Below, piece by piece: positions 1 through 64,000 of a DNA stretch of 64,000 nucleotides (position 1 is its first letter; the number at the start of each line of letters is the position of its first letter). The notes beneath the pieces are model-generated. The model saw nothing but the letters and a program-made list of their open reading frames with translations, ran no database searches and was not told the DNA's origin. The DNA comes from Cognatiyoonia sediminum (GTDB lineage Bacteria > Pseudomonadota > Alphaproteobacteria > Rhodobacterales > Rhodobacteraceae), in NCBI RefSeq assembly GCF_900129845.1, contig NZ_FQXB01000001.1:496001-560000 (forward strand), given 5' to 3'. Position numbers and translations under genes: made by a program.

Positions 1-108
1 GCAGCTGAACCTGTTGTTGAAACGGCAGAGCCGGCACCTGCAGTTGAGGACGCACCTGCCGCCGAAGCTAAGCCTAAGCGAAAAGGCTGGTGGTCGTTGA
101 ACCGATAA
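1..108 (+). CDS. rne: C-terminal fragment, probably ribonuclease E
   Basis: The reading frame enters from the left edge and ends with TAA at 106-108, giving 35 residues. It is rich in Ala, Pro, Glu and Val, then turns basic and ends in RKGWWSLNR. Ribonuclease E/G proteins of Rhodobacteraceae have a long low-complexity Ala/Pro/Glu/Val tail ending in a short basic-aromatic segment, and this looks like one. RNase E is the endonuclease that initiates mRNA decay and processes rRNA. The identification rests on composition and the last residues only, because no catalytic domain lies in the window; another protein with an acidic-basic tail is possible. A strong terminator follows directly. Confidence 0.5.
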   Translation, partial: AAEPVVETAEPAPAVEDAPAAEAKPKRKGWWSLNR

Positions 109-114
109 ACTCAG

Positions 115-141
115 AAACGCCGCCCTTTGGGCGGCGTTTTT
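115..141 (+). terminator. Rho-independent terminator after the first gene
   Basis: An 8-bp perfect GC stem (CGCCGCCC at 118-125 with GGGCGGCG at 129-136, loop TTT) is extended by AAA/TTT and followed by a T run to 141. It lies 7 nt past the stop codon of the partial gene at 1-108 and should end that transcript. Confidence 0.9.
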
Positions 142-255
142 GGTGATGCGGAAAACCCACAACCTAAATCGGGAGACGCCTGTTGGCTTTGCCAATTCTG
201 AAAATTCGCGTGATAGTTGCGACGCTGGTTTTGATATTTTGGAGAGTTTGATTTG

Positions 256-546
256 ATGCCCGCTGTTCCATCGACAAAAATTCTAGGTCTCGTCTTTCTG
301 GGGCTTGCAGGATGCGCTGTTCAAAATACGGATGGTACCGTTTCTGTCCCTAGTGGCGACGTACCCGCCGAAGTTTTGGAAGCAGCGGCACCAAATCAAG
401 ATCTGAGCTTTGTCGAACTACGCGAAAGCGACAACTGCTACTGGTATCGATATCGCGGGCCAGTTGAGACAACGATGCTGCCGCTCAGAACGCGCTCCGG
501 CCGTCCGATTTGTGCTCAGGTTGCAGAAGCAGCGCCTGCAACCTAA
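256..546 (+). CDS. Small predicted lipoprotein of unknown function
   Basis: 96 residues. The N-terminus has a short hydrophobic stretch ending in a lipobox (LAGC, Cys near residue 19), so the protein should be lipidated and anchored in the inner or outer membrane. The mature part has two further cysteines (in NCYWYRYRG and RPICAQV) that could form a disulfide. I chose ATG 256 over the in-frame TTG at 253 because GGAGAG at 241-246 is well spaced from it. The gene ends 7 nt before the convergent L,D-transpeptidase gene. I do not recognise a family. Confidence 0.75.
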   Translation: MPAVPSTKILGLVFLGLAGCAVQNTDGTVSVPSGDVPAEVLEAAAPNQDLSFVELRESDNCYWYRYRGPVETTMLPLRTRSGRPICAQVAEAAPAT

Positions 547-552
547 TCCGGT

Positions 553-1293
553 TTACGTCTCCGCAGGATACAGATGCGCCGTCGATCCCGTTTGCACATT
601 GTCATAAAGATCGATGATGTGGCGCATCACCATGCGCACACAGCCGGAACTTGCGCGACCGCCGATAGAGCGGGGGCTAGGGGTTCCGTGGATGCGCAGG
701 TAGGTGTCGCGGTTGCCAACATAGAGGTACAACGCACGTGATCCAAGAGGGTTGCTTGGCCCGCCGTCCATCCCGTCTTTGAAACGTTCGAATTGTTCTG
801 GCTCACGCTCGATCATCGCGTCGGTTGGGCGCCAAGTTGGCCATTTCGACTTGCGACGGATCGTGTAGACGCCTGGTTCATAGAGGCTGCCGCGCGCAAT
901 CGCGACGCCGTAACGCATCGCGGTTCCGTCTGGCTGAATATGGTAGAGGTAGCGCGCAACTGCATCGACGTGAATGTCGCCAGGTTTGAGGCCGCTATTC
1001 GCTTGCACGCGAACGGGTAAGAACCTTGGGTGCAGACCCCACGGGTTCGAAGTTGCGGGGTCATAGTTGGCTGGTGTCACGCGCGCATCCCAACCATCCC
1101 AATTTGCTGGATTGGAACGAGGCGGGCGCGGAGCAGGGTCCGCTGGCGGCGCAGCAGCGGCCAAAGCCGCTTCTGCTGCGCGTTGTTCTGCAATCTCTTC
1201 GAGGGCTTCCTGCCCTAAGAGGGGTGTTGCGATGGGGCCGGAAAAGAGGGCTGCAGCCCCTCCCATAAATTTGCGTCGTGATGTGGCTGACAT
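553..1293 (-). CDS. L,D-transpeptidase, YkuD domain, Tat-exported
   Basis: 246 residues. The N-terminus has a twin-arginine signal (SRRKFMGGAAAL). After a Pro/Ala-rich linker (about residues 30-65) comes a YkuD catalytic domain, with the conserved HGTPSPRSIGG and SSGCVRM motifs near residues 200-218; the Cys is the nucleophile. YkuD enzymes form 3-3 cross-links in peptidoglycan or attach proteins to it, in the periplasm. The gene faces the small lipoprotein gene at 256-546 convergently and has its own upstream region (1294-1452), in which I see no distinct motif. A second, larger L,D-transpeptidase lies at 51.2 kb. Confidence 0.9.
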   Translation of the reverse strand: MSATSRRKFMGGAAALFSGPIATPLLGQEALEEIAEQRAAEAALAAAAPPADPAPRPPRSNPANWDGWDARVTPANYDPATSNPWGLHPRFLPVRVQANSGLKPGDIHVDAVARYLYHIQPDGTAMRYGVAIARGSLYEPGVYTIRRKSKWPTWRPTDAMIEREPEQFERFKDGMDGGPSNPLGSRALYLYVGNRDTYLRIHGTPSPRSIGGRASSGCVRMVMRHIIDLYDNVQTGSTAHLYPAET

Positions 1294-1452
1294 AACGATG
1301 TTCCCTACAGTTTGGCCTGATTTGGCTAGTATTGACGCCTGTGACCGATAAAATAATCGCTGCTACTTTAGCGGGTGGCGCAGAATTTCCAAATCACATT
1401 TTGTCGTGCGAGGTAAATGGAACCCTAGATGAGGTAGCTGCGTCACGGGGAA

Positions 1453-1677
1453 TTACCCTTTTTCTATCTCATATTTCTGAACGCCGTCTGCGTCTTCTTG
1501 CGAAATAAGAAGATGTCCAGCCTCTGCGCAGAAATGCGGGATATCGACCACAGCGGCAGGATCATCTGCCAAAACGGTCAAAACATCTCCGCTCTGCAAG
1601 GCCTGCAGTCGTTTGCGGGCCTTTAGCACGGGAAGGGGGCACAAAAGGCCCGTTGCATCTAAGGTTTGGTCGCTCAT
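1453..1677 (-). CDS. tusA: TusA/SirA-family sulfurtransferase-like protein
   Basis: 74 residues from ATG 1677. The N-terminal motif GLLCPLPVLKARK carries the CPxP signature of the TusA family, whose Cys carries persulfide sulfur for tRNA thiolation, molybdenum cofactor synthesis or other sulfur relays. Length matches the family (70-80). A longer frame from 1716 adds 13 residues unlike TusA, so the internal ATG is preferred. The gene is divergent from ccdA at 1785, about 107 nt away; both proteins deal with thiol or sulfur chemistry, but shared control is inference. Which relay it serves cannot be told from sequence. Confidence 0.85.
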   Translation of the reverse strand: MSDQTLDATGLLCPLPVLKARKRLQALQSGDVLTVLADDPAAVVDIPHFCAEAGHLLISQEDADGVQKYEIEKG

Positions 1678-1784
1678 AGGGCGCGACCTAAGCGTCATGT
1701 TACAGTTTGTAAACACAAGCGTGACATCAGATTGGGTGACGCGGGCGAAAGGTTAGATTATCTGACGTTCAAGGAGTATTCATC

Positions 1785-2537
1785 TTGGACGCAGTGACAC
1801 TACTCGACGCGACTTTATTGCCTGCTATCGCTATCGCGGTGTTTGCGGGGCTTTTGTCGTTCCTGAGCCCCTGCGTTCTTCCGATTGTACCGCCGTATCT
1901 TGCTTATATGGGCGGCGTTTCGGTCGGCGATATGGATGAAGAACGCGCCGCGCGGAAACGGGTGTTTACCGCGGCCTTATTCTTCGTTCTGGGTCTATCC
2001 ACGGTCTTCATCTTCCTCGGGATGGCTGTCTCTGCCGTTGGGCGTGCATTCCTGCAATATCAGGATTGGTTTATTTATGGTGCTGGCATCATTGTCGTAA
2101 TCTTTGGATTGCACTTTCTGGGGGTCTTCCGGATCGGTTTTTTGCAAAAAGAGGCCCGTTTAGATGCCGGCGACCGAGGTGGGTCATCCTTTGGAGCGTA
2201 TGTTTTGGGCTTGGCCTTTGCCTTTGGTTGGACGCCTTGCATCGGGCCAATTTTGGGAGCGATTCTTGGTCTTGCCGCGTCGGAGGCTGACGTGGCGCGT
2301 GGGACAACATTACTTGCAGCCTACGCGCTTGGGCTTGGCATACCGTTTTTGTTGGTTGCCGCCTTCTTCCCTCGACTGAAAGGGGCAATGGCTTGGATGA
2401 AGCGCCATATGGTGGCAATTGAACGCGTATCCGGCGTTTTGTTGGTAACGGTTGGCGTTCTGATGCTGACCGGTCAATTCACGGCGTTAAGCTATTGGCT
2501 GTTTGAAAAATTCCCAGCTTTGGCAGTCCTCGGATAA
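1785..2537 (+). CDS. ccdA: Cytochrome c biogenesis protein CcdA
   Basis: 250 residues with about six membrane segments. The first helix holds the conserved Pro-Cys motif (FLSPCVLPIVPPYLAYMGG) and the fourth the paired motif GWTPCIGPILG. CcdA is the short form of DsbD: it carries electrons from cytoplasmic thioredoxin across the inner membrane to periplasmic thiol proteins used for cytochrome c maturation. The start is a TTG, supported by AAGGAG at 1771-1776 with 8-nt spacing and by there being no better start. Its 3' end is about 58 nt before the next gene on the same strand. Confidence 0.93.
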   Translation: MDAVTLLDATLLPAIAIAVFAGLLSFLSPCVLPIVPPYLAYMGGVSVGDMDEERAARKRVFTAALFFVLGLSTVFIFLGMAVSAVGRAFLQYQDWFIYGAGIIVVIFGLHFLGVFRIGFLQKEARLDAGDRGGSSFGAYVLGLAFAFGWTPCIGPILGAILGLAASEADVARGTTLLAAYALGLGIPFLLVAAFFPRLKGAMAWMKRHMVAIERVSGVLLVTVGVLMLTGQFTALSYWLFEKFPALAVLG

Positions 2538-2595
2538 GCGCTTAATTTCGCCACAACCTCGGTATAGGGTCGTTTGGAATCCAGCTGGGTGGGCG

Positions 2596-3846
2596 ATGGA
2601 TAACGGCACAGAAACTTCGGTTAAACGACGCCAGGTCTTTTATATACCTGGCTACGATCCCTTTCCGCCGCGGCGGTATCGAGAGCTGTATCGCACCGAA
2701 AGTGCAGCTCAGGCGAAGATCAGCGGGTACGAGATAGGCGTGGCTGGGAAGCCGAAAGATGACGGTTATGGCTGGCGCGCGGCTGCGAAAATCGACGGAT
2801 CGACGACTGTTGCGGATATTGATGTTTTGATCTGGTCAGACATCGTGCGCGACAGCATGTCGAATTCGATTCCAGCGACCTATTGGCAGATGCTGCGGAC
2901 CAGTTGGATTTACATCACGTCGGGCACGTTGCGCCGGTTGATGTGGATGCGCAAAGGGCCGGTGATTGCGGCGCTCTATCCGGTCGGGATGTTGATCTTG
3001 CAATTGCTCGTTGGGCTGTTGCTGGGGTGGTTTGTTGCATCCGTGGTGGAGGGCATCGTTGCAAGCGTCATCGGCCTATTTGGCTGGAGCGTCCGGTTTC
3101 CTTGGTTTGTGTCGTGGCCAATTGTTCTGGCTATTTGCTGGCTTGTTTTACGGTTTTGCCAATCGAAGGACCGTAAGACCTACGCCTATTATCTGATGTA
3201 CGACTACGCGTTTTCGGCCGGATTGAAGGGGGACACGCGGCCGGAATTGAAGGAACGCATGGCTGAGTTCGAAGCGCGGATTTCCGAAGCGCTGAGATCG
3301 GATGTGGATGAGGTTCTTGTTGTCGGCCATTCATCTGGGGCGCATTTGGCGATTTCGATACTGGCAGCGGTTTTGCGTTCGTCGCCTCCTCGTAAGAATG
3401 GACCCAAGTTGGGATTGCTCACGTTGGGGCAGGTTGTCCCGATGGTGTCATTTCTTCCCAAGGCGACGGCGCTAAGGGCGGACCTCAACTATATAGCGAC
3501 CAGTGAGGCGATCACATGGATCGATGTTTCTGCACCGGGCGATGGGTGTTGCTTTGCTTTGTGCGATCCAGTGGCGGTGAGCGGTGTGGCTGACAGCGAT
3601 CAGAAATGGCCCATCGTCATTTCCGCGGCCTTTACCCAAACCTTGGCGCCAGAGCGTTGGGAGGAACTTAAACGCAAGTATTTTAGGTTACATTTTCAGT
3701 ATCTTTGTAGTTTCGACCGCCCCAAGGATTACGACTATTTCCAGATCACATGCGGGCCGCGCACTCTTGCGGATCGCTATCGTGGGCGGGCATCCTCGAA
3801 ATCGAGGATCGACGTTGTGGCGTCAAAGTATACAACAATGGAATGA
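2596..3846 (+). CDS. Alpha/beta-hydrolase-like membrane protein, coupled to a P450
   Basis: 416 residues from ATG 2596 (an upstream frame from 2503 would overlap ccdA). The start has VFYIPGYDPFPPRRY, like the first strand and oxyanion region of an alpha/beta hydrolase. Residues about 121-190 are two or three membrane helices. GHSSGAH follows at about 243, a classical nucleophile-elbow Gly-x-Ser-x-Gly. A candidate acid/base pair is not obvious. So it is probably an inner-membrane-anchored serine hydrolase-like protein, with the catalytic fold split by the membrane segment. Its stop overlaps the start of the P450 gene (ATGA at 3843-3846), so the two are translationally coupled. The substrate is unknown. 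Confidence 0.65.
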   Translation: MDNGTETSVKRRQVFYIPGYDPFPPRRYRELYRTESAAQAKISGYEIGVAGKPKDDGYGWRAAAKIDGSTTVADIDVLIWSDIVRDSMSNSIPATYWQMLRTSWIYITSGTLRRLMWMRKGPVIAALYPVGMLILQLLVGLLLGWFVASVVEGIVASVIGLFGWSVRFPWFVSWPIVLAICWLVLRFCQSKDRKTYAYYLMYDYAFSAGLKGDTRPELKERMAEFEARISEALRSDVDEVLVVGHSSGAHLAISILAAVLRSSPPRKNGPKLGLLTLGQVVPMVSFLPKATALRADLNYIATSEAITWIDVSAPGDGCCFALCDPVAVSGVADSDQKWPIVISAAFTQTLAPERWEELKRKYFRLHFQYLCSFDRPKDYDYFQITCGPRTLADRYRGRASSKSRIDVVASKYTTME

Positions 3847-5195
3847 CACGACCGCCGAAACCAGATCATCGACCGGAGACGGTAAGCCTTTGGCAGCACC
3901 TTCGACTTTTTCGGCGTGATATTCTGTCGGCCCAGCCTGAGAAACTCTATCGTGCGTGGATGGCTGAATTTCGGACGCCTTTCTTTCGAAGTTTTCTTGT
4001 CAATGATCCTGAGGTCATCAAAACCGTGTTGAAGGATCGGCCTGATGATTTTCCAAAGTCAGAACGGGTTGGCGTCGGATTGCGGCCTTTGCTTGGGAAC
4101 TCGGTATTCCTCACCAACGGTGAAGAGTGGAAGCGGCAACGGCGGATCATTGATCCGGCTTTTGAAGGTGGGCGACTGAAATCGGCCTTTCCGGCGATCC
4201 TAAGTGCGGGAGAGGCGGCGGTTGATCGTTTGCGTCCTCTGGCGAATGGCGCAACCGTTGATGTGGAGCCAATCACCTCGCATTTGGCGGCGGATGTGAT
4301 TTTCCGAAGCCTTTTTTCGATCCCGATTGAAGATGAGCTGGCAACTAGAACCTTTGAGGCGTTCCGCGCCCACCAGCGCAGCCAACCCATCGTGAATCTT
4401 TCGGCTTTTTTATCCGGTCCGAATTGGATGCCAAAGCTATTCCGCAAAGAGACCACCGAGACAGCGGAAGAGATTAGGGGTCTGATTGCGAAGCTGGTTG
4501 AGCGTCGGGCGGATCGGATTGCGAAGGGGAGTGCGCCAGACGATCTTGCGACCAAGATTATGACGATGAAAGACCCGGAGACGGGTGAGGGGTTCAGCAG
4601 TGACGAAATCGTCGATCAGGTCGCGATCTTCTTTCTGGCGGGGCATGAGACTTCGGCAGCGGCGCTGTCGTGGGCGCTGTATCTATTGGCGCTTGATCCC
4701 GAATGGCAGGAGAGGCTGCGTGACGAAGCAAGTGAGTTCTCGGGTGAATTTGCGGGATTGTCGAAGTTGGCCGTTACAAGGGACGTTTTCCGCGAGACGC
4801 TACGGCTTTATCCGCCAGTGCCAATGATGGTGCGGGAGGCCGCGCAGCCTGAGATTTTTCGAAAAAGACCGGTTCCAAAATCATCTCAGATCATCGTATC
4901 GCCTTGGCATCTTCACCGCCAAAATCGGCTTTGGGGCGATCCCGATGAATTTAGGCCCGACCGATGGTCCTCTCCCAATGGAAAGGAGTGTTCTCAGAAG
5001 GCCTATTTGCCGTTCTCGGCCGGACCGCGCGTATGCACTGGCGCTGGGTTTGCGATGATGGAAGGGGTGTTGTTGCTTTCGAAACTGGTCGGTGCATTCG
5101 CCTTTGAAGTCGACAATAGCCGTCCACCAGTGCCCGTTGCTCAATTGACGGTGCGGAGCAAGGATGGAATTTTCCTAAAAATCCGACCGGCCTAG
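3843..5195 (+). CDS. Cytochrome P450
   Basis: 450 residues. P450 hallmarks are in order: I-helix oxygen-binding motif AGHETSAAA near residue 266, the ExxR pair in RETLRLYPP near 318, and the haem loop FSAGPRVCTG with the axial Cys at 398. Length is normal for a soluble bacterial class I P450. It would hydroxylate or epoxidise an organic substrate using electrons from a ferredoxin and reductase; neither is encoded next to it. The start ATG 3843 lies in the stop codon of the upstream hydrolase-like gene, which argues against the longer frame from 3750. Its TAG overlaps the stop of the convergent gene at 5192 (CTAG). The CYP family cannot be assigned by eye. Confidence 0.95.
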   Translation: MTRPPKPDHRPETVSLWQHLRLFRRDILSAQPEKLYRAWMAEFRTPFFRSFLVNDPEVIKTVLKDRPDDFPKSERVGVGLRPLLGNSVFLTNGEEWKRQRRIIDPAFEGGRLKSAFPAILSAGEAAVDRLRPLANGATVDVEPITSHLAADVIFRSLFSIPIEDELATRTFEAFRAHQRSQPIVNLSAFLSGPNWMPKLFRKETTETAEEIRGLIAKLVERRADRIAKGSAPDDLATKIMTMKDPETGEGFSSDEIVDQVAIFFLAGHETSAAALSWALYLLALDPEWQERLRDEASEFSGEFAGLSKLAVTRDVFRETLRLYPPVPMMVREAAQPEIFRKRPVPKSSQIIVSPWHLHRQNRLWGDPDEFRPDRWSSPNGKECSQKAYLPFSAGPRVCTGAGFAMMEGVLLLSKLVGAFAFEVDNSRPPVPVAQLTVRSKDGIFLKIRPA

Positions 5196-5410
5196 CGGCT
5201 TTGTAGATCTTCCAGCACAAAGACGCGGATCGCGGACGCAAGGCCTACGTCGCCGCGCGCCTCGTCAATTTCTGCGGCAAGACCGTTGATGGTCTTGCCC
5301 GTTCTTTCAGCAATGACTTTGAACTCTTTCCAAAACGCATCTTCGAGCGACACGCTGGTCCGATGCTGCTGTAGGGTCAGTGAGCGTTTGACGGGGCGGC
5401 CGCTACTCAT
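5192..5410 (-). CDS. Ribbon-helix-helix domain protein
   Basis: 72 residues from ATG 5410. It contains the pattern RSLTLQQHRTSVSLEDAFWKEF followed by two helices, which matches the alphaproteobacterial ribbon-helix-helix family (RHH_4 type). Such proteins are usually small DNA-binding regulators, but no target is known here. The start codon lies inside the end of the DUF4169 gene (7-nt overlap around 5403-5410), making it the last gene of a fumC-DUF4169-RHH operon. Its stop interlocks with that of the convergent P450 gene. A longer frame back to 5467 would cover most of DUF4169 and is unlikely. Confidence 0.8.
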   Translation of the reverse strand: MSSGRPVKRSLTLQQHRTSVSLEDAFWKEFKVIAERTGKTINGLAAEIDEARGDVGLASAIRVFVLEDLQSR

Positions 5411-5579
5411 CTTCGAACTTGAGTTCCGACAGGCGCTTGCTCGCCTGTTCTTGCTGCGTCGCCTCAAGCAGTCGCTGCGCTTTGGTCCGTCCGTATTTCA
5501 CAGCGTTTTTGTTAGCGCGGGCTTTTGCATCGTCCCGCGCTTTCGCCTTTCGGGCCTTGTTCAGATTAATCGGCTTCAT
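5403..5579 (-). CDS. DUF4169 family small basic protein
   Basis: 58 residues, below a 60-codon cut-off. The protein starts [15 protein letters not shown], is strongly basic in the first half and acidic at the end (KFEDE). I recognise this as the DUF4169 type found beside fumC in Rhodobacteraceae. Its ATG overlaps the fumC stop (ATGA at 5576-5579), and its own TAG overlaps the start of the ribbon-helix-helix gene, so all three are translationally coupled. The function is unknown. The basic coil could bind nucleic acid, but that is speculation. Confidence 0.8.
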
Positions 5580-6967
5580 TTCGGGCCGATCATATCCTCA
5601 GGACGGACAACTTTGTCGAAGGTTTCTTCATCAACAAAGCCGAGCTTGATCGCTTCTTCTTTCAGTGTAGTGCGGTTCTTATGCGCTGTCTTCGCGACCG
5701 TCGTAGCATTGTCGTAGCCAATCGTCGGGGCAAGCGCTGTGACGAGCATAAGGCTTTCGCGCAACAATTGCTCAATCCGGCCTTCGTCGGCTTTGATGCC
5801 AACGACACAGTTATCGGTGAAGGCAGAGGCCGCATCACCGATCAATTGCATCGATTGCAGCACGTTATAAGCCATCATTGGCTTCATCACGTTGAGTTCA
5901 AAATGCCCTTGCGATCCGGCAAAGCCCACGGCGGCGTCATTGCCCATGACATGGGCACAAACTTGCGTAATTGCCTCAACCTGTGTTGGGTTCACTTTGC
6001 CTGGCATAATGGAGGAGCCAGGTTCGTTTTCAGGCAACATCAACTCACTTAGGCCACAGCGCGGGCCGGAGCCGAGGAAACGGATGTCGCAGGCGATTTT
6101 GTAGAGGCTCGCCGCAACTGTTTTCAACGCGCCGGACATTTCGACCAAGGCGTCATGTGCGGCGAGAGCTTCGAATTTGTTGGGCGCTGTGACGAAGGGC
6201 AGGCCGGTGATCTCTGCCATGTTCTTGGCAACCGTTTCGCCCCAGCCCTTAGGCGTGTTCAGGCCGGTTCCAACAGCCGTACCACCCTGAGCCAGTTCAT
6301 AGATCGCCGGCAACGCGGCTTTGACGCGGCGCAGGCCCATTGCGACTTGATGAACGTAGCCGCTGAATTCCTGACCCAATGTAAGGGGGGTGGCGTCCAT
6401 CGTATGTGTGCGGCCGATTTTGATGATGTGATCGAACTCGGCTTGCTTTGCCGCGAGAGCGGCGTGGAGTTTTTCCAAGCCGGGGATCAGAACGTCATGG
6501 GCAGTCGTGGCTACGGCGATGTGCATTGCAGTTGGGAAGGTGTCGTTTGACGATTGACCCATGTTGCAATGGTCATTCGGATGCACCGGCTCTTTCGATC
6601 CAATCTCACCGCCCAAAATTTCAATAGCGCGGTTTGAGATCACCTCGTTCGCATTCATATTGGACTGCGTGCCCGATCCGGTTTGCCAAACAACGAGCGG
6701 GAAATGGTCATCGAGCTTGCCCGCCACCACTTCCGAGGCCGCTTCGATCATCGCGTCGGCTTTTTCTGCGTCTAGCTTGCCACGTTCTTTGTTGGCCATC
6801 GCACAGGCTTGTTTGATGACACCTAAGGCCCGAACAATCGCAACAGGCTGCTTTTCCCAACCGATCGGGAAGTTTTGAAGCGAGCGCTGGGTTTGTGCGC
6901 CCCAATAGCGGTCTGCTGGGACTTCTAAAGGGCCAAAGCTGTCGGTTTCTGTGCGGGTTTCGGACAT
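5576..6967 (-). CDS. fumC: Fumarate hydratase, class II
   Basis: 463 residues. The class II fumarase/aspartase signature [13 protein letters not shown] is present near residue 318, along with the usual N-terminal [18 protein letters not shown] and the middle [16 protein letters not shown]. The enzyme hydrates fumarate to L-malate in the TCA cycle, is iron-independent and works as a cytosolic homotetramer. I chose ATG 6967 because it has a GGAGA motif a few bases upstream, although the frame is open to 6994. It is the first gene of an operon with the DUF4169 and ribbon-helix-helix genes. Confidence 0.97.
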
Positions 6968-7031
6968 CGAGGTCTCCGTCATCAAGGATTTCAACCTTGA
7001 TTAGCCAGCGCCCCGATAAAGCGCAATGGCG

Positions 7032-7502
7032 CTATTTGCGGAATTGATCCAAAGAGACGACTTCGGCCTCTGTTGGCGGGGCTTCGGGTTCTTCGGCCAT
7101 CTCTTCCATAGGCGCCTCTTCGACTTCGTCTTCCTCGTCTTCGTCTTCCTCTTGCGTCTCAAAGCGAAGGCCAAATTCGACAGATGGATCGACGAAGGTT
7201 TTGATCGCGTCGTAGGGGATATACATCGGTTCGGGGTTTTCGCCGAAGTTAAGCGTGATCGAGAACCCTTCGTCGGTTACGTCTAAATTGTCGAACCAAT
7301 GCTGGATGACAATCGTCATTTCACCGGGATAGCGATCAGACAACCAGTCTGCCAGTTCGACATCCGGATGGAGCGTATCGAAGGTAATGAAGAAATGATG
7401 TTCGCCGGGTAGGCCATTCTGCTGAATGTCGGTCAAGACGTTTTGGATCAGGCTGCGCATGGCCCTATGCATCAAGTTTCCGTAGTCGATGCGACGTGAC
7501 AT
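7032..7502 (-). CDS. sspB: SspB family protein, ClpX adaptor
   Basis: 156 residues from ATG 7502. The first about 115 residues (SRRIDYGNLMHRAMRSLIQ..., HHFFITFDT..., MTIVIQHWFDNL...) match the alphaproteobacterial SspB fold, which tethers ssrA-tagged proteins to ClpXP. The tail from about 118 is very acidic (a Glu/Asp run) and ends in VSLDQFRK, consistent with the flexible tail whose tip docks on ClpX. The ssrA gene that supplies the tag is in this same window at about 10.1-10.4 kb. Upstream frame residues to 7538 do not fit the family. Confidence 0.93.
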   Translation of the reverse strand: MSRRIDYGNLMHRAMRSLIQNVLTDIQQNGLPGEHHFFITFDTLHPDVELADWLSDRYPGEMTIVIQHWFDNLDVTDEGFSITLNFGENPEPMYIPYDAIKTFVDPSVEFGLRFETQEEDEDEEDEVEEAPMEEMAEEPEAPPTEAEVVSLDQFRK

Positions 7503-7565
7503 CTTGAGCACCCCTGTCCGTTGTCGTGACGTCAGCATAGTGGATTCGGGTCTGGTTGAAAGGGG

Positions 7566-8834
7566 CTATGCGCCGATTGCCCAGCCCAAACCGAATGACG
7601 CCAATGAGCAGAGGATCAAAACACGCCAAAGCGGTTGTTTTGCGAACAACAAAATGACGGCGGCCAAAACGGCGACCATGACGGCGGCAATGTTGATAGA
7701 AGACAGGTTGGGACTGAGGACGTTGAACGGACCAATGGTGACGTCGTCAAAAAATACCTGAACAGCGAACCAGAGTGAAAGATTTGCGATGACGCCAACG
7801 ACCGCAGCGGTGATGCCCTTCAACGCCGCTTGAAGTCGCGGCTGGCCAGAAAGCCATTCGATGTAAGGTGCGCCTGCGAAAATCCATATAAAGCAGGGCA
7901 CAAACGTGACCCACAAGGTCATCAGGCCAGCGGCAATTGCGATACCTATCCCGCCTTCTGACAAGCCAGCGAGTATGGCAACGAATTGCGTTACCAGAAT
8001 GAGCGGGCCGGGGGTGGTTTCGGCTAGACCGAGCGCGTCCAGCATCTCATTCGGGGCAAGCCAGCCGAAATCTGTGACGACCACCTGCGTCATATAGGCG
8101 AGAACGGCATAGGCTCCGCCGAAAGAGACGACAGCGAGTTTTGAAAAAAAGAGGCCGATTTCGGTCAGGAAGTTGGCGTCAAGGGCTATCGCCAAAACCA
8201 AAGGGAGTGCCCAGATGAGGCCGCTGATCACGATAACCGGAAGCACTCCTTTGCGCGAAACCGGTTTGACTTGTCCGTTTGGTGGCAAGGTTTTGAAACC
8301 GAACCAGCCGATACATGCTGCCACAGCAATGACTAACGGAAAAGGAAGGGCAAACACATAGAGCGAAAAAAAGGATAAGGCTGCGATCACGAACGCCAGT
8401 GGCCCTGTCAGCGCCTTTTGAGAGACCTTACGCAAGGCATCCACGACGATTACCACGACTGCTGCCTGTATCCCCAAAAAGAGCGATTGCGCCCAAGGTT
8501 GATTTCCGAATGTGCCATAAGCGATGGCCAGCATGGCGATCACAATGGCCCCAGGTAGGACAAAGAGGCCACCGGCGATCAAACCGCCTGTGATACCGCG
8601 CTGCTGCCAGCCGGAATAGGTGGCGAGTTGCATTGCCTCAGGCCCTGGAAGGAGCATGCAGAAGGAGAGGGCTCTCAAGAACTCTTCTTCCGTCAACCAA
8701 TCTCGGTTTTCGACCAGTTCTTTGTGCATCAATGCAATCTGTGCTGCAGGGCCACCAAAGGATTGGAGGCCGATGCGTCCGAAAATCCGAAAGAGATCTG
8801 CGTAACTTGGCACGTTCCGTTTGCCCTCAAACAC
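7566..8834 (-). CDS. chrA: Chromate transporter, CHR family
   Basis: 422 residues with about ten to twelve membrane segments, in the bidomain (long-chain) CHR arrangement. The N-half has the conserved GLQSFGGPAAQIALMH and LLPGPEAMQLATYSGW motifs; the C-half repeats the pattern with VVSFGGAYAVLAYM and ETTPGPLILVTQFV. Characterised members expel chromate, but many CHR proteins in unpolluted bacteria have unknown natural substrates. No chrB regulator or chromate reductase lies beside it, so a role in chromate resistance is only a family-based guess. Confidence 0.93.
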   Translation of the reverse strand: MFEGKRNVPSYADLFRIFGRIGLQSFGGPAAQIALMHKELVENRDWLTEEEFLRALSFCMLLPGPEAMQLATYSGWQQRGITGGLIAGGLFVLPGAIVIAMLAIAYGTFGNQPWAQSLFLGIQAAVVVIVVDALRKVSQKALTGPLAFVIAALSFFSLYVFALPFPLVIAVAACIGWFGFKTLPPNGQVKPVSRKGVLPVIVISGLIWALPLVLAIALDANFLTEIGLFFSKLAVVSFGGAYAVLAYMTQVVVTDFGWLAPNEMLDALGLAETTPGPLILVTQFVAILAGLSEGGIGIAIAAGLMTLWVTFVPCFIWIFAGAPYIEWLSGQPRLQAALKGITAAVVGVIANLSLWFAVQVFFDDVTIGPFNVLSPNLSSINIAAVMVAVLAAVILLFAKQPLWRVLILCSLASFGLGWAIGA

Positions 8835-8870
8835 CAGTTGAAGACTGTGTGACCAGCAAGGTGTTATGCG

Positions 8871-9524
8871 TCAACCAAGCATTCTGCTGAGTTCGCGAAT
8901 AATCTTCTGACGGATGGCGCGGGGGTAATCGAGATGTCGACGCGCGGTCAGGACAAAGCCGTTTCGTGTGATGACTTTGCGCTCATAAAAGTTGGTAATC
9001 GCGACCCCCATGGATTCAATTGCAATGCCGTTGATTGTCACGCCGGAACGCTCTGCGATGATTCGCGCGGTTGCCGTGTCGCGCCCGGAATTGGGGGTTC
9101 CGTCGCCGGATATGTCGATGACTTTGCGCAGGCAATCGGGTACATCCTCAAACTGTTCCAAAGAGAAGTAGATGGCTTCTGCTGGGGCTGTGTCTGACAA
9201 AACAAAGGCGCGTTCCATATCGGCTGCCAGGTTCGCGAATAATGCTGCGTCCAATTCGTTTTCAACACGCGTCCAAGGGATGGAGATTTCTTGTTTGTCT
9301 TCGCCCGACCACTGGATGACCATGAGGGCAGCGTAGTTGTCTACCATTGCGCCAACGACCTCGGGATCGCGGAGAGCGTCGACAAGCCCATCTTTCTGAA
9401 GGGCCCATTCAGCCGGGTCGACGGAATTTGAGACATCAATGGTCAGAATAAGCGCTGTGTCACAGGCCAGTGCCGGAACGCTCGTCAAGGTTAGGAAAGT
9501 CGCAGCAATGAACCGTTTCAACAT
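8871..9524 (-). CDS. DUF1194 protein with von Willebrand A-type fold, secreted
   Basis: 217 residues from ATG 9524, with a signal peptide (about 20 residues ending in PALA before Cys). It opens with LILTIDVSNSVD, a DxSxS metal-ion-dependent adhesion-site motif typical of von Willebrand A domains, and later has VIDISGDGTPNSGRD. This is the DUF1194 family, periplasmic or secreted and of unknown function. The first half of the open frame (9525-9593) has no signal-like character and is dropped. It is divergent from the lipoprotein gene at 9685. Confidence 0.85.
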   Translation of the reverse strand: MLKRFIAATFLTLTSVPALACDTALILTIDVSNSVDPAEWALQKDGLVDALRDPEVVGAMVDNYAALMVIQWSGEDKQEISIPWTRVENELDAALFANLAADMERAFVLSDTAPAEAIYFSLEQFEDVPDCLRKVIDISGDGTPNSGRDTATARIIAERSGVTINGIAIESMGVAITNFYERKVITRNGFVLTARRHLDYPRAIRQKIIRELSRMLG

Positions 9525-9684
9525 ACCGCACGATGGGCGAAACAGCTGGTAAATTGCAAGGGATGACCGCGAGGCAGGAAATGCTCGAAACACAAAACAG
9601 ATGACAAATTCGTGAACTGTGGCTTAGGCTGTCGCAGGGTCAGGGGAAATTGACCCGTGTTGTTACTAAAATTTGGGGAAATGA

Positions 9685-10032
9685 ATGTCGTTTCAATATA
9701 AATCTGCTGCTTTTGCCACTGTCTTCGCTCTCGGTCTTGCCGGTTGTGTGGAGCAAAACGCGTCTTCTGATGGATTCAACCGCAATGTGTTGATCAATAA
9801 CCAAACTGGTGAAACCATTTGGCGGTTCTACGGATCACGTGTGTCAACCAATTCCTGGGAAGAAGACATCCTCGGCTCAACCGTTCTGGGCAATGGTCGA
9901 TCCGTAAGCATCAACTTCGATGATGGCACTGGGGCCTGTAACTTTGACATGAAAGCCGAATTCCAAGACGGACGGTCGATCGAGCGATACAACGTGAACG
10001 TCTGCACGGCAGCGAGCGTGACATTCAGATAA
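9685..10032 (+). CDS. Predicted lipoprotein of unknown function
   Basis: 115 residues. A lipobox (LAGC, Cys near 21) ends the signal peptide. The mature part has NVLINNQTGETIWRFYGSR and two cysteines (GACNFD and NVCTA) that may pair. Similar short lipoproteins with an Asn/Thr-rich beta-like core occur in roseobacters, but I know no function. The start ATG 9685 is preceded by GGGGAA at 9675-9680. A terminator hairpin follows at once, and then the minus-strand ssrA gene converges on it. Confidence 0.75.
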   Translation: MSFQYKSAAFATVFALGLAGCVEQNASSDGFNRNVLINNQTGETIWRFYGSRVSTNSWEEDILGSTVLGNGRSVSINFDDGTGACNFDMKAEFQDGRSIERYNVNVCTAASVTFR

Positions 10033-10040
10033 TTGATTGG

Positions 10041-10064
10041 GGCCGCTGAAAGGCGGCTTCTTTT
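10041..10064 (+). terminator. Short terminator hairpin after the lipoprotein gene
   Basis: GCCGC (10042-10046) pairs with GCGGC (10053-10057) around a six-base loop, followed by TTCTTTT. It is a modest stem, but well placed 9 nt past the stop codon. Confidence 0.6.
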
Positions 10065-10067
10065 CAC

Positions 10068-10109
10068 AAAAAAATTTGGAAATGCAGGTTTCTGTTGCCA
10101 GGTACCTGC
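10068..10109 (-). terminator. Terminator of ssrA
   Basis: Read on the minus strand, GCAGGT (10109-10104) pairs with ACCTGC (10089-10084), and a run of seven T (10074-10068) follows after a short spacer. It lies just beyond the coding piece of tmRNA. Confidence 0.6.
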
Positions 10110-10393
10110 GGACCCCGCCTAGGGTCGCAAAACCCTAGGAGTTAAGATTTCAGTCTTAGGAACTGCTTACGCAGCTACTGCAACTGGAGCATGGTTGTCA
10201 TTTGCAACTAGCTTAAGTGAACCGATAACGGTGGTATCTCACCGAGACAAAGCAAACCCCTTTAGACGTTCGTCGATCCTATTTCGGCCCCATGATCCCC
10301 AAATGAAGGATGTTTGGTGGAGCCGCCGGGTACCGCCCCCGGGTCCGATCCGCTTATTACGAGCGCGTTTATGTCCATAGTCCCGAAGGACAC
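10084..10393 (-). ncRNA. ssrA: Transfer-messenger RNA, circularly permuted two-piece form
   Basis: On the minus strand the gene starts with the acceptor piece (about 10393-10315). This has a hairpin GTCC-TTCG-GGAC, a T-arm-like CCGGG...CCCGG region and an encoded CCACCA end at 10320-10315. About 23 nt of intervening spacer follow. The coding piece then begins at 10291 with GGGGCCGAAATAGGATCGAC, the tRNA-like 5' half. The tag frame is at 10205-10167 and encodes ANDNHAPVAVAA with a TAA stop. A perfect 8-bp hairpin (10118-10139) follows in the pseudoknot part. Permuted order is the known alphaproteobacterial form. tmRNA rescues stalled ribosomes with SmpB, and the tagged proteins go to ClpXP; the adaptor SspB is encoded at 7.0-7.5 kb. 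Ends are approximate. Confidence 0.95.
10167..10205 (-). other. tmRNA proteolysis tag reading frame
   Basis: Twelve codons plus TAA inside ssrA, read on the minus strand from GCA at 10205. The encoded tag is ANDNHAPVAVAA. The AND-N start (SspB-binding part) and the AA end (ClpX-binding part) are typical of alphaproteobacterial tags. Confidence 0.93.
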
Positions 10394-10397
10394 TTGT

Positions 10398-10426
10398 TAG
10401 ATAATGCACAGATTTTGCGCTCGCAA
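10398..10426 (-). promoter_or_regulatory. Predicted ssrA promoter
   Basis: On the minus strand TTGCGA (10426-10421) and TATCTA (10403-10398) are separated by 17 nt, giving a sigma-70-like promoter. The expected transcript start near 10391-10393 coincides with the 5' end of the acceptor piece. Confidence 0.5.
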
Positions 10427-10497
10427 GGGTCAGATCGCCTCTGGTCACTTGGGCGAATGTTTTCTAGCTTAGGTGGAAATGCTTCCGGGGGGCTGCA

Positions 10498-12468
10498 ATG
10501 ACCGATTTTCTTGCTTTGGCGTTTGTATTTTTGGCCGCGGGCGTTGTTGCGGTTCCTATCGCTTCGCGACTTGGTCTTGGCTCTGTGCTTGGCTATCTGA
10601 TCGCGGGCATCGCGATTAGCCCCATCCTTGTCATTTTGAACGTCGACGTCATCTCCATTCAACACTTCGCTGAGTTTGGCGTTGTCATGATGCTGTTCCT
10701 TGTCGGCTTGGAATTGGAGCCGAAACTACTCTGGGGAATGCGGGCCAGATTATTGGGGCTGGGTGGTGGTCAGGTGATCCTCACCACATTGGCCGTCATG
10801 GGGATTGCGATGCTCTTTGGGCAACCTTGGACCATTGCTTTGGCGATCGGTTTGGTTCTTGCGCTTTCGTCAACGGCAATCGTGCTTCAAACGCTCAATG
10901 AAAAAGGGCTTATGAAGAGTGACGGCGGGCAATCGAGCTTCTCGGTTCTTTTGACACAAGACATCGCAGTGATCCCGATGCTTGCCCTTATTCCGTTGTT
11001 GGCGATGCCTGACCTCATGGATGTTGCGATGGCGGCAGACACACATGGCGAGGTCGCGGCGCACGCCTCGGACAGCAGTGGTCACGGTGATGATCACGGT
11101 GATGGCCATGCTGACGACCACGGCGACGATCATGGTCACGGCGGAGGTATGAGCCTCGTCGACGGGCTCGACGGATGGCAGACAGCACTGGTTACAATCG
11201 GGGCTGTCGCGGCGGTTGTTCTTGGCGGAAGCTATTTAACGCGGCCAGTTTTCAGGTTCATTTCCGCTGCGAATCTAAGAGAGCTCTTTACGGCTACAGC
11301 TTTGATGATGGTCGTAGGCATTGCTTTGTTGATGTCGCTCGTCGGACTGTCAGCGGCGCTAGGGACATTCCTTGCGGGTGTTGTCTTGGCCAACAGCGAG
11401 TATCGTCACGAGTTGGAATCGGACATTGATCCTTTCAAAGGGCTGCTCTTAGGGCTTTTCTTTATGACCGTTGGGGCAGGGATCAACTTTGGCCTGCTGG
11501 GGGCAAACGTCGCAATGATCCTCGGTTTGACCATCGGTTTGATGTTTGTCAAAGGGCTTATCCTTTTTGGATTGGGAACACTCTTTGGTTTGCGGGGAAC
11601 GGATCGCTGGTTGCTGACCCTTGGGCTCGCACAGGCCGGTGAATTTGGCTTTGTTTTGTTGTCATTCACTGTGGCCAACCAAGTCTTGCCGCAGTCTATT
11701 TCGCAGATGTTGCTTTTGGTTGTGGCGATCTCAATGCTGCTGACGCCCGTCTTGTTCATTCTTTACGACAAGGTCATCGCCCCGAAATACAGCGATGATC
11801 AGGCGCGTGACCCTGATGAGATCAACGAACGCAACCACATCATTATTGCCGGCAGTGGTCGTGTCGGCGGTATGGTGAACCGTATGCTCGTGGCTGCAGG
11901 CTTCTCGTCTACGGTGATCGACTATAGTGCCAAGCAACTTGAAAACTTACGCGCATTTGGCGTGCACAACTACTATGGGGATGCGACAAGGCCGGACCTT
12001 CTGCACGCGGCTGGGATCGAAGAAGCCAAGCTCTTGGTGATTGCGATTGATGACAAGGATCAGATCACGAACCTTGTCCATTACGTGCATCAGAACTACC
12101 CGCATGTTCATATCCTAACCCGCGCCATAACGCGCGATCATGTTTATGATCTTTGGGCTGCTGGGTCGCGGGATATCGTCCGAGAGACATTTGACAGTTC
12201 AATTCGGATGGGGCGTTCGGCCTTTGAAGCCTTGGGTATTCACAGAGATCATGCGCAGCAGATGGCGGATGAGTTTGTCAAAATGGACGGGAAAGCCATG
12301 ATCGCCGTAGCTGACGTTCATGACCCCAATGTCCCCGCCGCGCAAAACGAAGCCTATGTCGCCCGCGTTATGGAGATTCTTGGTCCGTGGCAGGACGAAT
12401 TGAATCAGAAAATGAACGAAATCCGCGCTCAAGATATCCCGGATGAAGAGTTAGAGGGTAAGGCCTAA
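10498..12468 (+). CDS. CPA2-family cation:proton antiporter, KefB-like
   Basis: 656 residues. The membrane half (about 1-420, some twelve helices) belongs to the monovalent cation:proton antiporter-2 family. A TrkA-N nucleotide-binding domain follows from about residue 446 (HIIIAGSGRVGGMVNRML), so it is a KefB/YbaL-type potassium or cation efflux system gated by NAD(H) or thiols. Unusually, the loop at about residues 181-216 is packed with His, Asp and Gly (HGDDHGDGHADDHGDDHGHG), a likely metal-binding insert. The gene starts after a G-rich stretch just before ATG 10498. Its stop lies in a hairpin shared with the convergent msrB. The transported ion is not certain. Confidence 0.9.
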   Translation: MTDFLALAFVFLAAGVVAVPIASRLGLGSVLGYLIAGIAISPILVILNVDVISIQHFAEFGVVMMLFLVGLELEPKLLWGMRARLLGLGGGQVILTTLAVMGIAMLFGQPWTIALAIGLVLALSSTAIVLQTLNEKGLMKSDGGQSSFSVLLTQDIAVIPMLALIPLLAMPDLMDVAMAADTHGEVAAHASDSSGHGDDHGDGHADDHGDDHGHGGGMSLVDGLDGWQTALVTIGAVAAVVLGGSYLTRPVFRFISAANLRELFTATALMMVVGIALLMSLVGLSAALGTFLAGVVLANSEYRHELESDIDPFKGLLLGLFFMTVGAGINFGLLGANVAMILGLTIGLMFVKGLILFGLGTLFGLRGTDRWLLTLGLAQAGEFGFVLLSFTVANQVLPQSISQMLLLVVAISMLLTPVLFILYDKVIAPKYSDDQARDPDEINERNHIIIAGSGRVGGMVNRMLVAAGFSSTVIDYSAKQLENLRAFGVHNYYGDATRPDLLHAAGIEEAKLLVIAIDDKDQITNLVHYVHQNYPHVHILTRAITRDHVYDLWAAGSRDIVRETFDSSIRMGRSAFEALGIHRDHAQQMADEFVKMDGKAMIAVADVHDPNVPAAQNEAYVARVMEILGPWQDELNQKMNEIRAQDIPDEELEGKA

Positions 12469-12477
12469 GCGGCCTTA
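12459..12477. terminator. Bidirectional hairpin at convergent gene ends
   Basis: TAAGGCC (12459-12465) pairs perfectly with GGCCTTA (12471-12477) around TAAGC, covering the stop codons of both the antiporter gene and msrB. The following ACTCTTCT is only weakly T-rich, so it is a likely but not strong terminator. Confidence 0.5.
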
Positions 12478-12867
12478 CTCTTCTGCGTCGAACTTCAGGG
12501 CCGCACCGTTGATGCAATAGCGCAGGCCGGTCGGCGCCGGTCCATCGGGAAAAACGTGGCCAAGGTGGCCGTCGCAGCGGTTACAGTGAACTTCGGTGCG
12601 ACGCATGAAGAAGCTGCGATCTTCCTGTTCTCCGACCATTTCGCCGTCGATTGGTTGATAAAAGGACGGCCAGCCGGTTCCACTTTCGAATTTGGTTTCT
12701 TGATCAAAGAGAGGGGCGTCGCAACCAGCGCAGCGAAATGTTCCGGGATCCTTTGGAAAATTGTCATTGGTACCAGCGCGTTCTGTGCCATGCTTGCGCA
12801 GCACTTTATAGGCGAGATCACTTAATTGTGCTTTCCATTCCGCATCTGATTTAACAACTTTGTCCAT
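12475..12867 (-). CDS. msrB: Peptide-methionine (R)-S-oxide reductase
   Basis: 130 residues from ATG 12867. It has the two zinc-binding Cys pairs (CAGCDAPLF near 41 and CNRCDGHLGHVF near 90) and the catalytic block RYCINGAALKF near the C-terminus. MsrB reduces methionine-R-sulfoxide in proteins, using thioredoxin, in the cytosol. The upstream frame to 12918 adds unconserved residues. It is divergent from olsB, with about 70 nt between starts. Confidence 0.95.
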   Translation of the reverse strand: MDKVVKSDAEWKAQLSDLAYKVLRKHGTERAGTNDNFPKDPGTFRCAGCDAPLFDQETKFESGTGWPSFYQPIDGEMVGEQEDRSFFMRRTEVHCNRCDGHLGHVFPDGPAPTGLRYCINGAALKFDAEE

Positions 12868-12936
12868 TTTATTCGTCCTGCTGTTACGTTCTCGTGTAAT
12901 GTAGTTTTCAAAAAACAATGCTCCAAGGCTCGGCAG

Positions 12937-13698
12937 ATGACAATTGCGTTTACAGTGGGACAGTATGATGTCCGGTTTTCAGTTACACCTGAAGACCTGA
13001 CGGCTTGTCAGTCGTTGCGGCATCTTTGTTTCTTTTTTGAAGATGGCATCGATGCCGACCGGTTTGATCCTTTGTGCCGGCATTTGATGGTCCACAAGGC
13101 CGGTGAACTTGTCGCGACCTGTCGGTTGATGCTGCCGACGTCTGGGGCGTCGATTGACATGAGCTATGCGGCCCAACGTTACGACCTTTCGTCCTTGGAG
13201 CCATATCAAGGCCGGATGCTGGAGATCGGAAGGTTCTGCATAGCGCCCACCACATCCGATCCGGACGTATTGCGCTTGTGCTGGGGTGCTATTGCGCAAT
13301 TGGTGGATTTGTCTGACATTGGGTTCATTTTTGGCTGCACGAGCTTTGAGGGGACCGATCTTGAGAAGTATCGTCAGGCATTTGAGCTATTGGCCGATAG
13401 CTACGGTCCGCCCGCCTATTTCCCGATCGAATCTGCATCGAATGACTGCGAGGATCTTGAGTCCGGTTTGATCTATGATCGAAAGGTGGCCGTTGGCCAA
13501 TTGCCTGCGCTTTTGCGGTCCTATCTCAGCTTGGGGGCTTGGGTGAGTGACCATGCAGTCGTGGATCGAGAGATGAACACAATCCATGTGTTTACAGGGT
13601 TGGAGGTAGAGAAGATCCCAGCCTCCAAAGCTCAAGCGTTGCGGTCCATTGTGCCGGTTGAACGCAATCCTCTTGCGGAGAATGCTTGGGTTGCTTAG
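12937..13698 (+). CDS. olsB: L-ornithine N-alpha-acyltransferase-like protein
   Basis: 253 residues of the GNAT-like OlsB family: the core RHLCFFFEDGIDADRFDPLCRHLMV corresponds to the conserved block in which a short arginine-rich motif is followed by xxDxFDxxCxHL. LEIGRFCIAP and the later GCTSFEG also fit. OlsB transfers a 3-hydroxyacyl chain from acyl carrier protein to ornithine, the first step of ornithine-lipid synthesis at the inner membrane. Its partner olsA is not adjacent. The ABC-F gene follows after 9 nt, so the two may be co-transcribed. The assignment rests on recalled family motifs; related acyl-homoserine-lactone-synthase-like folds are an alternative. Confidence 0.75.
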   Translation: MTIAFTVGQYDVRFSVTPEDLTACQSLRHLCFFFEDGIDADRFDPLCRHLMVHKAGELVATCRLMLPTSGASIDMSYAAQRYDLSSLEPYQGRMLEIGRFCIAPTTSDPDVLRLCWGAIAQLVDLSDIGFIFGCTSFEGTDLEKYRQAFELLADSYGPPAYFPIESASNDCEDLESGLIYDRKVAVGQLPALLRSYLSLGAWVSDHAVVDREMNTIHVFTGLEVEKIPASKAQALRSIVPVERNPLAENAWVA

Positions 13699-13707
13699 CA
13701 GGCTCCC

Positions 13708-15537
13708 ATGGCCCGTACACCGCTTCTTCAACTCTCTGATATTTCTCTGACCTTCGGCGGTGATCCCGTTTTTGACGACTTGTCGTTGGTGGTTCAGCCA
13801 GGTGATCGTGTCGCTTTGGTTGGGCGTAACGGGTCAGGAAAGTCGACCTTGATGAAAGTGATGGCGGGTTTGGTCGAGCCGGATCAGGGTTCCGTTGTGG
13901 CCGCGCCGGGTGTGCGTGTTGGTTACATGGAACAAGATCCGACAATGGCGGGTTTTGCGACTTTGGGGGATTATGCCGCGAGCGGGCTGGACGATGGAGA
14001 CGCTTACCGCGTAGAAATGGTGGCGGAAGGGCTGAAATTTGATCCGGCGGGCGATGTGAACACGGCTTCGGGCGGTGAGCGGCGTCGCGCGGCCTTGGCC
14101 AAGTTGATGGCAGAAGCGCCTGAACTGATGCTCTTGGATGAGCCGACGAACCATCTTGATATCGAAGCGATTGCTTGGTTGGAGCAGGAGTTGAAGCAAA
14201 CACGCGCAGGGTTCGTTTTGATTTCCCACGACCGCGCATTTTTACGTGAGCTTGCACGCGCAACCCTATGGATTGACAGGGGAATAGTGCGACGCTTGGA
14301 GCAAGGATTCGATAAATTTGAACCTTGGCGGGATAAGCTGTGGGAGGAAGAAGACCTTCAGCGACATAAACTCAATCGCAAGATCAAAGCCGAGGCGCGT
14401 TGGGCCGTCGAGGGGATTTCCGCGCGGCGCAAACGCAATATGGGGCGCGTGCGCGCCTTGCAGGATTTGCGTGCTGAGCGGGCTGCGCAGATCAAGCGGC
14501 AAGGCACGGCTGCGATGTCGTTTGAAAGCGGTCAGGCCTCAGGGAAAAAGGTGATTGAGGCCTTTGGATTGACGAAGTCTTTTGACGGAAAGCCCATTGT
14601 CAAAGGGTTTGATCTGATGGTGCAGCGTGGCGATCGGGTTGCGTTTGTCGGGCCAAATGGCGTTGGGAAAACCAGCGTTATCAAAATGTTGTTGGGTCAA
14701 CTTGAACCTGATGAGGGAACGGTCAAACACGGCACTAATCTGCAGATCGCTGTGTTCGACCAAACCCGCGCACAGTTAAACCCGGATGAAAGCCTTTGGG
14801 ACAATCTGGTCCATGATCCGGAGATGGGTGTCAGTGGAAAGGCCGATCAGGTGATGGTCTGCGGGACGCCAAAACACGTGGTCGGTTATCTCAAAGAGTT
14901 CCTTTTTGATGAAGCGCAGGCCCGCGCACCGGTTCGGTCTTTGTCCGGTGGGGAAAAGGCGCGGTTGCTGTTGGCGCGTTTGATGGCGCGGGAAAGCAAT
15001 GTGTTGGTTCTGGATGAACCGACCAACGATTTGGACATGGAAACGCTGGATTTGTTGCAGGATATCTTGGGCGATTATGACGGCACGGTTCTGCTTGTCA
15101 GTCACGATCGCGATTTCCTTGACCGCGTCGCAACGACGACCGTTGCGATGGAAGGGAATGGGCGAGCTGTCACTTATGCGGGGGGCTGGTCTGATTATCG
15201 TTCGCAAAGGGGTGATGTGGCTGAGGCCGCGGTCAAAGCAAATGGGGCGGTTAAGCCTAAGCCAGCTCAAGCTAAGGAAAAGCCCAAAGCAAAGCAGGCG
15301 GGCCTTTCGTTCACAGAGAAACACCGGCTGGAAGAACTGCCTGACGTGATGGACAGGCTGGGCGCGGAGATTGCGAAGTTAGAAGAGTTGTTGGCGGATC
15401 CCGATCTTTTCTCTGCCAATCCTGTGAAATTCCAGAAAGCAACGGAAGCTCTGACGGATAGGCAAACAGCCTTGAGCAATGCCGAAGATGAATGGCTTGA
15501 ACTCGAAGCAAAAGCGGAGGCCGCAGCCTCCGCTTGA
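13708..15537 (+). CDS. uup: ABC-F family ATPase, Uup-like
   Basis: 609 residues with two ATP-binding cassettes and no membrane segment. The first Walker A (GRNGSGKST) is near residue 40 and the second (GPNGVGKTS) near 315; both signature motifs are present (SGGERRR and SGGEKAR). A basic linker joins them. The last about 70 residues are a Glu/Lys-rich coiled coil, as in Uup, which acts on branched DNA or ribosomes. ABC-F proteins bind the ribosomal E site and affect translation. The start ATG 13708 is 9 nt past olsB. A hairpin overlaps the stop. Confidence 0.88.
   Translation: MARTPLLQLSDISLTFGGDPVFDDLSLVVQPGDRVALVGRNGSGKSTLMKVMAGLVEPDQGSVVAAPGVRVGYMEQDPTMAGFATLGDYAASGLDDGDAYRVEMVAEGLKFDPAGDVNTASGGERRRAALAKLMAEAPELMLLDEPTNHLDIEAIAWLEQELKQTRAGFVLISHDRAFLRELARATLWIDRGIVRRLEQGFDKFEPWRDKLWEEEDLQRHKLNRKIKAEARWAVEGISARRKRNMGRVRALQDLRAERAAQIKRQGTAAMSFESGQASGKKVIEAFGLTKSFDGKPIVKGFDLMVQRGDRVAFVGPNGVGKTSVIKMLLGQLEPDEGTVKHGTNLQIAVFDQTRAQLNPDESLWDNLVHDPEMGVSGKADQVMVCGTPKHVVGYLKEFLFDEAQARAPVRSLSGGEKARLLLARLMARESNVLVLDEPTNDLDMETLDLLQDILGDYDGTVLLVSHDRDFLDRVATTTVAMEGNGRAVTYAGGWSDYRSQRGDVAEAAVKANGAVKPKPAQAKEKPKAKQAGLSFTEKHRLEELPDVMDRLGAEIAKLEELLADPDLFSANPVKFQKATEALTDRQTALSNAEDEWLELEAKAEAAASA
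15512..15535. terminator. Hairpin at the end of the Uup-like gene
   Basis: A perfect 10-bp stem, AAGCGGAGGC (15512-15521) with GCCTCCGCTT (15526-15535), loop CGCA, lies in the last codons and abuts the stop. No T run follows, so it may stop transcription weakly or protect the 3' end. The convergent iron-binding protein gene ends 34 nt further on. Confidence 0.4.
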
Positions 15538-15568
15538 TTGGGTCAAGGCGCAAATGACCCGAAGTAGT

Positions 15569-16573
15569 TTAGCCGTCGAAATCAACTTCTTCCATGATGC
15601 GCAACGCAGTGGGGCGATGTCCCGCGATTGTGGTCAGGTTCACGTTATCAGGTTGAATGTCGCCCCAGCTTGCGACCAGTTCAGAAAGCGGTGTGCCTTC
15701 CAAGACAGGATATTCATAGTTCCCTTCCGCATAAAGCGACTGTGCGGCGGGGGAGACAAGATACTCCATCAACTGCAATGCTTCTTCTTTGTTCGGCGCA
15801 GATTGTGTCAGTGCAATGCCGGAGACATTCACATGTGTGCCGCCACCTTCGAACACGGGAAATTCGATCCGCACGTCGTCGGCCCAAGCTTGCTGGCCAT
15901 CGGTCTCAAGCATTTTGCCCATATAGTAGGTGTTGCCCAAGCTGATGTCGCATTCCCCGGCCCAAATCGCCTTAACCTGTGCGCGGTCATTGCCTTCAGG
16001 GGATCGCGCAAGGTTTGCGCGAACACCCTCGGCCCAGTCGCGTGCTGCGTCTACGCCAACGTGGTCGATGACTGCGGACAATAGGGCCAAGTTGTAATTA
16101 TGCAGGCCAGAACGTGTGCAAATGCGGCCCCTCCATTTGTCGGAGGCGAGGTCCTCGTAAGTGGTCACTTCGCCTTCCGCCACGCGGCTTTTAGATGCGT
16201 ATACGATGCGGGCGCGCGTCGTCAGTGCGAACCATAGGTTTTCAGGGCTCCGCAATGTCTCAGGTACTGAGGACAACATAATTTCGCTATCAACTGGTTG
16301 TAGAACACCCTCATCCACAACCCTTTGCAGGTTGGCGATATCGACAGTCATAACCAAATCGGCAGGCGAGCGTGCGCCTTCGGCCTTCAAGCGTTCGACT
16401 AGACCGTTATCAACATATTGCAGGTTCACGCCAATGCCGGTTTCCTCGGTGAAGGCATTAACCACAGGTTCAATCAGGAACGGCTGACGCGTTGTGTAAA
16501 TTGTAACGTCAGCAACAGCGGGGGCTGCAACGGCACAAAGCGTGGTTGCAAACAGTGTTGATCGTAGATTCAT
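15569..16573 (-). CDS. fbpA: Iron(III) ABC transporter periplasmic binding protein
   Basis: 334 residues from ATG 16573, which follows GGAGTTCCTC. It has a clear signal peptide (about 22 residues, ending AVA). The mature protein begins VTIYTTRQPFLIEPVV and contains NTYYMGKM, whose paired tyrosines are the usual ferric-ion ligands in the FbpA/AfuA family. It would capture free or chelated Fe(III) in the periplasm. The permease and ATPase genes are not next to it here. I looked for a Fur-, RirA- or Irr-like operator in 16574-16649 and found no convincing palindrome. Confidence 0.9.
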   Translation of the reverse strand: MNLRSTLFATTLCAVAAPAVADVTIYTTRQPFLIEPVVNAFTEETGIGVNLQYVDNGLVERLKAEGARSPADLVMTVDIANLQRVVDEGVLQPVDSEIMLSSVPETLRSPENLWFALTTRARIVYASKSRVAEGEVTTYEDLASDKWRGRICTRSGLHNYNLALLSAVIDHVGVDAARDWAEGVRANLARSPEGNDRAQVKAIWAGECDISLGNTYYMGKMLETDGQQAWADDVRIEFPVFEGGGTHVNVSGIALTQSAPNKEEALQLMEYLVSPAAQSLYAEGNYEYPVLEGTPLSELVASWGDIQPDNVNLTTIAGHRPTALRIMEEVDFDG

Positions 16574-16649
16574 GAGGAACTCCTTAACATCTAAGATGGA
16601 CATATCGTCACCAGACGACAGGTCAATACCCAATTGAATTTGTCGGAAT

Positions 16650-17471
16650 TTAATATGAGGCCTTCTCGCGCGCCTTTGCCGTGTCCCAAAGGCTGTCCAT
16701 TTCTTCCAAATTACTCTCAGCCGGTGTCTTACCCATGGCGGCAAGATCGTCTTCGATCTGTTCAAAACGCCTGATAAACTTGGCATTCGCAGAGCGCAGG
16801 GCTTCTTCGGGATCGACGTTCAGGTGTCGCCCGAGGTTTGCCAGAACAAACATCAGGTCACCAAATTCTTCGGTGACTTCGGCTTGGGACAGTGTGTCGC
16901 GTGCCTCCGACAGCTCAGCCGCTTCTTCGATAAGTTTGTCCACGACCATACCGATTTCAGGCCAGTCAAAACCGACACGCGCCGCGCGTTTTTGCAATTT
17001 CACCGCTCGTGTCAGAGCGGGCAGGCCGACTGCAACCCCATCAAGCGTGCGTGCTTGTTGCTTTCCCGCCCGTTCAGCCGCTTTGATCTTTTCCCAATCG
17101 GCCGTTTGCTGCTCTGCAGATTTATCGCGGCTTTCATCACCAAAAACATGGGGATGCCGATGCACCATTTTGTCGGCAATGTTCTTCACCACTGAGTCAA
17201 AGGTGAAGTGGCCCGCTTCGGACCCCATCTGCGTGTGGTAGACGGTTTGAAGCAGTAGATCGCCTAGCTCGCCCTCTAATTCCGCCCAATCAGACCGTTC
17301 GATAGCGTCGGCAACCTCATAAGCTTCTTCAATTGTGTAGGGTGCAATACTAGCGAAATCCTGTTCGATGTCCCATGGACAGCCGGTTTCCGGATCGCGG
17401 AGACGGCGCATGATCTCCAACAGTCGCGGCATTCCACCGTTTGGATCGTGAATGAGAGGGTCATTTGGCAT
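16650..17471 (-). CDS. mazG: Nucleoside triphosphate pyrophosphohydrolase MazG
   Basis: 273 residues. It has two MazG repeats: the first with CPWDIEQDFASI and EEAYEVADAIE near residues 31-60, the second with KLIEEAAELSEA and EEFGDLMFVLANL near 185-215. The Glu/Asp clusters bind magnesium. MazG hydrolyses (d)NTPs, and in some bacteria ppGpp, to monophosphates, cleaning aberrant nucleotides from the pool. The start, ATG 17471, is divergent from the M20 amidohydrolase gene, with 61 nt between them. Confidence 0.95.
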   Translation of the reverse strand: MPNDPLIHDPNGGMPRLLEIMRRLRDPETGCPWDIEQDFASIAPYTIEEAYEVADAIERSDWAELEGELGDLLLQTVYHTQMGSEAGHFTFDSVVKNIADKMVHRHPHVFGDESRDKSAEQQTADWEKIKAAERAGKQQARTLDGVAVGLPALTRAVKLQKRAARVGFDWPEIGMVVDKLIEEAAELSEARDTLSQAEVTEEFGDLMFVLANLGRHLNVDPEEALRSANAKFIRRFEQIEDDLAAMGKTPAESNLEEMDSLWDTAKAREKASY

Positions 17472-17532
17472 TGCGTCATCCGATGTTCTGCGGTCAACTG
17501 AACTCTACCACCCCAAAGACGGAGTACCACCC

Positions 17533-18699
17533 ATGCCGGTCATCAATCGCATCGCAGAGTTCTCGGAGGACATGAAAACATGGCGGCGGCATTTGCACAC
17601 GATGCCTGAGTTGGAATTGGAGTGTTATGAAACAGCTTCTTATGTAGTTGAGCGCCTAAAGGAGTTTGGGATCACCGAAATCCACGAAGGTATCGCCAAA
17701 AGCGGTGTTGTTGCGATCATTGAGGGGCAGGGCGAGGGCCCAACGATTGGGCTTCGTGCGGATATGGACGCACTGCCGATGACCGAGATGACGGGTCTTG
17801 AGTATGCATCAAAGGTGGATGGCCGGATGCACGCCTGCGGTCATGACGGGCACACAACCATGTTGCTTGGTGCTGCGAAATACATGGCAGAGACGCGTAA
17901 TTTCTCGGGCCGTGTGGCATTGATCTTTCAGCCTGCTGAGGAAGAAGGCGGCGGCGGTGAAGTGATGGTGCAAGAAGGCATGATGGAAAAGTTCGGGATC
18001 GATCAGGTCTATGCTTTGCACAACGCGCCAGGCACGCCGATTGGTCATTTTTATACGACTCCGGGGCCGATCATGGCTGCGGTTGATACATTTACGATGA
18101 ATATTATGGGCAAAGGCGGGCATGGGGCCTATCCGCATGATTGCAATGATCCCATTCCCGTTGCGATTTCGATCGCGCAGGCGATCCAAACGATTGTCAG
18201 CCGCAATCACGATGGTCGGAAAGAGATCGTGATCTCTGTTACACAAATCCACAGCGGGACGGCGAGCAATATCATTCCAGAAAGCGCTATGATCAATGGA
18301 ACGGTGCGAACGTTTGATCCTGAGGTTCAGAAGCTAGTAATGGACCGAATGCAAGCCATCGCCGATGGGCAAGCTGCGGCCTTTGGGGTGGAGGTCGAAC
18401 TGGATTATGAGATCGGGTATCCCGCCACGATCAACGATCCTAACAAAGCGGCCTTCGCGGCCGAAGTGGCCAAGGAAGTGGCGGGCGAAGCGGGTGTGAG
18501 CATTGACGTCGGCCCAGAAATGGGTGCGGAAGATTTTTCCTATATGCTTAATGAACGCCCGGGTGCCTATCTATTTGTTGGGAACGGAGACTCAGCGGGT
18601 GTGCATCACCCTGAATATGATTTCGCTGATGAAACTGCGGCGTCCGGCGCCTCATTCTTTGCTCGGATTGTCGAGAGGGCGCAGCCGGTTGTGCGTTAG
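17533..18699 (+). CDS. M20 family amidohydrolase
   Basis: 388 residues from ATG 17533. The metal-binding motifs of the M20/hippurate hydrolase family are present: ADMDALP near residue 77, ACGHDGHT near 99, and QPAEEEGGGG near 134. The family hydrolyses N-acyl amino acids or related amides in the cytosol; the real substrate cannot be told from sequence. The stop interlocks by 4 nt with the stop of the convergent gene at 18696. Mild hydrophobic start, no signal peptide. Confidence 0.9.
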   Translation: MPVINRIAEFSEDMKTWRRHLHTMPELELECYETASYVVERLKEFGITEIHEGIAKSGVVAIIEGQGEGPTIGLRADMDALPMTEMTGLEYASKVDGRMHACGHDGHTTMLLGAAKYMAETRNFSGRVALIFQPAEEEGGGGEVMVQEGMMEKFGIDQVYALHNAPGTPIGHFYTTPGPIMAAVDTFTMNIMGKGGHGAYPHDCNDPIPVAISIAQAIQTIVSRNHDGRKEIVISVTQIHSGTASNIIPESAMINGTVRTFDPEVQKLVMDRMQAIADGQAAAFGVEVELDYEIGYPATINDPNKAAFAAEVAKEVAGEAGVSIDVGPEMGAEDFSYMLNERPGAYLFVGNGDSAGVHHPEYDFADETAASGASFFARIVERAQPVVR

Positions 18700-19181
18700 G
18701 TTTTCTTGAGCGTGACAATGAGCTTTTGAATGCGATCTTTGCGTGTTGCGTCTCGTTTGGCCGTGTTTATTTGATGCAGATAACCGCGCTTTCTGCATGC
18801 GGTTAAACGCTCCCATTGAGTGATCGCCTCGCTTTCGCGCAACGCGGCCAAAACGTCGTGCGGTTCCTCGACTATGTCGGGGTTGGCTACGCGCAGACGC
18901 ACATCAATCATATCGCCGGGTTCAATACCGGTTTCTTTCAAAACGGATTTTCCGGTGTATACGAAGGTGTGATCAATGACAGGCGCTTTGGTGAGCGCTA
19001 AATTGAAGGGGGTGTCGTTTAACTCAATCTCGATCCGCTTGGCATTGCGGCTTCGTAGATCATTCGCAATGTCATCGGGTATTGGCAGAACGGTGAAGAC
19101 ACTTTCACCCCAGACCATTGGTGTAATCTGGCCTTCGAATGTAATCCAGTCATCCACGTGGCGATCCCGTATTGCGCACAT
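18696..19181 (-). CDS. DUF1905 / YdeI-OmpD-associated family protein
   Basis: 161 residues. The first about 95 residues form a DUF1905-type beta barrel (ITFEGQITPM..., FTVLPIPDDIAND...). The last about 50 (PHDVLAALRESEAITQWERL... then a basic helix) resemble the YdeI/OmpD-associated domain. The family's biochemical role is unclear; some members affect bacteriocin tolerance. The start at 19181 has a weak upstream signal. Confidence 0.75.
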   Translation of the reverse strand: MCAIRDRHVDDWITFEGQITPMVWGESVFTVLPIPDDIANDLRSRNAKRIEIELNDTPFNLALTKAPVIDHTFVYTGKSVLKETGIEPGDMIDVRLRVANPDIVEEPHDVLAALRESEAITQWERLTACRKRGYLHQINTAKRDATRKDRIQKLIVTLKKT

Positions 19182-19296
19182 TGTAAATTAGCGAGATGAT
19201 CTCATTGGTCAATTTGGTTGGATTGGTTGCCAACTGTCCTTGACCCGCCTCGCCAGTTCACCTCTAGTTACGCAACACAACTTGGAAAGGCCTGTT

Positions 19297-20265
19297 ATGT
19301 CTTTGGCAATGTCACGCTCGGCAATTGATCGCGCGTTCGCGGATGATGAAAAAAAAGGGCTGGCGTTTGAGGTCGCCTTCGGTGGGGCGACGTCGTTCTT
19401 GCGTCGGAACTACACTAAGGATTTGACAGGGTTCGATTTGGCCGTGACCGGTGTACCGTTTGATCAGGCGGTGACACATCGGCCGGGCACGCGGTTCGGT
19501 CCTCGTGCTATTCGCGAAGCATCAACACTGCAGACATTTGATCCGCCGATCTACTGGGATGGGTTTGATCCTATGTCGGAGTTCGCCATCGCGGATTATG
19601 GCGATTTGGCTTACGATTATGCTGATATTTCTGGTGTTCCTGATCTCTTGCAGGCGCATATCAAAGGCATTTTGGATCAGGGGTGTCAGGCGATCACGCT
19701 TGGTGGCGATCACTTTATCACCTTGCCGATTTTGCGCGCTTATGCCGAGAAATACGGCCCCATGTCCGTCATCCAGTTTGATGCTCACTCTGACCTTTGG
19801 CCGGATGACGACATGTCTCGGATCGACCATGGGACAATGATGTATAAGGCCGTGAAGCTTGGCATTGTTGATGTGACCCGCTCGGTTCAGATTGGGATTA
19901 GGACGGTTTGTGACGACTATCTTGGGATGCCGTATATCGACGCGCGTACCGTGCACGAGAAAGGCTGCGATTGGGTGGTAGATGAAGCGAAGCGTCTGGT
20001 AGGCGATGCGCCGACCTACATCACTTTCGATATTGACGCCCTTGATCCGGCCTACGCCCCGGGCACAGGAACACCCGTATGGGGTGGTCTGCATTCATGG
20101 CAGGCAGCGGCGATGTTGCGCGATCTTGCGGGGATCAACATGGTGGGTGGCGATTGCGTTGAGGTTTCGCCACCCTATGACACCACAGGTGCGACAGCGA
20201 TTGCAGGGGCGCATGTGGCGATGGAGCTGTGCTGTCTGAACCTTTGGAACAAGAGGGCCTCTTAA
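19297..20265 (+). CDS. speB: Agmatinase-family ureohydrolase, first copy
   Basis: 322 residues from ATG 19297 with AAAGG upstream. The binuclear manganese site motifs are present: GGDHF at about 135, DAHSDLW near 162 and DIDALDPAYAPGTGTP near 246. Agmatinases cleave agmatine to putrescine and urea; close relatives act on guanidinobutyrate, guanidinopropionate or free guanidine, so the substrate is not settled. The stop overlaps the start of a second family member (TAATG), giving a coupled tandem pair. Confidence 0.9.
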   Translation: MSLAMSRSAIDRAFADDEKKGLAFEVAFGGATSFLRRNYTKDLTGFDLAVTGVPFDQAVTHRPGTRFGPRAIREASTLQTFDPPIYWDGFDPMSEFAIADYGDLAYDYADISGVPDLLQAHIKGILDQGCQAITLGGDHFITLPILRAYAEKYGPMSVIQFDAHSDLWPDDDMSRIDHGTMMYKAVKLGIVDVTRSVQIGIRTVCDDYLGMPYIDARTVHEKGCDWVVDEAKRLVGDAPTYITFDIDALDPAYAPGTGTPVWGGLHSWQAAAMLRDLAGINMVGGDCVEVSPPYDTTGATAIAGAHVAMELCCLNLWNKRAS

Positions 20266-21206
20266 TGCCATCAATGCCGATCAGTGGGAACGATCTTGCG
20301 AGGTTTTCAGGCCCGCAGACGTTTATGAGGTTGCCAGAAGCCACGTCTGCACGGGATATTGACGTAGGCTTCATTGGGATCCCGATGGACATTGGCACGA
20401 GTTGGCGGTCGGGAACGCGCTTTGGGCCGAAACAACTTCGCCAAGAAAGCGCGATGATCCGCCCCTACAACATCCAAACTGGAGCGGCACCGTTTGATGC
20501 TTTGGAGTGTAGTGATCTGGGTGATGTTGCCATCAATACGTTTTCACTTTCCGACACCATCCGGATCATCGAGGACACCTATGACGCGTTCCTGAAGGAT
20601 GATTTCATTCCGATGACGCTTGGCGGGGATCATTCCTTGACCCTTCCAGTGCTGCGATCGATTGCCAAGAAACACGGTCCCGTGGCTTTGGTGCATGTGG
20701 ACGCTCATGCCGATGTAAATGACGAGATGTTCGGGGAACGGGAAACTCATGGAACAGTGTTCCGACGAGCATACGAAGAACGTTTGATCACTGCTGACAA
20801 GGTGTTCCAGATCGGGTTACGTGGAACGGGTTACACGGCCGACGACTTCAACGAAGCGGCTGATTGGGGCTTTAATCAATGGATCGCGCCTGACATCTGG
20901 CACAAATCGCTCACACCGCTGGCCGAAGAAATCAAATCTCGCATTGGCGATCAGAAAACCTACATCACCTATGACATCGATAGTTTGGACCCATCCTTTG
21001 CACCGGGGACAGGTACTCCAGAGATCGGTGGCCTGACCACACCGCAGGCGATGGAACTGATCAGAGGGTTGCGCGGATTGAATATCGTTGGCTGCGATTT
21101 GGTTGAGGTGTCGCCACCTTATGATCCGTCGGGCAATACCGCTCTGGTCGGTGCAAACTTGATGTTTGAAATGCTCTCCATCCTGCCCGGCGTCCCGGTA
21201 CGATAA
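20265..21206 (+). CDS. Agmatinase-family ureohydrolase, second copy
   Basis: 313 residues. The start ATG 20265 shares a base with the previous stop. It has GGDHS near 120, VDAHADV near 145 and DIDSLDPSFAPGTGTP near 237. It is clearly diverged from its neighbour (different N-termini, and HADVND in place of HSDLWP), which suggests a different substrate or a hetero-oligomer rather than a recent duplication. Likely substrates are agmatine, guanidinobutyrate or another guanidino compound. A small DUF1499 gene follows after 9 nt. Confidence 0.88.
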   Translation: MPSMPISGNDLARFSGPQTFMRLPEATSARDIDVGFIGIPMDIGTSWRSGTRFGPKQLRQESAMIRPYNIQTGAAPFDALECSDLGDVAINTFSLSDTIRIIEDTYDAFLKDDFIPMTLGGDHSLTLPVLRSIAKKHGPVALVHVDAHADVNDEMFGERETHGTVFRRAYEERLITADKVFQIGLRGTGYTADDFNEAADWGFNQWIAPDIWHKSLTPLAEEIKSRIGDQKTYITYDIDSLDPSFAPGTGTPEIGGLTTPQAMELIRGLRGLNIVGCDLVEVSPPYDPSGNTALVGANLMFEMLSILPGVPVR

Positions 21207-21215
21207 AGGTCAACA

Positions 21216-21677
21216 ATGCTAAAATATATCATCGCTCTTGGCGTCTTTGCGATTGCCGCCTCGCTTGTCTACATCCGGCTTGGCCCCGTCGACACAGCTC
21301 AATTTCATAAGGCGCCATCGCCTCAGCCCGTGGGAGACTATGAGCGCATCGATGGCATCATGGTAGTGCGTGAAATCACGGACACTCCGATTAATGTGAT
21401 GGGCGAACTCAATCGCATCGCGCTCGACACGCCGAGAACGCGCAGGATCGCAGGAGACCTTGGGACGGACCTCGTTACCTATGAAACGCGCTCTCTTCTG
21501 ATCGGATTTCCAGACTACGCGACGGTTTCTTTTGTCGAACCGGATACCATCGGAAATGAGCGCCGTCTTATGCTGATCGACAGCCGGCTTCGGTTTGGCA
21601 ATTCCGACCTTGGCGTCAACAAACGCAAAGTCATGGGGTGGCTTGAGGCGCTAGGCCCCTTGACCGTGACGCCCTAA
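21216..21677 (+). CDS. DUF1499 domain protein, membrane-anchored
   Basis: 153 residues. One N-terminal membrane segment (about 3-22) is followed by a DUF1499 domain with the end motif SRLRFGNSDLGVNKRKV. The function of the family is unknown. It sits 9 nt after the ureohydrolase pair and 18 nt before prfA, so it may share either transcript. Confidence 0.8.
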   Translation: MLKYIIALGVFAIAASLVYIRLGPVDTAQFHKAPSPQPVGDYERIDGIMVVREITDTPINVMGELNRIALDTPRTRRIAGDLGTDLVTYETRSLLIGFPDYATVSFVEPDTIGNERRLMLIDSRLRFGNSDLGVNKRKVMGWLEALGPLTVTP

Positions 21678-21695
21678 AGGGTCAAAGCCAACGCC

Positions 21696-22751
21696 ATGAT
21701 AGCTCAGGAAAAAATTGCACAACTGATTGATCGGTTTCAGTTCATCGAAGCCAAGATGTCCGAAGGTCTGGATGGGGCCGAGATTGCGGCTTTGGCCAAG
21801 GAATACGCTGATCTAAAGCCAATTGTTGAAACAGTGTCGGCCTATAAGTCTTTGATAGACCAGATCGCCGAAGCTGAAGAGATGCTGTCCGATCCTGAGA
21901 TGAAGGAATTGGCTGAGGCTGAATTGCCTGAATTGCGGGAGCAGTTGGAGGCGTCCGAGCATGGCGTGCAGCTTGCTTTGCTTCCCAAAGACGCAGCGGA
22001 TGGAAGACCTGCGCTCTTAGAGATCAGACCGGGGACAGGCGGCGATGAAGCTGGCTTGTTCGCAGGTGATCTTTTGAGGATGTATCAGCGGTATGCTGAG
22101 CGGCATGGATGGTCGTTCGAGATTTTGGAACAAAGCCTCAGCGAGCTTGGCGGTGTGAAAGAAGTCACTGCACGAGTGGCAGGTGACGGCGTGTTCGCGC
22201 GAATGAAGTTCGAGAGTGGTGTGCATCGTGTTCAGCGTGTACCAGAGACGGAAAGTGGCGGGCGGGTTCACACATCTGCGGCGACTGTTGCTGTGCTGCC
22301 AGAAGCCGAAGACGTGGATATCGAGATTAACCCAGCCGATATTCGCATCGATACCATGCGTGCCAGCGGGTCAGGTGGTCAGCACGTGAACACGACCGAT
22401 TCCGCTGTTCGTATCGTGCATGAACCGACCGGTATCATCGTGGTAAGTTCCGAAAAATCCCAGCACCGCAACCGCGAAATTGCCATGCAGGTTTTGAAGA
22501 CGCGGCTTTATGATTTGGAACGTCAGAAGGCCCATGATGAACGATCTGCCGATCGAAAGGCGCAAGTGGGGTCTGGCGACCGGTCAGAGCGCATTCGAAC
22601 TTATAACTTCCCACAAGGCCGGATGACGGACCACCGCATCAACCTGACGCTCTATTCTTTGGGGCAGGTGATGCAGGGCGATCTGGATGAGATTATCGAT
22701 GCCTTGATTGCAGATGCGCAAGCAACAATGCTCGCGGAAATGGGCGAGTGA
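21696..22751 (+). CDS. prfA: Peptide chain release factor 1
   Basis: 351 residues. The catalytic GGQ lies in [17 protein letters not shown] near residue 226, and the codon-recognition domain has the RF1 pattern around 180-190. RF1 ends translation at UAA and UAG. Its stop overlaps the GTG start of prmC, which encodes the methyltransferase that modifies the GGQ glutamine; this pairing is standard. Confidence 0.97.
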
Positions 22752-23581
22752 CAGGCCGAGAGGCTTTAGCCACAGCAACGGAGCGCTTGCGTGCGGCAGG
22801 TGTGCCTGACGCGGTGAACGATGCGCGGCGGCTTTTGCAGAATGCAATGGATGCGCCGCAGTTCGTTCTCATTGATCTCGACAGAGAAATGGCGGGCGCG
22901 CAACTTTCTATGTTTCAAGATGCTCTGAACCGACGAGAAGCCCGCGTGCCGATGTCACACATCACAGGACAGCGTGAATTCTATGGCCGAACTTTCCGAG
23001 TATCGTCCGCAGTCTTGGACCCTCGGCCAGATACTGAGACGTTGATCGAAGTGGCGTTACGCCAACCTTTTGAGAGGGTCTTGGATTTAGGCACTGGTTC
23101 GGGCTGTATCCTTGCGACCTTGTTGGCGGAGCGGCCCAATGCAACAGGCGTGGGGACTGATTTATCCGCCTCCGCCTTGAAGGTCGCTGAACAGAACATA
23201 TCTGAGTTGCAGCTAAACGAACGGGCTAAGCTAATCGAAAGCGATTGGTTAGCAAAGGTCGACGGGAGCTTCGACCTCATCGTCTCTAACCCGCCCTATA
23301 TAGCCCTCGACGAAATGGAAGGCCTGCAGCCAGAAGTTCAAAACCATGAACCACGCATGGCCTTGACGGACGAAGGTGATGGGTTGTCGTGCTATCGGGC
23401 GATCATATCTGAAACGGGCTCTTACTTGTCCGCTGGTGGACGCGTTGTCGTTGAAATCGGTCCAACTCAAGGAGTAGCGGTTTCAGCATTGATGACCGAA
23501 GCAGACCTAGATCAAACTGAGGTCATCCAAGACCTGGATGGCCGAGATCGCGTTGTAGTGGGACATAAACCGCACAAATGA
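22748..23581 (+). CDS. prmC: Release factor glutamine methyltransferase
   Basis: 277 residues with a GTG start that overlaps the prfA stop (GTGA). It has SAM-binding [16 protein letters not shown] near 117 and the glutamine-methylating motif NPPYIA near 181. PrmC methylates the GGQ glutamine of release factors 1 and 2, in the cytosol. The N-terminal helical domain starts with [15 protein letters not shown] as usual. Confidence 0.97.
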
Positions 23582-23800
23582 GCTGGATGGGCTCTAAAAC
23601 CGCCGATAGATGGTAATAAACTCGATTTTTGCTTGCTCTAACCCCTCGCACATGCTTTTTAGAGTATGTCGAAACCAAGGGCTATCTTGCTCGTCCTTGT
23701 CGATAAATCGTCAAACAATGATCGCAAAATTACTTCACCAAAGGTGTCGCGGTCTACAAAACGAGAGTTATGCGCCAATTGGGCGCGACGAAAGTACCTT

Positions 23801-24334
23801 ATGAGATCTTCGAAATCGCGGTCACGCAACAAGAACCGTAACAATCGCCCTTCCGGCGGAAACATCATCAACCGAGTGTTTGATAGCTCGGGTCCGGATG
23901 GGAAAGTACGTGGCACGCCACAGCAGATTATCGACAAATACAATCAGTTGCACCGTGACGCGCAATTGTCTGGCGATCGCGTGAACGCGGAAAACTTTGC
24001 GCAACACGCAGAGCATTATCTGCGGATGCTGGCCGAAGCTCAGCGCGAAGTGGAAGCGAAGCGACAAGAGCAAGAGGCGCAAAACCGTGAGCGTCAGGCG
24101 GAGCGGGATCGCGAGCGGGCTGAGCGTTTGAAAGCGCAGGAAGAGGCGGCGGCTGATCCGTCTACGTTGGACCAGCCTGATGTTGCTGACGCAGGCGCAG
24201 ACAACGGATTGGTAGAGACGCCGGAAGCACAGCCAAAACCGCGCAAACCGCGCCAGCGTAAGCCAAAGCCTCAGCCTGAAGCGACTGAACAGCCGTCCTC
24301 CGACGATACAGCAGCGCCAGAAGCTGCAGAATAG
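23801..24334 (+). CDS. DUF4167 family protein
   Basis: 177 residues from ATG 23801. The first 90 residues have the DUF4167 core: basic RSRNKNRNNRPSGGNIINRVFDSSGP, then GTPQQIIDKYNQL and ENFAQHAEHYLRMLAEAQRE. A charged Glu/Arg/Gln coiled coil follows, then an Ala/Pro/Lys tail. It is conserved in alphaproteobacteria; the function is unknown and the basic start suggests RNA binding. The 219-nt gap before it includes a GCGCC-aattg-GGCGC hairpin (23772-23786) about 15 nt upstream of the start, which might affect initiation. The longer frame from 23666 is not supported. Confidence 0.85.
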   Translation: MRSSKSRSRNKNRNNRPSGGNIINRVFDSSGPDGKVRGTPQQIIDKYNQLHRDAQLSGDRVNAENFAQHAEHYLRMLAEAQREVEAKRQEQEAQNRERQAERDRERAERLKAQEEAAADPSTLDQPDVADAGADNGLVETPEAQPKPRKPRQRKPKPQPEATEQPSSDDTAAPEAAE

Positions 24335-25174
24335 TTAACCCTTGAAAGTACGGGCGAGGGCGCAAAAGCCCTCTAGCGGAACTTGTTCTGCGCGTTCCGT
24401 GGGCTTTATGCCTGCCGACAACAAGCGATCTTCAATGTCAGGAGCGAGCCCTTTAAGGGCCGAGCGCAGCATTTTGCGGCGCTGATTGAATCCCGCAGCA
24501 ACAACCTTGTTGAGGATTTCCGCTTCAGCTTCAGACCTTGCCTGCGGCAAAGCCTTTATATGAACCACGGCTGAGCTGACTTTCGGGGCAGGCGTAAAGG
24601 CTTCGGGCGGAAGGTCCAAAACTATTTTCGGGTCGGACCGCCATTGGGATAGGATTGCGAGGCGACCATAGGCTTTGGAGCCGGGCTGTGCGACGATCCT
24701 TTGTGCCACCTCCCGTTGGAACATAAGCGTCAGGCTGTCCCAAAAGGGCGGCCAGTTCTTTGGTGTTAGCCATCGGACCAAAAGTTCGGTGCCGACGTTG
24801 TAAGGCAAGTTCGCTGCGACTTTGATCGGTGCGTTTAGGTATTGCGTTGGATTTATGTCCAACGCGTCAGCGTTGATGACTTGAAGGCGACCTGGATAAG
24901 CCGCTTCGATCTCTGCCAAGGCGGACATACAGCGATCATCTTTTTCGATGGCGAGCACTTTGCGCGCTCCTTCTGCAAGAAGGCCGCGGGTCAATCCCCC
25001 TGGTCCGGGGCCCACTTCCAGAATATCTGAACCTGACAGATCGCCCGCCATACGTGCGATTTTTGCTGTTAGGTTCAGATCGAGGAGAAAGTTCTGCCCC
25101 AAGGATTTTCTGGCGGCAATTCCATGGGTCGCGATGACGTCACGAAGAGGCGGAAGGTTGTCGATTGCGGCCAC
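24335..25174 (-). CDS. rsmA: 16S rRNA dimethyladenosine transferase
   Basis: 279 residues. It contains [14 protein letters not shown] and SAM-binding [17 protein letters not shown] near residue 50, then the catalytic [11 protein letters not shown] near 120. RsmA (KsgA) dimethylates two adjacent adenines at the 3' end of 16S rRNA, as a late step of 30S assembly. The start is GTG at 25174, sharing a base with the pdxA stop (TAGTG). It is the last gene of the lptF-to-rsmA operon and ends 1 nt from the convergent DUF4167 gene. Confidence 0.97.
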
Positions 25175-26148
25175 TAGCTGCGCGCCTCGGCCATCTGCGC
25201 CGCCATCCGGATCGCGGCAATCATCGAGGTTGGATCGGCTATGCCTTTTCCCGCGATGTCGAATGCTGTGCCATGGTCCGGCGAGGTGCGCACGAATGGC
25301 AGGCCAAGCGTGACATTCACGCCGCCAGAGAAATCAATGGTCTTGATCGGGATCAACGCCTGATCGTGGTACATGCAAATGGCCACGTCGTATGTCTTCC
25401 GCGCCGCTGCGTGGAACATGGTGTCTGCGGACAGTGGGCCAGAGATGTCTAAACCTTCATTTCGAAGAGCATCCAAAACGGGGGAGATCATTTCGATCTC
25501 TTCGCTGCCCATTTTGCCGTTTTCGCCAGCATGAGGATTCAAACCGGCAACTGCCATACGAGGGGCATCGATACCAAAGTCCCGTTTCAGCGCCGCGTTG
25601 GTGACAAGTATGGTATCGGTCAGAAGGCGCGCAGTGAGTTGCTCAGGAACATCAGCTAGAGGGATGTGGATGGTCGCGGGTACGACGCGCAATTCATCGC
25701 AGGCGAGCATCATCACAGCGTCGCCTCGGCCCGCGAGATGGGCGAGAAATTCAGTGTGGCCGGGGAACGCAAAATCTGCGCCTTCCTTTAGCGCTGCCTT
25801 ATGGATCGGAGCGGTGCATAGGGCCGCACATTTGCCTCCGGTGACAAAGCCAACTGCGGTTTCGATTGAGGAGATAGTGCCTTTTGCGTGGGTTGGGTCT
25901 GGTGTGCCTGCGACGCGAGGTGTCTGAAAGTCCATAGCCCACACGGGCAAGGCTCTGGAACACACCTCGCGCGCTTCGGAAGGGTCGGGGACAACTTCAA
26001 ACGCCGTGCCCTTCGGCAGGTGGTTTGGATCACCAAGCCAAAGCAACGGCACGTCGTCCTTCAGCGATTTCCACGCATCAACGGTAATTTCGATGCCAAT
26101 TCCAGCGGGTTCGCCACAGCTGATGGCAACGGGTTTTGGATCAGCCAT
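25174..26148 (-). CDS. pdxA: 4-hydroxythreonine-4-phosphate dehydrogenase
   Basis: 324 residues. Family motifs include [11 protein letters not shown] at the start, [13 protein letters not shown] near 130, [14 protein letters not shown] near 210 and [11 protein letters not shown] near 265 (metal-binding His). PdxA oxidises 4-phosphohydroxy-L-threonine in the DXP-dependent route to pyridoxal phosphate. Its start overlaps the end of surA by 8 nt. Confidence 0.97.
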
Positions 26149-27334
26149 CGATCGTCGCAGCGGCGCGCAGGTCTTCTAGCAAGGCGTCAGCAAAACCTGC
26201 CAATTGTTGGCTCCGCAATTGGTTGCGAATAGCTTCGCGATCAATGGTTTCGTCTTCGCCATAGAGGCGGTTGCAAAGCATCAGCACAACAGTCGTCTGT
26301 CCGTTGGAGCGGGTAAGATTGGTTGAAACCTCATCTTGGTCTAAACGAGCAAGTTCAAGTGCGACGTCTGACGGAATTTCGTTCACTGGCAATGTATCAC
26401 GCTCAAGCTGTTCCTCTGGAAGCCCTTTGGCCTCACCGAAGAGATCATCACAGGTATCTACCCGTTCGGCGACAGCGCGTGCTTCACCTGCCGAGCCGAC
26501 GTAGAAGGCTGCGAAATCAATAGAGTTCGGAGTTTGACGCGATCTTTGGACCTCCCGCACTCCGCGCATCTGGAAAAGCGCCACGCCGTTGGGAATTGGG
26601 ATCGGTGCTGTGACTTCGCCATTGTCGAGATCAAGAATGATATTCCGGATCTGAGTTGGGTAGTTGGCAATTGGCAGCCACCCCAAACGCCCACCGTTTT
26701 CACGACTTGGAAGCGCTGAAACGCGCTGTGCCTCTGCTGAGAACGCTGATGTGCTGGTCAGCCGAGATATCCGTTCTGCTTCGGAGAGAGCTTCTGCTTC
26801 GCGCTCGGGTGGGGCAGGTATGATGATTTCGGAGAGCAAAACCTCGATGCCGGTGCCGCTGTCTCCAACTTGACCGATGGCACGGTCAATGTCTGTTTCT
26901 GTGATTTGGACGCGTGAGCCGAACCGTGCGCGGACATAGTCACGCCAAATGACGCCGATGGTAACGAATTCTGAGAGTGTTTCAGGCGCGATGCCATTTT
27001 GCTGTAGAACATTTAGGAATTGTTCCAATTCAAGGTTCGCGCGGCCGGCAAATTGTTCCAGCTCGTTTTGCAGCGCTTCGTCAGAAATGCTCGCGCCGAC
27101 CCGCTCAAGCTCAGTTTGTTTCAGCCGGTCTTCGACCAACTGCTCGCGTGCCAAAGTTGCCAAATCGCCTGGTGTTCTAAAAGCTTCTAATAGCTTAATG
27201 CGCTGATCAATTTCATATCCTGTGATGGCCTTATCATCGACTGTGATGACCGGAGAGAATAAGCCTTGTGCTGCGGCCAAGGTCGCAGCGCAGGAAAACA
27301 AAAGTGAAGTAACAACCAGTCTGAAACGCATCAT
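26141..27334 (-). CDS. surA: SurA-like periplasmic peptidylprolyl isomerase
   Basis: 397 residues with a signal peptide ending about ALAAAQG. It has the SurA N-terminal chaperone domain (EIDQRIKLLEAF, QNELEQFAGRANLELEQF) and a parvulin-type isomerase stretch around 170-270 (RENGGRLGWLPI). SurA delivers unfolded outer-membrane proteins, among them LptD, to the BAM complex. Placement directly after lptD is usual. ATG 27334 is followed by a second ATG, either of which could serve. Confidence 0.9.
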   Translation of the reverse strand: MMRFRLVVTSLLFSCAATLAAAQGLFSPVITVDDKAITGYEIDQRIKLLEAFRTPGDLATLAREQLVEDRLKQTELERVGASISDEALQNELEQFAGRANLELEQFLNVLQQNGIAPETLSEFVTIGVIWRDYVRARFGSRVQITETDIDRAIGQVGDSGTGIEVLLSEIIIPAPPEREAEALSEAERISRLTSTSAFSAEAQRVSALPSRENGGRLGWLPIANYPTQIRNIILDLDNGEVTAPIPIPNGVALFQMRGVREVQRSRQTPNSIDFAAFYVGSAGEARAVAERVDTCDDLFGEAKGLPEEQLERDTLPVNEIPSDVALELARLDQDEVSTNLTRSNGQTTVVLMLCNRLYGEDETIDREAIRNQLRSQQLAGFADALLEDLRAAATIDG

Positions 27335-27351
27335 CGGTCCTGCTCTTTTTC

Positions 27352-29445
27352 TCAGTTATTGCACCGTCTGGCTGGTCCCGCAATGCTTCCGCCCGCGGAA
27401 AAGCCGGTCAACTCGATGGATAGGCCAAAATCCGTCGATGGCTCGATGTTCGTCGAGGACGTGAAGCGGCGTGATACCGTTAGATCGACGATGGTGCATT
27501 CATTGCGCCATTCTAGGCCAAGGCTGGCGCGGGTCGGTTCGTCCGCCACGACATCATAACGCCCGTCAAACTCGACTTTCCACTTGTCAGATATCCTGTA
27601 GGCCGTATCGAAAGACCACTCTGAAATCGCCTCCGTTCGCAAGTCTTGATCCGAGGTTTGCCAAATGTAGTTCGCGGCAAGATCAAGCCTTTCGGTTTCC
27701 CAATCCAAGCCTGCCGTTGCCAGTGTTGTTTCGCCATTGTCAGATAACAAGACCCGTCCGTCGAAGCGTAGACCGTCAAAAAGGTCAAGCTGAGCTGCAA
27801 TGAGCCAATCGGAAACCGTGCCATCAAGGCCCGAACCTTGGTTAAAGGCAAGGTTTGCGCTTTCTTGATAAACCTTTCCGAATGTCAGGCGAGCCTGTCG
27901 GCCAGCCGTCGTCCGATGAGTCCATCGCAGGCCAATCGCCGTGCTCATCCCAGTCTCGGCCACGTCTTGTCCCGGAAGCCGGTCGGGCCAAAGCAAGTTC
28001 CCTGCATCAAGTTCGGGGCGCGTGGAGTCTTCGTTAGGTGTAGGATCTCCGGTTACGTTTCTGAAAGAAACCGCGACGAGGGGCTCTAATAGATTTTGAC
28101 TGTACTCTGTCCGACTTATCAAAGGATAGCTCAGAACGACGGTCGCGGAAGAGGTGACGCGAAACTGGCTTTCATCGAATGTAGGATCGTCAGAAATTCG
28201 GAAGAAATCTGCACCCAGCCGCACGTCTGATGACGTGACGAGGCCGGTCCCGCTGATCCAGTTGCGGTGCCACGAAACTTCGGTTCCAACGCGTGACAAA
28301 TCGCGCCCTGCATCAGCGCCATCCGCTTCCCTCGCTATGGCGTCGGCGTCGAGCCTCCAGTTGAGGAGACCACCCAGCACATTGCGAAGACGACGTTCAT
28401 AAGACAGGTCGGCGACGACAGGTGGCAAAGTGCTGTTAGTTTCGTCATCCCGAAGTGTTTCGTAGTAAGTCAGCGATCCGGTGAAAAAATCACTGTCCCG
28501 AATGCGTGAAATTGCGAGTGCGCTGTCTAGCCTGTCTTTCGACGAGTACCCGTATTCAAGTAGGTAGGCGGGGTCGGTGGCATTCTCGATGTCGAATTCC
28601 AGTTTGAAATCACTTGGTAACTCAAATGAGCCCTCGGCAACGATGTATCCGCGTGTGATATCTGGGCGAAGGGTGTCTTCGCTTACAGCCAAATTCACCT
28701 CAATTTCACCTGTGAGGAATGCCTGTCTATACCGTGCTTCTAAAGTGCGGGTTTCTGTTGAAAGGTACGGGATCAGAGTCAAATCACTGTGGTCACCGAC
28801 CGTGATATAGTAGGGGACTTTGATGCCTGTGCTCAATCTGTCGGTTGTTCTGATCCGAGGAATTAAGAATCCGGTAGCGCGTTCCAAGGTAGGATCAGGT
28901 AGCCGCAATCGCGGAATCCAAAGAATTGGAATGTTGCGGATTCTTAGGGTGGCGTTTTGGAAATAGAGCTGACGTTCGACTTGATCGTGGATGACCCTTT
29001 CGGCCCGAATTTGCCACAGCGGGATTTCCGTGCCGCAGACCTGGCAGGACGTCACCGCCGATTTGTAGAGTTGTGAATACCGACCGTCGACGCGATTGAT
29101 CTGGTTTGCGGCGAGTTGGATTTGTTGGTTCAAAACCAACCGCGCGCCTCTGAGTAGGCCGTTTTCCAACTGTGGATCGAGGGTCGCGCGTTCCGCCGTA
29201 AACACAGCGCCGTTGTTGGTGCGGATCACGATAGGGCCAACGATATCAAGCTGGTCGGTCGTTTGATCGAATATGACTTGTTCGGCGGTCATGGTTTGGT
29301 CGCCAAAGAAAGCTTCAACCCCGCCACTGGCGATCAGGCGGTCTCCATTTTCGATGCTGATGCTGTCAGCGACAAGGCTTGCGACTCCCTGCGACAACAC
29401 AGGCGTTGCGAAGAACCAGAACAAGATGGGGACCAACCAGCGCAC
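27352..29445 (-). CDS. lptD: LPS assembly outer-membrane protein LptD
   Basis: 697 residues. A signal peptide is followed by an OstA/LptA-like beta-jellyroll (to about 170: SGGVEAFFGDQTMTAEQVIFD...) and a large C-terminal beta-barrel ending in TGFSAGGSIAG...NN. The cysteines SCQVCGTE near 135, one near the barrel end and one close to the C-terminus could form the disulfides that LptD needs. LptD with LptE inserts lipopolysaccharide into the outer leaflet. Start overlaps the lptG stop by 1 nt. Confidence 0.95.
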   Translation of the reverse strand: MRWLVPILFWFFATPVLSQGVASLVADSISIENGDRLIASGGVEAFFGDQTMTAEQVIFDQTTDQLDIVGPIVIRTNNGAVFTAERATLDPQLENGLLRGARLVLNQQIQLAANQINRVDGRYSQLYKSAVTSCQVCGTEIPLWQIRAERVIHDQVERQLYFQNATLRIRNIPILWIPRLRLPDPTLERATGFLIPRIRTTDRLSTGIKVPYYITVGDHSDLTLIPYLSTETRTLEARYRQAFLTGEIEVNLAVSEDTLRPDITRGYIVAEGSFELPSDFKLEFDIENATDPAYLLEYGYSSKDRLDSALAISRIRDSDFFTGSLTYYETLRDDETNSTLPPVVADLSYERRLRNVLGGLLNWRLDADAIAREADGADAGRDLSRVGTEVSWHRNWISGTGLVTSSDVRLGADFFRISDDPTFDESQFRVTSSATVVLSYPLISRTEYSQNLLEPLVAVSFRNVTGDPTPNEDSTRPELDAGNLLWPDRLPGQDVAETGMSTAIGLRWTHRTTAGRQARLTFGKVYQESANLAFNQGSGLDGTVSDWLIAAQLDLFDGLRFDGRVLLSDNGETTLATAGLDWETERLDLAANYIWQTSDQDLRTEAISEWSFDTAYRISDKWKVEFDGRYDVVADEPTRASLGLEWRNECTIVDLTVSRRFTSSTNIEPSTDFGLSIELTGFSAGGSIAGPARRCNN

Positions 29446-30539
29446 TATCCGTCCTCATTGTGAAGGAGAAGACCCATCGCAAGCCCGATGGCCGCCAGAG
29501 GCGGAGCCCAAGCGGCAAGAACCGCGGGAATCTGCCCGTTCTCGCCCAATATCTGCGAAAAGTTTCTGAGGAAATAAATCCCGAAACTTAGCATGATCGC
29601 TAGCATGACCATTAGTCCGGTGCGTCCGCCGCGTTGGTGCCTCAAGGTGAAGGCCGCTCCAATCAACACCATCGATACGAGGAACAAGGGTAGGGCCAGC
29701 TCCATTTGAAACCAAACTTGGTGTCGTTGGGCAGAGAAACCGGCCTTCTGCAATCGCTGTATAAATGCCGGTAAATCCCAGATCGGAATCGAACTAGGGG
29801 TGCCAAAGCTGTCTCTAATTTGATCGGGCGTCAGGGTGGACGGCACAGTTAATGTTTCGTGATAGGTCGCCGAGGCTTCAGGAACTCCGTCGCGAAAGAG
29901 TGGCCAACTTTTCACGTTTGTGAGAACCCATTCACCTTCCTGAAGCTCCGCAGTCTCAGCGGTGATCCGTCTTGTCGGAACGCCATCGGGAGAGAAGGTC
30001 GTGAATGTTGCATCGCGCATTTCCGTGCCGTTTAGATTGGCACTTTCGGCATGGATAACTGTTTGGCTGTCCTCGTTGCCTTGTCGCAGCCAAAGCCCTG
30101 TTGCGCCGATGGAGAGGACGCTGCCCTCGCCGCGGATCGCGTCATTCTGTACTTCGAATTGCTTCGACGTGGCGGCGACAATTGGGTTTAGGATCGCGAC
30201 GGCGAAAATACCGATCATCAACGCTACGATGAGAGGCGGAACCATTGCGCGCAAAGCTCCACGACCAGCGGCACGGGTGACGACCATTTCGGAAGATCGC
30301 GCCAAGCCTAGAAAAAGAGTGATGGTGGCGATGATCATAACCAATGGCAAAATACCGTAGAGGGCTTCAGGCAAACTCAAGGCAGACAGGCGCAGGACAT
30401 CAGCAAAACTTGCGTCGAAGTTGGACAGCCGCCGCAACTGTTCGACCAATCCAATGAACGCAAGAATCAGGAAAAAGACGCCGAACACGCCAGCAAACGT
30501 CCAAAAAAACCGACGGGCGAAGTAGCGATCCAAGATCAT
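29445..30539 (-). CDS. lptG: LPS export permease LptG
   Basis: 364 residues. It starts ILDRYFARRFFWTFAGVFGVFF, has three membrane helices, a periplasmic beta-jellyroll (about 130-260) and three more helices, as for LptF/LptG. With LptF and the LptB ATPase it extracts LPS from the inner membrane and pushes it to the LptC-A-D bridge. It overlaps lptF by 4 nt (ATGA). Confidence 0.95.
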   Translation of the reverse strand: MILDRYFARRFFWTFAGVFGVFFLILAFIGLVEQLRRLSNFDASFADVLRLSALSLPEALYGILPLVMIIATITLFLGLARSSEMVVTRAAGRGALRAMVPPLIVALMIGIFAVAILNPIVAATSKQFEVQNDAIRGEGSVLSIGATGLWLRQGNEDSQTVIHAESANLNGTEMRDATFTTFSPDGVPTRRITAETAELQEGEWVLTNVKSWPLFRDGVPEASATYHETLTVPSTLTPDQIRDSFGTPSSIPIWDLPAFIQRLQKAGFSAQRHQVWFQMELALPLFLVSMVLIGAAFTLRHQRGGRTGLMVMLAIMLSFGIYFLRNFSQILGENGQIPAVLAAWAPPLAAIGLAMGLLLHNEDG

Positions 30540-31660
30540 GCCGTTGCCCTCACGCGCCTTCGGAACAGGCTGGGTTTAGAAGCAAAAAAGAGCAAAAGAA
30601 GAACGATGACCAAACCAACACCGACCGCGAGGTAGCTTGCGATCCAAAGGTCAGGATCTTGCCGCGCGATGTTGAGGCCCACTGTTTCTAAGCCTTTGAT
30701 CACGATAATCAGGAAAATGGCAAAGACGATTTGTTGCCATACGCCAAACCTGCTGTACCCGCCGATCATCAAAGCCGAAAAGCCTAACATGGCTGCCACG
30801 AGTGCGAGCAGTGATTGGGAAATCCGATCGTGAGCTGCGGCCTTCAGTTCCGCTTCCGTCCGACGTGTTTCTTCTTCTAGGCTCGGAGTGGGACTCAGAA
30901 GTTTTAAAGTGGAAACTTCTCTAAAGCTTCTGCGGTCGGAGCGAGACACGTTCATAAGGTCTCCCACGTTGTAGGCGAAGTCATCAAAGGAAGTGGTGAA
31001 CAGCTTGTTCGTTTCGGTGTTGAGCGTTTGCGCTAGCCCATCGACCATTATCAACTGCGTCTCGGTATCGGTCCGGACGACATATGCGCGAGACGCTGTA
31101 TAAGTGACGTGACTGTTAGGGTCGCGTTGATCGGAAAGGAATAGGTTTCTTAACTCGTTGTTAGGAGTGATTTCCCGAATGTAAACGGTCACCCCGTCCG
31201 TAGGTTCCATAAATTGGCCTTCGGTCAATATTCGTACTGTCGCGTTTTGTGCGACTTCTGCTGTACGATCGTTCAACCTAGTGATGGACAGTGGAACGAG
31301 CAAATGCACCAGTAAAGACATCAGAAGGGCGACGAATACCCCGTAGACGAAGACCGGTCGAGCCAATCGAAATGGCGAATATCCAGTCGCTTGAACGACC
31401 ACCAATTCGCTTTCATTTGCCATCCTGTTGGTAACGTAGACCGAACCAGCGAAGGCCGCGATCGGCAACACCAGCCTGACAAGGTTCGGAAGCGATAAAG
31501 CGGTAAATTCCAAGAAAACGACGGCACTTTGACCATCAGCAATCAGTTGGTCAAACAGGGAAACCGCGCGGTTGATCCAATAGACCATCACAAGGATCAA
31601 ACTGAAAAAACCGAACAGCATGATCAACTGCGACAGCATATATCTGTCAAACCTTGCCAC
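30536..31660 (-). CDS. lptF: LPS export permease LptF
   Basis: 374 residues from GTG 31660, giving an N-terminus (ARFDRYMLSQLIMLFGFFSLI) that matches the family. The open frame continues upstream to 31735 but those residues are not LptF-like. Helices 1-3, a periplasmic domain and helices 4-6 are visible. It is the first gene of the operon lptF-lptG-lptD-surA-pdxA-rsmA and is divergent from pepA. Confidence 0.92.
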   Translation of the reverse strand: MARFDRYMLSQLIMLFGFFSLILVMVYWINRAVSLFDQLIADGQSAVVFLEFTALSLPNLVRLVLPIAAFAGSVYVTNRMANESELVVVQATGYSPFRLARPVFVYGVFVALLMSLLVHLLVPLSITRLNDRTAEVAQNATVRILTEGQFMEPTDGVTVYIREITPNNELRNLFLSDQRDPNSHVTYTASRAYVVRTDTETQLIMVDGLAQTLNTETNKLFTTSFDDFAYNVGDLMNVSRSDRRSFREVSTLKLLSPTPSLEEETRRTEAELKAAAHDRISQSLLALVAAMLGFSALMIGGYSRFGVWQQIVFAIFLIIVIKGLETVGLNIARQDPDLWIASYLAVGVGLVIVLLLLFFASKPSLFRRRVRATA

Positions 31661-31785
31661 GTTCGCTTTTTCCCCAAGTATTGTTTCGCTCAAATTAACG
31701 GAATTGATACCAAGACAAAATAGCAATCTGGCCAAGCGAAACGCGGCGCGCTACCTATTGCCGAAAGAAAATTGAGGAGCCGCGC

Positions 31786-33252
31786 ATGTCCCAGCCTATT
31801 GAGCTAAAGTTTGAAGGGATCGATATCCACGATGTAAAATCCATCTCGGGCGCTTTGGTCATATTTGCGACACCGGATGGCAAGCTGGATGCACTCGGCC
31901 GAAAGGTGAATTCGGCATCCCGAAAGGCGGTTCAACGCTTTCTCGAAAGCTCTGCATTTGAAGGCATGTCTGAGGGTTCTATCTCGCGTCTGGCTTTCCC
32001 AAGCGGGTTAAAAGCCGATGCGATTTTAATCGTCAAACTCGGTAAGCGGGCGAAAGCGCTGGAGGTCCGTCGTGTGGGGGCGAAACTGGCAAAGATGCAT
32101 TCGGCATCCGATACGAACATTCTGGCGGGTGGGTTAAAACATGCGTCGGAACTCGCCTTTGGATTTGCCCTTCGGCACTATGAATTTTCGTCCCACAAAA
32201 CAGCAGAGGCGAAACCGGTAGGAACGGTCAAGCTTCATGTGAATGCACCAGAAGCAGTTGCAAAGAACGCAAAAGATGCAGCTGCTGTGGCAGAAGGCGT
32301 GTTCTTCACGCGCGATCTGACAAATGAACCGGCAAATGTTCTGACGACGGATGATTTCGCAGCTCGTTTGGCGGCGATGCAGGAAATCGGGTTGGATGTC
32401 GAAATCCTGGAAGAAAAGGAATTGGAAAAACTCGGCATGGGTGCGCTGCTCTGTGTCGGGCAGGGGTCCGTCAGCCCGTCAAAGGTTGTTGTTATGTCTT
32501 GGAATGGCGGCGGCAAGGAGCCTCCCTTGGCGCTGGTCGGCAAAGGCGTGGTCTTTGATACCGGTGGCATCAGCCTCAAAAACCCCAGCGGCATGGAAGA
32601 GATGACCATGGATATGGGCGGCGCAGGCGTAGTGTCCGGTGTTATGCGCGCATTGGCATTGCGTAAAGCGAAGGCGAATGTCGTGGGCCTTGTTGGCTTG
32701 GTTGAAAACATGCCTTCGGATCGCGCCACACGGCCCGGTGATGTTGTAACCTCAATGAAGAGTGATACGATTGAGGTTATCAATACAGATGCCGAAGGCC
32801 GTTTGGTTTTGGCGGATGTCCTTTGGTACGCTCAGGAAAGGTTTAAACCGTCCGGAGTTATCGATTTGGCGACGTTAACTGGGGCTATGTTGGTAGCACT
32901 GGGTCATGACCTTTGTGGTGTTTATTCCAACTCCGATTCCTTGGTGGCGCAGCTGTTAAAAGCTGCAGAATCCGAAGGCGAGGGCGCATGGCGTATGCCG
33001 CTCGGTGACGGTTACGCGAAGGGGCTGAAATCACGCATCGCTGACATGAAGAATGTGGGCGGCCGATATGGCGGCGCGAACATTGCGGCTGAATTTCTGC
33101 GCAAGTTCGTGAAAGAGGAAACTCCGTGGTGCCATTTGGATATAGCGGGGGTCGCGCTGACTAAGTCGGAAACGCCGATGGCACCGGCAGGAGCGACGGG
33201 GTGGGGTGTCATGACGCTCAACCGCCTTATTGCCGATCACTTTGAGGGCTAG
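31786..33252 (+). CDS. pepA: Leucyl aminopeptidase, M17 family
   Basis: 488 residues. The M17 signature NTDAEGRLVLAD lies near residue 332, and the metal ligands in VGKGVVFDTGGISLKN near 250 are present. PepA removes N-terminal residues from peptides and is a cytosolic hexamer with two metals per site; in some bacteria it also binds DNA. ATG 31786 fits a G-rich upstream site. holC starts 1 nt after its stop, as is common. Confidence 0.97.
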   Translation: MSQPIELKFEGIDIHDVKSISGALVIFATPDGKLDALGRKVNSASRKAVQRFLESSAFEGMSEGSISRLAFPSGLKADAILIVKLGKRAKALEVRRVGAKLAKMHSASDTNILAGGLKHASELAFGFALRHYEFSSHKTAEAKPVGTVKLHVNAPEAVAKNAKDAAAVAEGVFFTRDLTNEPANVLTTDDFAARLAAMQEIGLDVEILEEKELEKLGMGALLCVGQGSVSPSKVVVMSWNGGGKEPPLALVGKGVVFDTGGISLKNPSGMEEMTMDMGGAGVVSGVMRALALRKAKANVVGLVGLVENMPSDRATRPGDVVTSMKSDTIEVINTDAEGRLVLADVLWYAQERFKPSGVIDLATLTGAMLVALGHDLCGVYSNSDSLVAQLLKAAESEGEGAWRMPLGDGYAKGLKSRIADMKNVGGRYGGANIAAEFLRKFVKEETPWCHLDIAGVALTKSETPMAPAGATGWGVMTLNRLIADHFEG

Positions 33253-33714
33253 ATGGGCGCGGTTTATTTCTATCATCTGACGGATACACCACTAGAAGCC
33301 ACATTGCCGATGCTTCTGAGCAAAGCGCGGGGCGCGGGGTGGCGTATTCTGGTGCGTGGGGACGATCAGGCGTTGCTTGAGCGGTTGGATCAGACGCTTT
33401 GGAATGGTCCCGTTGATGATTTCCTGCCGCATGGCTTGGCAGGTGGGCCGCATGATGGCGAACAACCCATTTTGCTCGCCTCCGGTCTTGCGGCAGATGG
33501 GTTTGAGTGCGTGATGAGCGTGGGCGGATCGACGATCACTGCCTCTGAGGTCGGTTTGTCTGAACGCTGTTGCGTCTTGTTCGACGGGCATGATGAAGCT
33601 GCGCTGAATGTGGCGCGTGGTCAGTGGAAGATGCTCACAGATGCAGGCTGTGCCGCCCAATACTGGGCGCAAGACAATGGAAGCTGGACGAAGAAGGCGG
33701 AATCCGGTTCCTAG
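33253..33714 (+). CDS. holC: DNA polymerase III subunit chi
   Basis: 153 residues. It begins VYFYHLTDTPLEATLPMLLSKA, has WRILVRGDD and the LWNGPVDDFLPHG block of the chi family. Chi links the clamp loader to single-strand binding protein at the replication fork. The stop interlocks with that of the convergent protease gene (CTAG, 33711-33714). Confidence 0.95.
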   Translation: MGAVYFYHLTDTPLEATLPMLLSKARGAGWRILVRGDDQALLERLDQTLWNGPVDDFLPHGLAGGPHDGEQPILLASGLAADGFECVMSVGGSTITASEVGLSERCCVLFDGHDEAALNVARGQWKMLTDAGCAAQYWAQDNGSWTKKAESGS

Positions 33715-34289
33715 CGGCTTAAGACAAGTTCGCCGTCTCGGATTTCAATACGTTCAAACCCGTTCAGGTAAGACATGCCAAGAAGGGATTTATCCATCTC
33801 GCCGCCGTTCACCAAGGCGCGTAGGTTGGCGTCCTGGATCCCTCCAAGTTCGACAGTATCCAAATACACCTGAGCCACGGGCACCGATCCGTTCGCTGTC
33901 ATTGCTGACCCAATGTAGTTCAATTCGTCAGGATTGATTCCGATGGCTCTTGCGTCCGCCTTAGTCAAAACAACTTCGCTGGCGCCTGTATCCACGAGAA
34001 ACTCGAGCGGAACGTCATTCACTTCCAGAGAAAGATGATAGTGACCATCGCTTCGTAGAGGGACAGATATCTCGCTTTCTCCGACCATCATCTGCTGGGG
34101 TGAAACAGTGTTCCGAATGTCTCCCCACATGCCAAAGGCGGCAATGACGCCGATGAAAATCAGCGCCCAGATCATCGCTTGTTGGGTCATTTTGCCCAAT
34201 TGGCCGCGATTTGAGACGAAATAGCTGCCAGCAATGGCCGCACCAAGCAGGCCAAGAAAGGCTAGGTTTGCAATCTGATCGCCATCCAT
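33711..34289 (-). CDS. Membrane-anchored retropepsin-like aspartic protease (TIGR02281 type)
   Basis: 192 residues from ATG 34289, the best fit after marC. It has two membrane segments (about 5-28 and 33-52) and then a small aspartic protease domain, with the active-site motif FLVDTGASEVVLT near 110. Proteins of this clan AA family are conserved in alphaproteobacteria and probably act as dimers on the periplasmic side. The substrate is unknown. Confidence 0.85.
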   Translation of the reverse strand: MDGDQIANLAFLGLLGAAIAGSYFVSNRGQLGKMTQQAMIWALIFIGVIAAFGMWGDIRNTVSPQQMMVGESEISVPLRSDGHYHLSLEVNDVPLEFLVDTGASEVVLTKADARAIGINPDELNYIGSAMTANGSVPVAQVYLDTVELGGIQDANLRALVNGGEMDKSLLGMSYLNGFERIEIRDGELVLSR

Positions 34290-34305
34290 GGTGTCGATAT
34301 AGGGA

Positions 34306-34932
34306 CTAGCCCGCCAATCCAAAACCCTTGAGGCCATCAAGGATGAATTGAACGGAAAGGGCCGCTAGCAACATGCCGAGCAATCGGGTGACAACGTTGA
34401 TGCCGGTTTTGCCCAGCAACCGTTCAAGCCAAGTGGCGACGTTGAAGAGGATAAAGACAAGTAAAATAACCGCGAGCATCACCCCAATGGCCGCGCCGTA
34501 GTCGGTCGCTCCTTCTGCTTCGCCAGTTAACAGGATCATGGTCGCGATGGCCCCAGGACCAGCGATGAGTGGGATGGCCAGAGGAAAGACTGATGGGTCA
34601 TTTTCGATTGTGGCTGTCTCATCGGTTGTATCTTGGCGCCGCGCCTGCCGCCGTTCGAATAGCATGTCCAAAGCCGTTAGAAACAGCAACACGCCGCCCG
34701 CGATCTGGAAAGCTGGCATCGAAATCCCAATGAACGAGAGAAGCTGTTCCCCAAGCAGCGCAAACACCACCAAAATCCCGATTGAAACCGCGCAGGCCCG
34801 CAAGGCAATCGCGCGACGATCTTTGGCGTCGAGGTTGGGCGTCATCGCGATAAAGAGAGGCGTTAGACCTATGGGATCGATCACGACAAAGAGGGCAGTA
34901 AAGGCCGCGATAAACTCAGGCAGTGTGTTCAT
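34306..34932 (-). CDS. MarC family integral membrane protein
   Basis: 208 residues with about six helices: PEFIAAFTALFVVIDPIGLTPLF, a charged loop, then PLAIPLIAGPGAIATMILL. The MarC family was once linked to antibiotic resistance, but this is not upheld, and its function is unknown. The start overlaps the stop of the ABC-F gene by 4 nt (ATGA), so the two are coupled. Confidence 0.9.
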   Translation of the reverse strand: MNTLPEFIAAFTALFVVIDPIGLTPLFIAMTPNLDAKDRRAIALRACAVSIGILVVFALLGEQLLSFIGISMPAFQIAGGVLLFLTALDMLFERRQARRQDTTDETATIENDPSVFPLAIPLIAGPGAIATMILLTGEAEGATDYGAAIGVMLAVILLVFILFNVATWLERLLGKTGINVVTRLLGMLLAALSVQFILDGLKGFGLAG

Positions 34933-36779
34933 CTAGCTTGCGCCTCCTCCAATTTCTCCAAGGCCGTCATCCAAAGACCCTCAGCGCGATCAACGGCCTC
35001 CATCAGCTCGGCGTATTTCTTGTTCCACATTTCAAGTTCGCCAATGCGCGTATCTTCGTAGAGTTCTGGGTCCGCGAGTTTTGTGGCAAGTTTGTCCCGC
35101 ATCTCATTGATTTTATTGACGCGTTCCTCGCATTTGCGCACCTCAGCCTTAAGCTGCAGAAGAACGTCACGAGATGGCTTTGACTTCTTGGGTTTGGGCT
35201 CTTGCGTTTTCTGCGGCTTGTCCGGAGTCAGCAACATCTTTCGATAGGCTTGCAGATCGTCTTCGTAAGGGGCGACACGGCCGTCTCTTACCAGCCACAA
35301 GCGGTCTGCGACCATGCTCAGCAGGTGCATGTCGTGGCTGACGAGGATTACCGCGCCTGTATAGGCGGTCAGCGCCTCAACCAAAGCCTCTCGGCTTTCG
35401 ATATCCAAGTGGTTTGTCGGCTCGTCCAAAATCAGCAAATGCGGCGCGGGCAAGGTCGCCAACAGCAGCGAAAGGCGGGCTTTCTGTCCGCCGGATAGCC
35501 GCCCCACTTCGGTTTCCGCCTGATCAGGCCCTAATCCAAACCCTGCCATGCGCGCGCGGAGTTTGGATTCCTGTTCATCTGGCCGTTCGCGCCGCAAGTG
35601 CTGAAGCGGTGTTTCATCGACTGAGAGTTCCTCGACTTGGTGCTGTGCAAAGAAACCGATGCGGAGTTTCTTGGATTTGCTCAAACGCCCATGCGCGGCG
35701 TCGAGCCGTCCTGACAACAGTTTGGACAAAGTGGACTTGCCTTCGCCATTCCGACCGAGCAGAGCAATGCGGTCATCCTGGTCGATCCGCAGGTTCAATC
35801 GATCCAGAACGATGGTCTCGTCATACCCAACCCCAACGCCTTCGGTCGCGATGATCGGCGGCGATAGTTCTTCGGGCTTTGGAAAGGTGAAAACAGTTCG
35901 CGCGGCATCTTCTGGCGCGCGAATGGTTTCCATCTTTTCCAGCATCTTCACGCGCGATTGCGCTTGTTTGGCCTTAGACGCTTTCGCTTTGAACCTGTCG
36001 ACAAAGGCTTGCAGATGCGCACGCTTCTCCGCTTGTTTCTTGGCCTGAGAGGCTTGCAAAGCCCGCTTTTCAGCCCGTTGACGCGCGAATTGATCGTAGG
36101 GGCCCGTGTAGTAGGTCAAATCCTTATCTTCGAGATGCAGAATCCCACCCACCGAGCGGTTCAAAAGTTCTCGGTCGTGGCTGACGATTAGAACCGTGTG
36201 GGGATAGCGCACAAGGTAGCTTTCCAGCCAAAGGGCGCCTTCAAGGTCGAGGTAGTTCGTGGGTTCGTCCAATAACAGCAAGTCGGGTTCGGAAAACAGA
36301 ACTGCGGCGAGCGCCACGCGCATCCGCCACCCGCCGGAGAAGGCAGAGCAGGGCATCTTTTGCTCTGCATCCGTGAAACCAAGCCCCTTAAGGATCGAAG
36401 AGGCGCGCGCTTCGGCAGACCACGCGTCGATGTCGGTCAGGCGGGTTTGAATGTCTGCAATTCGTCCTGGGTCAGTGGCCGTTTCGGCCTCCTCCATCAA
36501 AGCGGAGCGTTCGATATCGGCACTTAGAACAGTATCGATCAGAGTAATTTCATTTCCGGGGACTTCCTGACTGACGCCACCGATTTTCCAGCCCCTTGGA
36601 ATATCAACGTCGCCCGTATCCAGGATCATTTCGCCGCGAATGATGCGAAAGAGTGTGGTTTTACCTGTCCCATTGCGCCCCACCAAACCGACCTTGTGCC
36701 CCGTCGGGATCACGACATTGGCGTTCTCGATCAGGGTCCGTCCTTCGATGGAGTAGGTGATGTCAGTTAGACGCAACAT
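34929..36779 (-). CDS. ABC-F family ATPase, YheS-like
   Basis: 616 residues with paired ATP-binding domains: Walker A GRNGTGKTT near 37 and GRNGEGKST near 330, signatures SGGWRMR and SGGQKAR. The linker is basic and helical (QASQAKKQAEKRAHL), and the C-terminus has a Lys-rich stretch and a coiled coil. ABC-F proteins act on ribosomes; this is the second one in the window after the Uup-like gene. The gene is divergent from ndk. Confidence 0.9.
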   Translation of the reverse strand: MLRLTDITYSIEGRTLIENANVVIPTGHKVGLVGRNGTGKTTLFRIIRGEMILDTGDVDIPRGWKIGGVSQEVPGNEITLIDTVLSADIERSALMEEAETATDPGRIADIQTRLTDIDAWSAEARASSILKGLGFTDAEQKMPCSAFSGGWRMRVALAAVLFSEPDLLLLDEPTNYLDLEGALWLESYLVRYPHTVLIVSHDRELLNRSVGGILHLEDKDLTYYTGPYDQFARQRAEKRALQASQAKKQAEKRAHLQAFVDRFKAKASKAKQAQSRVKMLEKMETIRAPEDAARTVFTFPKPEELSPPIIATEGVGVGYDETIVLDRLNLRIDQDDRIALLGRNGEGKSTLSKLLSGRLDAAHGRLSKSKKLRIGFFAQHQVEELSVDETPLQHLRRERPDEQESKLRARMAGFGLGPDQAETEVGRLSGGQKARLSLLLATLPAPHLLILDEPTNHLDIESREALVEALTAYTGAVILVSHDMHLLSMVADRLWLVRDGRVAPYEDDLQAYRKMLLTPDKPQKTQEPKPKKSKPSRDVLLQLKAEVRKCEERVNKINEMRDKLATKLADPELYEDTRIGELEMWNKKYAELMEAVDRAEGLWMTALEKLEEAQAR

Positions 36780-36918
36780 GGCCCCGCATTGCCTGAGGAA
36801 CTGGGCTGCGTCAATGGCCGCCTAGCGGTTAACACTTCCCAAGGGAAGATACCCATGCTAGTGCGCGCCCACATGAGATTTTCGGGGCACCTCCGGCCCA
36901 AAACCAAAGGACGATAAG

Positions 36919-37341
36919 ATGGCTATCCAGCGCACATTCTCAATCATCAAACCAGACGCAACCAAGCGTAACCTGACCGGTCAGATCGTGGCTAAATTCG
37001 AAGAAGCGGGTCTGCGCATTGTTGCCTCCAAGCGCATTCAACTGACACTGGCTCAAGCACAGCACTTCTATGGCGTACACAAAGAACGTCCGTTCTTTGA
37101 CGAACTTTGCGAATTCATGATTTCTGAGCCTATCGTGGTTCAGGTTCTTGAAGGTGAAGACGCAATCGCGAAAAACCGCGAAGTCATGGGTGCGACAAAC
37201 CCAGCTGACGCCGCTGAAGGCACCATCCGTAAAGAGTTCGCACTCTCTGTTGGTGAGAACTCCGTACACGGTTCTGACGCGCCAGAGACAGCTGCAGAAG
37301 AGATCGCTTTCTTCTTCTCCGGCCTCGAATTGGTCGGCTAA
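36919..37341 (+). CDS. ndk: Nucleoside diphosphate kinase
   Basis: 140 residues. It has the catalytic NSVHGSDA with His at about 117, and the conserved start [15 protein letters not shown]. Ndk equalises NTP and dNTP pools by phosphate transfer through that His. ATG 36919 follows AAAGGACGATAAG. The gene is followed by a GC hairpin and then a long non-coding interval. Confidence 0.98.
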
Positions 37342-37367
37342 AAAGTTAGCCTATTTACGATTGTGTC

Positions 37368-37395
37368 GGCCGCGCGGCGAAATGCTGGCGCGGCC
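37368..37395 (+). terminator. GC-rich hairpin after ndk
   Basis: GGCCGCGC (37368-37375) pairs with GCGCGGCC (37388-37395) around a 12-base loop, 27 nt past the ndk stop. The downstream GTCATGATTCTT is poor in T, so termination may be partial and read-through into the interval beyond is possible. Confidence 0.5.
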
Positions 37396-37494
37396 GTCAT
37401 GATTCTTAAGCACTGCTTAATTTTCTAATTAAAGTATTTATTTACATATATTTACGGGAGATTAGACAGCCCGGCGATCGGCCAAAGTTGACGT

Positions 37495-37855
37495 AAAGGT
37501 CAGGTATCGGAAACAAACAGTTTCCAAAAAAACCGACGAACCTGTCCCTTTAGACAATTGGCGGAATCGACCGTATTCCGTACATCCATACATGTAAGTT
37601 GTTCATGGTTACCAAGTTCAGTTGTGTTTTAACGAGTGACCATTCTGTTTCCCGCACGTTGCGGGGTGTTGAACGAGTAAGCCGAGTTTCGGCAACGTGT
37701 AACGAGTATGCTGCGTGTGCTGCAGCAGTGTTAAACGGTTTAGTGTGGCAGTGTCCGTGGGGTCTGATGCTGTTGGTTAATCTGACGCTTGTGTGTGTGA
37801 GCGAACGATCCGGATTAAAAGGGCGTCCTGCCTCTCAGGGCGCCCTTTAACTTTT
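37495..37855 (+). ncRNA. Candidate structured RNA between ndk and the DUF4112 gene
   Basis: This 516-nt gap has no credible gene. It contains a branched stem at 37495-37551: AAAGG and CAGGT on the left pair with ACCTG and CCTTT on the right, enclosing GGAAAC-AAACA-GTTTCC. Three hairpins follow: CCCGCA-CGT-TGCGGG (37651-37665), GCCGA-GTT-TCGGC (37681-37693) and GCTGC...GCAGC (37710-37726). The motif AACGAGT occurs three times before them (37631, 37672, 37701), each soon after GTGT. It ends in a 13-bp terminator. This could be a free small RNA or a long ndk 3' end. No family is recognised, and the 5' end is a guess. Confidence 0.45.
37818..37855. terminator. Strong bidirectional terminator
   Basis: A 13-bp stem pairs AAAGGGCG-TCCTG (37818-37830) with CAGGG-CGCCCTTT (37836-37848), loop CCTCT. 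AACTTTT follows on the plus strand, and TTTTAATCC on the minus strand. It serves the candidate RNA on one side and the DUF4112 gene on the other. Confidence 0.85.
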
Positions 37856-37857
37856 CT

Positions 37858-38259
37858 TCATGCCATTTGCAGACATTTTGGTTGGCGTGTGACTTCATAG
37901 GCTTGTGCAGCCTGTTTGTTCAGTTTGCGTTCAAGCGCCCGATAGTTTCGGATGTTTGAGTTGTAGACCACGTCGAAAACGTCACCGATGATCGGGATCG
38001 AATCAATTAGCAGGTCGACGACCGTGTTGCTGATCATATAGGCCAAAGCGCCCGGCGTCGCGCCAAGCTGTTTCGCTTTGTAGATCATGTACACGGACGG
38101 GGCGACGGCCATAGTGTCACCGACGATCGGGATAAGTCCGAAAAAGTTGTCGAGGCCCACAGATATATTTGTGCCTGGAATGTAGAATAAAGCGTCCATC
38201 CGCCAGGCAATGACGCGCAGTTTCTTAAGTTCATAGTCGATGTCTTGCTCAATGTTCAT
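37858..38259 (-). CDS. DUF4112 domain membrane protein
   Basis: 133 residues from ATG 38259 (an in-frame GTG at 38274 is less likely). The pattern RMDALFYIPGTNISVGLDNFFGLIPIVGD, with two Gly/Pro-rich membrane segments and a second IPIIGDVFDVVYNSN, is the DUF4112 signature. The function is unknown. The basic C-terminus faces the cytosol by charge. It ends at the strong terminator. Confidence 0.85.
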   Translation of the reverse strand: MNIEQDIDYELKKLRVIAWRMDALFYIPGTNISVGLDNFFGLIPIVGDTMAVAPSVYMIYKAKQLGATPGALAYMISNTVVDLLIDSIPIIGDVFDVVYNSNIRNYRALERKLNKQAAQAYEVTRQPKCLQMA

Positions 38260-38300
38260 GGTGTTAACATACACTATGAGCGGTCAAATGTGAAGGGTAT

Positions 38301-38630
38301 TTACTTTGAAGCTTTGATGACACCGATTTCGTTGAGCATACGTTCTAGATCGGATTGATCCTGATCGAAATGAGACGCCTTGAGCGCATCGAACTTTTTG
38401 CGAAGCGCTTTTTTCTCGTTGCCTTTGCAGTCATTCCAAGGGCGCCCTTGTAAGGCCATATGCAAAACGTAGTAACCAATGAAATGTGGTTTCGTGCCGT
38501 TCTCAAGCAAACGGGCATAGGCGGCGTCGGCTCCAAGGTCTCGCAATTCCTCGGCAGTCTTGATGCCAACAGCGATCAAGGACTCTTCGAAGGCGGGGCC
38601 GATATTGCGGATGGTGGTCAGGGCAGCCAT
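38301..38630 (-). CDS. TfoX C-terminal domain protein
   Basis: 109 residues. TTIRNIGPAFEESLIAVGIKTAEELRDLGA matches the TfoX/Sxy C-terminal domain, a helix-hairpin-helix-like fold. The N-terminal TfoX domain is absent, so this is a stand-alone C-domain protein. The full protein controls competence in gammaproteobacteria; a role here is unknown. Confidence 0.8.
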   Translation of the reverse strand: MAALTTIRNIGPAFEESLIAVGIKTAEELRDLGADAAYARLLENGTKPHFIGYYVLHMALQGRPWNDCKGNEKKALRKKFDALKASHFDQDQSDLERMLNEIGVIKASK

Positions 38631-38738
38631 AGCTTCAAATTAGCCGTGACACCAAAAAAGGACCAGTGGGGACAGCGCTCGATCGGGAGGAAAATCGAGG
38701 CGTCACCCGCTGGCCAAAGCGCGGTAAGGTTGGTGGCT

Positions 38739-38852
38739 CTAGATACTCGCGTAGTCCGTGAAGACGGGTTTTTCAGCTTTTACTGGTGGTGTTGCACGCA
38801 CAGGAGTGGGTGTTTTCACAGGTGCTGGCTTAGGAGGTTGTGCCGATGCCAT
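38739..38852 (-). CDS. Possible 37-residue proline-rich peptide
   Basis: A short frame from ATG 38852 encodes a Pro/Lys/Thr/Val-rich peptide (SAQPPKPAPVKTPTPV...) ending DYASI. A good Shine-Dalgarno (TAAGGA) lies 8 nt upstream. It occupies the 354-nt gap between the TfoX-C and HD-domain genes, where I see nothing else. The bias could be chance, so it is listed with low confidence and without function. Confidence 0.3.
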   Translation of the reverse strand: MASAQPPKPAPVKTPTPVRATPPVKAEKPVFTDYASI

Positions 38853-38984
38853 GTCGCTTGTCCTTAACTGCCTCAAATTCGGTGTCCCGCGCGCCTCTTT
38901 TTGGGCGATAGGAAACGATTCCACGACTTTTTGGCCGGATTTAGGGTGAATTAAGGCAAGAATGTGACGGAAGGGCTGGAATCG

Positions 38985-39566
38985 CTACGTGTTTGTTTCG
39001 AACCAAGCATCAATGCGGTTTTTGAGAACATCCCAAATCGCAGGCGCCCCGCGCTTGACTTTCACCGCCACGCGGCGTTCGAGCTTTTCTTGATCCACAT
39101 CGTATTCATGCCAACTGCCGCCGCCGGATTCCAGATTGGCGATGACGGGCTGAACCCGATCAATCGACTTCGCAAATATCGCATCATCGGTTTCCGCCGC
39201 TTCAAATTCGTCCCAAAGCGCACGGAACCCGTCGCGTTGGTCCTTCGGCAAGAGGCCGAAGATGCGATCGGCTGCAGCTTTTTCGACTTTTTCCATTTCG
39301 ACCGGATCATGGTCGCCGTGGATCGGGTTGTCGCCGGCGTCGATCTCAACGATGTCGTGCAAAAGAAGCATCTTTATCACACGGTCGACATTTATAGGAC
39401 GATTTGCGTGTTCTGCGAGGGTCAGAACATATAGCGAAATGTGCCAACTGTGCTCCGCTGAATTCTCTTTTCGCGAGCCATCGTTGAGTGTCGTCCCGCG
39501 CGTGACTGATTTGAGTTTGTCCGCCTCGTTCAGAAAAGCCAATTGTTGTTCGATCCGTGAGGTCAT
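38985..39566 (-). CDS. HD-domain hydrolase, YfbR-like
   Basis: 193 residues from ATG 39566, which overlaps the stop of the preceding gene (ATGA). The metal ligands appear in EHSWHISLYVL near 37 and LLHDIVEIDAGDNP near 69. Members of this family of HD proteins act as 5'-deoxynucleotidases or related phosphohydrolases in the cytosol. The frame runs open to 39662, but the longer start is not supported. The substrate is uncertain. Confidence 0.85.
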   Translation of the reverse strand: MTSRIEQQLAFLNEADKLKSVTRGTTLNDGSRKENSAEHSWHISLYVLTLAEHANRPINVDRVIKMLLLHDIVEIDAGDNPIHGDHDPVEMEKVEKAAADRIFGLLPKDQRDGFRALWDEFEAAETDDAIFAKSIDRVQPVIANLESGGGSWHEYDVDQEKLERRVAVKVKRGAPAIWDVLKNRIDAWFETNT

Positions 39567-40027
39567 GAGGGGAACTGGCTCTTCATTTTGGCGGTGGAAG
39601 GGATGCGATCTGGATGAATTAGCAGCTTTGTAAAGAACTGACTGTCCGGAAAGCCGTCCCATGGGTAGAGCCCGTGACAGGCGTTTACGAAGGCTTCCAA
39701 GATAGCAGGATCATGGACTGTTAGGTTCTCAAAGTTCGAGGCCACTGCCTTTTCCAAATCAAACACGCGTTCTAACGCTGGCACAGCTTCAAACCCGACC
39801 GTTTGCCAAGTCCCATCGGTCAATGACGCGGTCTGGGTCAGCACTAATGCAATGGCTTCAGAATAATGAATAGGGGACGGGGGCCAATCTGGCGCGGATT
39901 TGAGCAAGGTCAAAATGCAAAGAACCGTGCCCTCAGGCGTATCCTTTGCATTTACCACCTGACCGACGGCGAAGTCGCCGTCCATCAAGGGGATCAGAAA
40001 AATGTCAGCCAGCTGCGGGGGCTGCAT
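39563..40027 (-). CDS. Unassigned protein with Imm26-like N-terminus
   Basis: 154 residues. The start (QLADIFLIPLMDGDFAVGQVVNAK) resembles the first strands of the Imm26/phosphotriesterase-like small barrel family. The rest (ALERVFDLEKAV..., LYPWDGFPDSQFFTKLL) I cannot place. No toxin gene lies near, so immunity is not implied. It overlaps the next gene by 4 nt and the previous by 23 nt, so it is coupled within a small operon. Confidence 0.65.
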   Translation of the reverse strand: MQPPQLADIFLIPLMDGDFAVGQVVNAKDTPEGTVLCILTLLKSAPDWPPSPIHYSEAIALVLTQTASLTDGTWQTVGFEAVPALERVFDLEKAVASNFENLTVHDPAILEAFVNACHGLYPWDGFPDSQFFTKLLIHPDRIPSTAKMKSQFPS

Positions 40028-40244
40028 CAGCGCTCCGCTTTTTGCGCGACTCGTCTATCATTTCTTTGGCGCGTGCTTCAGCGCGGCGCACACGAATGCC
40101 AGTGAGATAGGCTTCTTCCAGAGATTGCGAAGACGCGCCCAGCATCGTGGCGATGCGGTCGACCAGTTTTTCGTCGCCTGATGCTGCGGCCTCGGCCAGA
40201 GCCTCATCCGCCAATGCCATGCCCATATCGTCAATAAAGCTCAT
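40005..40244 (-). CDS. Small conserved-looking protein of unknown function
   Basis: 79 residues, helical, with an Ala/Glu-rich N-half (ADEALAEAAASGDEKLVDRIATML) and a basic C-half. It overlaps both neighbours (1 nt with the hydrolase, 23 nt with the Imm26-like gene), which argues that it is translated. I do not recognise a family. Confidence 0.65.
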   Translation of the reverse strand: MSFIDDMGMALADEALAEAAASGDEKLVDRIATMLGASSQSLEEAYLTGIRVRRAEARAKEMIDESRKKRSADAAPAAG

Positions 40245-40897
40245 TAGCGTGTATTCTCTGTCAAACGGCGGCGGACGTAAGCTTGCACGTTTTCAATCAT
40301 CGGATCCATGTAAGGATCTTCAAAGAAGTGCCCGGCGCCTTCCATCTCGGTGTGCGTGATGGTGATACCTTTTTGCTCATGCAGCTTGTTCACAAGGTTG
40401 ACCGTATCGGCTGGTGGCGCGACGCGGTCGTTGGAGCCGTTGATGATCAAGCCAGAAGACGGGCAGGGCGCGAGGAAGCTGAAATCATACATATTGGCTG
40501 GTGGGGAGACAGAGATGAACCCTGTGATCTCAGGCCGCCGCATCAAGAGCTGCATTCCGATCCAAGCGCCGAAGGAGAAACCGGCGACCCAGCAATGCTT
40601 TGAATTGGAATTCATGGATTGCAGGTAGTCGAGGGCGGACGCCGCATCGGACAGTTCACCAACGCCTTGATCATATTCGCCTTGGCTGCGTCCAACACCG
40701 CGGAAATTGAAGCGCAGGCAGGTGAAGCCCATCTCGTGAAACGCGTAGTGCAGATTGTAGACGACACGGTTGTTCATCGTGCCGCCAAACTGCGGATGCG
40801 GGTGCAAGATGATTGCAATTGGTGCGTCACGGTCTCTTTGCGGGTGATAGCGACCTTCGAGGCGGCCTTCTGGGCCAGGAAAAATGACTTCAGGCAT
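40244..40897 (-). CDS. Alpha/beta hydrolase
   Basis: 217 residues. The nucleophile elbow is GFSFGAW near 106; HPHPQFGGTMNNRVV near 32 holds the oxyanion loop; GSNDRVAPP near 155 and GAGHFFED near 188 supply Asp and His. It resembles the OsmC-associated or dienelactone-type small hydrolases common in alphaproteobacteria. It is divergent from iscR and first of a run of minus-strand genes. Substrate unknown. Confidence 0.85.
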   Translation of the reverse strand: MPEVIFPGPEGRLEGRYHPQRDRDAPIAIILHPHPQFGGTMNNRVVYNLHYAFHEMGFTCLRFNFRGVGRSQGEYDQGVGELSDAASALDYLQSMNSNSKHCWVAGFSFGAWIGMQLLMRRPEITGFISVSPPANMYDFSFLAPCPSSGLIINGSNDRVAPPADTVNLVNKLHEQKGITITHTEMEGAGHFFEDPYMDPMIENVQAYVRRRLTENTR

Positions 40898-40948
40898 TGT
40901 GATCCATCAGTTTGATACCCAGATTCTTGACAGAAAGAGTCGGGCAAA

Positions 40949-40963
40949 TTAGAAAGGTTCTAA
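40949..40963. promoter_or_regulatory. Possible Irr-type iron control element
   Basis: TTAGAA-agg-TTCTAA is a perfect 6-bp inverted repeat with a 3-nt spacer, flanked by A/T. I recall this as the shape of the Irr iron control element of alphaproteobacteria. It lies about 95 nt before iscR, and suf operons are known Irr targets in the group. Confidence 0.45.
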
Positions 40964-40991
40964 ATTCAGCGCAGATGTGCTAAATCTGGTT

Positions 40992-41030
40992 TCAATTGAC
41001 CTAATCAGCCGCGCCGGAAAGGTCAATTGA
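40992..41030. promoter_or_regulatory. 11-bp inverted repeat before iscR
   Basis: TCAATTGACCT (40992-41002) and its exact complement AGGTCAATTGA (41020-41030) are separated by 17 nt. It may be an operator pair for IscR or another factor, or an RNA hairpin in the leader, since it ends 26 nt before the iscR start. Confidence 0.45.
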
Positions 41031-41056
41031 ATTGAGAATCGTTGTGAGGGAACACC

Positions 41057-41515
41057 GTGAAGCTGAGTACTAAAGGCCGCTATGCGATGGTTGCGCTTAC
41101 CGATATTGCGATGCAACCCGAAACCGCCTTGGTGAACCTAACCGAAATTTCCAAGCGGCAGGACATTTCTCTGGCCTATCTTGAGCAACTTTTTGTGAAG
41201 TTGCGCCGTGCGGATCTTGTTGTGTCTGTCCGTGGTCCCGGTGGAGGGTATCGGTTGTCAAGACCTGCGTCGGATATTCGCGTGGCGGAAATCCTTGAAG
41301 CCGTGGATGAAACTGTGAGCGCAATGCACAAAGGCGGTGGGGCAACTGGGGCGGAATCAGGAAGCCGCGCGCAATCTCTAACCAACCGTTTGTGGGAAGG
41401 CTTGTCTGCACATGTCTATGTTTTCCTTCATCAAGCGCGTTTGTCAGATGTCGTCGAGAATGATCTAGCGCCTTGCCCCGCTGTTCCGGCCTTGTTTGAA
41501 GTTGTGGACGAATGA
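41057..41515 (+). CDS. iscR: Rrf2-family iron-sulfur regulator IscR
   Basis: 152 residues from GTG 41057, with GAGGGAA upstream. The N-terminal winged helix (LSTKGRYAMVALTDIA, SLAYLEQLFVKLRRADLVVSVRGPGGGYRL) is typical of Rrf2 regulators. The three cysteines that bind the [2Fe-2S] cluster in E. coli IscR (92, 98, 104) are all missing: that stretch reads KGGGATGAESGSRAQS. One Cys remains, at about 140. Rhodobacter sphaeroides IscR is known to have a single cysteine and an unusual cluster, so this fits the group. It heads the Fe-S assembly operon and probably represses it when clusters are plentiful. Confidence 0.93.
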   Translation: MKLSTKGRYAMVALTDIAMQPETALVNLTEISKRQDISLAYLEQLFVKLRRADLVVSVRGPGGGYRLSRPASDIRVAEILEAVDETVSAMHKGGGATGAESGSRAQSLTNRLWEGLSAHVYVFLHQARLSDVVENDLAPCPAVPALFEVVDE

Positions 41516-41538
41516 TGGGGGTCGTGTTCTTGCTGGTG

Positions 41539-41607
41539 AAAAAAGGGGGTGCTGCCCCCTTCGGCCTGCGGCCGTCATCCCCCGAGGTATTTTCGGCAAG
41601 AGGAAAG
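41539..41607. repeat. Palindromic element between iscR and the desulfurase gene
   Basis: A hairpin GGGGG-TGCTG-CCCCC (41545-41559) with an A run before it and TT after, then CGGC...GCCG (41562-41574), then CCCCCGAGGTATTTTCGGC. From memory, this sequence type recurs in intergenic regions of Rhodobacteraceae genomes. It may act as a partial attenuator within the operon. Confidence 0.4.
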
Positions 41608-41614
41608 CTGTAAG

Positions 41615-42649
41615 GTGTCTCGCGTCTATTTGGATCATAATGCAACGACGCCATTAAGGGCTGAAGCGCGTTCCGCGATGATTGCTGCTATGGATGTGGC
41701 GGGAAATCCGTCGTCTGTGCATGCGGAAGGTCGTGCAGCGAAAGGCATATTGGAAAAGGCGCGCCAGCAGGTTGCGGCGGCGACAGGTGCGGGGAACGCA
41801 GATATTGTCTTTACGTCTGGAGCGACGGAAGCTGCCGCTTTGGCGTTTGGTGGACGTGGCTTGTTGGCTTCTGTGATGGAGCATGAGGCAGTATTGGCGT
41901 GGTGCGCACCATCTTTGCAGGTGAGTGGTGTTTCGGTCCAAGTGCGTGAACCTGAAGCCTCAACGCTTCAATTGGCAAATTCTGAAACAGGTATTCTTCA
42001 GTCTTTGCCAAAAGGATTGGCGGTTTCGGATGTCACGCAAGCGGTCGGAAAAATTCCGGTAGCTTACAGTTGGTCGGGCGTCGAGATGATGTTTTTGTCG
42101 GCTCACAAGTTTGGCGGACCGAAGGGGGTTGGCGCTTTGATTCTCCCTCAGGGCCATGATTTGACGGCACAACTGCGCGGCGGTGGTCAGGAGATGGGTC
42201 GGCGATCTGGTACCGAAAACATCATTGGAATTGCCGGAATGGGGGCTGCCATTGAGGCTGCGGATAAGGCTCTTTCTGACGGTCAAATGGATCGACTTGC
42301 GCAATTTAGAAATATTCTAGAAAAGGCCATTGAGGATGCGGTGCCGGATACTATTTTTGTAGGGAAAGGTGCTGAACGGCTGCCAAATACGAGCTGTTTC
42401 ATTTCCCCCGGTTGGAAGGGCGAAACGCAAGTTATGGCGATGGATTTGGCAGGTTTTGCTGTTTCAGCTGGATCGGCCTGTTCATCGGGAAAAGTGAAGG
42501 CAAGCAAGGTTTTGCAGGCTTTGGGCTATTCGAACGAGGATGCGAGTTGCGCTGTTCGCGTCTCGCTCGGGGTCGAGACGACAGAAGATGATGTGCTTCG
42601 GTTCGCCGAAGCCTGGACAAAGAAAAGACTGGGTCGCCGCGCTGCATAG
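41615..42649 (+). CDS. iscS: Cysteine desulfurase, IscS/NifS type
   Basis: 344 residues from GTG 41615, which follows GAGGAAAG. It starts [13 protein letters not shown], has the PLP lysine in [14 protein letters not shown] at about 165, and the catalytic loop [11 protein letters not shown] with Cys at about 289. Class I desulfurases take sulfur from cysteine to form a protein persulfide for Fe-S clusters and tRNA thiolation. The window also has a class II enzyme (sufS) at the end of this operon. The upstream frame from 41549 runs through the palindromic element and is dropped. Confidence 0.92.
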
Positions 42650-42675
42650 GCGGTGTGGAGAGAGGACGAGAGAAG

Positions 42676-44199
42676 ATGGCTGCATTGGATCAAATGGACG
42701 TCAAAGACGGTGTCGATCAGGAAACGGTTGACGCGGTTGCGGAACTGTCCGGGACCTACAAATATGGTTGGGAAACCGAGATCGAGATGGAGTACGCGCC
42801 AAAAGGCGTAAATCCAGACATCGTTCGGTTGATTTCGTCCAAGAACGATGAGCCGGAGTGGATGACGGAATGGCGCCTTTCCGCTTTTGAGCGTTGGGAA
42901 AAGATCGAAGAGCCAACATGGGCGATGGTGGATTATCCTGATATCGATTTTCAGGACATTTACTATTATGCCCGCCCGAAAAGCATGGAAGAGAAGCCGA
43001 AATCCTTGGATGAGGTCGATCCTAAGCTGCTGGCGACTTACGAAAAGCTTGGTATTCCGCTAAAGGAACAGATGATCCTTGCTGGTGTTGAGGGCGCTGA
43101 AGATGCGCCGTCCGAAGGGCGTAAGGTTGCCGTAGATGCTGTCTTTGACTCCGTGTCTGTTGGAACGACTTTTCAGGAGGAATTGAAGAAAGCAGGCGTG
43201 ATCTTCTGCTCGATCTCGGAGGCGATCAAAGAGCATCCTGAGTTGGTGAAGAAATACCTTGGGACAGTGGTGCCACCTTCGGATAATTTTTATGCGACTT
43301 TGAATTCTGCTGTCTTCTCTGACGGATCTTTTGTTTATGTCCCGCCCGGTGTGCGCTGCCCGATGGAATTATCGACGTATTTCCGCATCAATGCGGAGAA
43401 CACAGGGCAGTTTGAGCGGACGTTGATCATTGCTGATAAGGGATCGTATGTGTCGTATCTTGAAGGCTGCACAGCACCTCAGCGTGATACGGCGCAGCTT
43501 CACGCGGCTGTTGTGGAAATCATCATCGAAGAAGATGCGGAGGTGAAATACTCCACCGTTCAAAACTGGTTCCCTGGCGATGAGAATGGCAACGGCGGGA
43601 TTTATAACTTCGTGACCAAGCGGGCCGACTGCCGCGGCGCGCGGTCAAAGGTGATGTGGACACAGGTGGAGACAGGTTCCGCTGTAACTTGGAAATACCC
43701 GAGCTGCATTCTGCGTGGCGATGACAGTCAAGGTGAATTCTATTCCATCGCGATCGCGAACAACTATCAACAGGCCGACACCGGCACAAAGATGGTTCAT
43801 CTTGGGAAGAACACCAAATCTCGGATCGTTTCTAAAGGGATCAGTGCTGGCAAGGCACAAAATACCTACCGCGGATTGGTGTCGATGCACCTGAAAGCCA
43901 AGGATAGCCGGAACTACACACAGTGTGATTCACTTCTGATTGGTGACAAATGCGGGGCGCATACGGTTCCTTATATCGAGGTGAAGAATAACTCTTCGCG
44001 TGTGGAGCATGAGGCGACAACTTCCAAGGTTGACGACGATCAGCTGTTCTATTGCCGGTCGCGTGGCATGGATGAGGAAGAAGCCGTTGCCTTGGTTGTG
44101 AATGGGTTCTGCAAAGAGGTGCTCCAAGCACTTCCAATGGAATTTGCTATGGAAGCTCAAGCACTTGTGGCGATTTCTTTGGAAGGGTCTGTTGGCTAA
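42676..44199 (+). CDS. sufB: Fe-S cluster assembly protein SufB
   Basis: 507 residues from ATG 42676. It matches SufB end to end: [16 protein letters not shown] near 40, the beta-helix core, and the terminal [22 protein letters not shown]. SufB, SufC and SufD form the scaffold complex on which clusters are built. The stop overlaps the start of the next small gene (TAATG). Confidence 0.97.
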
Positions 44200-44429
44200 T
44201 GGACGATCGCTCCACCCCAAATACGCTTGAGGAAAAGGCAGGCCAGCTTCAGCATCTTTTGCTGAATTGGCTGCTTCCGATTGCGTCTGTGGTGACACTG
44301 ATTTCCATCTGGATTGCGGTGTCGCGCGGGTGGGAGCGTGGATCAATCGTTACCGTGGTGATTTTGATCTGTGCTTTCTTCATTGCGCGGTCATTTTATC
44401 ACTTCTCGAAAAAGCAGTTTAGCAAATGA
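44199..44429 (+). CDS. Small membrane protein inside the suf operon, 76 residues
   Basis: Two membrane helices (about 21-43 and 49-66) with a basic end (FYHFSKKQFSK). It starts inside the sufB stop and overlaps the next gene by 4 nt (ATGA). I know no family. Its place between sufB and sufC suggests a link to cluster assembly or just shared expression. Confidence 0.75.
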   Translation: MDDRSTPNTLEEKAGQLQHLLLNWLLPIASVVTLISIWIAVSRGWERGSIVTVVILICAFFIARSFYHFSKKQFSK

Positions 44430-44605
44430 CTCGGTTCATGTGGGTATCTGCGTTTATGACGGGCCTGTTCTGCGCCGGATTCGCAGCCGTCGTAGACGCA
44501 TTGACCGACCAGCTGATGGTTTGGCAAGTCATTGCTTTGGCGGCACTTTCTGGAACTTTGGGTTCACTCTTTGCCCAAGTGGTTTTGGGGAGAAGTGGAA
44601 AGTGA
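44426..44605 (+). CDS. Small membrane protein inside the suf operon, 59 residues
   Basis: 59 residues, missed by a 60-codon cut-off. Two hydrophobic stretches (MWVSAFMTGLFCAGFAAVV and VWQVIALAALSGTLGSLFA) suggest a two-helix hairpin in the inner membrane. ATG 44426 overlaps the previous stop (ATGA), so it is coupled. Unknown function. Confidence 0.7.
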   Translation: MTRFMWVSAFMTGLFCAGFAAVVDALTDQLMVWQVIALAALSGTLGSLFAQVVLGRSGK

Positions 44606-44708
44606 ACAGAACATCACTAAATCGCCGAAGCCTAGCCCTGACGACGCCCAAGTCTCGCCCAAATCCACGTCCATATGGAAAGTGGGGCGTAGTAGGTATG
44701 ACCGGTGA
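44595..44708 (+). CDS. Possible 37-residue ORF bridging two suf-operon genes
   Basis: A frame from GTG 44595 to TGA 44708 would encode ESEQNITKSPKPSPDD... ending VGRSRYDR. It exactly fills the gap between the 59-residue and the 175-residue membrane proteins and overlaps both (11 nt; TGATG). The start has GGGGAG but with too short a spacing, so translation is doubtful. The alternative is a non-coding 100-nt gap. Confidence 0.35.
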   Translation: MESEQNITKSPKPSPDDAQVSPKSTSIWKVGRSRYDR

Positions 44709-45235
44709 TGGAAGATCAGGTCTCGTATTTTCAGGCGCGCATCAAACGGATCAACGATCCGAAGAATACGTCGTACCTCGATCCAGAAACCGGAATGCGT
44801 ATTCCCAAACGCATTTCCAAGCAGATCATCAAGACCAACAACAGTGCCCGAACAGAACAGAAAGCCGGTCTGGGATCGGTTTTGCTGTCGGTGGCCTTGG
44901 GCTTCCTTGCATTGATCGCGGCTCGTTATATTCGGTTCGAACTGGTCGGCATTTCCAACGATGCGACCGATCCTGCGACGCTGGCCGCTATGGACGCAGG
45001 ATTGGCAGCTATGATTGTATTCTTCATCGGCGGGGTGCTCAAACACAAGTCGTTGCGGCATATGATGGCGCAGGTGTGCGGGATCGCCGTTATGCTTGTG
45101 ACCATGCACAATCTGGTGTGGTTCTTTCCCGCAGAATTCGCTCAGGCGTTCAGCCAAGATTATGTGGAGCAGGTGACGCAAACGACTGCACCGCTCTCCA
45201 TCCACTTCAACGGCGAGACGATCGTTTCGCTCTAG
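44708..45235 (+). CDS. Membrane protein of unknown function in the suf operon
   Basis: 175 residues from ATG 44708 (an adjacent GTG at 44705 is possible). About 50 charged residues (DQVSYFQARIKRINDPKN...) are followed by three hydrophobic segments near 55-75, 95-115 and 120-142. I recognise no family. A 324-residue frame overlaps it in another phase; that one has no membrane pattern and looks like a shadow. Confidence 0.75.
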   Translation: MEDQVSYFQARIKRINDPKNTSYLDPETGMRIPKRISKQIIKTNNSARTEQKAGLGSVLLSVALGFLALIAARYIRFELVGISNDATDPATLAAMDAGLAAMIVFFIGGVLKHKSLRHMMAQVCGIAVMLVTMHNLVWFFPAEFAQAFSQDYVEQVTQTTAPLSIHFNGETIVSL

Positions 45236-45261
45236 CACAATCCGTATTTGACCGAATGAAA

Positions 45262-45285
45262 CGTCGTAGTGTCGCCACTGCGACG
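45262..45285 (+). other. Intercistronic hairpin before sufC
   Basis: CGTCG-TAGTG (45262-45271) pairs with CACTG-CGACG (45276-45285), loop TCGC, one G-T pair. No T run follows. It lies in the 111-nt gap before sufC, the longest gap after iscS, so it may mark a processing or attenuation site. Confidence 0.4.
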
Positions 45286-45346
45286 ATCTGCGTGTTGGAA
45301 TACGATGAAATCAATACGCCTAAGCAGGCAATCAGAGGAAAATAAG

Positions 45347-46102
45347 ATGTTGGAAATCAAAGACCTCCGCGTTGATCTTGAAGAGGAAGAAAAGTCTATC
45401 CTGAAGGGCGTAGACCTCACAATCGAACCTGGTACGGTTCACGCCATCATGGGGCCTAATGGCTCGGGTAAATCGACTCTTTCCTATGTCTTGTCTGGCA
45501 AAGATGGGTATGAGGTGACGGGCGGAGCGGCGACCCTAGACGGTGAAGATCTGCTTGATCTTGAACCAGAAGAGCGCGCGGCAGCAGGGTTGTTCCTCGC
45601 ATTTCAGTACCCGGTCGAGATCCCTGGTGTCGGCAACATGACGTTCTTGCGCACGGCGGTTAATGCTCAGCGCAAAGCCCGCGGCGAAGAGGAATTGAGC
45701 GCGGGTGATTTCCTCAAGGAAGTTCGCGCAAAGGCAAAGACGCTTAAGATCGATGCTGACATGCTCAAGCGCCCAGTGAACGTGGGCTTTTCTGGCGGTG
45801 AGAAAAAGCGAAACGAAATCCTTCAGATGGCGATGCTAGAGCCAAAGATGTGCATCCTCGACGAAACAGACTCCGGTCTGGACGTGGATGCGATGAAACT
45901 TGTGTCCGAGGGCGTTAACGCATTGCGGTCCGAAGGGCGCGCGTTTCTTGTTATCACGCACTACCAGCGTTTGCTGGATCATATTAAGCCGGATGTCGTG
46001 CACATCATGGCGGATGGTAAGATTATCAAATCCGGTGGGCCGGAACTGGCCTTGGAAGTTGAAAACAACGGATATGCTGACATTCTGGCGGAGGTCGCTT
46101 AA
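45347..46102 (+). CDS. sufC: Fe-S cluster assembly ATPase SufC
   Basis: 251 residues from ATG 45347, after AGAGGA. It has Walker A GPNGSGKST near 37, the SufC-type signature FSGGEKKRNE near 148 and Walker B with CILDETDSGLDVDA near 173. SufC is the ABC-type ATPase that drives opening of the SufB-SufD scaffold. The stop overlaps the sufD start (TAATG). Confidence 0.97.
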   Translation: MLEIKDLRVDLEEEEKSILKGVDLTIEPGTVHAIMGPNGSGKSTLSYVLSGKDGYEVTGGAATLDGEDLLDLEPEERAAAGLFLAFQYPVEIPGVGNMTFLRTAVNAQRKARGEEELSAGDFLKEVRAKAKTLKIDADMLKRPVNVGFSGGEKKRNEILQMAMLEPKMCILDETDSGLDVDAMKLVSEGVNALRSEGRAFLVITHYQRLLDHIKPDVVHIMADGKIIKSGGPELALEVENNGYADILAEVA

Positions 46103-47388
46103 TGGCTTTGCCACAGATGAAAGCGGCTCTAACCGCGACAAGACTAGACGGCCTGACGTTACCGGCCTCAAACGGCTGGGGGAACGCTGCGCGGGAAAGC
46201 GCGCTTGCTCGGGTGCGAGAGATGGGGCTTCCAACTCGGCGTGATGAGTATTGGAAATATACTGACCCAACGAGCCTCACATCGGTGGACGCGCCAGAAG
46301 CTGCATTGTTCCATAACGATGAAGGCCCTCTTTTCGATGCTGTTGATCGTGTGAAGATTGTCTTTGTCGATGGCGTATTTGATGAAGCGGCGTCGGACGA
46401 TTTGAGCGCGGAAGGCGTGACGATTGAACGACTCGCCGTGGCCATGGATGCCGACATTCATTGGGCGAAAGACCTCTATGGCGTATTAGAAGCCAACGGT
46501 CAGTCGCCGGTTGAACGTCCTTTGGCCGCTTTGAACACAGCGTTGGCGCAGGACGGTGTGATTATCCATGCAACGGGTGTCGCATCAAAGCCGATCAATT
46601 TGATCTATCTGCACAACGATGTGGCCTCCGACGTTGCGATCCACAACGTCGTGAAAGTCGACGAAGGGGCATCTGTGACGCTCCTAGAGACTGGTCCTGC
46701 AGGTGCGCGGCTCTCTAAGGGGTTAGAGGTCGACATCGCGAAGGGCGGTGCGTTCCATCATGTGCGAGCACAAGGCCGCGATCATGAACGTCGCGCCGTA
46801 ACCCATTGTTTTGCAAGAGTTGCGTCCGAGGCGACGTTCAAGTCCTTCACGCTAACCGCGAACGGCGTTTTGACCCGCAATGAATGCGTTATCGACATCG
46901 TTGGTGACGACGCTGTAGCGCATGTTGCTGGGGCTTGTGTGGGTGACGGTAAGGATTTCCATCACGACGATACGGTGTTCATTACCCATGACGCGGTGAA
47001 CTGCGAAAGCCGTCAGGTGTTTAAGAAGGTGCTCCGCAACGGTGCGTCGGGTGTGTTTCAGGGCAAAATTCTCGTCAAAGAGGGCGCGCAAAAGACCGAC
47101 GGTTACCAAATAAGCCAATCTTTGTTGCTCGATGACGATAGCCAGTTTTTAGCGAAACCTGAGCTAGAGATTTACGCCGATGATGTCGCGTGCTCCCACG
47201 GGTCGACGTCGGGTGCTATTGATGAAACGGCCTTGTTCTATTTGCGTTCGCGCGGTGTGAACCATCGAGATGCCACCAATCTTCTGACTTTGGCGTTCTT
47301 GGCCGAGGCATTGGAAGAGATTGAAGACGAAGAGTTAGCAGAAGATATCCGTTCTCGTCTCGAAAACTGGTTGGCACGGCACAGCTAA
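46102..47388 (+). CDS. sufD: Fe-S cluster assembly protein SufD
   Basis: 428 residues. It matches SufD: RRDEYWKYTDP at the start, the beta-helix middle, and near the end ACSHGSTSGAIDETALFYLRSRG with the conserved His that helps bind the nascent cluster. It overlaps sufC and the next YIP1 gene by one base each. Confidence 0.96.
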   Translation: MALPQMKAALTATRLDGLTLPASNGWGNAARESALARVREMGLPTRRDEYWKYTDPTSLTSVDAPEAALFHNDEGPLFDAVDRVKIVFVDGVFDEAASDDLSAEGVTIERLAVAMDADIHWAKDLYGVLEANGQSPVERPLAALNTALAQDGVIIHATGVASKPINLIYLHNDVASDVAIHNVVKVDEGASVTLLETGPAGARLSKGLEVDIAKGGAFHHVRAQGRDHERRAVTHCFARVASEATFKSFTLTANGVLTRNECVIDIVGDDAVAHVAGACVGDGKDFHHDDTVFITHDAVNCESRQVFKKVLRNGASGVFQGKILVKEGAQKTDGYQISQSLLLDDDSQFLAKPELEIYADDVACSHGSTSGAIDETALFYLRSRGVNHRDATNLLTLAFLAEALEEIEDEELAEDIRSRLENWLARHS

Positions 47389-47891
47389 TGGCCGTCACGA
47401 CGGATATTGTCAGGACGTGGCGCAGGCCCCGAACCGTCGTTCGTGAGCTGTTATCCCATGGCAAACGCGAAGATCGCGCAATTGCATATGTCATGGCCGC
47501 GTGCTTCCTGATTTTCATAGCGCAATGGCCTCGCTTGTCGCGGCGCGCGGCAGGGTTTGAGCTTGAAGCGGGGCAAGAGGCGCCAGAGTTGACGCAACTG
47601 ATGGCATACGAGTTCATGAGCTGGATCATGATCTGGCCTTTGATGCTCTACTTGCTCGCCGCGGGTCTTCATCTCCTGTTCCGCCTCTTTGGCGGGAAGG
47701 GAACATTCTATAGCGCCCGCATTGCATTGTTTTGGTCACTGTTGGCCACAACGCCCGTGCTGTTGCTCTATGGTTTGATGGCAGGCTTTTTGGGGCCGGG
47801 ACCTGGGGCAAACCTTGTCGGCGGGGTCTGGTTGGTGTCTTTTGCAATCATTGGACTTCAAGCATTTAGAGAAGCGGAGGCAGGGGAATGA
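47388..47891 (+). CDS. YIP1 family membrane protein, first copy
   Basis: 167 residues with about four membrane segments after a 45-residue cytosolic start (WRRPRTVVRELLSHGKREDRAIAYVMAACF). The YIP1 family in bacteria has no settled role; eukaryotic members act in membrane traffic. The start overlaps the sufD stop (TAATG), and the end overlaps the second YIP1 gene (ATGA). Confidence 0.8.
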   Translation: MAVTTDIVRTWRRPRTVVRELLSHGKREDRAIAYVMAACFLIFIAQWPRLSRRAAGFELEAGQEAPELTQLMAYEFMSWIMIWPLMLYLLAAGLHLLFRLFGGKGTFYSARIALFWSLLATTPVLLLYGLMAGFLGPGPGANLVGGVWLVSFAIIGLQAFREAEAGE

Positions 47892-48475
47892 GCAAAGAAC
47901 GATCTTTTGTGTCTCAACTCGTCCTTCAATCCTTTACGGAACCGAGAAAGGTTGCCGAATACTTGATCTCGTTGGATATTGACCGGCGATCGCTTTGGCT
48001 TTTGCTTGGTCTGGTTTCCATCCTCAGCGCATTGGTTCTATCGGCCGTCGCTGCGGTAACGCCGGCTCCTGAAGGTGTGCAGACGGTTTCGCTATCGCCT
48101 TGGATGGCGGCAGTCTTCGTTGGCTTTGTCATGCTCGCGATGGTGTTTGCGCTGCACTACATCGGGCGATGGTTAGGAGGGACGGGATCGTTGGACAGTA
48201 CGATCCTGCTAATCTCATGGCACCAAGGCATTACAGTTGCATTCCAACTTCTTCAGTTGGTGCTTGTTCTCATTTCACCTTTGCTTGGCGCGTTCGCGAA
48301 TTTCGCCGGAATCGTCTTCCTATTCTACATCCTCTTGCAGTTCATCGACGTGCTTCATGGGTATAAGAGCTTGTGGAAGTCGTTTGGCGCATTCGCTTTG
48401 TCTATTGTCGCGATGGTCATTGCTTTGTCACTGCTGCTTCCCATTCTGGGCCTCCCAATCGCTGGAACTGTGTAA
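47888..48475 (+). CDS. YIP1 family membrane protein, second copy
   Basis: 195 residues with five hydrophobic segments. It shares the start pattern (LQSFTEPRKVAEYLISLDIDRRSLWLLLGLVS) and the central DSTILLISWHQGITVAFQLLQ with the bacterial YIP1 family. It is diverged from the preceding copy. sufS starts directly after its stop codon. Confidence 0.8.
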   Translation: MSKERSFVSQLVLQSFTEPRKVAEYLISLDIDRRSLWLLLGLVSILSALVLSAVAAVTPAPEGVQTVSLSPWMAAVFVGFVMLAMVFALHYIGRWLGGTGSLDSTILLISWHQGITVAFQLLQLVLVLISPLLGAFANFAGIVFLFYILLQFIDVLHGYKSLWKSFGAFALSIVAMVIALSLLLPILGLPIAGTV

Positions 48476-49699
48476 ATGACATTCGACGTACAGAAAATTC
48501 GCGCCGACTTTCCGATCTTGTCGCGTGAAGTGAACGGTAAGCCGCTGGTTTACCTCGACAACGGAGCATCAGCGCAAAAACCTCAATGCGTGATTGATGC
48601 GGTGACCCGTGGCTACGCCGAAGAATACGCGAATGTTCATCGGGGGCTTCATTACCTCTCCAATCTTGCGACGGACAAATACGAGGCAGTGCGTGGGACC
48701 ATTACCAAATTCCTGAATGCCAAATCGGAAGACAATATCGTCCTTAATTCGGGAACGACCGAAGGCATCAATATGGTCGCTTATAGCTGGGCTATGCCAC
48801 GGTTTAAGGCTGGGGATGAGATCGTTCTTTCGATCATGGAACATCACGCCAATATCGTGCCCTGGCATTTCTTGCGCGAACGCATAGGCGTGGTTTTGAA
48901 ATGGGTCGATGTGGACGCGAATGGCGACCTTGATCCGCAAGCTGTTTTGGACGCGATTGGTCCGAAAACAAAGCTCGTTGCCATTACTCATATGTCGAAT
49001 GTTCTGGGCACTGTTGTGGACGTCAAAGCGATCACAACAGGCGCGCATGAGCAGGGTGTGCCTGTGCTTGTCGACGGAAGCCAAGCAGCGGTTCATTTAC
49101 CTGTCGACGTTCAAGACATTGGCTGCGACTTCTACGCGATCACGGGGCACAAGCTCTATGGCCCATCTGGATCTGGGGCGATCTATGTCGCACCCGAGCG
49201 GATGAAAGAGATGCGCCCCTTTATCGGCGGCGGCGATATGATCCGCGACGTTCGGCGCGATGGGGTGGATTACAACGATGCGCCGATGAAGTTCGAGGCT
49301 GGGACACCTGGCATCGTCCAAACCATCGGACTCGGCGTTGCGCTTGATTATATGATGGAGATCGGCCTTTCCAATATTGCCGCCCATGAACTTGAATTGC
49401 GTGACTACGCCCAGTCAAAGTTTGCAGGTCTGAATTGGCTGAACGTACAAGGTAACTCGGTCACCAAAGGTGCAATCTTTTCTTTGTCGATCGAAGGGGC
49501 GGCCCACGCCCACGACATTTCGACTGTCTTGGATAAACGCGGCGTGGCTGTGAGGGCAGGGACGCATTGCGCGATGCCCTTGATGGAGCATATGGGTGTT
49601 TCCGCGACCTGTCGCGCGTCTTTCGGGATGTATAATACGACCGATGAGGTGGACGTGTTGATTGACGCACTCGAACTTTGCCACGAGCTTTTCGCTTAA
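48476..49699 (+). CDS. sufS: Cysteine desulfurase SufS, class II
   Basis: 407 residues. It starts IRADFPILSREVNGKPLVYLDNGASAQKP, has the PLP lysine in AITGHKLYGPSGSGAIY and the active-site loop RAGTHCAMPLMEHMG with Cys at 365. SufS provides sulfur to the SufBCD scaffold, usually through SufE or SufU, neither of which I find here. The start is the first base after the YIP1 stop. No clear terminator follows. Confidence 0.95.
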   Translation: MTFDVQKIRADFPILSREVNGKPLVYLDNGASAQKPQCVIDAVTRGYAEEYANVHRGLHYLSNLATDKYEAVRGTITKFLNAKSEDNIVLNSGTTEGINMVAYSWAMPRFKAGDEIVLSIMEHHANIVPWHFLRERIGVVLKWVDVDANGDLDPQAVLDAIGPKTKLVAITHMSNVLGTVVDVKAITTGAHEQGVPVLVDGSQAAVHLPVDVQDIGCDFYAITGHKLYGPSGSGAIYVAPERMKEMRPFIGGGDMIRDVRRDGVDYNDAPMKFEAGTPGIVQTIGLGVALDYMMEIGLSNIAAHELELRDYAQSKFAGLNWLNVQGNSVTKGAIFSLSIEGAAHAHDISTVLDKRGVAVRAGTHCAMPLMEHMGVSATCRASFGMYNTTDEVDVLIDALELCHELFA

Positions 49700-49740
49700 C
49701 CCATTGCGAGCACCGCCGCGCCAAGTTATAGCGACTTCAG

Positions 49741-49817
<77 letters not shown>

Positions 49818-49936
49818 CATCGCCGTAAGTCGATATCTTATTTTCTTCTTGGATGGGTTCCTAAATCCGACATAGTTTGGGGCTGAGCGCGTTCTTGTTT
49901 CTAAGCGCGCACTAAAGCACTGAGGTAAAGATTTAG

Positions 49937-50302
49937 ATGAATTTTGTAGTAAGATTTACCGGATCCTCGATTGTAGGGGCGGTTCTTTTTGCGTTCATTC
50001 CATCCAGCGCAATAGCCGACTGCGCTATCGCAATGGATGTCAGTTCCTATTTCGAGAAACTGGAGATGGCGAACATCGTCACGCAATATGGAAATCAGGT
50101 CGTCCGGGCTACGGATGGTGCGATCTAATGTGTGGAGGACAGTTCCGAAGGTCGGCTAGTTTGTCTCATTGACGGTGCAGGCGAGATGCTTGTTGAGAAC
50201 GATCAAGGCCTATTTGTCGTGCAACTGACAGGGGGTGATCCTCACGCATTGCACGTTTATGAGGCTGGTGATTTGTCTTGCGGCTTGGAGGCGGATTTCT
50301 AA
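49937..50302 (+). pseudogene. Secreted small protein gene interrupted by an in-frame TAA
   Basis: The frame from ATG 49937 starts with a signal peptide (to about 28, ending SAIADC) and runs 63 codons to TAA at 50126-50128. The same frame then continues open for 57 codons (CVEDSSEGRLVCLIDGAGE..., ending CGLEADF) to TAA at 50302. The downstream part keeps a protein-like composition with regular Cys, so the two halves look like one 121-residue gene broken by a point mutation. A sequencing error or read-through cannot be excluded. I do not recognise the family. Confidence 0.65.
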
Positions 50303-50371
50303 GAAAAAAACTGTGCTCTCAATTGAGCGCAATCTCCTTCGCATTAAACTTCGAGAATGACTTGGGGTCGA

Positions 50372-50941
50372 TTAACGACCCCAGGTCCGTACAACGCCGC
50401 AGTCCATGTGTACAAAGTTTGAACCGGAATATTTTCCGACGCCACCCGCACGACAAGATGCCGCTGCGCGCGCCATCTGTGACACAGAACGCCCAGCCAA
50501 GCGGAGATCAGCGGCTTGGCCTTTCATGTGCAGTGAATTGCGTGCAACGCCTCGAGAGCGCGACCGCAGCAAGGCGTTTGTTTGAGGAGACCGGTAACCG
50601 GACAACAACTGATACGGTTGATCTGTATCCAGCAACCGGGCCGACGCCGACATGATGTCGATCGTTCTTGTGTCCATGCTGATGGCCTCGCTCGTACGCC
50701 AATCACGCATGAAAAGGTTAATCTCTCTCAACGCTTCGCTGATATATTCGCCGTCGATCCAGTAAACAGTGTTGATCCGTTCACCCGTCCGACCAGAAAA
50801 CATGCTCAAACGCCTCACGTCGCCTGAGCCTCTGAGGAAACCAGCTGCATTGGAGAAAGTAGGTGCCGCGATGATAACGGTTGCAGCAAACGCACCCAAC
50901 ACGCCGCGCCGCGAAATGCTCGTACCTGTATTGCCTGTCAT
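50372..50941 (-). CDS. DUF882 / YcbK-like peptidase M15 family protein, Tat-exported
   Basis: 189 residues. A twin-arginine signal (SISRRGVLGAFAATVI) is followed by a M15-type domain: LLSGYRSPQTNALLR near 112, then NSLHMKGQAADLRL near 135 with metal ligands, and FVHMDCGVVRTWGR at the end. YcbK proteins are murein hydrolase-like and periplasmic. It is divergent from the L,D-transpeptidase gene at 51239, across a 297-nt region. Confidence 0.88.
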   Translation of the reverse strand: MTGNTGTSISRRGVLGAFAATVIIAAPTFSNAAGFLRGSGDVRRLSMFSGRTGERINTVYWIDGEYISEALREINLFMRDWRTSEAISMDTRTIDIMSASARLLDTDQPYQLLSGYRSPQTNALLRSRSRGVARNSLHMKGQAADLRLAGRSVSQMARAAASCRAGGVGKYSGSNFVHMDCGVVRTWGR

Positions 50942-51057
50942 AAGCCTGTAGTGCCCCGTCTTTTATTCTGCGCCTCACATAACGCAGGTGTCACCTCATC
51001 CCCCGGTGATGGCGAATTTATGACATAAGACGATTCGAGGACCAACACATTTCTGCA

Positions 51058-51079
51058 CCCCCTTAAGTTGACTAGGGGG
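51058..51079. other. Short inverted repeat in the divergent region
   Basis: CCCCCT (51058-51063) pairs with AGGGGG (51074-51079) across 10 nt in the 297-nt region between the DUF882 and L,D-transpeptidase genes. Nothing else stands out in this region. Confidence 0.3.
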
Positions 51080-51238
51080 AAATAGGCAGGATTTTGCGCA
51101 AATTTGAAGGCTTTAGTCTGTGACGATTTTTCAACACCGAACCTCAGAACGACCGGTTAGGTAGAGAACATCGTGAATGTGATTAGACTAAGTTGCGTAT
51201 CTGCTTTGTATTGCCCTGTAATTTAAGACCAAACCTTC

Positions 51239-52861
51239 ATGGGGATGATGTTTGTGCATTGGCGTTTTTTTGATTTGAATTTGCGAATTTTGGCTCCGGC
51301 GATTGTCGCAGTTTCATTGATTTTACCGACTGCCATTGCGGCTCAAGTCACCGCATTTCGCCAAGCCGTTGCAGAGGCCGCTGCGCGGGATGACGATCTT
51401 GCAGCTTTTTATCGCGACAGGAATTTCGAAGGCATTTGGACGGGTTCGGACGAACAGGCTCAAGAGCGCCGCAATACCTTTCTAACTGTTTTGGATGGAA
51501 CCGATGCGCATGGTTTGCCGCCGGAGCGTTACAATACATCCAACGTCATGGCTATGTTGAGGGAGGCAAGAACACCCGAACAGCAAGGCAAGGTTGAAGT
51601 CGAGCTCAGCCGATTGTTGCTCCAATATGCGCGCGATGTCCAGTCCGGTATTTTAGTACCTGGCAATGTCGATGAATTGATCAAGCGCGAAGTTGCATAT
51701 CGTGATCGTCTTGAGACCATAGAAGAATTCGCGGCAGCGAATGCCGGGACATTCTTGCGCGCGCTGCCGCCGAGCTCGCCAGAATACAGTCGTTTGATGC
51801 GCGAAAAAATCGAACTTGAGGCTGGTTTGCTGAACGGTGGCTGGGGTCCGCGCGTTAATGGTCGGAAGCTCGAACTTGGAGATTCTGGTCAAGCTGTTGT
51901 CGCGTTGCGTAATAGACTGATTTCCATGGGATATTTGCCGCGTACAGCATCTCAAACATATGATGAAGCTCTAGAAATGGCGGTGCGCAAGTTTCAAGAG
52001 ATGCACGGTCTTGAAGTGGACGGAACCGCTGGTGAAGGCACATTGGAGCAAATCAACGTTTCAATGGAGCGTCGATTGCAATCCGTCCTTGTTGCGATGG
52101 AACGTGAACGTTGGATCAATCACGAGAAGGGTGACCGCCATATTTGGGTGAACCTGACGGACTTCACAGCTCGTATTGTCGACAATGATGTTGTGACGTT
52201 CCAAACCCGATCGGTGATTGGTGCGAATGATGCCGATCGGCAAAGCCCTGAATTTTCTGATGTGATGGAATTCATGGTCATCAATCCAAGTTGGTATGTG
52301 CCGCGTTCGATCATGACCAAGGAATATCTGCCGCAGCTTCAGCGCAATCCAAATGCGGTGCGCCATTTAGAGATCACCGACCGTCGCGGGCGTGTCGTAA
52401 ACAGAGCTAATGTTGATTTCACACAGTTTACGCGTCGGAACTTCCCATTCTCAATGCGTCAACCGCCTAGCCGGAGCAATGCTTTGGGCTTGGTGAAATT
52501 TATGTTTCCGAACCAATACAACATCTATCTTCACGATACTCCGGCAAAAAACCTGTTCTCTCGTGAAACCCGGGCGTACAGCCACGGATGTATCCGTCTG
52601 AATGATCCGTTTGATTTTGCTTACGAATTGTTGGCCTTGCAAGAAGTTGATCCAGAAGGGTTCTTTCAAGCGAAATTGGGCACTGGACGCGAAAATCGCG
52701 TAGATCTCGAACAGCCGGTTCCGGTTCATCTTGTTTATCGCACCGCCTTCACCGACGCGCTTGGCAATCTTCAGTTCAGACGTGACGTTTATGGCCGCGA
52801 TGCACGTGTCTGGCAGGCCTTGGCGCGTGAAGGGGTAGCGATCAGCGCTGTTCAAGGCTAA
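51239..52861 (+). CDS. L,D-transpeptidase, YcbB-like, with peptidoglycan-binding domain
   Basis: 540 residues. A signal peptide (about 1-35) is followed by a helical region typical of the YcbB-like scaffold domain, a peptidoglycan-binding PG_binding_1 domain near 215-280 ([19 protein letters not shown]...GTLEQIN) and a YkuD catalytic domain from about 300, with [10 protein letters not shown] and [10 protein letters not shown] near 430-460. The enzyme makes 3-3 cross-links in periplasmic peptidoglycan. Three closely spaced ATGs lie at the start, so the exact initiation is uncertain. Confidence 0.93.
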
Positions 52862-52887
52862 GTAGGCCCCGCAATCAAGGGGTGTCT

Positions 52888-53949
52888 ATGGCACGGCGAA
52901 TTTCAGAAATTGCAGCCGCACTTGGGGCTGAAGCAGTTGGCAATGTCGATCTAGCAGTCAAACGACCGCAAGAACCTACTAGTGCCGGCGTAAATGATTT
53001 AGCACTAGCGATGTCGGCAAGATATGCGGGGGCCGTTGCTGCCACGAAGGCTAAGGCTGCGATCCTTTGGAAAGACGCGGATTGGCAAGCGCTCGGGCTG
53101 GATGCGGCCGTCTTGGTAGAGCGCCCACGTTTGGCAATGGCGCATCTTACTCAATCTTTTGATACACCGGCCTCTGGCGATGGGGTGTCCGAGTTGGCGC
53201 AAGTGTCCGCCAAGGCGCATCTCGATGAAGACGTTTCCGTTGGGCCTTTCACAACTATTGCCGATGCGGCAGTCGTCGGTTCTGGAACACTCGTCGCTTC
53301 GCACGTCAGCGTTGCGGATGGCGCGAAGATTGGCCGCAATTGTCATATACACCCCGGTGTTCGGATCGGTCGAAACGTCTTGATTGGCGACAATGTAATC
53401 CTTCAACCGAACGTCGTTGTTGGCGCGGATGGGTTCTCCTTTGTGACGGAAGGGCTTTCGAATGAGGAACGGGCCTTTATGTCTCTTGCCAAAGAGCCAC
53501 TTTCGCCCCCTGACGACGCTATCCGCCACCGCATTCATTCTTTGGGAAGTGTCATTATCGGCGATGACGTCGAAATCGGTGCCAATTCGACCGTAGATGC
53601 AGGCACTATTCGGTCAACTTCAGTCGGTCGCGGGACCAAGATCGATAACCTTGTTCAAGTCGGTCACAACGTGGTCGTAGGTGAGGATTGCGTACTCTGT
53701 GCTCAGGCCGCGGTAGCCGGTTCGACTGTGCTTGGTGATAGATCGGTTCTTGGCGGGAAATCTGGTGTCAAAGACAATGTTGTCGTCGGAAAAGATGTTG
53801 TTCTTGGTGGCGGTGCCATCGTTCTTGGAAACGTAGACGATGGGCATTTTGTGATGGGTTATCCTGCTGTGGATATGTTGGATCATCGTGCCCAGATGAG
53901 AGGTCTGAAATCACTTCCGGCCCTTTTGAAACGGCTAAGGAATGGTTAA
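52888..53949 (+). CDS. lpxD: UDP-3-O-(3-hydroxyacyl)glucosamine N-acyltransferase
   Basis: 353 residues from ATG 52888, which AAGGGG (52877-52882) supports over the GTG at 52882. It has the N-terminal LpxD uridine-binding domain and a hexapeptide-repeat left-handed helix ([22 protein letters not shown]...), with the catalytic His in [10 protein letters not shown]. LpxD adds the N-linked hydroxyacyl chains of lipid A. An acyl carrier protein and a ketoacyl synthase follow, which suggests a dedicated acyl supply. Confidence 0.95.
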
Positions 53950-53989
53950 GTGATCACGCAAGTTGGTCAATGATCCCACAAGGTAAGCC

Positions 53990-54250
53990 ATGAGCGTTCA
54001 AGACAAAATCATCGAGATCATCGCGGAACAGGCGTTGTTGGAGCCGTCGGATATCTCATTGGACGACACCCTCGAAAGTCTGGGTGTCGATAGCCTGGCC
54101 TTAGTTGAAAGTATCTTTGCCATTGAAGAGGCGTTCGATATCTCGGTTCCCTTCAACGCGAACGATCCAACAGCGAGTGATTTCGATATCACATCTGTGA
54201 AGAGCATTATCCGCGCTGTTGAAAAACTCGTCGCGGATCAAAAAACCTGA
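53990..54250 (+). CDS. Acyl carrier protein
   Basis: 86 residues. The phosphopantetheine attachment site is GVDSLALVE with Ser at about 35. It differs from the housekeeping AcpP and resembles special carriers such as AcpXL, which serves very-long-chain lipid A acylation. It lies between lpxD and a ketoacyl synthase and is 2 nt from the latter. Confidence 0.88.
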   Translation: MSVQDKIIEIIAEQALLEPSDISLDDTLESLGVDSLALVESIFAIEEAFDISVPFNANDPTASDFDITSVKSIIRAVEKLVADQKT

Positions 54251-54252
54251 CA

Positions 54253-55461
54253 ATGAAACGTGTCGTCATCACAGGGGCAGGGACGATCAATCCCCTTGGG
54301 CATGATGCAGCCTCGACCTTTGAAGCCATGAAGGAAGGCCGGTCCGGTATTGGAGCCTTAGACATTCGTGATGTGGACCGGCTTCAAATCCAAATCGGTG
54401 GTCAGGTGAGCGGATATGATGAAAACGCTTATTTTAACCGCCAACAAATCGCCCTCTACGATCGTTTCACACAGTTTACGTTATTATCCGCGCGACAGGC
54501 GATTGAACAGGCGGGGTTGAAGTTCACCGGCAAACTCGCTGACCGATCGGGGGTTGTGCTTGGAACCTCAGGCGGTGGCCTAAACACACAAGATGAAAAC
54601 TACCGTGTGGTTTACGAAGAGGGAAAGAACCGCGTTCATCCCTTTATTGTACCAAAACTTATGAACAACGCGGCGGCCAGTCACGTGTCCATGGAGTGGA
54701 ACCTACGCGGCCCGTCTTTCACCGTCGCAACGGCCTGTGCGTCGTCCAATCACGCGATGGGACAGGCGTTCAATATGGTCCGTAGCGGCATGGCCAAGGT
54801 GATGGTCACTGGTGGCTCTGAAAGCATGTTGTGCTTTGGTGGGATCAAGGCCTGGGAAGGCCTTCGGGTCATGTCCAAGGATGGGTGTCGACCATTCTCG
54901 GCCACGCGAAACGGGATGGTGCAGGGCGAAGGTGCAGGCATCTTTGTTTTTGAAGAATACGAACATGCCAAGGCGCGCGGGGCTGATATTTTGTGTGAAG
55001 TGGCAGGATTTGCGATGTCCTCGGACGCGGCCGACATTGTTATGCCCTCAAAACAAGGGGCAGCGCGCGCAATCCATGGTGCATTGAAGGACGGCAAGAT
55101 CGCGAAGTCCAAAGTCGGCTACATCAACGCGCATGGCACCGGAACAGCGGCAAATGACAAAACTGAATGTGCCGCCGTGGCGGATGTGTTCGGAGCTCAT
55201 GCAGATCAGTTGATGATTTCGTCGACCAAGTCGATGCACGGGCATTTGATCGGTGGCACCGGTGCAGTCGAACTTTTTGCCTGCATCATGGCATTGCGTA
55301 AAAGCGTGATCGCCCCGACGATCAACTACGAAGAAGCTGATCCGGAATGCGCTCTGGACGTAGTTCCGAACGAAGCAAGAGATGCGGAGGTCGATGTCGT
55401 ACTATCGAACGCCTTTGCGTTCGGCGGATTAAACGCCGTTCTCGCCCTTCGAAAAGTTTAG
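54253..55461 (+). CDS. Beta-ketoacyl-ACP synthase, FabF-like
   Basis: 402 residues. The catalytic triad is visible: Cys in ATACASSNHAMGQ at about 162, His in INAHGTGTAANDKTE at about 294 and His in KSMHGHLIGGTGAVE at about 331. The active-site Cys-His-His makes it a condensing enzyme of the FabF/KAS II type. It is next to an acyl carrier protein and lpxD, so it may elongate acyl chains for lipid A or another envelope lipid. The housekeeping fabF is expected elsewhere. Confidence 0.92.
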   Translation: MKRVVITGAGTINPLGHDAASTFEAMKEGRSGIGALDIRDVDRLQIQIGGQVSGYDENAYFNRQQIALYDRFTQFTLLSARQAIEQAGLKFTGKLADRSGVVLGTSGGGLNTQDENYRVVYEEGKNRVHPFIVPKLMNNAAASHVSMEWNLRGPSFTVATACASSNHAMGQAFNMVRSGMAKVMVTGGSESMLCFGGIKAWEGLRVMSKDGCRPFSATRNGMVQGEGAGIFVFEEYEHAKARGADILCEVAGFAMSSDAADIVMPSKQGAARAIHGALKDGKIAKSKVGYINAHGTGTAANDKTECAAVADVFGAHADQLMISSTKSMHGHLIGGTGAVELFACIMALRKSVIAPTINYEEADPECALDVVPNEARDAEVDVVLSNAFAFGGLNAVLALRKV

Positions 55462-55462
55462 A

Positions 55463-55478
55463 GCTACCCGAAGGTAGC
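55463..55478. terminator. Hairpin between convergent genes
   Basis: GCTACC-CGAA-GGTAGC, a 6-bp stem closing a CGAA tetraloop, begins 2 nt after the ketoacyl synthase stop. It is followed by CCTAAAAC and precedes the convergent ialB end. T-richness is low. Confidence 0.5.
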
Positions 55479-55488
55479 CCTAAAACAC

Positions 55489-56091
55489 TTAGCTGTTTTC
55501 CAGCTTATCATAAGCTGCCGTAAATCCCGACAGCGAGATTGAGAGGATCACTTCTTCATCAGGGGCCGCTGCAGGAACAATCCGCATGGTCGCTTGGTTG
55601 CCGCGCTTGAACTGATCAATCTCTTCGGCAGTAAAGCCAACACGCGCCACACAGCCCGCACTATTGCAGAACGTGAAAGGGTACCGACGCGCGGTGCCGC
55701 CATCGATGCTCAGGGTCACTTGCTCTGTCAAAAACGTCTCGAGCGGAACAACGATCGTTGCGCCTGCGGCGGCACGTTCGCCGTTTGGAATTGGGAACAG
55801 GCTCATCTCTGCGACGGAATTTCCGCTTTCATCGTTCAGCAGTTGATAAAGCTGGCAAGGATCGACGCTACCTTCTTCAGCTTTCAAACAACGCAGGGCC
55901 CAATCGCCTTCGACTGACCCAATATAAGTCTCGCCGACCTGCGGCTCGCGTGGGGCCTGAGTGACTTCTTCGCCAAGGCTTAAAGTGGATTCCGTGTTTG
56001 CAACGGCATCGTCAGTATCCTCTTGGGCAAAGGCGAATGATCCAGCAAACACCGCTGTTGTTGCGACTGCTACAATTGTTTTCTTGAACAT
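55489..56091 (-). CDS. ialB: Invasion-associated locus B family protein
   Basis: 200 residues with a signal peptide (about 22 residues). The mature part matches the IalB family: VGETYIGSVEGDWALRCLKAEEG, then paired cysteines (PCQLYQLL and FTFCNSAGCVARVGF). Bartonella IalB aids erythrocyte invasion, but free-living alphaproteobacteria have many paralogues of unknown role in the periplasm or outer membrane. Confidence 0.88.
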   Translation of the reverse strand: MFKKTIVAVATTAVFAGSFAFAQEDTDDAVANTESTLSLGEEVTQAPREPQVGETYIGSVEGDWALRCLKAEEGSVDPCQLYQLLNDESGNSVAEMSLFPIPNGERAAAGATIVVPLETFLTEQVTLSIDGGTARRYPFTFCNSAGCVARVGFTAEEIDQFKRGNQATMRIVPAAAPDEEVILSISLSGFTAAYDKLENS

Positions 56092-56184
56092 AGATTGCTC
56101 CGATTTTTGTCGGGTTGATCCGTATCACGCGCTCAAAGGACTGTCAGCGCAAAAAATCGCCGGTGAGTTCACAATCGCCGAATG

Positions 56185-56214
56185 AAAAAAGGGTCCTACA
56201 GAAGGACCCCTTTT
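56185..56214 (-). terminator. Terminator in the ialB-herA intergenic region
   Basis: GGGTCC (56191-56196) pairs with GGACCC (56204-56209), and on the minus strand six T follow (56190-56185). It sits upstream of both annotated neighbours, so it must end some other transcript; see the candidate RNA here. Confidence 0.75.
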
Positions 56215-56246
56215 CCAATTCTCCCTGTCGGACATTGCCGACTATT
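56185..56246 (-). ncRNA. Candidate small RNA, about 60 nt
   Basis: On the minus strand, a promoter-like pair (56281-56253) is followed by a hairpin GTCGG-CAATGT-CCGAC (56242-56227), a single-stranded stretch AGGGAGAATTGGAAA, and then an intrinsic terminator with a T run. Promoter, stem and terminator in the right order and spacing argue for a real transcript. I know no match; target pairing through the GGGAGAA stretch is a guess. Confidence 0.5.
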
Positions 56247-56252
56247 GGCGAA

Positions 56253-56281
56253 AAACTAGAAAACATATTCCTTCACGTCAA
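56253..56281 (-). promoter_or_regulatory. Predicted promoter of the candidate small RNA
   Basis: On the minus strand TTGACG (56281-56276) and TAGTTT (56258-56253) are 17 nt apart. The -35 is a near-perfect match; the -10 is weak. Confidence 0.45.
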
Positions 56282-56406
56282 CAGCTAAGTCAGGGGAAAA
56301 GTGTTCTTAAGCAACGAACTACATGAACATGCTGATCTGCGGCCAATTGCACTGGCGTCATTCATTTTTGAATGTATCGTCAGCGAGACAGTTTTCGGGG
56401 GACGAC

Positions 56407-57945
56407 ATGGCAGATTCAATCTTTGTAGGTGGCGGTGCAGAGGGCTACGCTACACCGCAACATCTCAGGCTGGATAAGTCAAATCGTCATGGACTGATTG
56501 CCGGAGCCACAGGGACGGGTAAGACCGTGACCCTACAGATTTTGGCAGAGGGGTTTTCGGCCAACGGCATTCCGGTGTTTCTCTCTGATGTCAAAGGAGA
56601 CCTTTCGGGTCTAGCTGCGTCAGGGACAGAGACGTTTAAGCTGCACGATGCATTCACAAAGCGCGCGAAGACCATCGGCCTGGATCTGGACTACTCTGGC
56701 TTCCCTGTCACTTTCTGGGATCTATTTGGCGAGCAAGGCCATCCCATTCGCACCACCGTGGCTGAGATGGGGCCATTGCTTTTGTCACGGTTGCTGGAAC
56801 TCACCGACGTTCAAGAAGGTGTTTTGAACGTCGCGTTCCGCGTGGCAGACGAAGAGGGCTTGCCGCTGCTTGATTTGAAAGACCTGCAAGCAATGCTGGT
56901 TTGGGTTGGGCAAAACGCAAAGGATTTGTCGCTGAGATACGGCAATGTCAGCGCGTCTTCGGTTGGCGCAATTCAGCGGCAGCTTTTGGTGCTTGAGAAC
57001 CAAGGCGGGACATCGTTGTTCGGAGAACCTGCGTTAGACCTATCGGACATCATTCGGTGCAATGACGATGGTCGCGGGGCGATCAACATTCTTGCTTCTG
57101 ACAAGCTGATGGGAAGCCCTCGGCTCTATGCGACTTTCCTGTTGTGGCTGTTGTCTGAGTTGTTCGAAGAACTGCCTGAAGTTGGTAATCCCGATAAACC
57201 GAAATTAGTATTCTTCTTTGATGAAGCGCATTTGCTTTTTGACGATGCACCCAAAGCGCTCGTGGATAAAGTTGAACAGGTTGCTCGGCTCATTCGCTCA
57301 AAGGGTGTTGGCGTATTCTTCGTGACACAGAACCCTGCTGATGTTCCTGAAGATGTCTTGGGACAACTCGGTAATCGCATTCAACACGCGTTGCGCGCGT
57401 TCACAGCAAAAGACCGCAAAGAACTAAAACAAGCGGCTGAGACATACCGCGAAAATCCCGCCTTCGATACGTCGGAGGCCATTCAAGAGGTGGGAACGGG
57501 CGAGGCGGTTACGTCATTTTTGGATGACGACGGCATTCCGTCGATTGTGGAACGCACGCTTATTCGCCCTCCTTCGTCGCAACTTGGGCCGCTTGATAGC
57601 ATCTCCAGAGCTGCGATCATGCGAGCGTCACCGATGGCCGGGAAATACGACGAACGCTTGGATCATGAAAGCGCTTTTGAGCTGCTAAAGGAGCGCGCCA
57701 ATCAAGCGGCGGAGGCGGCTGAAAAGGCGGAGGCGGAAGAAGAGGCTGCAGAAGCGGAACTACGCGAATTTAAAAAGGCCCGTCGATATAACGGCTCGCA
57801 AGTCGGGCGGTCCTCATCTCGAAAATCCTCTTCCCCAGATAGCCTGAGCGACGCATTGACTCAAGCAGTTGTTAAGGAGCTCGGGGGCACAACTGGTCGC
57901 CGTCTTGTTCGTGGGCTATTGGGTGGATTGTTTAAGGGGCGGTGA
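56407..57945 (+). CDS. HerA-like ATPase (DUF853 family)
   Basis: 512 residues from ATG 56407. It has Walker [11 protein letters not shown] near 36, [14 protein letters not shown] near 270 as Walker B, and a later [15 protein letters not shown] sensor. This matches the helicase HerA-like DUF853 proteins (YjgR family), ring-shaped ATPases of unclear function in bacteria. A charged Glu/Ala coiled coil and a basic-Ser tail form the C-terminus. No nurA-like nuclease lies beside it. Confidence 0.9.
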
Positions 57946-57952
57946 CGCCCCT
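57935..57952. terminator. Hairpin between herA-like gene and the CNNM gene
   Basis: AGGGGCG (57935-57941) pairs with CGCCCCT (57946-57952) around GTGA, overlapping the stop of the ATPase gene. Both convergent genes end here. Confidence 0.5.
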
Positions 57953-59228
57953 ATAGTTTACGAATTTTGAGTTGAGAAATCCTGTTTTGATCCTTCTCAA
58001 CGACTTCAAACCTAAACCCATGGAAAGAAAATACCTGTCCTTCCAGCGGGATCATCTGTGCTTCGTGAATGACCAATCCTGCGACTGTATTGGCTTCTTC
58101 ATCGGGCAGCGACCAGTCGTGAGCACGATTCAGATCGCGAATGGTCATCGCGCCTTCGACAAGGAAGGCCCCGTCGCCTGTCGCTTCGATAAGGTCTTCC
58201 TCATCGCTGTCGAATTCATCGGTGATCTCACCAACGATTTCTTCAAGAATATCTTCGAGCGTGATCAGCCCTTGAAGTGAGCCATATTCGTCAACCACCA
58301 GCGCAAAGTGCGTTTGGCGGCGCAGAAAATTCCGCATTTGATCGTCGAGCGTCGTCGTCTCGGGGATAAAGTAGGGAGGTTTCGCGACCTCAAGAATGTC
58401 GAACTCGGATGAAGCGCCATTGTGTGTTGCACGCAGAAGGTCTTTCGCGTGGATCACACCGACGATGTTTTCAGGGTCATCCTGAAAAACTGGTAGGCGC
58501 GTGTATTTGCTCTCCAACACCTGCTTCAAGATTGCATCTCTGCCTTGCGCAACGTCGATCATTTCAATGCCAGAACGATGCAGCATGACCTCTTCAACTT
58601 CGCGGTCGCTCAAATCAAGCGCGCCAAGAATGCGGTCACGGTCTTCTTTCTCAACCACGCCCTCTGAATGGCCAAGTTGTAACGCTCCTGCGATCTCTTC
58701 GCGTACAGCTAGAATGTTGCTATTTGGATCGATCTCGACACCAAATATTCGCAAGACTCCACGCACCAACAGTCGCACGGCAGATACGATCGGCGAGAAC
58801 ACAAACACAACAACGCTGATCGGACCGGCTACGCGAGAGGCCACCTGTTCTGGGTTTGTGATGGCATAGGTCTTTGGCAGAACTTCAGCGAAAATCAGGA
58901 CTAACAGGGTCATGATCAAAGTCGCTGCCGCAACACCGTTTTGACCAAAAACTTTGGTCAAGACAGCCGTTGCAAGCGAAGTGGCGAGAATATTGACGAC
59001 GTTATTGCCCAAAAGTACAGAACCGATAAGACGTTCATTGTCTTCGGTTATGTCCAAGGCGCGCTGTGCACCCCGGCCACCTTTATCGGCAGTTGCCCGC
59101 AACTTGCCGCGAGATGCGGCAGTGAGGGCGGTTTCTGACCCAGAAAAGAAGCCGGATAAAACAAGAAGGACTGCGATGGCTCCAGCGGAAACCCAAAAGG
59201 CAGCATCAAAAGCGGTGGTATCAATCAT
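57951..59228 (-). CDS. CNNM/CorC-type transporter with CBS domains (hemolysin family)
   Basis: 425 residues. A CNNM membrane domain (about 1-190: FFSGSETALTAASRGKL, GNNVVNILATSLATAVL) is followed by two CBS domains (about 205-330) and a CorC/HlyC C-terminal domain. Such proteins are linked to magnesium or cobalt efflux. It is not a true hemolysin, in spite of the family name. Confidence 0.9.
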   Translation of the reverse strand: MIDTTAFDAAFWVSAGAIAVLLVLSGFFSGSETALTAASRGKLRATADKGGRGAQRALDITEDNERLIGSVLLGNNVVNILATSLATAVLTKVFGQNGVAAATLIMTLLVLIFAEVLPKTYAITNPEQVASRVAGPISVVVFVFSPIVSAVRLLVRGVLRIFGVEIDPNSNILAVREEIAGALQLGHSEGVVEKEDRDRILGALDLSDREVEEVMLHRSGIEMIDVAQGRDAILKQVLESKYTRLPVFQDDPENIVGVIHAKDLLRATHNGASSEFDILEVAKPPYFIPETTTLDDQMRNFLRRQTHFALVVDEYGSLQGLITLEDILEEIVGEITDEFDSDEEDLIEATGDGAFLVEGAMTIRDLNRAHDWSLPDEEANTVAGLVIHEAQMIPLEGQVFSFHGFRFEVVEKDQNRISQLKIRKL

Positions 59229-59263
59229 TTGATTTCAGTGAATAGGGGCAGCAGCGTCGGCGA

Positions 59264-60205
59264 TCAAGATTTCTTATTGGAGAGTGGGTGATGGTTCATC
59301 ACGAGTTCTGTCAGTCTTTCATCCAGCACATGGGTGTAAATCTCTGTCGTCGCAACGTCTGCATGGCCTAACATAGTCTGAATCGCCCTTAAGTCAGCAC
59401 CACCTGCCAAAAGGTGGGTTGCAAAGGCGTGGCGTAGTGTATGTGGGGTGACCTTTTCAGGTGAAACACCTGCCTTAACTGCGATTTCTTTAATCAAACC
59501 AAAGAACCGATGACGCGTTAGGTGACCCAGCTTGCCGCGACTTGGGAAGAGGAATTTTGACTCAGGGATGCCTTTGTATCTTTTTTCGGTTTCCTTTTCG
59601 TCGCGTTCTACAATGTACGCCGCTAAGGCGTCTCGGGCCGGAGGCGATAGGGGTACCATCCGTTCCTTGCCGCCTTTTCCTTTCACTAACAGCATGCGCG
59701 GGTCGCCGCGCGCAGCAGACACCGGGAGTTCAACAAGCTCCGACACCCGCATCCCAGTCGCATATAAAAGCTCCATCAGGCATGTGTTCCGCAAACTCGC
59801 AATGCCACAGTCTCGTGCGGCTGCGAGAAGCGCTTCGACTTCTTCCACTGATAAGGTTTTCGGGAGCGATTTGGCTTTCTTCGGCCCCTTAATCTGCATC
59901 GCGGGATTGTCGTCCCGCAGCCCTTCTTCAAAGGCAAAACGAAAGAGTTGCTTGATGGCTGACAAGCGTCTTGCTCGGGTCGACGCAGATAGACCCTCGG
60001 CGTCGCATTCGATCAAATATCCTTCGATGTTGTCTTGCGTGACAGTGGCGAAGTGCAACGACTTACGTTCTAGCCAATCTGAAAAATTCGCCAAATCTCG
60101 ACCATAGGCTAGACGTGTGTTTGTTGCCGCGTCCAATTCAGCAGCTTGGGCCTCCAAAAATCCTTGGATCCAATGCGACATTGGCTGTTCTGAACTGGAT
60201 GTCAA
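59264..60205 (-). CDS. xerD: Site-specific tyrosine recombinase XerD
   Basis: 313 residues. The catalytic residues are seen: Arg in ATGMRVSELVEL near 160, HTLRHAFATHLL near 255 (His and Arg), and Tyr in TTEIYTHV near 290. With XerC it resolves chromosome dimers at dif under FtsK control. The start at 60205 overlaps the end of the upstream gene (ATGA). A second ATG 24 nt further in is possible. Its stop is 35 nt from the start of the CNNM gene. Confidence 0.93.
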   Translation of the reverse strand: MTSSSEQPMSHWIQGFLEAQAAELDAATNTRLAYGRDLANFSDWLERKSLHFATVTQDNIEGYLIECDAEGLSASTRARRLSAIKQLFRFAFEEGLRDDNPAMQIKGPKKAKSLPKTLSVEEVEALLAAARDCGIASLRNTCLMELLYATGMRVSELVELPVSAARGDPRMLLVKGKGGKERMVPLSPPARDALAAYIVERDEKETEKRYKGIPESKFLFPSRGKLGHLTRHRFFGLIKEIAVKAGVSPEKVTPHTLRHAFATHLLAGGADLRAIQTMLGHADVATTEIYTHVLDERLTELVMNHHPLSNKKS

Positions 60206-61722
60206 AGGCGCTCCATTAGCAAAAATTGCAAGCTGGCCTTTCGTGCGATGTCTTCCAGGCCAACGGCTCGAAGAATTGTAATCGCATCGCGCATCGCATT
60301 CAAATCCCCATCAAGCCCGCCTTCGGTCAGGTGAATGGCTTCCAAGATGGCTTCGCCGGTTCGGCCATCGTCCAATAAGGTTTGAACGCTTTGCGGGGGT
60401 GTCGCGCCGTTGAACGCCGCTTGAATAGCGAGGCGGCGAGGTTCTGTTGCACGAACTTCTTGAGGCCGTCCTTGAGCAACTGCGACAAGGAACGGATCAA
60501 CATTCACGCCACTCATGTCCAACTCAGAACCGGGACTAAGCAACATCATCGTCGCAGCAATCTCCGCAGCTTCGCCAGTCAAATCGTATTCGCTTACCTC
60601 ATTTGAATAGATCTCTGAAAATAACGCCTCCGCACCCATTTCTTTAGCGCTTTCGAAGGCGGATGGGAGAGCCGCTCCAACAGCGTCTGTTCGTTCCGAG
60701 TCGAGCGCGGCTTGAAGTGCCTGCAAAGCGGCCACTTTGTCCCAAACTCCTCCCGACGCAGATGGGCGTCTCGTAGTAAACAGGGCCTTCATGACATTCG
60801 GTTCAATTGCACCGTTCCGCGCCAGCCTTTCTGCGGCATCTAGCTGGGTTTTCCACCCATTGATCGATCTCAAATCAGCGTGCGCGAAGGCCAAGGGCAG
60901 TTCTACTGTGCTTAGGCTTTCCCCCACAGCTTCTCGAATTCGGAAAATCAGGGGCGTTACCCGATCTGGTTCCGGCAATTCTAAGCTGTGGTCAAAGATT
61001 TCGGGATCAAGAAATAGACTAAACAACAAATCATCGTCATCTGAGATATCCCCAAGAGCACGCCTCGTATTGAGAGTTAGTGCAGCAGCGGGCCAATCAC
61101 CTTCTCTCGCGAGGCAATAAATGCGAGCGGCATAGGATGGAGCAACTTTCGACCCTTGGCTGAGTGAACGGCACGCCTTGTCCTCAGTTCCGGTGAGTAA
61201 AGAAACGTCGAATTGGCGGCGGAAAATCTCTGGCGTGTTGAGGTCAGTTGCATCCAATAGAGCCCCAGCTTCTTCAAGGCGCCCTAGTTCCAACAATTTA
61301 TCGACCCTAGACAGGAAAAACCGTCCTTGCGGCGTCGCGCCGAAAGGGGGATCGGATTGTATAAGCAGCAAAGTGACCAACAAATCCTGAAGAACCGGGA
61401 TTTTTGGATCCGGCAAGTCAGAAACAAGCTCTACAAGAGAGGTTTCTTCGCTCAGCGACCACATCGAATTCGGCAAGCCGAGGGTCGCCGAAGAAAACAG
61501 TCCAACTGCGTCGGGTGTCGGCATATCAAGTTGGGTCACAAGGACATCGGGAGGACGCGCACTCGTGGCAGTCGGTGGTTCTAAGCCACGATCGCCCAAT
61601 GCCTGTTCGTCCGTCACACTATCGGACAGCCAATCAATTACCGAGAGCGGTTCGTTTGCTTGAGCGAACAGGGCTGTTGGCGCAATTGCAAGAAAACAAA
61701 GGGCCGACAATAACTGGCGCAC
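60202..61722 (-). CDS. Periplasmic protein of unknown function, 506 residues
   Basis: A signal peptide (about 20 residues, ending LFAQA) is followed by an all-helical, Leu/Ala/Asp-rich protein that looks like a helical-repeat (TPR/Sel1-like) scaffold: KLLELGRLEEAGALLDAT, IYCLAREGDWPAAAL. I know no named family. The start is GTG at 61722, sharing a base with the stop of a 50-residue membrane protein, and the end overlaps xerD by 4 nt. The gene order is likely conserved in roseobacters. Confidence 0.75.
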   Translation of the reverse strand: MRQLLSALCFLAIAPTALFAQANEPLSVIDWLSDSVTDEQALGDRGLEPPTATSARPPDVLVTQLDMPTPDAVGLFSSATLGLPNSMWSLSEETSLVELVSDLPDPKIPVLQDLLVTLLLIQSDPPFGATPQGRFFLSRVDKLLELGRLEEAGALLDATDLNTPEIFRRQFDVSLLTGTEDKACRSLSQGSKVAPSYAARIYCLAREGDWPAAALTLNTRRALGDISDDDDLLFSLFLDPEIFDHSLELPEPDRVTPLIFRIREAVGESLSTVELPLAFAHADLRSINGWKTQLDAAERLARNGAIEPNVMKALFTTRRPSASGGVWDKVAALQALQAALDSERTDAVGAALPSAFESAKEMGAEALFSEIYSNEVSEYDLTGEAAEIAATMMLLSPGSELDMSGVNVDPFLVAVAQGRPQEVRATEPRRLAIQAAFNGATPPQSVQTLLDDGRTGEAILEAIHLTEGGLDGDLNAMRDAITILRAVGLEDIARKASLQFLLMERL

Positions 61723-61874
61723 TATTCGGTCTCCAACACCACGGGTTCGCTCACCTCAGCTGTGGGAGGCGCAAAATCAGCCGGGAAGAATATGGGACCC
61801 ATATAGGCATATGCAATCAAACCGGCCACAGCCAACACACTCAAAAAAAACAGTACTTTTATGAGTCGCCACAT
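61722..61874 (-). CDS. Small single-pass membrane protein, 50 residues
   Basis: From ATG 61874: MWRLIKVLFFLSVLAVAGLI is a membrane segment, followed by a Pro/Ala-rich tail (FFPADFAPPTAEVSEP). It is below a 60-codon cut-off. Its TAG shares a base with the GTG start of the 506-residue gene (TAGTG), so it heads the operon that includes xerD. Divergent from aroK. Unknown function. Confidence 0.7.
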   Translation of the reverse strand: MWRLIKVLFFLSVLAVAGLIAYAYMGPIFFPADFAPPTAEVSEPVVLETE

Positions 61875-62022
61875 TCGACATGCCCCAATCTTCTTTCTGC
61901 CCGTATCACGGCTGTTCCGCCGCTTTTGTCATCTTTATATATGGCCTTTTTCTGAAGTTCACGGCATTGAGTAAAAGATTTTTTCATTAGGCGATGTGCA
62001 GCCTAGATCCGGGGCGGTGAAG

Positions 62023-62595
62023 ATGAACTCAGATCATGCGATCTCAAGTGCTTATCGCTTAAAGCGATCCGTTGTGCTTGTGGGCATGATGGGGTCCGGA
62101 AAATCTGCCATTGGACGGGCGTTGTCCGAAAAATTGTGTGTTCCGTTTCTGGACAGTGATGCGGCAATCGAGGCTGCTGCAAACGCGACAATCGCTGAAA
62201 TTTTTGCCCGCGATGGAGAAGCCTTTTTCCGAGAACGGGAAACCGAAGTGATCGCGCGACTTTTGTCTGGTGAACCTTGCATCCTGTCAACTGGCGGTGG
62301 TGCGTTTCTGGCAGAACGCAATAGAGCATTGATTGATGAGAAGGGCGCGTCCGTTTGGCTCGACGCTGATCTGAAGCTTCTTTGGGAGCGTGTGCGCCAT
62401 AAAGACACGCGGCCACTTCTGCGGACGGACAACCCATTTCAAACGCTTTCTGACATTTTCGATGTGCGGCAACCGATCTACCAATTGGCTCAACTCCGCG
62501 TAGACGTTCAACCGGGCGCGTCCATTGACGAAACAACTCAGCGGACCATCGAGGTCTTGCTCAGCGAAGATCATATCTTGGAGCTGATCACATGA
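62023..62595 (+). CDS. aroK: Shikimate kinase
   Basis: 190 residues from ATG 62023. It has Walker A GMMGSGKSAIG near 21 and the shikimate-binding DSDAAIEA and FRERETEVIARL. It phosphorylates shikimate in aromatic amino acid synthesis. The stop overlaps aroB by 4 nt (ATGA); the pair is the standard arrangement. Confidence 0.96.
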   Translation: MNSDHAISSAYRLKRSVVLVGMMGSGKSAIGRALSEKLCVPFLDSDAAIEAAANATIAEIFARDGEAFFRERETEVIARLLSGEPCILSTGGGAFLAERNRALIDEKGASVWLDADLKLLWERVRHKDTRPLLRTDNPFQTLSDIFDVRQPIYQLAQLRVDVQPGASIDETTQRTIEVLLSEDHILELIT

Positions 62596-63704
62596 CCGAA
62601 ACCGTACGCGTCAATCTCCCAAACCGCGAATACGATATCATTATTGGCGATGGTGTTTTGCAAAGCGCGGGAGACCGGATCGCCGCAATGGGTGGCCGCA
62701 AGCAAATTGCGATCATCACGGATGAGACAGTCGCGGGCCACCATCTTGATGGCTTGCAATCCAGTCTCGCCAGCGCGGGCTTGACGTTTGACGTGTTGCG
62801 CTTGCCAGCAGGCGAGAAAACCAAAGGCTGGGCGCATTTGGAACAGAGCGTCGAGTGGTTGCTAGAGCAGAAAGTCGAGCGTGGCGATGTCATTATCGCC
62901 TTCGGCGGCGGGGTTATTGGCGATTTGGTCGGCTTTGCGGCTGCCATTCTTCGGCGGGGCGTAAGGTTTGTACAGATCCCGACGACATTGCTGGCGCAGG
63001 TCGACAGTTCGGTCGGAGGGAAAACCGCGATCAATTCGGCGTCGGGTAAGAACCTCATCGGCGCGTTTCATCAACCGAGCTTGGTTCTCGCCGATACCGC
63101 ACTGCTTTCGACTCTGTCGCAGCGAGATTTCCTCGCCGGATACGGCGAGGTGGTCAAATACGGGCTTCTTGGGGACGCGGATTTCTTTGAGTGGTTGGAA
63201 ACCAATGCCGACGCTATCGCCAACCGGGAGATGGACGCCCTGATTTATGCGGTGAAACGCAGCTGCGAAATGAAGGCTGACATAGTTGAGCGTGACGAGA
63301 CGGAGCAGGGCGACCGTGCGCTTTTGAACCTTGGTCATACGTTTTGTCATGCCTTGGAGGCTGCGACGGGATATTCAAATAGGCTTTTGCACGGTGAAGG
63401 AGTCGTGGTTGGATGCGGCCTTGCGTTTGAACTTTCGGCGCGTCTCGGACTTTGCAGCCAGGAAGACCCAAGCCGCGTTCGTGCCCATCTCAAAGCGATG
63501 GGTATGAAAGTGGATGTGTCGGATATCGACGGAGATTTACCCAGCGCAGAAGCGCTTCTTGATTTGATGGGTCAGGACAAAAAAGTCGTCGCTGGTACGC
63601 TCAGATTCATTCTTGCGCGGGGAATTGGAGACGCCTTCATTACGTCTGACGTACCCCGCGACGCGGTATTGTCCGTTTTGTCAGACGCTTTGGATATGCG
63701 CTAA
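62592..63704 (+). CDS. aroB: 3-dehydroquinate synthase
   Basis: 370 residues. It contains the NAD-binding FGGGVIGDLVGFAAAIL near 103 and zinc ligands in GYGEVVKYGLLGD near 180 and NLGHTFCHALE near 245. AroB converts DAHP to 3-dehydroquinate, the second step of the shikimate pathway. The start overlaps the aroK stop. Confidence 0.97.
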   Translation: MTETVRVNLPNREYDIIIGDGVLQSAGDRIAAMGGRKQIAIITDETVAGHHLDGLQSSLASAGLTFDVLRLPAGEKTKGWAHLEQSVEWLLEQKVERGDVIIAFGGGVIGDLVGFAAAILRRGVRFVQIPTTLLAQVDSSVGGKTAINSASGKNLIGAFHQPSLVLADTALLSTLSQRDFLAGYGEVVKYGLLGDADFFEWLETNADAIANREMDALIYAVKRSCEMKADIVERDETEQGDRALLNLGHTFCHALEAATGYSNRLLHGEGVVVGCGLAFELSARLGLCSQEDPSRVRAHLKAMGMKVDVSDIDGDLPSAEALLDLMGQDKKVVAGTLRFILARGIGDAFITSDVPRDAVLSVLSDALDMR

Positions 63705-63744
63705 CGGCGCCGACTGAGCCAATGCCCGATCGACGCCCTAGGTC

Positions 63745-64000
63745 TTAGAACGGAATTTCGTCGTCCATGTCGCGGCCACCGCCGCCGCCAGAGTTTCCGG
63801 ACGGTCCACTTTCGTAGCCGCCACCACTATCGTAGCCACCACCGCTGCCATAACCACCACTGCTACCACCATAGCTACCACCGCCTTCACCGCGACTGTC
63901 GAGCATTGTGAGGGTACCATTGAGGCCCTGCAGCACAACTTCGGTCGAGTATCGATCTTGACCGGATTGGTCCTGCCATTTGCGAGTCTGCAGCTTACCT
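63745..64000 (-). CDS. ssb: Single-stranded DNA-binding protein, 3' end
   Basis: The minus-strand frame ends at 63745 and runs off the right edge, giving about 85 residues. [20 protein letters not shown] is the end of the OB fold; a Gly/Ser-rich linker follows; and MDDEIPF is the conserved C-terminal tip that binds partner proteins. SSB coats single-stranded DNA in replication and repair. It is cut by the window edge, not broken. Confidence 0.95.

Follow-up and report, generated by a model that had tools for sequence, protein, structure and literature searches.

A recurrent motif array between ndk and an intrinsic terminator in a Rhodobacteraceae genome

The interval between ndk and the DUF4112 gene

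The window, that is, the whole 64-kb stretch of DNA analysed here, carries an ndk gene whose product is 94-96% identical to the Yoonia, Loktanella and Litoreibacter proteins, which places the host within the Rhodobacteraceae, near these genera. The interval between ndk and the convergent DUF4112 gene (37440-37857) holds no credible gene, as an earlier reading of the sequence alone had proposed, and its longest plus-strand ORF (37599-37850, 83 aa, TTG start) had no Pfam match. Its G+C content, 0.45 versus 0.535, is among the lowest for stretches of equal size in the window, and its second half is G+T-rich on the plus strand. The locus comprises the following features.

36919-37341, plus strand: ndk, nucleoside diphosphate kinase (Pfam PF00334, E 1.9e-54), which would own this 3' UTR
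37359-37404, plus strand: G+C-rich stem-loop directly after ndk, without a T run (fold of 37345-37440)
about 37481-37562, plus strand: branched stem (-25.1 kcal/mol, z -2.4, 4 of 200 shuffles equal or better)
37609-37618, plus strand: weak motif copy GTTACCAAGT, first site in the cluster found with the motif matrix (PWM)
37631-37637, plus strand: motif copy 1, AACGAGT (sequence and PWM cluster)
37651-37665, plus strand: hairpin CCCGCACGTTGCGGG (sequence and local fold)
37672-37678, plus strand: motif copy 2, AACGAGT (sequence and PWM cluster)
37681-37693, plus strand: hairpin GCCGAGTTTCGGC, containing the weak motif copy CCGAGT (sequence, local fold and PWM cluster)
37701-37707, plus strand: motif copy 3, AACGAGT (sequence and PWM cluster)
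37710-37726, plus strand: hairpin GCTGCGTGTGCTGCAGC, GCTGC..GCAGC (sequence and local fold)
37818-37848, plus strand: intrinsic terminator, 13 bp (terminator scan; fold z -4.6; relatives have hairpins resembling it by eye at the corresponding position)
37858-38274, minus strand: DUF4112 gene, convergent neighbour (Pfam PF13430, E 1.9e-30)

The sequence-only reading had listed AACGAGT at 37631, 37672 and 37701 and three short hairpins within 37651-37726, all of which are present, the motif copies on the plus strand. The branched stem, earlier delimited to 37495-37551, was recovered over the longer segment given above, and the terminator said to close the stretch indeed has 13 pairs. That reading recognized no known RNA family, and Rfam 15 yielded no match in the interval either at the gathering score or at permissive thresholds. 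Elsewhere in the window, an ordinary tmRNA gene of the alphaproteobacterial two-piece type maps to 10081-10430 on the minus strand (Rfam RF01849, 305.7 bits); ACTCG, searched for in this tmRNA as a complement to the motif, is absent from it.

Folding of the whole interval gave a z of -2.9, and the region around the post-ndk stem-loop is very stable (z -3.8 for the 96 nt at 37345-37440). The section containing repeats and hairpins (37620-37735) was by itself no better than shuffles (z -0.3). ACGAGT occurs three times in 37601-37817 versus 0.1 in shuffles (0 of 4000), a comparison biased by the derivation of the motif from this very place; because the search started from the three copies, their strength within the interval is not independent. 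AACGAGT is found only once more in the 64 kb (31153, minus strand), and pairs of it 15-45 nt apart are unique to this place in the 3.26-Mb genome. On its own evidence in this sequence the array is not compelling, and it becomes so only because of the other genomes described below.

We then considered the same gap in relatives. Where both neighbours are kept, it mostly spans ~20-110 nt and contains one terminator of the form AGGGC-GTCC..GGGC-GGCCCTTTT. The terminator at 37818-37848 resembles this single terminator by eye, and therefore the ~400 bp ahead of it seem to be extra sequence; the terminator itself is probably the ancestral one, common to ndk and the convergent DUF4112 gene, as judged from this comparison. 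BLASTN of 101 genomes, the genus, phages and plasmids returned only short chance words as homologues of the interval, which was absent from both congeners examined (2/2), and none of about 110 ndk loci in relatives carries an array downstream. There is thus no conservation in place, and the refuting outcome named by the sequence-only reading (no transcript beyond the ndk end, no conservation in relatives) applies in part: neither the interval nor its hairpins were found after ndk there. In one congener (G002), an unrelated ORF fills the gap instead (L005, about 2078-2587, plus strand), and the gap therefore seems insertion-tolerant in the genus.

Alternatively, the interval could be the product of chance or neutral processes, namely a decayed low-G+C insertion in which a 7-mer arose three times by luck, with some arrays of other genomes being minisatellites that happen to hold ACGAGT. 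In line with this, 175 of 2000 dinucleotide shuffles of the interval (9%) contained some 7-mer in three copies, the repeat section shows no fold signal, and there is no conservation in place.

TNACGAGTR arrays in other genomes

As AACGAGT was fixed from the window before any relative was examined, its recurrence elsewhere constitutes an independent result. Requiring three AACGAGT copies retrieved four of 394 genomes and zero control matches; one of the four, G226, displays a motif-hairpin-motif-hairpin-motif-terminator series before rnhB. The looser search for three ACGAGT copies recovered 17 genomes versus about 34 in the reversed control, with no genome-wide enrichment, and therefore triples alone prove nothing. 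Order-wide ACGAGTR triples were likewise not enriched (five genomes versus seven control matches); this search led to G130. In about half of the 17 genomes, the array is gene-free and G/T-rich. Coding acidic repeats (G236, G284, G324 and the triples of G121 and G200) were discarded as arrays, and so were the coding matches in G132, G269 and G680; the arrays of G331, G167 and G389 were kept as doubtful. Many viral contigs (L128-L247) contain AACGAGT at an exact 36-bp period, probably reflecting coding 12-residue repeats, for which reason their triple-motif matches were not used.

Collectively, the searches delineate TNACGAGTR as a recurrent motif: in about a dozen other genera of Rhodobacteraceae, its arrays come after genes and usually ahead of a terminator. 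We defined a TNACGAGTR 3'-UTR array as at least three oriented copies within about 130 nt, gene-free, with a same-strand gene upstream and an intrinsic terminator downstream. The window conforms to this definition in copy number, absence of genes, plus-strand ndk upstream and the terminator at 37818-37848; an intrinsic terminator also lies downstream of the array at most other loci. A further mark of the type, retention of the motif while spacers diverge among related genomes, is seen at the rnhB locus and not in the genus of G130. Several arrays exceed the minimum of the search, with 7-8 copies in G130, 6-7 in G195 and four in G389, and that of G259 has five copies counting CCGAGT. Besides ndk and rnhB loci, arrays come after metG in G195, polA in G193, a fasciclin gene in G549 and a glycosyltransferase gene in G130, always on the same strand as the host gene.

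This arrangement bears on two alternatives. Repeated sites for a DNA-binding protein would account for short repeats in gene-free DNA, and ACGAGT is a near dyad (AC-GA-GT); however, the copies are all oriented with the upstream gene and usually lie ahead of a terminator, and the rnhB members described below join covarying RNA hairpins to the array, so that such a DNA-level element appears very improbable. It is also improbable, if less so, that the interval is a free-standing sRNA gene, about 390 nt long, separate from the ndk transcript and served by its own promoter in the A+T-rich 37405-37455. The strong terminator, the low G+C throughout the interval and a TATATT in the A+T-rich stretch just before 37460 fit such a gene, whereas a promoter scan of the plus strand gave no promoter-like match and arrays elsewhere directly follow genes.

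To score the window, the motif matrix was built from 42 sites, all from other genomes, with the window left out of training. It placed five sites at 37609-37710 (53.7 bits), by far the top cluster in the 64-kb window; the best cluster on the opposite strand reached 17.4 bits, and permuted or reversed matrices over non-viral loci reached at most 24-35.

Within the genus of G130, two relatives retain the region of its array at 81-83% identity, ACGAGTG has often become ACCAGTG, and some copies are lost. Conservation of the copies there does not exceed that of the flanking sequence, and a decayed 24-nt tandem repeat makes up part of the array. Of all the evidence, this pattern speaks most against strong selection on each copy. 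Tandem-like arrays (G130, G167, G259 and G389), together with the lack of genome-wide enrichment of triples, further speak for the chance or neutral origin considered above. CcsR1/ar14-like sRNA sequences, below the Rfam gathering score, neighbour the G130 array (L314, 1322-1420 and 534-655, minus strand).

An rnhB-linked RNA

The arrays of G226/G435, G259 and G310 reside at one locus, reaching from a small secreted-protein gene to rnhB, with unrelated spacers. Inspection of 89 rnhB-upstream regions brought in three more with the block CACATCTCC plus motif copies. Altogether, arrays lie after the small-protein gene and upstream of rnhB in ten genomes. The RNA predicted at this locus is laid out as a hairpin with a CAUCCCGCACAUCUCC loop, a second hairpin, 0-5 motif copies and a final terminator. 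Both hairpins covary in a seven-member alignment, in which 7 of 19 pairs changed on both sides versus 0-3 in slid versions. Of 355 genomes, 18 matched a covariance model of this RNA, with 11 strong matches (E below 1e-8); the model contributed G376, G121 and G373 as new array members. In total, the rnhB-linked RNA was found in at least 11 genera (L277, L276, L266, L328, L346, L363, L385, L386, L389, L390, L391, L392), and Rfam holds no family for it.

Six rnhB array members had not been picked by the triple pattern. These contain eight ACGAGT versus 0.46 in shuffles and 11 GAGTG versus 2.2 (0 of 1000 in both cases). Three of the six came from a search in which the model itself included one motif copy behind hairpin 2; without that first copy, four ACGAGT are left, as counted on the sequences. 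Such enrichment in members not chosen by the motif, its retention at the rnhB locus across genera despite differing spacers, and a window cluster far above control matrices all argue against a chance or neutral origin, which we deem unlikely.

Array-less members are informative as to how the array is placed. In the model matches G227 and G222, a T run directly follows the second hairpin and there is no array; in array members, the T run after hairpin 2 has decayed and the array precedes a new terminator. Arrays at rnhB thus come after a hairpin that is a terminator in array-less members. This layout, and the location of the ndk array between stop codon and terminator, would suit a cis-acting 3'-UTR element that controls only how the ndk mRNA decays, is processed or acquires its 3' end, for instance by offering sites to a nuclease or chaperone between a first hairpin that has been disarmed and the terminator in use. 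The stem-loop at 37359-37404 is possibly such a disarmed first terminator, by a likeness to hairpin 2 of the rnhB-linked RNAs that we infer. Among the rivals of the reading preferred below, a purely cis role in mRNA decay comes closest, and we regard it as possible yet rather doubtful: the hosts (ndk, metG, polA, fasciclin and glycosyltransferase genes) are unrelated, and a shared reader acting in trans accounts for this no less well.

The window's own genome has no array upstream of rnhB and gave no match to model R1 at E 0.01. A first hairpin of rnhB type, suggested in the window by an R1 match, was dropped after testing the hairpin alone: the hairpin-only model R2 gave 1.3 bits at 37562-37608, and none of its hits was among the window's best matches.

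A candidate 3'-UTR RNA with proposed docking sites

The motif, the array and its strand, the terminator and the recurrence of the array after other genes in other genera are directly observed, and the recurring array is well supported. From these we infer transcription, maturation, a partner and an effect for the ndk array. Co-direction with the gene, placement before the terminator, repetition and the covarying neighbours together favour a function at the RNA level, and the presence of several equal sites in a single RNA suggests that one partner is bound multivalently. The reading that we tentatively prefer, short of confidence, is that the interval represents a long 3' UTR of ndk, or an sRNA released from that UTR, in which the TNACGAGTR array sits between the ndk stop codon and the intrinsic terminator. 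Motif copies, split by variable hairpins or G/U-rich spacers, would then give a single RNA several docking points for a partner acting in trans, either an RNA-binding protein or a base-pairing sRNA, which the array-bearing RNA may titrate or gather as a scaffold.

The sequence-only reading had likened the interval to RNAs that offer several copies of a single-stranded motif to a protein or another RNA. The multi-copy part of this proposal gained from the finding of the same array after genes in other Rhodobacteraceae; conservation in place was not borne out, nor was the single-strand state, as the motif is predicted to be no more accessible than other parts of these RNAs (mean percentile 0.56).

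Closest in kind are the 3'-UTR-derived sRNAs of Rhodobacter sphaeroides, a member of the same family, i.e. SorX, UdsB, UdsC, UdsD and UdsH, whose maturation involves RNase E along with other RNases and which end at the gene's terminator (PMC8625941, PMC9779115). The ndk case would likewise be a stop codon-to-terminator RNA, of about 400 nt and with a repeated motif, unlike the 67-nt UdsC; the main texts of these papers mention neither ACGAG nor ndk (PMC8625941, PMC9779115). The rnhB-linked RNA shares with the ndk interval a UNACGAGUR array after a gene and before an intrinsic terminator, at a different locus and with a CAUCCCGCACAUCUCC-loop first hairpin that the window lacks. CcsR and ar14 sRNAs (Rfam RF02791 and RF02344; same order) also carry a multi-copy short motif, but theirs is CCUCCUCCC, with no match in the window interval. 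Sponge RNAs such as CsrB and RsmZ contain many copies of one short motif (GGA), set off by hairpins. Like them, the ndk array repeats one short motif between hairpins and could hold several partner molecules; unlike them, its unit is ACGAGU between hairpins rather than GGA in loops, it belongs to a 3' UTR and its accessibility is not special. A literature search for ACGAGU or CACAUCUCC in bacterial RNAs retrieved nothing relevant.

The feature corresponds to no known family, and it is hard to put it down to an artefact. It appears to be one case of a recurrent, undescribed repeat-bearing 3'-UTR type in Rhodobacteraceae, with the function outlined above as its putative role. More speculatively, and with considerable doubt, an undescribed trans factor common to the family may read UNACGAGUR, with arrays having grown separately in many genera in the 3' UTRs of unrelated genes as sponge-like mRNA tails with fast-changing hosts.

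The rnhB-linked RNA with its CCCGCACAUCUCC loop adds a further structured RNA missing from Rfam, and the TNACGAGTR arrays provide a defined motif plus several natural baits for pull-down. If the arrays bind one factor, the binding sites would reveal a Rhodobacteraceae regulator, in the way that CsrB, through its GGA repeats, points to CsrA, and housekeeping genes would prove to have 3' UTRs that are recruitable as multivalent RNA platforms.
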